Below, piece after piece: positions 1 through 20,170 of a stretch of 20,170 bases of DNA. The translations under genes were made by a program, and so were the position numbers. Below the pieces are notes generated by a model that searched no databases, had not been told where the DNA came from, and saw only the letters and a program-made list of their open reading frames with translations. Origin of the DNA: a virus; IMG/VR virus record IMGVR_UViG_3300044995_000103, positions 1-20,170 of that record. One strand, written 5' to 3'. Position 1 is the first letter of the stretch, and each line of letters starts with the position of its first letter.

Positions 1-381
1 CATCGGACCACGTAGCCTCCAGTTCTCGCCTTGCTTTCCGCCACCAGGCGCTTCCCCGACGCGGCCTGCACCTGTCGCGTAGCTGTCGCCAAGGTTCAGC
101 CACAACACACCATCGTCTGCCAGCAAATCGCGCACCAGGTCGAAAACCTCGACCAGCGTCGCGACGTATTCGTCCGGAGTCTTCTCCAGTCCGATCTGCT
201 GCGGGTGCCCGTAGTCCCGCAGCCCGTAGTACGGCGGGCTCGTCACGCAGCACTGGACACGCACTCCCTGCGCCTTGAGATCGCGCAAGGCCTGTCGGCA
301 GTCACCAAATATCGTCGTGTTTATGTGCGGCACGTCAGTCTTGCCGGTCACTCTGATCGCTCCTCTAGATGCGCCATCCAT
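1..381 (-). CDS. DNA methyltransferase (N4-cytosine/N6-adenine class), 5' part, cut by window edge
   Basis: Only the first 127 codons are present; the frame is open to base 1. Residues 47-58 read TSPPYYGLRDYG, the catalytic motif IV of amino-methyltransferases (the SPPY form is frequent in N4-cytosine enzymes but also occurs in N6-adenine ones). Residues 24-28 (IFGDC) and the later segment VLWLNLGDSYA fit the same fold, in which motif IV precedes the SAM-binding motif. Two starts are possible: the ATG at 381, which overlaps the upstream stop as TAATG, or the in-frame GTG at 351, which has a good GAGGAG Shine-Dalgarno. It is the third gene of a leftward early cluster behind a regulator and an HNH-like protein. 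In phages such enzymes usually protect DNA from host restriction; target specificity cannot be read from this fragment. Confidence 0.87.
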   Translation of the reverse strand, partial: MDGASRGAIRVTGKTDVPHINTTIFGDCRQALRDLKAQGVRVQCCVTSPPYYGLRDYGHPQQIGLEKTPDEYVATLVEVFDLVRDLLADDGVLWLNLGDSYATGAGRVGEAPGGGKQGENWRLRGPM

Positions 382-911
382 TAAGCCAATCCGCTGAACG
401 GCGTCACCGTCCGCCACGCCTTGTTGCGGACGATTCTGTGCGCGTGCGCGTGATTGATGCCGAACTCGCGCGCCACCAGTGCCGCGTTGCCAGTCTCTGC
501 GTAGCGTGCGCGCATGGCTGCGACGATCTCGGTGGTTAGCTTTACGTTCGGACGCTTTCGCGCGGCTGCTTGAGCGATCACGACGTGCCGCACGCCGCAG
601 GACAGTCGACCGTCCTGCGACGCCAGAAGCATTGCCGTTGCTCGCGTCACGTAAAGCTGGTGCTCCGGTGCGATGCATCGCTCGTCGCAGCGTGGCCTTG
701 CAAAAACCCGCCCCTTCAGCAGCTTCCGCCCGGCTGCAAGCCAGAGCACTCTGCGAGGATCCATGGTGCCGGCGCCGACGAGCCGGAATACCGGTTGGCC
801 GTGGTTGTTCATGGCGCCTTGCCATAGAAGGCAATCGTCGTCCTGGACGCACCTGCTGCGGACGTATTCGACCAGCTCCTCTTTGGAGCCGGCCAGTAGT
901 TTCGCGCTCAT
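381..911 (-). CDS. Degenerate HNH-like protein with C-terminal DNA-binding (HTH-like) segment
   Basis: The 176-residue product resembles phage HNH homing-endonuclease-like proteins: C27-LLW-Q-G near the N-terminus, then a C75-x3-C79-x4-H84 stretch (RCDERCIAPEHQLYV) where active relatives have a His-Cys-Asn/Asp-Pro-x-His-Leu core. The residue expected to be the first catalytic His is Arg here (ARPRCD), so nuclease activity may be lost. Residues about 127-167 (from LTTEIVAAMRARYAETG to IVRNKAW) match the helix-turn-helix that often follows the HNH domain in these proteins. The start ATG lies 6 nt after the stop of the Cro-like gene, and its own stop overlaps the methyltransferase ATG, so the three genes look like one operon. 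It may act as a DNA-binding or regulatory protein rather than a nuclease; this is inference. Confidence 0.7.
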   Translation of the reverse strand: MSAKLLAGSKEELVEYVRSRCVQDDDCLLWQGAMNNHGQPVFRLVGAGTMDPRRVLWLAAGRKLLKGRVFARPRCDERCIAPEHQLYVTRATAMLLASQDGRLSCGVRHVVIAQAAARKRPNVKLTTEIVAAMRARYAETGNAALVAREFGINHAHAHRIVRNKAWRTVTPFSGLA

Positions 912-917
912 GGCGCG

Positions 918-1124
918 TCACTCAACAGCGCTTGCAGTATCTTCTGCCGGCTCCTCGCCTAGCGCCGCTGCGTACACGTCAGGCCGCGCGACGCGCAGAT
1001 ACATCAGTCGAGCGCGTGGAATTCCTTTTCGCTTCCACTGCACGACCGCGGCTGGGGTAACTTCGAAGAAGCGCGCGGACGCGCGCGTTCCGCCGAGAAG
1101 ATCGATTGCTTTACGGTGGTCCAT
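918..1124 (-). CDS. Small Cro/YdaS-like transcriptional regulator
   Basis: 68 residues starting DHRKAIDLLGG after Met. The segment GGTRASARFFEVTPAAVVQW is a Cro/YdaS-type helix-turn-helix (pattern: lLGG..a.A...gvs..aV.qW...gIP), followed by GIPRARLMYL as in these families. The ATG at 1124 is preferred to upstream codons because TAGGAG sits 5 nt before it and the fold begins right there; a start at 1157 would add 11 residues and run into the promoter region. It is the first leftward gene beside the divergent control region with inverted repeats, so it probably binds there and represses one or both promoters. No CI-like partner is seen in the window. The C-terminal tail (EEPAEDTASAVE) is acidic. 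Confidence 0.8.
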   Translation of the reverse strand: MDHRKAIDLLGGTRASARFFEVTPAAVVQWKRKGIPRARLMYLRVARPDVYAAALGEEPAEDTASAVE

Positions 1125-1175
1125 AGTCGCTCCTATTGATGTTCTGGCGGTTATCATGCTGCACGCATAAAGTCA

Positions 1176-1202
1176 ACTATACCGCGTTCACGGTATCCCC
1201 AA
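1176..1202 (-). promoter_or_regulatory. Candidate leftward early promoter
   Basis: On the minus strand TATAGT (plus-strand 1176-1181) is a 5/6 match for -10, with TTGGGG (1197-1202) 15 bp upstream as a poor -35. A second possibility is TTGACT (1171-1176) with GATAAC 15 bp downstream. Either would transcribe the regulator, the HNH-like gene and the methyltransferase, and either overlaps or abuts the inverted repeat at 1179-1196. Confidence 0.4.
1179..1196. promoter_or_regulatory. Operator-like inverted repeat (left site)
   Basis: ATACCG at 1179-1184 and CGGTAT at 1191-1196 form a perfect 6-bp dyad around CGTTCA, 18 bp overall. That size and spacing suit a small HTH dimer such as the adjacent Cro-like protein. 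It overlaps the candidate leftward -10. Confidence 0.6.
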
Positions 1203-1216
1203 GGCGTTAAGCGCGC

Positions 1217-1245
1217 TTGACATTACAACGCTATGACCGTATAGT
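1217..1245 (+). promoter_or_regulatory. Strong sigma70-type early rightward promoter
   Basis: TTGACA at 1217-1222, a 17-bp spacer, and TATAGT at 1240-1245. This is a consensus -35 and a 5/6 match for -10 at optimal spacing. The expected transcription start near 1252 leaves a leader of only about 18 nt before the ATG at 1270. The -10 overlaps a CTAT-N6-ATAG dyad, so a bound repressor would occlude it. Confidence 0.8.
1231..1245. promoter_or_regulatory. Operator-like inverted repeat (right site)
   Basis: CTAT at 1231-1234 and ATAG at 1241-1244 flank GACCGT. The right half, CCGTATAGT (1237-1245), is the reverse complement of ACTATACGG, an 8/9 match to ACTATACCG at 1176-1184 in the left site. 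It covers the -10 of the rightward promoter, as expected for a repressor site. Confidence 0.5.
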
Positions 1246-1269
1246 GCGCTCAACGGTTGGCAATCGCTA

Positions 1270-2106
1270 ATGGCCTCCTACGTCCCCACCCACTATGCCG
1301 CACAGGCCATTCGGGCCCTGCTTGCGCAGCAGGGCTCAGGGGCCCGGGCGTTGCTTGTCACCGGTGCCCCTGGCACCGGAAAAACGGCGCTCGCGGAGCA
1401 CATCGCCTCGGCCAATGGGGCGCCCTTTTTCTACGCCCTGCTCCACTCTTGGAGCGGGGCAGATGACCTGTTTGCCGGGATCAACGTCCCGGCAGCTGTG
1501 GCTGGGGACGCCGAGCGTGTCCACCAGCCCGGCGTGCTGGCGCTGGTTGCCGAATCCAGCCACAAGCACCCACTCGTCGTGCTGTGCCTCGACGAACTCG
1601 ACAAGGCGCCGGACAGCGTCGAGGCACTGCTGCTCGACTGGCTCCAGTCGGGGCGGGTGCCGGTGCGCCCGGGCGAGCACCTGAACACCCGACTGGACCG
1701 GGTGCTGGTGGTGATCACCAGCAACGGGACTCGCCCCCACACCGACGCCTTGCTGCGCCGGTGCCGGCGGCTTCGCATGCCGCCGATGCCGGAGGACCTT
1801 CGCGTCCGTCTTGCGCATGAGCGCAGCGGTGCGCCCATGGGCGTTGTGAAGCTCATCGACCGCGCCTGCCAGATGGTGGCGCGCGCTGAGGGGAACGAAG
1901 CCCTCAGCCTCCAAGAGATAGCCCACGCCTGCCGCGAGGCGTGGGAAGTGGCCGGCTCCGCCGATGAGGTGGCTGAGACACTGCGCGCCTGGGCCGCGCG
2001 CACCGACGAGGGCGCGGCCGCTGTCTCCACCCCGGAAGTTCGCCGTCTGGTGGCTGCGATCTGGGGCGAAGTGAGCGTCGCCCGCCGCAAGGGGGCGGCG
2101 GCGTGA
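1270..2106 (+). CDS. MoxR/CobS-like AAA+ ATPase
   Basis: 278 residues forming a minimal AAA+ ATPase of the MoxR/AAA_5 type. Walker A is GAPGTGKT (32-39), Walker B is VVLCLDELDKA with D108 and E109, sensor 1 is ITSNGT with N152, and an Arg-rich segment LLRRCRRLRM (161-170) lies where MoxR proteins carry the Arg finger. A helical lid and C-terminal region follow. The ATG at 1270 lies about 18 nt after the predicted transcript start and has no clear Shine-Dalgarno, so translation may be near-leaderless. Its TGA overlaps the GTG of the VWA gene as GTGA. MoxR/CobS ATPases work with VWA partners as ATP-driven remodelers or metal chelatases; the substrate here is unknown. Confidence 0.9.
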   Translation: MASYVPTHYAAQAIRALLAQQGSGARALLVTGAPGTGKTALAEHIASANGAPFFYALLHSWSGADDLFAGINVPAAVAGDAERVHQPGVLALVAESSHKHPLVVLCLDELDKAPDSVEALLLDWLQSGRVPVRPGEHLNTRLDRVLVVITSNGTRPHTDALLRRCRRLRMPPMPEDLRVRLAHERSGAPMGVVKLIDRACQMVARAEGNEALSLQEIAHACREAWEVAGSADEVAETLRAWAARTDEGAAAVSTPEVRRLVAAIWGEVSVARRKGAAA

Positions 2107-3911
2107 TCACGACCGCCGACGCCATCCGCATCCTAGGCGGCCCGCGCGCCGAGGCGCTCGCCCGCGAGACCGAGGCTGCGGCACGCTCACGCCGCGCAGC
2201 AGCGGCGCGCTTGCTGGCGGACATCAAACGTCCCGTCACCCTGCGTGACGTGCGCCGGGTCTGGTCGCACGAGCACAAGACTTATCCGCGCGACCGTGGC
2301 GGGTACCTGAATACTGCCCGCACCAACACCGCCATCTACATGGTGGCGGGGATCGCCTTCGCTGTGCTCTCAGGCGACCTCTCGCACTGGCCGAAACGTC
2401 ATGTCCGCGTGGACGTGATCGACCGCCTCATCAGCCGCTACGGGCCGGACTTCCGACTCGACCCATACCTTGATGAATACTTGCAGATGCTCGACCGTGT
2501 TTCGGACGCGATCCTGGACCTGGTCGTCTCGAACATGCTGGAGCGCGTGCGGAGTGGGCAAGAACTCGAACACGTGTGGGCTGGCGTGTCCGTCAATTTC
2601 GGCATGTACGCCCACACGGATTACTTGCCTCATGAGGCATACCAGGCCGCCGAGCGCGAGCTTGCACGGCGGCAGGACCACACCACCGGCACCGACCGTG
2701 TGGTGCAGACGCCTGTCGGTGTCGCAAACGCCGACGCCCACGGCGGCGACGGCAACAGCGGTGAGGTGGCTCACCGCGCACAGACTTCCGCGCCTGACCG
2801 GGATGGCTGCGAGAGCGCCGCGTGCGACGCTGCCGCAGACACGCCCGACGGCACGCCCGAGGGGACCGGGGCCGGGACCAACTGCAGCAATGCAGGTGGC
2901 CGGACCGCAACCGACGGCGCCTCCGCCCGTGAGGGGGAGGGGACGCCCACCGGCCAGGGCGACGACGGAGGGGAAAACCCGACCGGGGAGATGGGCTCCC
3001 ACCTGTCTGGTACGCAGACCGCCGCCGACAAAGGGGCCGCTGGCAACGGCTTCTCGGCTGAGGGCGACGGCACTGGTGCCGGGCAGGATTCGAGCGCTGC
3101 CGCAGCCCAGGCGCAGGGCGAATCGCAGTCCATCGGCGCGGCCGATGCGGGCGCTGCGAGCGGCTCCACATCGGAGTCCGTAGTCCTCGGGGACGCCGAG
3201 TCACCCGCTGACGCCTATTCCGATGGCGGGCAACACTTGTCCGCCGATCCCATGGTTTGCGGTGCGCGCGAGCGGCGCGCCATGCGAGAGACCGCAGACC
3301 TGCTACGCCGGATCATCGAGACCGAGATCGGCGCGCGCGGGCGCGAGACGCCACGCGTCGATGCACGCACCCTGGTGCGCGAGATTGTTTCGCGCCGCTG
3401 CGCCATCGGGCGCGCGCGACGGCACGAGGCCGACATCCGCGAGCTGGTCCTGGCCGTCGATGAGTCGGGTTCGTGCAGCGCCGTCGTGAATACCCTCTAC
3501 GCCACAGCGCTCACCATCGCCAGGAACTTGCCGTCGGGCAAGGCGAGCGTGCTCCTGCACAGCAACGGGTACTGTGTGCGGGTCGCCGACGGTGCGCCAT
3601 GCGCGCCGTGGCTCAAAAAAGAGATCGCATTGCGCGAGCATCTGCTGTCACGGCACTACTACGCAGTCAGCCAGCAGGCAGCCAGCGCCGACATCTGGCG
3701 CGCCGTCGCCAAGCGACGCCCTGGCCTTGTGCTGGCGATGGGCGACCACGACGCAGACTGGATGCTTGAGATCATGAGTGACGCCGGCACCAACACGCTC
3801 GCAATCCATCATCACGCCGTGGCCCCTGGCTACGGCGGCGTGCGCAGGATCGGGCCGGTGCGCGATGCGATGAGCGCTGCCGCTTCTCTCAAATCCTTTA
3901 TAGGATGGTGA
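2103..3911 (+). CDS. VWA-domain protein with long low-complexity linker (CobT-like architecture)
   Basis: 602 residues in three parts. Residues 1-195 are a helical N-terminal region of no family I recognise. Residues about 200-380 are a Gly/Ala/Asp/Thr/Ser-rich, probably disordered linker. Residues about 385-602 are a von Willebrand A domain with an intact MIDAS: D452-E-S454-G-S456 after the LVLAV strand, and a second acidic loop GDHDAD (547-552) after the LVLAM strand. A disordered acidic middle before a C-terminal VWA is the layout of CobT, the partner of the CobS ATPase, and CobS/CobT-like pairs are annotated in some phages. The GTG start overlaps the ATPase stop, implying translational coupling and co-assembly. 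No cobalamin gene is nearby, so a chelatase role is not supported; remodelling of a host or phage complex is an alternative. Confidence 0.86.
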   Translation: MITTADAIRILGGPRAEALARETEAAARSRRAAAARLLADIKRPVTLRDVRRVWSHEHKTYPRDRGGYLNTARTNTAIYMVAGIAFAVLSGDLSHWPKRHVRVDVIDRLISRYGPDFRLDPYLDEYLQMLDRVSDAILDLVVSNMLERVRSGQELEHVWAGVSVNFGMYAHTDYLPHEAYQAAERELARRQDHTTGTDRVVQTPVGVANADAHGGDGNSGEVAHRAQTSAPDRDGCESAACDAAADTPDGTPEGTGAGTNCSNAGGRTATDGASAREGEGTPTGQGDDGGENPTGEMGSHLSGTQTAADKGAAGNGFSAEGDGTGAGQDSSAAAAQAQGESQSIGAADAGAASGSTSESVVLGDAESPADAYSDGGQHLSADPMVCGARERRAMRETADLLRRIIETEIGARGRETPRVDARTLVREIVSRRCAIGRARRHEADIRELVLAVDESGSCSAVVNTLYATALTIARNLPSGKASVLLHSNGYCVRVADGAPCAPWLKKEIALREHLLSRHYYAVSQQAASADIWRAVAKRRPGLVLAMGDHDADWMLEIMSDAGTNTLAIHHHAVAPGYGGVRRIGPVRDAMSAAASLKSFIGW

Positions 3912-3912
3912 A

Positions 3913-4128
3913 ATGACAACGTATTGCGCCCGGTGCGGCGCTGAACGCACCAATGACCAGTGCCCGCAGTGCGGGCACACTGGCACGACAGACGTGCCGC
4001 CGTCGCACGAGCCGTGCGCCTATTGCGGGGCACGGCCCACATGGCCCGTCACCTGGACGGTGGACGGGCAGGAGAGCACGGTCTATCTGTGCTCGTCCTG
4101 TGATGACCTGGAGAGCAGGGACGAATAG
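3913..4128 (+). CDS. Small double zinc-ribbon protein
   Basis: 71 residues with four CxxC pairs: C5/C8, C17/C20, C35/C38 and C60/C63. The first two pairs make a compact ribbon (CARCGAERTNDQCPQCG) and the last two a second, wider one (CAYCGARP then YLCSSC), so the protein can bind two zinc ions. The ATG is one base beyond the VWA stop, with AGGA about 7 nt upstream, so it is the third gene of the ATPase-VWA cassette. The C-terminus is acidic. Zinc ribbons of this kind bind nucleic acid or protein; it may be an adaptor of the cassette. A specific function cannot be assigned. Confidence 0.82.
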   Translation: MTTYCARCGAERTNDQCPQCGHTGTTDVPPSHEPCAYCGARPTWPVTWTVDGQESTVYLCSSCDDLESRDE

Positions 4129-4133
4129 CCCGG

Positions 4134-4162
4134 ACGGCTACCGGTGAGCCGTTGATCACCGG
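4134..4162 (+). promoter_or_regulatory. Overlapping, mutually exclusive hairpins after the ATPase-VWA cassette
   Basis: ACGGCT (4134-4139) can pair with AGCCGT (4147-4152), and CCGGTGA (4141-4147) can pair with TCACCGG (4156-4162). The two stems share bases, so only one can form. No T-run follows, so neither is a classic terminator. A further stem, ACGCCC (4196-4201) with GGGCGT (4212-4217), lies downstream. The 163-bp gap before the exonuclease gene contains no ORF I trust and no clear promoter. Confidence 0.4.
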
Positions 4163-4291
4163 CCAATGCCAGAGGTGGCTTGCGGTGGTACGGATACGCC
4201 CCTACGGCGGAGGGCGTGGATGCCTTTTGTTGCGGGGCCGAGGATGGGCATTTGCGAGACCGCTTTCGCTTTCTTCATTTGAGGAGACACT

Positions 4292-5236
4292 ATGACTACA
4301 CGCAATGAATTGCTTTCTGCCCGCAAGTCGGGCATCGGCGGCAGCGACATTGCTGCCATTCTGGGACTGTCGCCGTGGAAGACGGCAGTGGACGTCTGGC
4401 TTGAGAAAACCGGCCAGACGCCGGACACCGAGCCGAACGAGGCCATGTACTGGGGTACAGTCCTCGAGGACGTGGTAGCCCGCCACTACCAGGACACCAC
4501 CGGCCACAAGGTGCAGCGGGTGAATAGCCTGCTGCGCCACCCGAAGAACGAGTGGGCCATCGGCAACATCGACAGGGCAGTCGTCACACAAGGCCGCCGA
4601 GCAACAGCCAAGGATGGAATCCTGCGCGGGGCGGAAGGCATCCTCGAGGTGAAGACAGCCTCGGCCTACAAGTCCGGCGAATGGGGCCGTCCGGACGACG
4701 AGGACGCCATTCCAACCCACTACGCCGCCCAGGCCATGTGGTACCTGGGCATTACCGGCCTTGAGTGGTGCGACGTGCCGGTGCTCATCGGCGGGCAGCG
4801 CTACCTGTGCAAGCGGGTGGAGCGCGACGACGACACCATCCGCGGCATGCTGGAGCGCGCCGAGGAATTCTGGTTCAAGCACGTCGTCGAGCGCATTCCG
4901 CCGGAGCCGAAGACGGGCGACGATGCGCTCAAGCTGTTCCCACGTGACAGCGGGCGAACGGTGGAGGCCAGCATTGAGGCGGCCGCCATGCTGACGCGCG
5001 CGAAAGAACTCAAGGAGCAGATCAAGGCGCTCGAAGGCGAACTGGAAAGCGCGCTTGATGCCTTGAAGGCCTACATGGCCGACGCCAGCGCCATCACTCT
5101 TGGCGGCGATGTGCTGGCGACGTGGAAGGCGCAGACGAGCAATCGGCTAGACACGGCTGCGCTCAAGGCCGCGCACCCGGACATCTACGCGCAGTTCGTC
5201 AAGCCGTCAGAGACGCGTGTTTTCCGAATCAAGTAA
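4292..5236 (+). CDS. YqaJ-type phage recombination exonuclease
   Basis: 314 residues of the YqaJ/lambda-exonuclease PDDEXK family, which resects DNA ends 5'-3' to make 3' single strands for an annealing partner. The family motifs are in order: IGGSDIAAILGLSPW (15-29), WGTVLED with E59, GNIDR with catalytic D94, ILEVKTA with E119 and K121, and PTHYAAQAMWYLGI with Q147. The C-terminal part (about 230-270) is a charged coiled-coil (AKELKEQIKALEGELESALD), then a short domain. GAGGAG lies about 5 nt before the ATG. It is followed after 18 nt by recT, the usual exonuclease-annealase pair. Confidence 0.93.
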   Translation: MTTRNELLSARKSGIGGSDIAAILGLSPWKTAVDVWLEKTGQTPDTEPNEAMYWGTVLEDVVARHYQDTTGHKVQRVNSLLRHPKNEWAIGNIDRAVVTQGRRATAKDGILRGAEGILEVKTASAYKSGEWGRPDDEDAIPTHYAAQAMWYLGITGLEWCDVPVLIGGQRYLCKRVERDDDTIRGMLERAEEFWFKHVVERIPPEPKTGDDALKLFPRDSGRTVEASIEAAAMLTRAKELKEQIKALEGELESALDALKAYMADASAITLGGDVLATWKAQTSNRLDTAALKAAHPDIYAQFVKPSETRVFRIK

Positions 5237-5254
5237 TCAACCAAGGAGATCAAC

Positions 5255-6184
5255 ATGAGCAAAACCGCACTTAAAGCCGCCGTCAGCACTACCGCTGCCG
5301 CAACGCAGAAGCCGTCAGCCAAACCCACCACCATCCACGGCTTCCTGGAAGCCTACAAGGGAGAGATCGCCCGGGCGCTTCCGCGCCACATGACGGCGGA
5401 CCGCATGGCACGCATTGCGCTCACTGAGTGCCGCAAGAATCCGGCGCTCATGAAGTGCGATCCGGCGACGCTCTTCGGTGCCGTCATCCAATGCGCCCAG
5501 CTCGGGCTGGAGCCAGGTGGCGCGCTCGGGCACGCATACCTCATCCCGTTCGAGAACCGCAAGCGCGGCACGATGGATGCGCAATTCATCATCGGCTATC
5601 GCGGCATGCTCGATCTTGCGCGCCGCTCCGGGCAGATCGTCAGCATCAGCGCCAGGGAGGTACGCGAGAAGGACAAGTTCGCGTACCGCTACGGCACGGA
5701 CGAGTTCATCGAGCACGTCCCGGCCGGCGGAGAGCGCGGAGAGCTGACGCATGTCTACGCAGTGGCGCGACTCAAGGACGGCGGCGTGCAGTTCGAGGTG
5801 CTGACGCGCGCCGAGATCGAGCGCATCCGCGACGCAAGCCAAGGCTACAAGATGGCCGTCAAGTTTAACCGCACGGATTCCCCATGGGTCACGCACTTCA
5901 CCGAGATGGCGAAGAAAACCGCCATCCGGCGCCTCTTCAAGTACTTGCCTGTCAGTATCGAACTCCAGCGCGCCGTGGCCCTGGACGAGGCCGGTGAGGA
6001 AGGTTTCAGCCAGGACAACGCCTTTGTCATCGAGGGCGTGGCGAGCAGCGTGCAGGAGGAGTCCGACGAGATCGACACCGCCGCAGACAATGGCAAGACC
6101 GGCGAGAAATGGCAGCAGACGCCGGAGGAGATCGAGGCTATCCGGCAGCGCGAGATGCAAGAGGCGAGGACGGATTTTGAGTGA
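5255..6184 (+). CDS. recT: RecT family single-strand annealing protein
   Basis: 309 residues. RecT proteins coat single-stranded DNA and anneal complementary strands. Recognisable segments include ALTECRKNPALMKCDPATLFGA with QLGLEPGG after it, FIIGYRGMLDLARRSGQI, the region around SPWVTHFTEMAKKTAIRRLF, and KYLPVSIE. The first 25 residues are Ala/Thr/Lys-rich and the last 50 are acidic and Gln/Glu-rich, consistent with a flexible tail for partner proteins. AAGGAG precedes the ATG by 6 nt. It pairs with the YqaJ exonuclease upstream. Confidence 0.94.
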   Translation: MSKTALKAAVSTTAAATQKPSAKPTTIHGFLEAYKGEIARALPRHMTADRMARIALTECRKNPALMKCDPATLFGAVIQCAQLGLEPGGALGHAYLIPFENRKRGTMDAQFIIGYRGMLDLARRSGQIVSISAREVREKDKFAYRYGTDEFIEHVPAGGERGELTHVYAVARLKDGGVQFEVLTRAEIERIRDASQGYKMAVKFNRTDSPWVTHFTEMAKKTAIRRLFKYLPVSIELQRAVALDEAGEEGFSQDNAFVIEGVASSVQEESDEIDTAADNGKTGEKWQQTPEEIEAIRQREMQEARTDFE

Positions 6185-6200
6185 TAGCAATGCCTGGAGA

Positions 6201-6315
6201 GGCAGGGCTAGGCGTGGCGCGGCAAGGCGTGGCTGGGCGGTGCCCGGCCTGGCTTGGTCAGGCGCGGCGGGGCCGGGCATGGCAGGGCCGGGCATGGCAG
6301 GGCAGGGCAGGGTGC
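6201..6315 (+). repeat. GGCNN pentanucleotide tandem array (23 units)
   Basis: Read in steps of five from 6201, 20 of 23 units begin GGC: ggcag ggcta ggcgt ggcgc and so on. The exceptions are tgccc (6241), ggtca (6256) and ggtgc (6311). Positions 4-5 vary, with AG, AT, CG and GT common; the last units repeat ggcat/ggcag. The array lies wholly between recT and the next gene, and a period of 5 does not fit a single reading frame. The transcript would be G-rich. Confidence 0.85.
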
Positions 6316-6318
6316 AGT

Positions 6319-6353
6319 GGATGGTCGTCAGACCATCCGGTGCGTCTTGCACC
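6319..6353 (+). other. Two adjacent stem-loops after the pentamer array
   Basis: GGATGGTC (6319-6326) and GACCATCC (6331-6338) form a perfect 8-bp stem with a 4-nt loop GTCA. Directly next to it GGTGC (6339-6343) pairs with GCACC (6349-6353) around 5 nt. GGTGCA (6311-6316) at the end of the array could instead pair with TGCACC (6348-6353), enclosing the first hairpin. No T-run follows, so this may be an mRNA-processing or structural element rather than a terminator. Confidence 0.5.
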
Positions 6354-6360
6354 ACATCGA

Positions 6361-6377
6361 TAACACATGGAGTGTTA
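6361..6377 (+). promoter_or_regulatory. Hairpin holding the Shine-Dalgarno of the downstream gene
   Basis: TAACAC (6361-6366) pairs with GTGTTA (6372-6377) around a 5-nt loop ATGGA. The Shine-Dalgarno GGAG (6369-6372) lies in the loop and first stem base, 6 nt before the ATG at 6379. Translation of that gene may depend on this structure. Confidence 0.4.
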
Positions 6378-6378
6378 C

Positions 6379-6948
6379 ATGAAAACCGTTACCGTTGAAA
6401 TTCGCGGCACTTCTCCTCTGCTGATCCATCGCTTCACGGAGCAGAACGAGGTTGAGAAGGCAACCAGGAGAGTCATTGTCGATTCGGTTAAGGATCCGCG
6501 TGAAGAAGCCAAGAAGGTCGCTTACATCGCCGATGATGGCACGTTCTACTTCTCGGCTTCGGCAATCCCGAATGCGATGAGCACGGCCGGCAGCAATCAC
6601 AAGATGAAAGGCTCCAGAAAGTCGCTGCGCTTCATCGTGCCGAGCGCCGTCCGCATCACGTCCGACACGATCACGATTCTGAACGGCGCAGGGCCAGCCA
6701 AGGATTTCGAAGTTGACGGCAGGCCAGTCACCATCCCTGCAACCAAAGGTCGTGTCATGCGCTATCGCCCGCGATTCAACGAATGGGGAGCGGTGTTTGA
6801 CTTGGTCATCAACGACAATCTACTGTCACTTGACACCGCGCACCAGCTTCTCAATGAGGCAGGTGAGCAGGTCGGCATCGGTGACTTCAGGCCCGAGAAG
6901 CGCGGTCCGTTCGGCTGCTTCCGTGTCACGCGGTTCGAAGAACAGTGA
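6379..6948 (+). CDS. Phage protein with RAMP/Cas7-like sequence features, near recombination genes
   Basis: 189 residues from the ATG at 6379, chosen because GGAG lies 6 nt upstream; an ATG at 6367 would place the start inside a hairpin loop. The N-terminal strand VTVEIRGTSPLLIHRF and the C-terminal GIGDFRPEKRGPFGCFRVTRF resemble the ends of RAMP/Cas7-type folds, where a first strand followed by Pro-Leu and a final Gly-rich G-x-F-G-x-F-x-V segment are typical. No nuclease motif is visible. Position just after recT suggests a single-strand nucleic-acid-binding role, but this is inference from weak similarity, and no specific family is certain. It follows the pentamer array and may be separately regulated. 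Confidence 0.55.
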   Translation: MKTVTVEIRGTSPLLIHRFTEQNEVEKATRRVIVDSVKDPREEAKKVAYIADDGTFYFSASAIPNAMSTAGSNHKMKGSRKSLRFIVPSAVRITSDTITILNGAGPAKDFEVDGRPVTIPATKGRVMRYRPRFNEWGAVFDLVINDNLLSLDTAHQLLNEAGEQVGIGDFRPEKRGPFGCFRVTRFEEQ

Positions 6949-6960
6949 AAGGAAAGAATC

Positions 6961-7149
6961 ATGCTCATCCGGATGGAACACGGCGGCGCACCAAAGCACA
7001 TCGAGCCGGTGCCGTACATAGCCAGGGTGCCGTCGAGGCGCGAGGCTTATGCGGCGTACTCGAAGATCGTCGATGCGCTGCCAGAGGACGCTGCCGAAGC
7101 GTTGCGCGATGAGATCAGGATTCTCTGGGACTTCGTATGGAGCAGGTAA
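6961..7149 (+). CDS. Small hypothetical phage protein
   Basis: 62 residues, beginning LIRMEHGGAPKHIEPVPY after Met, then a helical acidic C-terminal half (YSKIVDALPEDAAEALRDEI). No family recognised. An AAAGGAAAG Shine-Dalgarno precedes the ATG, and the previous gene ends 12 nt upstream. Its last 13 bases overlap the next small gene, which argues for coupled translation. Confidence 0.65.
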   Translation: MLIRMEHGGAPKHIEPVPYIARVPSRREAYAAYSKIVDALPEDAAEALRDEIRILWDFVWSR

Positions 7150-7235
7150 TCGTCTTCATGGTTGGCGCCGTGTTCGGCTTCGTGCTGTTCGCTGTGCTGG
7201 AGGTGGCTAGTCGTGGAGATGACGACGAGGAGTAA
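7137..7235 (+). CDS. Single-pass membrane micropeptide
   Basis: 32 residues: a hydrophobic segment (VIVFMVGAVFGFVLFAVLEV) followed by a short acidic tail (SRGDDDEE). The layout resembles small phage membrane peptides of the DUF3789 kind. The start overlaps the previous gene by 13 nt, and the next gene starts 2 nt after its stop. Function unknown. Confidence 0.6.
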   Translation: MEQVIVFMVGAVFGFVLFAVLEVASRGDDDEE

Positions 7236-7237
7236 AC

Positions 7238-7312
7238 ATGAAGACAATCATCATCACCGTCATTGTCATCATGGCGCTGGCCTGGTTGCTGGCGTTTTCG
7301 GGGGCTCTATGA
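7238..7312 (+). CDS. Very short hydrophobic peptide
   Basis: 24 residues, almost entirely a membrane helix (TIIITVIVIMALAWLLAF) behind Met-Lys. GAGGAG within the end of the previous gene serves as Shine-Dalgarno. Its TGA overlaps the next ATG as ATGA, which supports translation despite the small size. Function unknown. Confidence 0.5.
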   Translation: MKTIIITVIVIMALAWLLAFSGAL

Positions 7313-7404
7313 ATGGATGGAGTGCGCTGGGTTTTGCAACGGCAGTCTTCGTCGTGATCGCTGCAGGCCCGCTACTGAAGGTTTCGCGGAAATCGAGCTG
7401 GTGA
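7309..7404 (+). CDS. Short membrane peptide
   Basis: 31 residues: MNGWSALGFATAVFVVIAAG then a basic tail (LLKVSRKSSW), typical of an anchored peptide with its C-terminus in the cytoplasm. The start overlaps the previous stop (ATGA) and the stop overlaps the next GTG (GTGA). Function unknown. Confidence 0.5.
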   Translation: MNGWSALGFATAVFVVIAAGPLLKVSRKSSW

Positions 7405-7538
7405 TTGATAATCGTGTGGTGCTGAAGTTTTCTAACGAAACTTATGGGGACAGCTATGAAATTGTGGCAAGGCGCGTTGCTGATTTGATCCTTGAGGTGG
7501 CGAGCAACCCATGCTCGTTGAATGGTCTCAGGGGGTGA
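7401..7538 (+). CDS. Small hypothetical protein, GTG start
   Basis: 45 residues: VIDNRVVLKFSNETYGDSYE then a short helix and the ending NPCSLNGLRG. The GTG at 7401 overlaps the previous TGA and is chosen because the upstream frame reads through two other genes; no strong Shine-Dalgarno is visible. Base composition begins to turn AT-rich here. No family recognised. Confidence 0.45.
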   Translation: MIDNRVVLKFSNETYGDSYEIVARRVADLILEVASNPCSLNGLRG

Positions 7539-7541
7539 GCC

Positions 7542-7685
7542 ATGAGGGTATTGGATTCGTTTTTGTGGATAGTTAACCATATACCTAAAGAGAAGATTCA
7601 ATGGTTGTATGAAGATATTGATTTAGTTTTGGATTTTATTAAAGCGCACGAATGTACGTCAGAAGACCAGGGCAACAAACTATGA
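7542..7685 (+). CDS. AT-rich small hypothetical protein
   Basis: 47 residues (RVLDSFLWIVNHIPKEKIQ and so on) with aromatic and acidic residues; no family recognised. GGGGGTGAG lies just before the ATG. The gene is markedly AT-rich and uses codons such as TTT, TTA, ATA and GAT in place of the G/C-ending codons of its neighbours, which suggests a recent foreign origin. Its stop overlaps the next start (ATGA). Confidence 0.55.
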   Translation: MRVLDSFLWIVNHIPKEKIQWLYEDIDLVLDFIKAHECTSEDQGNKL

Positions 7686-8179
7686 GTCCACTGAGAATCG
7701 TTTTTCAATTCCTGTTTGAGATTCTGTGCATCCCGCTGGCCATCATCGGTGTGCCGATTGTTGTTTTGTTCGCGAAGTGGGACGATCACGAGACAGATTT
7801 TTCTGGTGGCTGTGCCCCCAACGGCCCGCCGGCGATCCGTGGCGATCTGCCCAAGTGGGCCGCCTGGTTCGGAACCTTTGACGAGCGGCTGCCTGGACGC
7901 ATGTACGAGCCGTCGGTAGCTCGCGTCTACCAGAAATACGGTCGCTATGTCTGCTCGCTGTACTGGCTGATCATCAGGAACAGGATGTTCGGTCTGATGA
8001 AGTTTCTGTTTGGGAAGCCAGCCGGTCGCGAAGAGCAGAGCGAGTTCGTCATGCACGAAGTCGGACCGTTCCTCATCGGGTGGGGAACGAAGGTCTATCG
8101 CGCCACACCGACTGCTCATTGGAGGGATGGGCCTTTCGTTCGTTGCCCGTCGGTGACGATTAGGCTGAAGCGGCGCTGA
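7682..8179 (+). CDS. Phage membrane-anchored protein of unknown function
   Basis: 165 residues. A hydrophobic N-terminus (FQFLFEILCIPLAIIGVPIV) is followed by a soluble region rich in Trp, Gly and Pro: DLPKWAAWFGTFDERLPG, then YQKYGRYVCSLYWLIIRN. I recall similar proteins (the DUF7338 type) from other tailed phages, where they are uncharacterised; this match is from memory. The ATG at 7682 overlaps the previous stop as ATGA, so it is preferred to the ATG at 7652. Confidence 0.7.
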   Translation: MSPLRIVFQFLFEILCIPLAIIGVPIVVLFAKWDDHETDFSGGCAPNGPPAIRGDLPKWAAWFGTFDERLPGRMYEPSVARVYQKYGRYVCSLYWLIIRNRMFGLMKFLFGKPAGREEQSEFVMHEVGPFLIGWGTKVYRATPTAHWRDGPFVRCPSVTIRLKRR

Positions 8180-8182
8180 TCA

Positions 8183-8211
8183 TTGCGGCGGCTCTCCATT
8201 GGATGTACTAT
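8183..8211 (+). promoter_or_regulatory. Weak candidate promoter before the lysis cassette
   Basis: TTGCGG (8183-8188), a 17-bp spacer and TACTAT (8206-8211) lie in the only gap between the upstream early genes and the lysis genes. Hexamer matches are 3/6 and 4/6, so this is tentative. Confidence 0.25.
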
Positions 8212-8241
8212 CGTCCGCATGACTCGGTCACGGAGCGCGTC

Positions 8242-8592
8242 ATGGTCGAACACCTGAGCGTCGCCAACATCATCCTGATCGTCCTTCTCCTGCTCGGCGT
8301 CTTCGTGATGTGGCGTGCCGGGAGGGACGGCACGTTCAAGTGGTCCGACATGCTGCGGGACGGCGAGGGCAAGCCGAGCGCTTCTAGGCTCGGCATCTTC
8401 GTGTCTTTGGCCGTGTCGAGCTACGTCGTCATGGTGATGGCCACGAAGATCGATTCCTTCATCACTGACGTGCTGTTCTGGTTCCTGCTTACGTGGTCTG
8501 GCACACTGATCTTCGTCAAGATCGTGGACAAGTGGGACGGAAGGACACCCTTCACACGCCATGACGATAATCGGCCAAAGTCAGGTAACTAG
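8242..8592 (+). CDS. Putative holin-like membrane protein
   Basis: 116 residues with three hydrophobic segments: about 7-24 (VANIILIVLLLLGVFVMW), 49-68 (LGIFVSLAVSSYVVMVMATK) and 74-97 (VLFWFLLTWSGTLIFVKIV). The polar C-terminus is cytoplasmic by charge. The ATG at 8242 has GGAG 6 nt upstream; an ATG at 8203 would add a polar 13-residue extension. Its end overlaps the endolysin gene by 32 nt, the usual holin position. Holins form pores in the inner membrane that set the time of lysis; the call rests on topology and context. Confidence 0.65.
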   Translation: MVEHLSVANIILIVLLLLGVFVMWRAGRDGTFKWSDMLRDGEGKPSASRLGIFVSLAVSSYVVMVMATKIDSFITDVLFWFLLTWSGTLIFVKIVDKWDGRTPFTRHDDNRPKSGN

Positions 8593-9055
8593 TAATCCCA
8601 GTCGGGACGACCAGAAAGTCTCGACTTGGTTTTCGTGGGCCGAAACGTGGCATTCTGAGCTTGCGGAACGGCACGGCATCGACAACCGTCCGCCGCAGGA
8701 CACCATTCCGGCCATCAAAGCGACTGCGGAGCGCATGGACCGAGTGAGGGAGACGCTCGGATACCCGGTACTGGTCAGCAGTTGGTATCGGTGCCTGCGC
8801 TTGAATCGATTGCTCGGCAGCAGCGATACTAGTCAGCATGTCCAGGGCCGTGCAGTGGACTTCAGGTGCCCATCATTCGGCAAGCCCGAGATGGTCTGGA
8901 AGTTCCTGCGTCAGATGCGGCAGCAGCTTGGGATTGACCAGTTGATTCTGGAGTTCGCGAACAGGCCCAGTGGGGGTTGGGTTCATGTTAGCTTCACCGA
9001 CCAGCCGCGTTACATGGCGCTAATCATTGATGAGACAGGAACGAGAGTCGCGTGA
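8561..9055 (+). CDS. Endolysin, peptidase M15 family (D-Ala-D-Ala carboxypeptidase-like)
   Basis: 164 residues. The zinc ligands and catalytic residues of the M15 family are in order: SQHVQGRAVDF with H93 and D100, QLILEF with E131, and WVHVSF with H142. The enzyme cleaves peptide bonds in peptidoglycan. No signal peptide is present, so it depends on the holin for release. The ATG at 8561 overlaps the holin gene; there is no strong Shine-Dalgarno, suggesting translational coupling. Its TGA overlaps the Rz start as GTGA. Confidence 0.9.
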   Translation: MTIIGQSQVTSNPSRDDQKVSTWFSWAETWHSELAERHGIDNRPPQDTIPAIKATAERMDRVRETLGYPVLVSSWYRCLRLNRLLGSSDTSQHVQGRAVDFRCPSFGKPEMVWKFLRQMRQQLGIDQLILEFANRPSGGWVHVSFTDQPRYMALIIDETGTRVA

Positions 9056-9561
9056 TCGAACGCATTCTCCTCAGCCAACTGCTGCAAAAAGTCCTGATTG
9101 TTGCCATCGTCGGGCTTGCCGCCTTCATCGCTGGGCACGTGCGAGGCGTCAAGGTGGAGCGCGAGAAGGCGTTGCAGCAGATGCTTGTCATTGAGCGGGC
9201 AAGGGCAGAAGCTGAAGCGGTAGCGCGGGAGCGCGAGCGGCGAATGCAGAAGGAGGCAGACAATGCGCGAGTTGAACTTAGTCAAGCCCTGGCAAAAATC
9301 GCTGAGCAGGAATCTCGTATTCGCCGTCTTAGTGCTGATGTTCGCGGGTTGCGCGACCAAATCAGTGCCTACGCCGCCGGTCCAGCCACCGGCGATTCCG
9401 TCGCCGCCTGTCGAGAGCGCGCCGTCAACCTCGGAACCCTGGTTGCCGAAGGCGCAGAACTTCTCGTCGAAGGTGCAGGGCTACTTGCAGCGTGTGCGGC
9501 AGATCACGACAGGCGATCAGCCGAAGTGACGGCTTTGCTCAGAGCATGGCCGCGGCCTTGA
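9052..9561 (+). CDS. Rz-like inner-membrane spanin subunit
   Basis: 169 residues: an N-terminal membrane anchor (about 12-30, QKVLIVAIVGLAAFIAG), a long charged periplasmic coiled-coil rich in Glu, Arg and Ala (about 33-105), and a variable C-terminus. This is the i-spanin layout; together with an outer-membrane lipoprotein it disrupts the outer membrane after the endolysin has acted. It begins with GTG overlapping the endolysin stop. The Rz1 gene is nested within it in another frame. The 3' end lies 7 bp from the convergent tail operon. Confidence 0.88.
   Translation: MIERILLSQLLQKVLIVAIVGLAAFIAGHVRGVKVEREKALQQMLVIERARAEAEAVARERERRMQKEADNARVELSQALAKIAEQESRIRRLSADVRGLRDQISAYAAGPATGDSVAACRERAVNLGTLVAEGAELLVEGAGLLAACAADHDRRSAEVTALLRAWPRP
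9263..9529 (+). CDS. Rz1-like outer-membrane lipoprotein spanin, nested in Rz
   Basis: 88 residues, fully inside the Rz gene in a different frame. A signal peptide (SRNLVFAVLVLMFAGC) ends in a lipobox with C30, followed by a proline-rich region (PTPPVQPPAIPSPPVESAP) and a short helix. These are the marks of Rz1 o-spanins. AAGGAGG lies just upstream of its ATG. Confidence 0.9.
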   Translation: MRELNLVKPWQKSLSRNLVFAVLVLMFAGCATKSVPTPPVQPPAIPSPPVESAPSTSEPWLPKAQNFSSKVQGYLQRVRQITTGDQPK

Positions 9562-9568
9562 TCCGGCG

Positions 9569-9850
9569 TCAGATCAGCAGCGTCTCCCCTGCGGCGAGCG
9601 TCCTGCGCCGCATATCAGTGCCGAGCACGATTGGTGTTCCCTCAGTCGTCGCGCGGACGCGCAGCGTCCCATCAGACATCAGCACAACAGGACGCAGCCC
9701 AGTGCCGAGTTCAGCATCGAGGATCTGCCTCACGCGGCCTCCGGATAGGATCAGCGCGCGACGATAGATCGCCGTCGTCTTGCCGAACGGCGCACTGCGC
9801 CTCCGCTGCGGACGCGGGAATAACGGCGGTGGCCGCTTAAACAGCGTCAT
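9569..9850 (-). CDS. Small hypothetical protein, last gene of the tail operon
   Basis: 93 residues. The N-terminus is basic and proline-rich (LFKRPPPLFPRPQRRR), then a beta-rich part (GTGLRPVVLMSDGTLRVRATTEG). No family recognised. It starts 3 nt after the stop of the upstream gene with only a weak GAG Shine-Dalgarno. It is the final leftward gene before the convergent lysis block. The same-strand order suggests a virion-associated or accessory role. Confidence 0.55.
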   Translation of the reverse strand: MTLFKRPPPLFPRPQRRRSAPFGKTTAIYRRALILSGGRVRQILDAELGTGLRPVVLMSDGTLRVRATTEGTPIVLGTDMRRRTLAAGETLLI

Positions 9851-9853
9851 ACA

Positions 9854-10330
9854 TCACTCGCGTTCGAGGACCCAAAGTGTGCCGCTCAGCAGAAATGCGT
9901 CCGCAGGAGCCTCCACAAGCTCGACGGTGGCCCTACGTCCTGCTGGAAGAACGATCTGCTGAAGGTCCGTGAACACCTTGTCGAACCCGGCACGAGGGTT
10001 GAAAGCCCCCGTCCAGTGGACGACGATGGTGCCGCCGCTCGCCTGGGTCGTATCGTTGACGCGAGCCGTGAAGCTCGCTGCGCCCCCACCTCCAGTAGTG
10101 TTGACCGGTGTGGCGGCCGATCCCCCACTTCCTGCAGTAGTCTGACCGCTGCGGATTCTCAGTCGCAGAAGTTCTTCCTGTGCGTCGCCAGCGTCCGCAG
10201 TTCCCCCACCGACGCCAAGCTCGAAGCCGAGCAGAACGATTGCAGTGTTACTGGGTGCGACGACAGCAAAAAGGTCCTGCGCGGCCGAGACAGATACGCC
10301 ATCGAAGCTGACTGTGTAGATGCCTGCCAT
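9854..10330 (-). CDS. Putative small virion or fibre-associated protein
   Basis: 158 residues, beta-rich and Gly/Ala/Thr-rich: GIYTVSFDGVSVSAAQDLF at the start, a glycine-rich loop (TTGGGGAASFTARVNDTTQ) in the middle, and TVELVEAPADAFLLSGTLWV at the end. It looks like a small structural protein, but I do not recognise a family. AGGAG lies 6 nt before the ATG. Neighbours on both sides are equally uncharacterised genes at the 3' end of the tail operon. Confidence 0.6.
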   Translation of the reverse strand: MAGIYTVSFDGVSVSAAQDLFAVVAPSNTAIVLLGFELGVGGGTADAGDAQEELLRLRIRSGQTTAGSGGSAATPVNTTGGGGAASFTARVNDTTQASGGTIVVHWTGAFNPRAGFDKVFTDLQQIVLPAGRRATVELVEAPADAFLLSGTLWVLERE

Positions 10331-10339
10331 GTTGTTCTC

Positions 10340-10948
10340 CTAAAAGTGCGACAGCACGCCCATTGTATGTCGCCTGCGGCGCGGGAACAGCGACTTAGTT
10401 ACAGTTGAATCAACGTCTATGTAAAAGTGTGAAAGGTTAGTTCCCGCGCCAGCTCCGCCGTTGGTCAGGCGAAGCTGCGTCGTGCTGAACGTCAGCGAAC
10501 GCGGCGTGTTGTTCGCCGGCCAGTTTGCAGCGGTGTGCTCCGTGCCGTTAGCGTCGAAGAATCGGTTTGCAGCAGACGTCGTGCCGTTGCACAACGTGGC
10601 TAGAGGCGTAGTCGTGTCGAGAATATCGACGCGGGTTGATATTGAGTAGTTTCCGTCACCGGAGGCCAACCTGACGACGTAGTTTCCGGCCGCCGGCAGG
10701 TCGATTCGGTAATACGCGCTGTTGGATTGATGGAAATGATGTCCGCGGATGCGGTCGTCATTTGATGCAACCCGGTCACGAGCGCCGCTGTCTTCTGAGA
10801 TAACCCACCCAACAGTGTTTCCTTGAGCAGTAGTGCGCGGGTAATTCGTTAAGAACCACGTTTGCTCCGGAGCCTCTCCGCTGTTAGGCGGGTAGTCTGT
10901 CGCAAACGCCAGCGTGGCCCTGAAGTTGATGCCCTGCGGAAATGCCAC
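10340..10948 (-). CDS. Putative beta-rich structural or receptor-associated protein
   Basis: 202 residues, beta-rich, with AYYRIDLPAAGNYVVRLASGD in the centre, a segment that resembles carbohydrate-binding or secreted bacterial beta-sandwich repeats. The last 12 residues are basic (FPRRRRHTMGVLSHF). The start is GTG, 6 nt after the upstream stop, with AGGAG overlapping that stop. Context suggests a virion surface protein; the similarity is too general for a firm call. Confidence 0.55.
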   Translation of the reverse strand: MAFPQGINFRATLAFATDYPPNSGEAPEQTWFLTNYPRTTAQGNTVGWVISEDSGARDRVASNDDRIRGHHFHQSNSAYYRIDLPAAGNYVVRLASGDGNYSISTRVDILDTTTPLATLCNGTTSAANRFFDANGTEHTAANWPANNTPRSLTFSTTQLRLTNGGAGAGTNLSHFYIDVDSTVTKSLFPRRRRHTMGVLSHF

Positions 10949-10954
10949 GGCGGC

Positions 10955-11371
10955 CTACTCCTGCCACAGGCTCAGCGGTGCATCAACTTGGGAAAGAACC
11001 GCATCGCAGGCTGCGATAATGTCCGCATACGACGCGCGAGGAGCCACAGCAAGTGCATCGACAGCGGCCTTCAAATCGTTGAAGAGGTACAGCACGTCGT
11101 CCTCACTGCCGCCTTGCGCTGCGAACAGCGTGCGCACGTCTTGCCATTTCGAATGCTGGCGGATTGAGGACACCCATCCGAGGCGTCTTTTGTACTGAGC
11201 CACGCAGTCTGCCAGGTAGCTTTGCAGCACTGCCAGCGGCGGCGACTGCGCCAGCGCCATAGACTTGTGCATCGCAGCGTTGTTCCGCATATCGACCTGA
11301 AGGCCGACCAGATTCTTCTGAATCTGATCAATGACGCGGTACAAATGAAGTTTTGTAATCCTAACTGTCAT
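10955..11371 (-). CDS. Hypothetical, mostly helical protein
   Basis: 138 residues, predicted mostly alpha-helical (LYRVIDQIQKNLVGLQVDM, then LAVLQSYLADCVAQYKRRL and LYLFNDLKAAVDALAVAP). No family recognised. Its ATG overlaps the cupin stop (ATGA), so the two are co-translated. It lies among tail and fibre genes, and could be a chaperone or minor structural protein. Confidence 0.6.
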   Translation of the reverse strand: MTVRITKLHLYRVIDQIQKNLVGLQVDMRNNAAMHKSMALAQSPPLAVLQSYLADCVAQYKRRLGWVSSIRQHSKWQDVRTLFAAQGGSEDDVLYLFNDLKAAVDALAVAPRASYADIIAACDAVLSQVDAPLSLWQE

Positions 11372-11724
11372 AAGTGCTCCTTGTCAGGGAAGATGCAAAG
11401 CACCTCACCAGGCTGCCCGTGCGCTTCGCGCAGAATGAACGTGTGCTGCTGCCCCTTGCCGACGAATACACGGTAGCCTGTTGGAGCAAAGTCAGGGTGA
11501 TTGCTTCGAAAGTCCTTGCTCGCTACCTGTATCGGGTCACCGCCATCGATCACACAGTCAAACCAGCCGTGCGTGATGATGGCTACGTGGTCGTAACCGT
11601 GTACGTGTAGCGGCACGCACCCGCCTTCGCGCTCTACGAGGTTGGATCGGAATTGCAGGCCGGCCTCGGACCACATCGACCACGTGCGGCCGTTTTCAGG
11701 ATCACGTTCAAACAAGGTTGCCAT
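11368..11724 (-). CDS. Cupin-domain protein
   Basis: 118 residues from the ATG at 11724, chosen for the GAGGA 6 nt upstream. It has the small beta-barrel pattern of cupins: VPLHVHGYDHVAIITHGWFD with H40, H42 and H46 as possible metal ligands, then GYRVFVGKGQQHTFILRE with H94, and a final strand (EVLCIFP). The metal-ligand histidines appear intact. Cupins have very varied functions, from sugar isomerases to storage proteins. Inside a tail-fibre operon it may modify sugars or be a virion component; neither is shown. It is coupled to the downstream gene. Confidence 0.75.
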   Translation of the reverse strand: MATLFERDPENGRTWSMWSEAGLQFRSNLVEREGGCVPLHVHGYDHVAIITHGWFDCVIDGGDPIQVASKDFRSNHPDFAPTGYRVFVGKGQQHTFILREAHGQPGEVLCIFPDKEHL

Positions 11725-11766
11725 CAAGAATCCTCAATAGATAGACAGATTCGTTGCCGCTAGGAA

Positions 11767-11841
11767 TCAACGCCAGACAAGTGATGGCTGCTTCCACACA
11801 GCCGTGCGCATTTTCGCGCTGCTGACAGCGCCAGGACGCAC
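11767..11841 (-). CDS. Possible 24-residue ORF in the gap before the cupin gene
   Basis: The GTG at 11841-11839 shares a base with the upstream stop (TAGTG) and opens a 24-codon frame (KMRTAVWKQPSLVWR at its end). No Shine-Dalgarno and no family are seen. It is the only coding candidate in the 116-bp gap between the two neighbouring genes. Confidence 0.2.
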   Translation of the reverse strand: MRPGAVSSAKMRTAVWKQPSLVWR

Positions 11842-12020
11842 TATCGCTGTGCTGTATCGGTAGTCTGCGCGGCTAACCACGCCTCCACCTCGTCCATGAG
11901 TTGGCCGAATCTAATGGTGTACAAATAGTATTCCCCGACGGGAGCTTTGGCGCGCGCCCTCCACGCTTCGAGCACGCGCTTGAGCACGTCGATTGGATCG
12001 TCATCCGGATCGAGCAGCAT
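11841..12020 (-). CDS. Small acidic helical protein
   Basis: 59 residues from the ATG at 12020 (a TTG two codons earlier is also possible): DPDDDPIDVLKRVLEAWRAR, then a Tyr-rich stretch (VGEYYLYTIRFGQLMDEVE). No family recognised. Its start overlaps the end of the upstream gene by 20 nt. The Shine-Dalgarno is weak, so translational coupling is likely. Confidence 0.5.
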   Translation of the reverse strand: MLLDPDDDPIDVLKRVLEAWRARAKAPVGEYYLYTIRFGQLMDEVEAWLAAQTTDTAQR

Positions 12021-12255
12021 ACTCAAGCATCGCCATCAATCTCGCGTTCTTCTCGACGGCGGCAGTCAGAGCGCGATCACGGTCTTGCGCGTACCGGACA
12101 AGCTCCTCGATGATCTGAGCAAGCCTCAGTGTTGCCTTGCGCTCGCTGACGTGCTTCCTCTGGACAGCACTCAGGCGAATGGACCGCGCCTCAGCGAGCG
12201 CAGTCTCGATCAGGCTGCGCGCGGTCAGTTGCGCTTCGTGCAGATCGACATCCAT
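12001..12255 (-). CDS. Small helical protein
   Basis: 84 residues starting DVDLHEAQLTARSLIETALA after Met. It is strongly helical and charged throughout (RLAQIIEELVRYAQDRDRAL), so it probably forms a coiled-coil or helical bundle. The ATG at 12255 lies inside the end of the exported-protein gene, overlapping by 31 nt; an upstream frame start would overlap much further. No family recognised. Confidence 0.55.
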   Translation of the reverse strand: MDVDLHEAQLTARSLIETALAEARSIRLSAVQRKHVSERKATLRLAQIIEELVRYAQDRDRALTAAVEKNARLMAMLEYAARSG

Positions 12256-12821
12256 GTCCTGGCCTCGTTGACTGCGCAGTAAACAGTCGAGCCCACCACG
12301 TCGCGCGTGTCGCAGTAGCATGGCGCGTCCACGGTGGCGCGAGCGGTGGCCGTAGTGGCGCGCTTGCCGTCGCTGTAGGCGAACGCTGGACGTGTCGTGT
12401 AGCCAGGGTTAGGTGCGACCTTCCAGATCGGATCAGGCGGACGGGATGCCAACAGAGAATCGCGGACAGCCTGAAAGGTCGGCCACTGGTCCTGCGGGAT
12501 CAGCGTCCGCCCCTGAGCGTCTTTCTCAAATTTCTGCGTCGCGTACTTCTGGTGCGCCGCCGCCCAATCTGACGGGGTTCCTCTGGCCAACATGTAGGCG
12601 ATGGACTCCCAGTCCGGAACGAATGAGGACAGCGTGCCGCTGTAGATGACTGACTTCGCCGGTTCGTACTGGCTCGGACACCACCACCCGAAGGCGCGCG
12701 CCTTGTCGTCGCTCTTGATGACGAAGCCGGTTCCGCTGCCGAACGGCGCAGGCACGCACGACGGCTGTGCCGCGACCGCGAGAGGAAGCGCGAGCAGCGC
12801 GCTAAGCCACCACCGGGCCAC
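12225..12821 (-). CDS. Exported Cys-containing protein encoded in the tail operon
   Basis: 198 residues from the GTG at 12821 (GTG at 12830 is an alternative). An N-terminal signal peptide, ARWWLSALLALPLAVAA, is followed by a probable cleavage site before QPS. The mature part has at least six cysteines: one near the N-terminus (C22), one in FGWWCPSQY and four near the end (PCYCDTRD, VYCAV, SICTK), suggesting disulfides in the periplasm. A longer frame start at 13025 is rejected because it overlaps the coiled-coil gene and lacks coding character. No family recognised. Possible roles are host-surface alteration or superinfection exclusion; this is inference from the signal peptide and context. 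Confidence 0.65.
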   Translation of the reverse strand: MARWWLSALLALPLAVAAQPSCVPAPFGSGTGFVIKSDDKARAFGWWCPSQYEPAKSVIYSGTLSSFVPDWESIAYMLARGTPSDWAAAHQKYATQKFEKDAQGRTLIPQDQWPTFQAVRDSLLASRPPDPIWKVAPNPGYTTRPAFAYSDGKRATTATARATVDAPCYCDTRDVVGSTVYCAVNEARTWMSICTKRN

Positions 12822-13179
12822 TGCCGCCACCTTCTTCAGGAAGAGGGTTGGCCGCGACCGCTTCCGCGAGCTGATCGGTGTTGTCGCTGAGTTGTTGCGC
12901 CAGATCAGCGAGCTCATCGGCGACAGCCTGACCTGCGGCGGCCTGCTGCGCAAGCTCTGCGATGCGGGCCGCCATGTTCTCGATGAGAAGTTTGGCGCTC
13001 GCGGCCGCGCCTTTGGCTTCTTCAACTTCCTGACGCATGCGCGCCATCGATTCCTGGATTCCCATGATCTGACTCTCCATTCTCTGGACGCTCGCCTTTA
13101 GGCCGCTAATCGCAAGCACAAGAGCGTCGAATTGCGCCTGCGTCGGTACGTCAACTTCGTTGGTGACGAAAATTTTCAT
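12802..13179 (-). CDS. Coiled-coil protein
   Basis: 125 residues. After a short start (KIFVTNEVDVPTQAQF), residues about 18-105 are a continuous amphipathic heptad pattern (LVLAISGLKASVQRMESQIM, then RIAELAQQAAAGQAVADELA), ending in a glycine-rich tail (EEGGGSGPVVA). A trimeric or dimeric stalk is likely. The ATG overlaps the upstream stop as ATGA. It may be part of a fibre or a fibre chaperone. Confidence 0.7.
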   Translation of the reverse strand: MKIFVTNEVDVPTQAQFDALVLAISGLKASVQRMESQIMGIQESMARMRQEVEEAKGAAASAKLLIENMAARIAELAQQAAAGQAVADELADLAQQLSDNTDQLAEAVAANPLPEEGGGSGPVVA

Positions 13180-13691
13180 GCCAGCACGATACCATCCTCG
13201 ATCTCGGTCGAGATCGAAGTAGCGCTGACAGCCACACCGAGGAATTGCACGACGTTGCCGCTGCCGGTCGGTGGCGACTCGGTCGCTGCGCCTGGAGTCG
13301 AGGCGGACAAGTATTGGCGAGCACCAGGAGTGCGCCCGGTAACCTGGGTGTTTTGCCCTTCAAAATACACCGTCGCGTTGTTGCCGCTAGTGACCGCTGC
13401 CAGCACGAACCCGTGCGCCTCCTTGCCTGTAGTAGCTGCGTCGGCCTTGCGTACGCGAGGGTTGCCAGAGACGTTGTGGATGTTCACGAAGTCGCCAGCG
13501 GCAAGGTTTTCGCTCGCCTGAATCGTCGCTGTATCAGCACCGATGCCAACAGGCATGACCGAGGTGTGGAGCTTGCCCGTTGCATCCAGAGCGACGATCT
13601 TGCCGTCATCGGCTGCGCCGGCACTGGTGACGGTGGCCTGCACCTCTTGGATGCGGCCTGAGACGTGAGCCAAGTATTTGTTGGCGGGCAT
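13176..13691 (-). CDS. Small tail-fibre-like protein
   Basis: 171 residues: a short N-terminus (PANKYLAHVSGRIQEVQAT), then DGKIVALDATGKLHTSVMP, NLAAGDFVNIHN and a C-terminal domain with ATVYFEGQNTQVTG, LSASTPGAATESPPTG and VVQFLGVAVSATSISTE. This is the pattern of small beta-rich fibre or decoration proteins. It is related to the next upstream gene. A strong AAAGGAGG lies 6 nt before the ATG, the best Shine-Dalgarno in the operon, so it is probably made in large amounts. Confidence 0.72.
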   Translation of the reverse strand: MPANKYLAHVSGRIQEVQATVTSAGAADDGKIVALDATGKLHTSVMPVGIGADTATIQASENLAAGDFVNIHNVSGNPRVRKADAATTGKEAHGFVLAAVTSGNNATVYFEGQNTQVTGRTPGARQYLSASTPGAATESPPTGSGNVVQFLGVAVSATSISTEIEDGIVLA

Positions 13692-13708
13692 GACTTCCTC
13701 CTTTCATA

Positions 13709-14161
13709 TCAAGACGGCAGAATGGCCTGCCTGGGCGTTAAGACAATCCGCGTCGCAGACAATGCGATGGCCACGATCTGCGACCATCCTGCACTTGGCG
13801 GCGACTGAGTGAGCAGACCTGTGTCGCCAACCCATAGCGGGCCAGGGTTCCACGACCACGACGCTTCCGTCATCTCGCCTGACGCCAGCACAGTGACGTT
13901 GGCGCCTGCCGATGCCGCGCCTGTCGTGATGCCGACAACGGCATCAGCGTGCGCTGGATTGTTCCTGTCAGGATAGATGGCCTGCCCGGATGAATCGACG
14001 CACACGACCCGGTGACCGCCGAGCGCGATACCGGCCTGCAGCGTGAGGGTCTGCGCGCCTGCGCTTCCGGGCGGCCCAGGCGGCCCTGGCGGACCCTGTA
14101 ATGCAGTCGCGGTGATCGTGGCCTGCCGCGGCTGCTGGACGATGATCGTGTAGTCGCTCAT
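13709..14161 (-). CDS. Small fibre protein with collagen-like GPP run
   Basis: 150 residues. Residues 23-33 read GPPGPPGPPGS, a short collagen-like triple-helix nucleus. The C-terminal part (GPLWVGDTGLLTQSPPSAG, then QIVAIALSATRIVL) matches the C-terminal domain of the following gene, so the two are paralogues in part. The start overlaps the BppU-like gene's stop (ATGA). Collagen-like repeats in phage fibres set the trimer register. Confidence 0.72.
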   Translation of the reverse strand: MSDYTIIVQQPRQATITATALQGPPGPPGPPGSAGAQTLTLQAGIALGGHRVVCVDSSGQAIYPDRNNPAHADAVVGITTGAASAGANVTVLASGEMTEASWSWNPGPLWVGDTGLLTQSPPSAGWSQIVAIALSATRIVLTPRQAILPS

Positions 14162-14517
14162 CGCGTGACCTCAGCCCGGACGATTGCCGTGCCAAACAGC
14201 GGGCTATCGACTGTGCCGTCTGCCCAGACGATCTCCATGTCCCAACTGTAATTCTGCTGCACGCCAGACACCGGAATCGCTGCCGTCTGCGTGTCTGTCA
14301 GCGACAGCTCGATGGTGTTCGGCAGCGTGATCGTCACGGTGAATGCTGCCGCTATCGTCGCCGCGTCTGGACTTGAACGGATCTGAGCGCGCACCGTGGC
14401 GCCAGTAAGATCAGCAGCCGATCCATTGCTCTGCTGCACATCAAGCCGGACGATGAAGGTCGCTCCCTGCTTGATGCGCAGGTCGAGCTGCTGGCCGTGC
14501 GTGCCGATGACAGCCAT
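14158..14517 (-). CDS. BppU-like small tail/baseplate-associated protein
   Basis: 119 residues with the pattern of N-terminal BppU-like beta domains: a start QLDLRIKQGATFIVRLDVQQ, then DLTGATVRAQIRSSPDA, IELSLTDTQTAAIPVSG, YSWDMEIVWADGTVD and a final FGTAIVRAEVT. These domains attach fibres to the tail tip. GGAGGG lies 4 nt before the ATG, inside the end of the preceding gene. It leads a run of fibre-like genes. Confidence 0.72.
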   Translation of the reverse strand: MAVIGTHGQQLDLRIKQGATFIVRLDVQQSNGSAADLTGATVRAQIRSSPDAATIAAAFTVTITLPNTIELSLTDTQTAAIPVSGVQQNYSWDMEIVWADGTVDSPLFGTAIVRAEVTR

Positions 14518-14518
14518 G

Positions 14519-14689
14519 TCACCCTCCGTCCGCCCTATCCAATGGCTCGTACTCCATGCAGGATTTCGCCATTGGATACGCCGGCATTAATTTACCGCAC
14601 ACCTGTACCCATGTACATCTGCTCTCGTCGAATAGGGCAGCGACGGAACCATTTTTTGAGTTCCAGCGGCAGCTTTCGCAGAGGCTCAT
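14519..14689 (-). CDS. Cys-rich small protein, probably metal-binding
   Basis: 56 residues: SLCESCRWNSKNGSVAALF, then RCTWVQVCGKLMPAY and KSCMEYEPLDRADGG. Five cysteines, including CESC, suggest a zinc or disulfide site. The ATG at 14689 overlaps the previous stop (ATGA), while the longer frame from 14764 runs through that gene. I recall similar C-x2-C-x-W peptides next to lysis-like or tail genes in other phages, without known function. GC content is lower than in neighbouring genes. Confidence 0.6.
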   Translation of the reverse strand: MSLCESCRWNSKNGSVAALFDESRCTWVQVCGKLMPAYPMAKSCMEYEPLDRADGG

Positions 14690-15006
14690 CGGAAAAACCC
14701 GGTTTTGCCAAGGATGAACATGACGACTGCAGCCGCGGCAGCCCACATCACATTTATCACCCAATCTGACACCCGCGCCTGAATTGGCGCCCGCACCTCG
14801 AGGTTTCTGACACGCTCGTCGATCCTCTCGATGGCCTGCGCGAGCCTATCGATGGCGGTGCTGGTGGCCGCTTGCCGTTCCTCGACCAGTGCAAGGCGCG
14901 TGACAGCATTGGCAAGCTCGCGCATCACGTCCTTGATCTCATTCACGTCCTCGCGCAGAGATGTGACGTGCTGCATAATCAAATCAAGTCGACGCTCCGT
15001 TTCCAT
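14686..15006 (-). CDS. Coiled-coil protein with C-terminal membrane segment (XhlA-like layout)
   Basis: 106 residues. Residues 1-75 form an amphipathic coiled-coil (DLIMQHVTSLREDVNEIKDV, then AIDRLAQAIERIDERVRNLE), and residues 83-102 a single hydrophobic segment (WVINVMWAAAAAVVMFILG). This is the layout of XhlA-type accessory lysis proteins and of some phage tail-associated membrane proteins. AAGG precedes the ATG by 9 nt. Its position in the tail operon, far from the holin/endolysin, is unusual. Confidence 0.65.
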   Translation of the reverse strand: METERRLDLIMQHVTSLREDVNEIKDVMRELANAVTRLALVEERQAATSTAIDRLAQAIERIDERVRNLEVRAPIQARVSDWVINVMWAAAAAVVMFILGKTGFFR

Positions 15007-15028
15007 TCATAGCACCTTCGCGCGCAGG

Positions 15029-15607
15029 TCATACGGCATCCAACTGAGAAATCGCTGCATCGCGCGCCGTATTGACGCCTCCATGGGTAGAGGACGCATC
15101 TACAGCGAGCTTTCCTCCAATCCTGATTGCCTCGATCGCGGCGGCGAGCTGCACCCACTGATCGCGGATAGTGCGCACGAGATCTGCGGTATCGGACACT
15201 GAGATGCCGCGCACCTGCGCCTCCGCAGTCAGAATTGGATACGGCGTCGTGTCGCTCGGCCTTCCAGCGGCGACATAGGCGTCTGCTTCTGCGGCTTTGG
15301 CCTGGTAGGTTGCCTCCTGTCCCGGTGCGACAGTGATGTATCTGGCACGTGCACGTCCCGCCGCAGCGTCGATTGCGTTTTTGGCAGACTCTTTGTAATC
15401 GGACAATGGCGGCGGTTGATATTCCGCTACCGGTCCCCACTCGCCGGCCATCGCTCTGGCGTAGATGTCACGCCCGTGTTGCTCAGTGTCGTCAGGCGAA
15501 GCTGTAAACGGGATCTCGCCAAACTCGGCCGTCTGCAGCAGAAGATCGATCGCGGTGTGCGATGCATCAGCCCACCGGAGATTGGATGCCGAGATGACGG
15601 TAATCAT
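15029..15607 (-). CDS. Tail-fibre-assembly-like protein
   Basis: 192 residues. The N-terminal part (SNLRWADASHTAIDLLLQT, then EIPFTASPDDTEQHGRDIYA and GEWGPVAEYQPPP) is the usual short domain before phage tail-fibre assembly or DUF4376-type proteins: a strand, an F-T-A-x-P-D-D motif and a Pro-rich link. The rest is a helical region (AIDAAAGRARARYITVAPGQ, then RTIRDQWVQLAAAIEAIRIG). Its ATG overlaps the fibre stop (ATGA), the usual fibre-assembly gene order. Such proteins help fibre trimers fold or attach. Confidence 0.75.
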   Translation of the reverse strand: MITVISASNLRWADASHTAIDLLLQTAEFGEIPFTASPDDTEQHGRDIYARAMAGEWGPVAEYQPPPLSDYKESAKNAIDAAAGRARARYITVAPGQEATYQAKAAEADAYVAAGRPSDTTPYPILTAEAQVRGISVSDTADLVRTIRDQWVQLAAAIEAIRIGGKLAVDASSTHGGVNTARDAAISQLDAV

Positions 15608-16368
15608 GAGATCCTCTGCCAGAGCGTAGATTCATAGGCATCGTTGATATATCCTAAGCACCGCCAGGTGCCTGGGAGTGCAGTTGAGTAAGCGGAGCCT
15701 TGCGCGCTTGCTGGGTAAAGAAGACTCCCGGAACGTGTTGTGCCTGGATTAGATTGTCCTTGCAATATCGATCGTGCAAAGCAAAAGCTGCCGACGTTGT
15801 TGAAGTTCTGATCGAGCGATACATAGCTGAGACTGACGTTCGTCGCGGCGGTAACGCGGCCCCTCGCATCGACCGTGATCTGCGGTACAGTCGTCGACGA
15901 GCCGTAAGTGCCTTGAGCGACTCCGCTATTTAGTATCGCGCCGAGCGTGTACCAGGCCGTCCCTGTGCAGACCACGATGCAGGAATTGCCTGGAAGCAGC
16001 GTCAGAGCTGTGTTCCCATCTATCGTTTCGGCTCCGCTAGGGTCGATTGTGATGCTGCCGCTGCCAATGTTGACCACAGCAAATGCGAAGCCAGCGCCGA
16101 GCGTCGATGCAGAAGTCAGTGACAAAGTCCATGTACCAGATCCGATAATGAGCTTGCCGCGATGAGAGCTCGTGATAGTTGTAGCCGAGCTGAGTGCTAC
16201 CGTGTCGACGAGCGTCGCACCGAGCGTCTTCAGCGCAGTGACGTTCGAGCCGTCTTCGCCAAACAGTCCGGACAGGTACGCGCGAAGCTGCTCGGTCGCC
16301 TGCCTGACCTGCTCCTTGGTACGGTCAGTTGCGGTCCATGATGATGATGACGGAAGTGCGGTCGGCAT
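15604..16368 (-). CDS. Tail fibre protein
   Basis: 254 residues: an N-terminal part of helical character (TKEQVRQATEQLRAYLSGLFG), then a beta domain found in many phage fibres (GKLIIGSGTWTLSLTSAST, IDPSGAETIDGN, CIVVCTGTAWYTLG). A receptor-proximal segment follows (TTVPQITVDARGRVTAATNV) and a C-terminal part (SGSLLYPASAQGSAYSTALP, then GTWRCLGY). GGAGAAGC precedes the ATG, and the J-like gene ends 12 nt upstream. Very likely the main receptor-binding fibre or a side fibre. Confidence 0.82.
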   Translation of the reverse strand: MPTALPSSSSWTATDRTKEQVRQATEQLRAYLSGLFGEDGSNVTALKTLGATLVDTVALSSATTITSSHRGKLIIGSGTWTLSLTSASTLGAGFAFAVVNIGSGSITIDPSGAETIDGNTALTLLPGNSCIVVCTGTAWYTLGAILNSGVAQGTYGSSTTVPQITVDARGRVTAATNVSLSYVSLDQNFNNVGSFCFARSILQGQSNPGTTRSGSLLYPASAQGSAYSTALPGTWRCLGYINDAYESTLWQRIS

Positions 16369-16380
16369 TCGCTTCTCCGG

Positions 16381-19062
16381 TTATCCCCACATCAGGTTCG
16401 TAGCCGGCGTCCACATCGGGTCTCCACTCGGCGCCCACATGTAATCTGCCGTCGTGCCATACAGCGCTCCAACCCATGGCCCGCGAGTTGCTCCTACTGC
16501 TGCAACGCGGAACACAGTGTTCGTGCCATAGATTGCCCGTGCGGTGAAACTCGAGGCTGAAGTTTCTCCGACTCGTGTCCAAACCAGCGCCGGGTCCGTT
16601 GGGTTTGAGCCATATGCAGCCTCGATTATGTAGCGTTCCGCGCCGGGTGCAGGACGCCATGATAGGAGTGCTTGCGTGACTTCATCCTTCGTCGACCTGA
16701 TGGTGAGACCCTGCACCTGCGGCACGGTGAAATCCGCAGGGAGCTGCCAGGCGCCAGGCGTCGGAGCCATGCCGGAATCAGCGGTGTGGACGTAATCCGA
16801 TTCGACGACAGCCGCGATCTCGACACGTTCCGGAGATCGCGGACGAATTCCAACGACGCGTGCGAGCACGTAAAGCGCCTGTCCCGCACCGAAAGCGTAA
16901 TGCGTGCGCTCGCGACTTCCGCCCGTATCCGGCGTAATCGCCGGGGCGCTCTGGAGCACCGCTTGATTTGCCTGCAACCCCTTGGTCACTTGGTACGGGC
17001 CATCGACAGAACCGTCGCGTTTGCGCAGCGCAATGTAGTGCGTCCCGCTTCCCCACGTCAGCGGCTCGCTGGTCGTGATGGTCCTTGTCGCTGAGTCGTA
17101 GGCCGTGACCTCGCCTGACTGTCCCCACTGTGGCATGTCGTGCGAGACGGCGATTAGGTCGCCGATCGAGGGAATGAATCCCTCCATCTCGGTCGCGAAT
17201 GTCAGGTGTCGGCGTCGGTAACGATTCGCGGCCGCGATATACATTCCTTCACGCCATGCCTGATCTCGCGATGTCACGCCGAACAGCCGAATGTTGACCG
17301 GCTTCTCCGCCGTCGATCCAGGCAAAGCTGCTCTAACGGTGCGCTGCGTCCAGACCTCGGAGTCGAAATACTGAACGTCCACAGCATCGGCAGTCTCATC
17401 GGATGGCATCGCGTAGTTCAGCGATAACGATCCAAGCACGATGTTGCGCATGGAGTAGATCTGCACCGGAACAGTTTGCGCGCTGTCGCGGACGATATGC
17501 ACGATTCCGCCCTGAATGTAGGGCAGCGCCCTGCCAGCCCGGGCAGCCTGTGTGAGCGCCTCCCATACGGTCTGCACCGAGTCATGGACTGCGTCGTAGT
17601 AGTCCTGCCGCTGAGACCATACCGAATCGAGTGCCAGCAGCCCGCTGAGGTCTATGCGGCTGTCCGGCAGCTTCGCGCCATAGTCCGCTCGCAGAATGTC
17701 AGCAATCGCCCATGCGATTGATCGCGTAGCCTGCGGACTGCTCCATGACGAGCCGTTCCATACGGGCAGCTTGCGCGTCACGATGCAGTTGACCTTGTGC
17801 GCAGCGAGCTGCGAGAGCTGGTTGCTTGCCTTCATGCGCATGGCGAGCACCGTGATCTTGCCGTAGTTCTGGCTGCCGGGATGGTATGCGCGCAGCGCGG
17901 CCCAGAGCAGATCGTGAGCATAGTTGCTACCCGTCTGCTTCGTGTCCGTTCGAGTCAGACGCACCTCATAGCGCGCCTGCGCCACCGAATACCGGAAGCT
18001 GTAGCGCTGAGGCGTCGTCGTCGTGGCAGAAATTGTCTCCGAGCCTAGTGTGGTCCATGTTCCAACTGGGGCGCCAGAGTCATCAATCTGTCTTGCCTCG
18101 ACGGTAAATGTCATGCTCATGGTGAGCAACGCGCCGGTGCCGGTGTCGATCTGATACAGGCCGCGCGGAGCGATCACATCGACCGCGATGGCATTGCAGG
18201 AAGTCCCGGCAGCCGAGGCCACGTATGGGCCGAGCGGCGTCCCGGTCAGCGCTTCCTGACCTGATACCTCGACGCTCGTCGTGACGTTGGCCGGAAAGAG
18301 CGTCACCTCCTGGTCGTAGCAGATTTGATATGAGATGTCCTCCCAGGCGCCGCTGGCGCTGTGGATGGCGCCATCCTGAGTCGGGTTAGCCTGCACAACG
18401 GTGTCTTCTATCCGGATCGATTCGATCGAGTGCTGCCCTTGCCCGATGACCAGCAGTTGGTAGAGAAACTGCTCGTTCCCGGCATATTCCGTGTATGGCT
18501 GTGCTCCGAAGTCCGGATAAATCAGGTGCCGTCCGTAGATGACCGGAATAGCGCTGCCCAGCCGCGCCTGATTGCCCTGCGCCTGGAGCGAATATGTCGG
18601 CGACGGTGCGGCGATCGCCTGCATCTGCTGCGGCGTTGGCGGCCTGGGCGGCGGCAACAGCGTATTGACGACCGCCATGCCGGCAAGCGAGACGCCGGCC
18701 AGCGCGCCCCAGTACACGGCGGCGTATGCGGCGCCAGTCACGCCTGCGGCAAAGGCGGCGTATGCAATCTGCGTTGCGGCGTACGGTGCGACGACCATTA
18801 CGGCCAGCATCGCCACGATACGGATCGGATCTGATCCGCCGCCACCTCCGGCAGGCAGGCATGCGAATACGACGACATCGCCGTCGCGCACCTTGCGCCG
18901 CCAGGACGCGCGCAATATCGGCTGTCCGTTGAGCAGGCAGATTGTCGGCAGCCTGGTGCGCGGCGCAAGCGCACGAATGCTGCGCCGCCGCCGCAACGTC
19001 ATGATTTCCCGCCCGCATGCCGGCCGGAATGGATCGCGGACGGTGACGACTGTTGCGCGCAT
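16381..19062 (-). CDS. Tail tip attachment protein, lambda J-like, with fused N-terminal TipI-like region
   Basis: About 893 residues from the ATG at 19062, which shares a base with the upstream TGA; a GTG one codon earlier is also possible. The first 80 residues (VRDPFRPACGREIMTL, then LNGQPILRASWRRKVRDGD and VVFACLPAGGGGGSDP) resemble the beta-grasp part of lambda I-type tail proteins, here joined to the J-like protein. A hydrophobic stretch of about 60 residues (IRIVAMLAVMVVAPYAATQ and on) precedes LGSAIPVIYGRHLIYPDFG, the J-type hallmark. The C-terminus carries a fibronectin type III-like domain (VTQALLSWRPAPGAERYIIE). It sits between the NlpC/P60 peptidase and the fibre gene, as in lambdoid tails. 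Confidence 0.9.
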   Translation of the reverse strand: MRATVVTVRDPFRPACGREIMTLRRRRSIRALAPRTRLPTICLLNGQPILRASWRRKVRDGDVVVFACLPAGGGGGSDPIRIVAMLAVMVVAPYAATQIAYAAFAAGVTGAAYAAVYWGALAGVSLAGMAVVNTLLPPPRPPTPQQMQAIAAPSPTYSLQAQGNQARLGSAIPVIYGRHLIYPDFGAQPYTEYAGNEQFLYQLLVIGQGQHSIESIRIEDTVVQANPTQDGAIHSASGAWEDISYQICYDQEVTLFPANVTTSVEVSGQEALTGTPLGPYVASAAGTSCNAIAVDVIAPRGLYQIDTGTGALLTMSMTFTVEARQIDDSGAPVGTWTTLGSETISATTTTPQRYSFRYSVAQARYEVRLTRTDTKQTGSNYAHDLLWAALRAYHPGSQNYGKITVLAMRMKASNQLSQLAAHKVNCIVTRKLPVWNGSSWSSPQATRSIAWAIADILRADYGAKLPDSRIDLSGLLALDSVWSQRQDYYDAVHDSVQTVWEALTQAARAGRALPYIQGGIVHIVRDSAQTVPVQIYSMRNIVLGSLSLNYAMPSDETADAVDVQYFDSEVWTQRTVRAALPGSTAEKPVNIRLFGVTSRDQAWREGMYIAAANRYRRRHLTFATEMEGFIPSIGDLIAVSHDMPQWGQSGEVTAYDSATRTITTSEPLTWGSGTHYIALRKRDGSVDGPYQVTKGLQANQAVLQSAPAITPDTGGSRERTHYAFGAGQALYVLARVVGIRPRSPERVEIAAVVESDYVHTADSGMAPTPGAWQLPADFTVPQVQGLTIRSTKDEVTQALLSWRPAPGAERYIIEAAYGSNPTDPALVWTRVGETSASSFTARAIYGTNTVFRVAAVGATRGPWVGALYGTTADYMWAPSGDPMWTPATNLMWG

Positions 19063-19451
19063 CACGCAGCCCTCGCGCAGAACTCAAGGATCCGCCAGCG
19101 GTGCAGTGCGAGGCTTGATGGTGACTGGTGGACCACCCCGGCGCCTTCTACAGCGTGTAGCACGCCGCTGCCAGTCCATACGCCGACATGGTGCGGACGC
19201 TGGCCGTGGCTCATCAATGCAACGGAATAGGGTTCCGGTGGCGTGACGGTGCGCCACCTCGATCGCTCCTCGTGTCCGTCGAGCGCCCGGCGCACGGCGA
19301 TCGGAGACATTGCGTCAACATCGATGACCGGCAACGCTATGCCGAGCTGATCGCGATAGACGGCACGCACCAAGCCCCAGCAGTCATAAGCATGCGGCCC
19401 TGCTGCTCCGGCAGCCCACGGCTTCCCTATGTACTTCACAGCCCAGCTCAT
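19062..19451 (-). CDS. NlpC/P60 tail tip peptidase (lambda K-like)
   Basis: 129 residues, a single C40 domain. The catalytic Cys is C24 in HAYDCWGLVRAVYR, and the His is H88 in RPHHVGVW; H99 (VLHA) may be the third residue. These enzymes cut peptidoglycan cross-links during DNA entry. The ATG overlaps the DUF1833 stop (ATGA), and its stop overlaps the J-like gene. Lambda K also has a JAB domain, absent here, so this is the short form. Confidence 0.9.
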   Translation of the reverse strand: MSWAVKYIGKPWAAGAAGPHAYDCWGLVRAVYRDQLGIALPVIDVDAMSPIAVRRALDGHEERSRWRTVTPPEPYSVALMSHGQRPHHVGVWTGSGVLHAVEGAGVVHQSPSSLALHRWRILEFCARAA

Positions 19452-19972
19452 GCAACGAGTCCAGGGAAGCGCTCGCTCGTGTACAGCTCGCGCGGAAAGC
19501 TGCGGCTGGAAAGGTCGACGTAGGCGGCGCGCGCTGTGATGCGGAAGACATCAGCGCTCGCCTCACGGATGGTCAGCGTCAGCGGCGGATCCATCTGCGG
19601 AGCGGACAGATCGGAGGCCAGATAGGGACGATACGTGACCTCGATCATGTCGGCGCTGTTCGCCGCTGCGTCCATATATGCCACGATCTCCGTCGACACA
19701 TTGTCGATGGTGATTGTGATCTCTGGCAACCCTGTCGTCGAGACCTCCGGCAGCGAGAAGTCGAAGGCATACGGCTGGAATTCAACCCATGCAAGCGGAT
19801 TGACTGGAGCAGATGCCTCGAGCCGAGCAGTGATCGGACTGATGTCGCGTACCACACGTAGCGGCTGCGTGAAGCTCGGATGCCGCAGTTCCAGCGTGTG
19901 ATAGATGACCTCGGAGGCAGGCGCCGATGCGTATGCCTCCTTGATCGCTGCGGTCAGGGCTGCGTCAGGCAC
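19448..19972 (-). CDS. DUF1833 family phage tail protein
   Basis: 174 residues: PASEVIYHTLELRHPSF and QPLRVVRDISPITARLEA near the start, VNPLAWVEFQPYAFDFSLP in the middle, EITITIDNVSTEIVAYMDAA, then MIEVTYRPYLASDLS. This pattern matches DUF1833, a tail protein usually encoded just before the NlpC/P60 peptidase in phages with lambda-like tails; lambda L fills the equivalent place. The start is GTG, overlapping the upstream gene's end by 8 nt. Confidence 0.85.
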   Translation of the reverse strand: MPDAALTAAIKEAYASAPASEVIYHTLELRHPSFTQPLRVVRDISPITARLEASAPVNPLAWVEFQPYAFDFSLPEVSTTGLPEITITIDNVSTEIVAYMDAAANSADMIEVTYRPYLASDLSAPQMDPPLTLTIREASADVFRITARAAYVDLSSRSFPRELYTSERFPGLVA

Positions 19973-20170
19973 TTGTCAGATCGATGAGTGTCTGGTTGGA
20001 CAATCTAGCCGGCCAATACATGAGCTTACGGATCGTGCCGTTGAGATAGTTGCCCCCGTTGCCGTTGGCGCCGAGACGCAGATCGGTCATCGACAGGAAG
20101 CTGCCATTGTGCGAGCCTGACGCGATTAAGCCTCTCGCTGCCAACGCTCTCATCGTCTGCGTAACAGCCA
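19965..20170 (-). CDS. LamG/concanavalin-like lectin domain protein, 3' part, cut by window edge
   Basis: Only the last 67 codons are present; the frame is open to base 20170. The segment NGTIRKLMYWPARLSNQTL is the closing strand and loop of LamG/ConA-like domains in phage virion proteins (pattern G.I..l.ywp.rLsn..L..LT), preceded by LRLGANGNGGNYLNG. Sugar binding is the usual inferred role. It lies just before DUF1833 in transcription order, where phages of this kind often carry a lectin-like structural protein. Confidence 0.75.
   Translation of the reverse strand, partial: AVTQTMRALAARGLIASGSHNGSFLSMTDLRLGANGNGGNYLNGTIRKLMYWPARLSNQTLIDLTSA

Follow-up and report, generated by a model that had tools for sequence, protein, structure and literature searches.

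MoxR-VWA couples are widespread chaperones, of which few clients are known. The viral couples have so far been read either as tail-assembly factors or as cobalamin enzymes. NorD, the VWA partner in the NorQ/NorD system, is built of an N-domain, a linker, and a VWA domain (PMC13036017), and the mechanism described for NorQD is the basis of the analogy of ring, pore, and linker drawn below (PMC9976466, PMC13036017). Among the viral couples, those of ATV and of the group 2.2 jumbo phages have been assigned to virion or tail assembly, the vWA protein of the jumbo phages being fused to a peptidase (PMC3893208, PMC7824862).

Here, we analyze a couple of this kind, followed by a small third gene, in an IMG/VR virus record of an uncultivated phage (IMGVR_UViG_3300044995_000103; the whole stretch of 20,170 bases is called the window). 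The record is probably a fragment, because its 5′ end lies inside a DNA methylase gene and its other end in tail genes. The features of the locus are as follows.

1217-1245, plus strand: sigma-70-like promoter, TTGACA-N17-TATAGT, in the interval that separates the cassette from a divergent Cro/YdaS-like gene (11/12 match)
1270-2106, plus strand: MoxR-type AAA+ ATPase, 278 aa, with a predicted CbbQ/NorQ-like fold (Pfam AAA_5, AF2 model, PDB folds)
1363-1386, plus strand: Walker A of the ATPase, GAPGTGKT, kept in relatives
1576-1596, plus strand: Walker B of the ATPase, VVLCLDE, kept in relatives
1723-1725, plus strand: sensor-1 Asn152 of the ATPase, kept in relatives
2103-3911, plus strand: putative VWA-domain adaptor protein, 602 aa (AF2 layout, invariant DxSxS, BFVD match to a VWFA protein, position next to the ATPase)
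2673-3248, plus strand: predicted disordered acidic linker of the VWA protein, residues 191-382 (pLDDT below 50, composition)
2739-2765, plus strand: linker motif HGGDGNSGE (sequence comparison of homologues)
3441-3908, plus strand: predicted VWA-like alpha/beta domain, residues 447-602 (AF2 model, homologue alignment, structure searches)
3459-3476, plus strand: DESGSC of the VWA domain, the DxSxS of the MIDAS
3741-3752, plus strand: second conserved Asp (GDHD) of the VWA domain, D548
3913-4128, plus strand: zinc-ribbon protein, 71 aa, four CxxC pairs (DZR match below cut-off; follows the pair in close relatives)
about 4009-4107, plus strand: second ribbon, EPCAYCGARPTWPVTW...LCxxCD, the conserved core (homologue comparison)

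The three ORFs of the cassette, for the ATPase, the VWA protein, and the zinc-ribbon protein, are tightly packed on the plus strand. The ATPase and VWA genes share a GTGA at their junction, and a single base separates the VWA stop from the zinc-ribbon gene; both features, which were part of the original prediction, are seen directly in the junctions. The proposal of a three-gene cassette under its own promoter also holds, with the ORFs at the positions given above and a near-consensus TTGACA-N17-TATAGT at 1217-1245, of which one was found against 0.2 expected in shuffles. The upstream regions of the relatives of the cassette are too poorly conserved to be aligned. The reading as one translationally coupled operon with a MoxR-VWA couple is likewise supported, and the early position proposed for it is borne out by the divergent Cro-like gene, the promoter match in 11 of 12 bases, and the genes for RecE-like (YqaJ) and RecT proteins that lie downstream, the tail genes being on the opposite strand. 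It is likely that the cassette comprises the first genes switched on by the phage.

Some further features of the window may be mentioned here. The start of the DNA methylase gene (1-395, minus strand, motif TSPPYYGLRDYG) is cut by the contig end, and next to it, also leftward, are an HNH endonuclease gene (381-911) and the Cro/YdaS-like gene (918-1157). An Rz-like spanin gene at 9052-9561 follows the endolysin gene and has a lipoprotein Rz1-like gene (9263-9529) nested in another frame. Between recT and the next gene, at 6186-6315, there is an array of GGCNN units; such arrays, with a period of 5 bases and 9-26 units, also occur in L044 (G003, minus strand) and in L056 at 5592-6828 (G008), whereas the scan of the other related contigs showed none.

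The ATPase matches the AAA_5 family of Pfam with E=1.2e-14, its bpMoxR match being below the cut-off, and among the best 25 of the 28 NCBIfam matches the top model is MadB_ATPase (1.9e-10, cut-off 475 bits), a family on which no informative paper was found in the literature. The AlphaFold2 model of the protein has a pLDDT of 87, and in the comparison with PDB folds CbbQ or NorQ takes each of the first ten ranks, with Z between 17.5 and 20.1, the best CbbQ matches being 6l1q (Z 20.1) and 5c3c (Z 19.7). The next fold family is Clp, with Z of at most 16.6. The model contains a helix-2 insert and a pre-sensor-1 hairpin, with predicted strands at residues 69-71/85-87 and 129-133/136-139. The Walker A, Walker B, and sensor 1 motifs had been described as intact, and these, along with the Arg163/164 pair before the lid, are indeed kept in all aligned relatives, which are 34-88% identical. 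In the near clade, the pN/pS values of 0.14-0.30 indicate strong purifying selection; with the motifs kept, the gene is therefore not a chance ORF. The assignment as a constrained MoxR AAA+ protein with a predicted CbbQ/NorQ-type fold is strongly supported.

For the second protein, the AF2 model predicts a helical N-terminus, a disordered linker of ~190 residues, and a C-terminal alpha/beta domain, the model of the whole chain being poor (pLDDT 56). The linker (residues 191-382) contains 31 acidic and 6 basic residues, and its HGGDGNSGE motif is conserved throughout the near clade as well as in L019, altered in L027 and in the protein of the Gloeobacter plasmid, and absent from L016 and L018. 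The DxSGSC motif follows the first strand of the VWA domain and a GD pair follows a later strand, a MIDAS-like placement. The original prediction of an intact MIDAS is correct for the DxSxS (D453, S455, and S457) and for the second Asp, D548, which are invariant in ten VWA homologues, but not for the MIDAS Thr, as none of the Thr positions from C458 to G547 is invariant, or nearly so, in the ten aligned sequences. Because this Thr is not conserved, metal-dependent client binding by the VWA domain may not apply here.

The sequence of this protein has no family match in Pfam, NCBIfam, PHROG, or PADLOC, and its relatives match VWA_CoxE at 0.0013-0.06, below the cut-off. A profile built from the broad VWA alignment found no match among PDB sequences. 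Among the viral models of BFVD, a VWFA protein of a phage ranks first (E=3.3e-4); a CobT-like Gordonia phage protein (weak) and ATV ORF892 (rank 15, E=0.057) come lower in the list. The PDB fold matches of the domain are generic Rossmann-like ones with Z<8; they include the VWA-bearing Ro60/TROVE at ranks 4 and 19, which we do not take as proof. With this reservation, the model and the motifs point to a divergent VWA domain protein.

The third gene had been described as a double zinc ribbon. The four CxxC pairs are present in the window, but the Pfam DZR match (E=9.8e-5) reaches 22.9 bits against a cut-off of 27.3, and of the two ribbons the second alone is conserved among relatives, the first one being missing in L003, L005, and L007. 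A match of the second ribbon to the Lar restriction-alleviation family (E=0.099) was judged too weak to be considered. The earlier expectation that the ribbon gene would stand beside related pairs gave a split outcome: it lies 3′ of the pair in all six close-clade loci with readable flanks, at a spacing of -4 to +3 bases, but in none of the six distant ones. There, the third gene of L018, L019, and the Gloeobacter plasmid encodes a common protein of 126-150 aa that is unrelated to the ribbon, that of L016 a zf-HC2-like protein of 70 aa (weak match), and that of Thermovibrio a protein of 117 aa. Two contigs, L032 and L011, have the ribbon but no working pair. The core consists of the ATPase/VWA pair, with the third gene as a replaceable, clade-specific accessory, because the ribbon accompanies 6/6 close and 0/6 distant pairs and occurs without a working pair; the ribbon is no obligate third subunit. 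The third gene is perhaps an extra adaptor or regulator.

Two cases of a third gene without the pair can be described further. At 5602-8404 of L011, the ATPase is gone, the VWA gene is cut to its last 57 residues, adjoining genes for an ISL3-like transposase and a Dam-like methylase, and the zinc ribbon is intact, with 77-79% identity to that of the window. The cyanobacterial third gene likewise occurs without the pair on a Moorena plasmid (L066, 5971-6402), where it is followed by a 3′-5′ exonuclease gene.

Searches with tblastn using the ATPase, VWA, and zinc-ribbon proteins, as well as the ATPases of L019 and L027, gave no match in 50,697 GenBank phage records. The relatives found in IMG/VR are a close group, L002-L007, and the more distant L016/L017, L018, and L019; outside IMG/VR, the pair is carried by the MAG contig L027 and by the cyanobacterial and Aquificota plasmids Gloeobacter pGMOR1 and Thermovibrio pTHEAM01. 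Further viral scans yielded essentially no additional pairs, and a sample of the phylum around the L027 MAG gave one further, weak ATPase. The VWA gene directly follows the ATPase gene in all 12 loci where the ATPase is complete and the sequence after it can be read (window, L002, L003, L005, L006, L007, L016, L018, L019, L027, Gloeobacter, and Thermovibrio). The two genes overlap by 4 nt in ten of these, the starts in L018 and L027 having been hand-corrected from the junction sequences, by 1 nt in L016, and are separated by a gap in L019. L008/L020/L062, whose ATPase frame breaks about 140 residues in and where no VWA protein is recognized downstream, looks like a decayed copy of the pair. 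On pGMOR1 (L037, 4593-8750), the pair lies downstream of genes for a type I-D Cas3′ and a DNA methyltransferase.

When all ORFs of eleven contigs are compared, the ATPase and the VWA protein are the only families common to those that carry the pair; tail protein J and the tape measure protein are each present in four contigs. This is suggestive of a pair that travels as a self-contained, horizontally mobile module, because no other family is shared by its carriers. In the 12 related records, which are fragments, YqaJ occurs in four, RecT in three, and an integrase in two. The absence of a co-conserved phage gene could be an artefact of incomplete contigs.

The two members of the pair differ in how they vary. 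Between the window and L005-L007, the ATPase is 77-79% identical, the helical segment before the VWA domain 33-35%, and the VWA domain 19-24%, and the second zinc ribbon, on the far side of the diverged domain, is still kept. Toward L002/L003, the VWA domain is 76% identical. If the client is selected by the VWA part, a motor that stays constant next to a varying VWA part is what would be expected; the low identity of the VWA domain could also reflect a slow, long divergence rather than the swapping of adaptors.

On this basis, we suggest that the pair may be an early-expressed, mobile remodelling machine similar to NorQD and CbbQO, whose client would be a complex of host proteins that varies from one host to another; we assign this reading a probability of about 45%. 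By analogy with NorQD and CbbQO, the ATPase would form a hexameric ring, on which the VWA protein would dock with its VWA domain, being held in the pore. The client would be bound through the MIDAS face and the N-terminal domain of the VWA protein, and ATP hydrolysis would pull or twist the linker, where the HGGDGNSGE motif is located, so that the client is opened. Such a phage-borne machine would be expressed at the start of the lytic program. A client belonging to the host, for takeover or counter-defence, seems more probable than a virion or replication protein of the phage, because the motor is constant, the VWA part has either been exchanged or diverged extremely, and the carriers have no further phage gene in common; the early position and the lack of a common phage partner favor it as well. 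Early remodelling of a host complex is also the most economical reading, since no other phage gene is co-conserved, and counter-defence is one possibility among several for its purpose. A bolder version, which we regard as doubtful, would have a constant MoxR motor with exchangeable VWA adaptors and clade-specific small accessories dismantling a variable host complex early, e.g., a defence, replication, or transcription assembly, and thus forming a family of ATP-driven anti-host disassemblers that has not been described before.

The alternatives differ mainly in the client. Within the clade of the window, the strongest rival is a role in recombination or replication, where the machine would load, unload, or remodel the RecE/RecT or replication complex of the phage itself. 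A YqaJ exonuclease lies near the pair in four records (window, G003, G005, and G006), of which three (window, G005, and G006) also have RecT there; the neighborhood includes a Cas4-type exonuclease in L005 and a primase in L002, and the conjugative plasmid pCAR1, which carries a MoxR-DUF3150-NorD cluster, has SSB, RecT, and lambda-exonuclease genes about 10 kb away. However, YqaJ and RecT are present in 4/12 and 3/12 of the (fragmentary) related records, the exonucleases differ, and no such recombinase is annotated near the pairs on the cyanobacterial and Thermovibrio plasmids. Early-region placement alone could explain the proximity. We judge this role to be unlikely. Less likely still is that the pair is cargo by which the element shields its host from other phages, as proposed for the vWA-MoxR ternary conflict systems. 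There, the couple acts as a switch (PMC7159879), and the occurrence of our pair on plasmids would fit, but the cassette contains none of the described third components and no nuclease, toxin, or other effector, PADLOC gives generic AAA matches only and none for the VWA or ribbon proteins, and the promoter is placed where an early lytic promoter would be.

The two functions usually given to viral couples are disfavoured. A chaperone of virion or tail assembly, like ATV p618/p892 or the group 2.2 jumbo-phage pair, has viral precedent (PMC3893208, PMC7824862), and ATV ORF892 turns up in the structure search with the VWA protein (rank 15, E=0.057). The pair, however, sits with the early genes on the strand opposite to the tail genes, no structural gene is common to all carriers (tail protein J and tape measure in four contigs each), and no annotated virion operon adjoins the plasmid pairs, which makes such a chaperone very unlikely. 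Least plausible is a CobS/CobT-type cobaltochelatase that would increase cobalamin by recruiting the CobN of the host, a role that has been proposed in haloviruses and cyanophages. CobST clusters occur widely in viruses (PMC8651126), and the weak match of the VWA protein to the CobT-like Gordonia phage protein points the same way, but no CobS/CobT model is among the Pfam or NCBIfam matches listed (for the ATPase, the best 25 of 28 in NCBIfam), PHROG 249 ("porphyrin biosynthesis") gives a partial weak match only, and the canonical MIDAS Thr is not conserved. CobN is present in 0/12 of the related records, which are fragments, in agreement with the original statement that there is no cobalamin gene.

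A compact, early, and mobile couple of this kind, in which the motor stays constant and the adaptor changes, is a tractable system for the choice of clients by VWA adaptors, and it may show which host complex some phages dismantle or remodel first.

Among the characterized systems, NorQ/NorD, which activates nitric oxide reductase, resembles the cassette in having, with CbbQ, the nearest ATPase fold and an adjoining protein of the layout predicted here, N-domain, linker, and VWA; the cassette differs in having no NOR genes, an unrecognized VWA sequence, no conserved MIDAS Thr, a small third gene, and a place in an early phage operon. The Rubisco activase CbbQ/CbbO provides the best fold match of the ATPase (6l1q, Z 20.1; 5c3c, Z 19.7), but the cassette has neither a CbbO-like VWA sequence match nor a Rubisco context. 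ATV p618/p892 and the jumbo-phage group 2.2 pairs are likewise virus-encoded MoxR-vWA couples (PMC3893208, PMC7824862), whereas the cassette is an early module without peptidase fusion. In haloviral and cyanophage CobS-CobT, too, a tailed virus has an AAA+ gene next to a VWA gene (PMC8651126, PMC7911831), but the present proteins are not members of the CobS/CobT families, are without CobN in the 12 records, and have a different VWA signature. The MoxR-DUF3150-NorD cluster of pCAR1/SXT/R391 also combines MoxR with VWA on mobile elements (PMC2642839), with DUF3150 between the two, whereas the ATPase and VWA genes of the window overlap; hhalign finds the ATPases remotely related (82% probability) and no detectable relation of the VWA proteins (4.7%). 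The vWA-MoxR ternary conflict systems have the pair and a third gene (PMC7159879), but the cassette is without VMAP, iSTAND, FtsH, or beta-propeller, and its third gene encodes a 71-aa zinc ribbon. The original view that the exact trio is not a described system is supported by this comparison: the principle is common to the known viral, mobile, and conflict couples, and it is in the VWA sequence, the neighbors, and the third gene that the family of the cassette differs from them.
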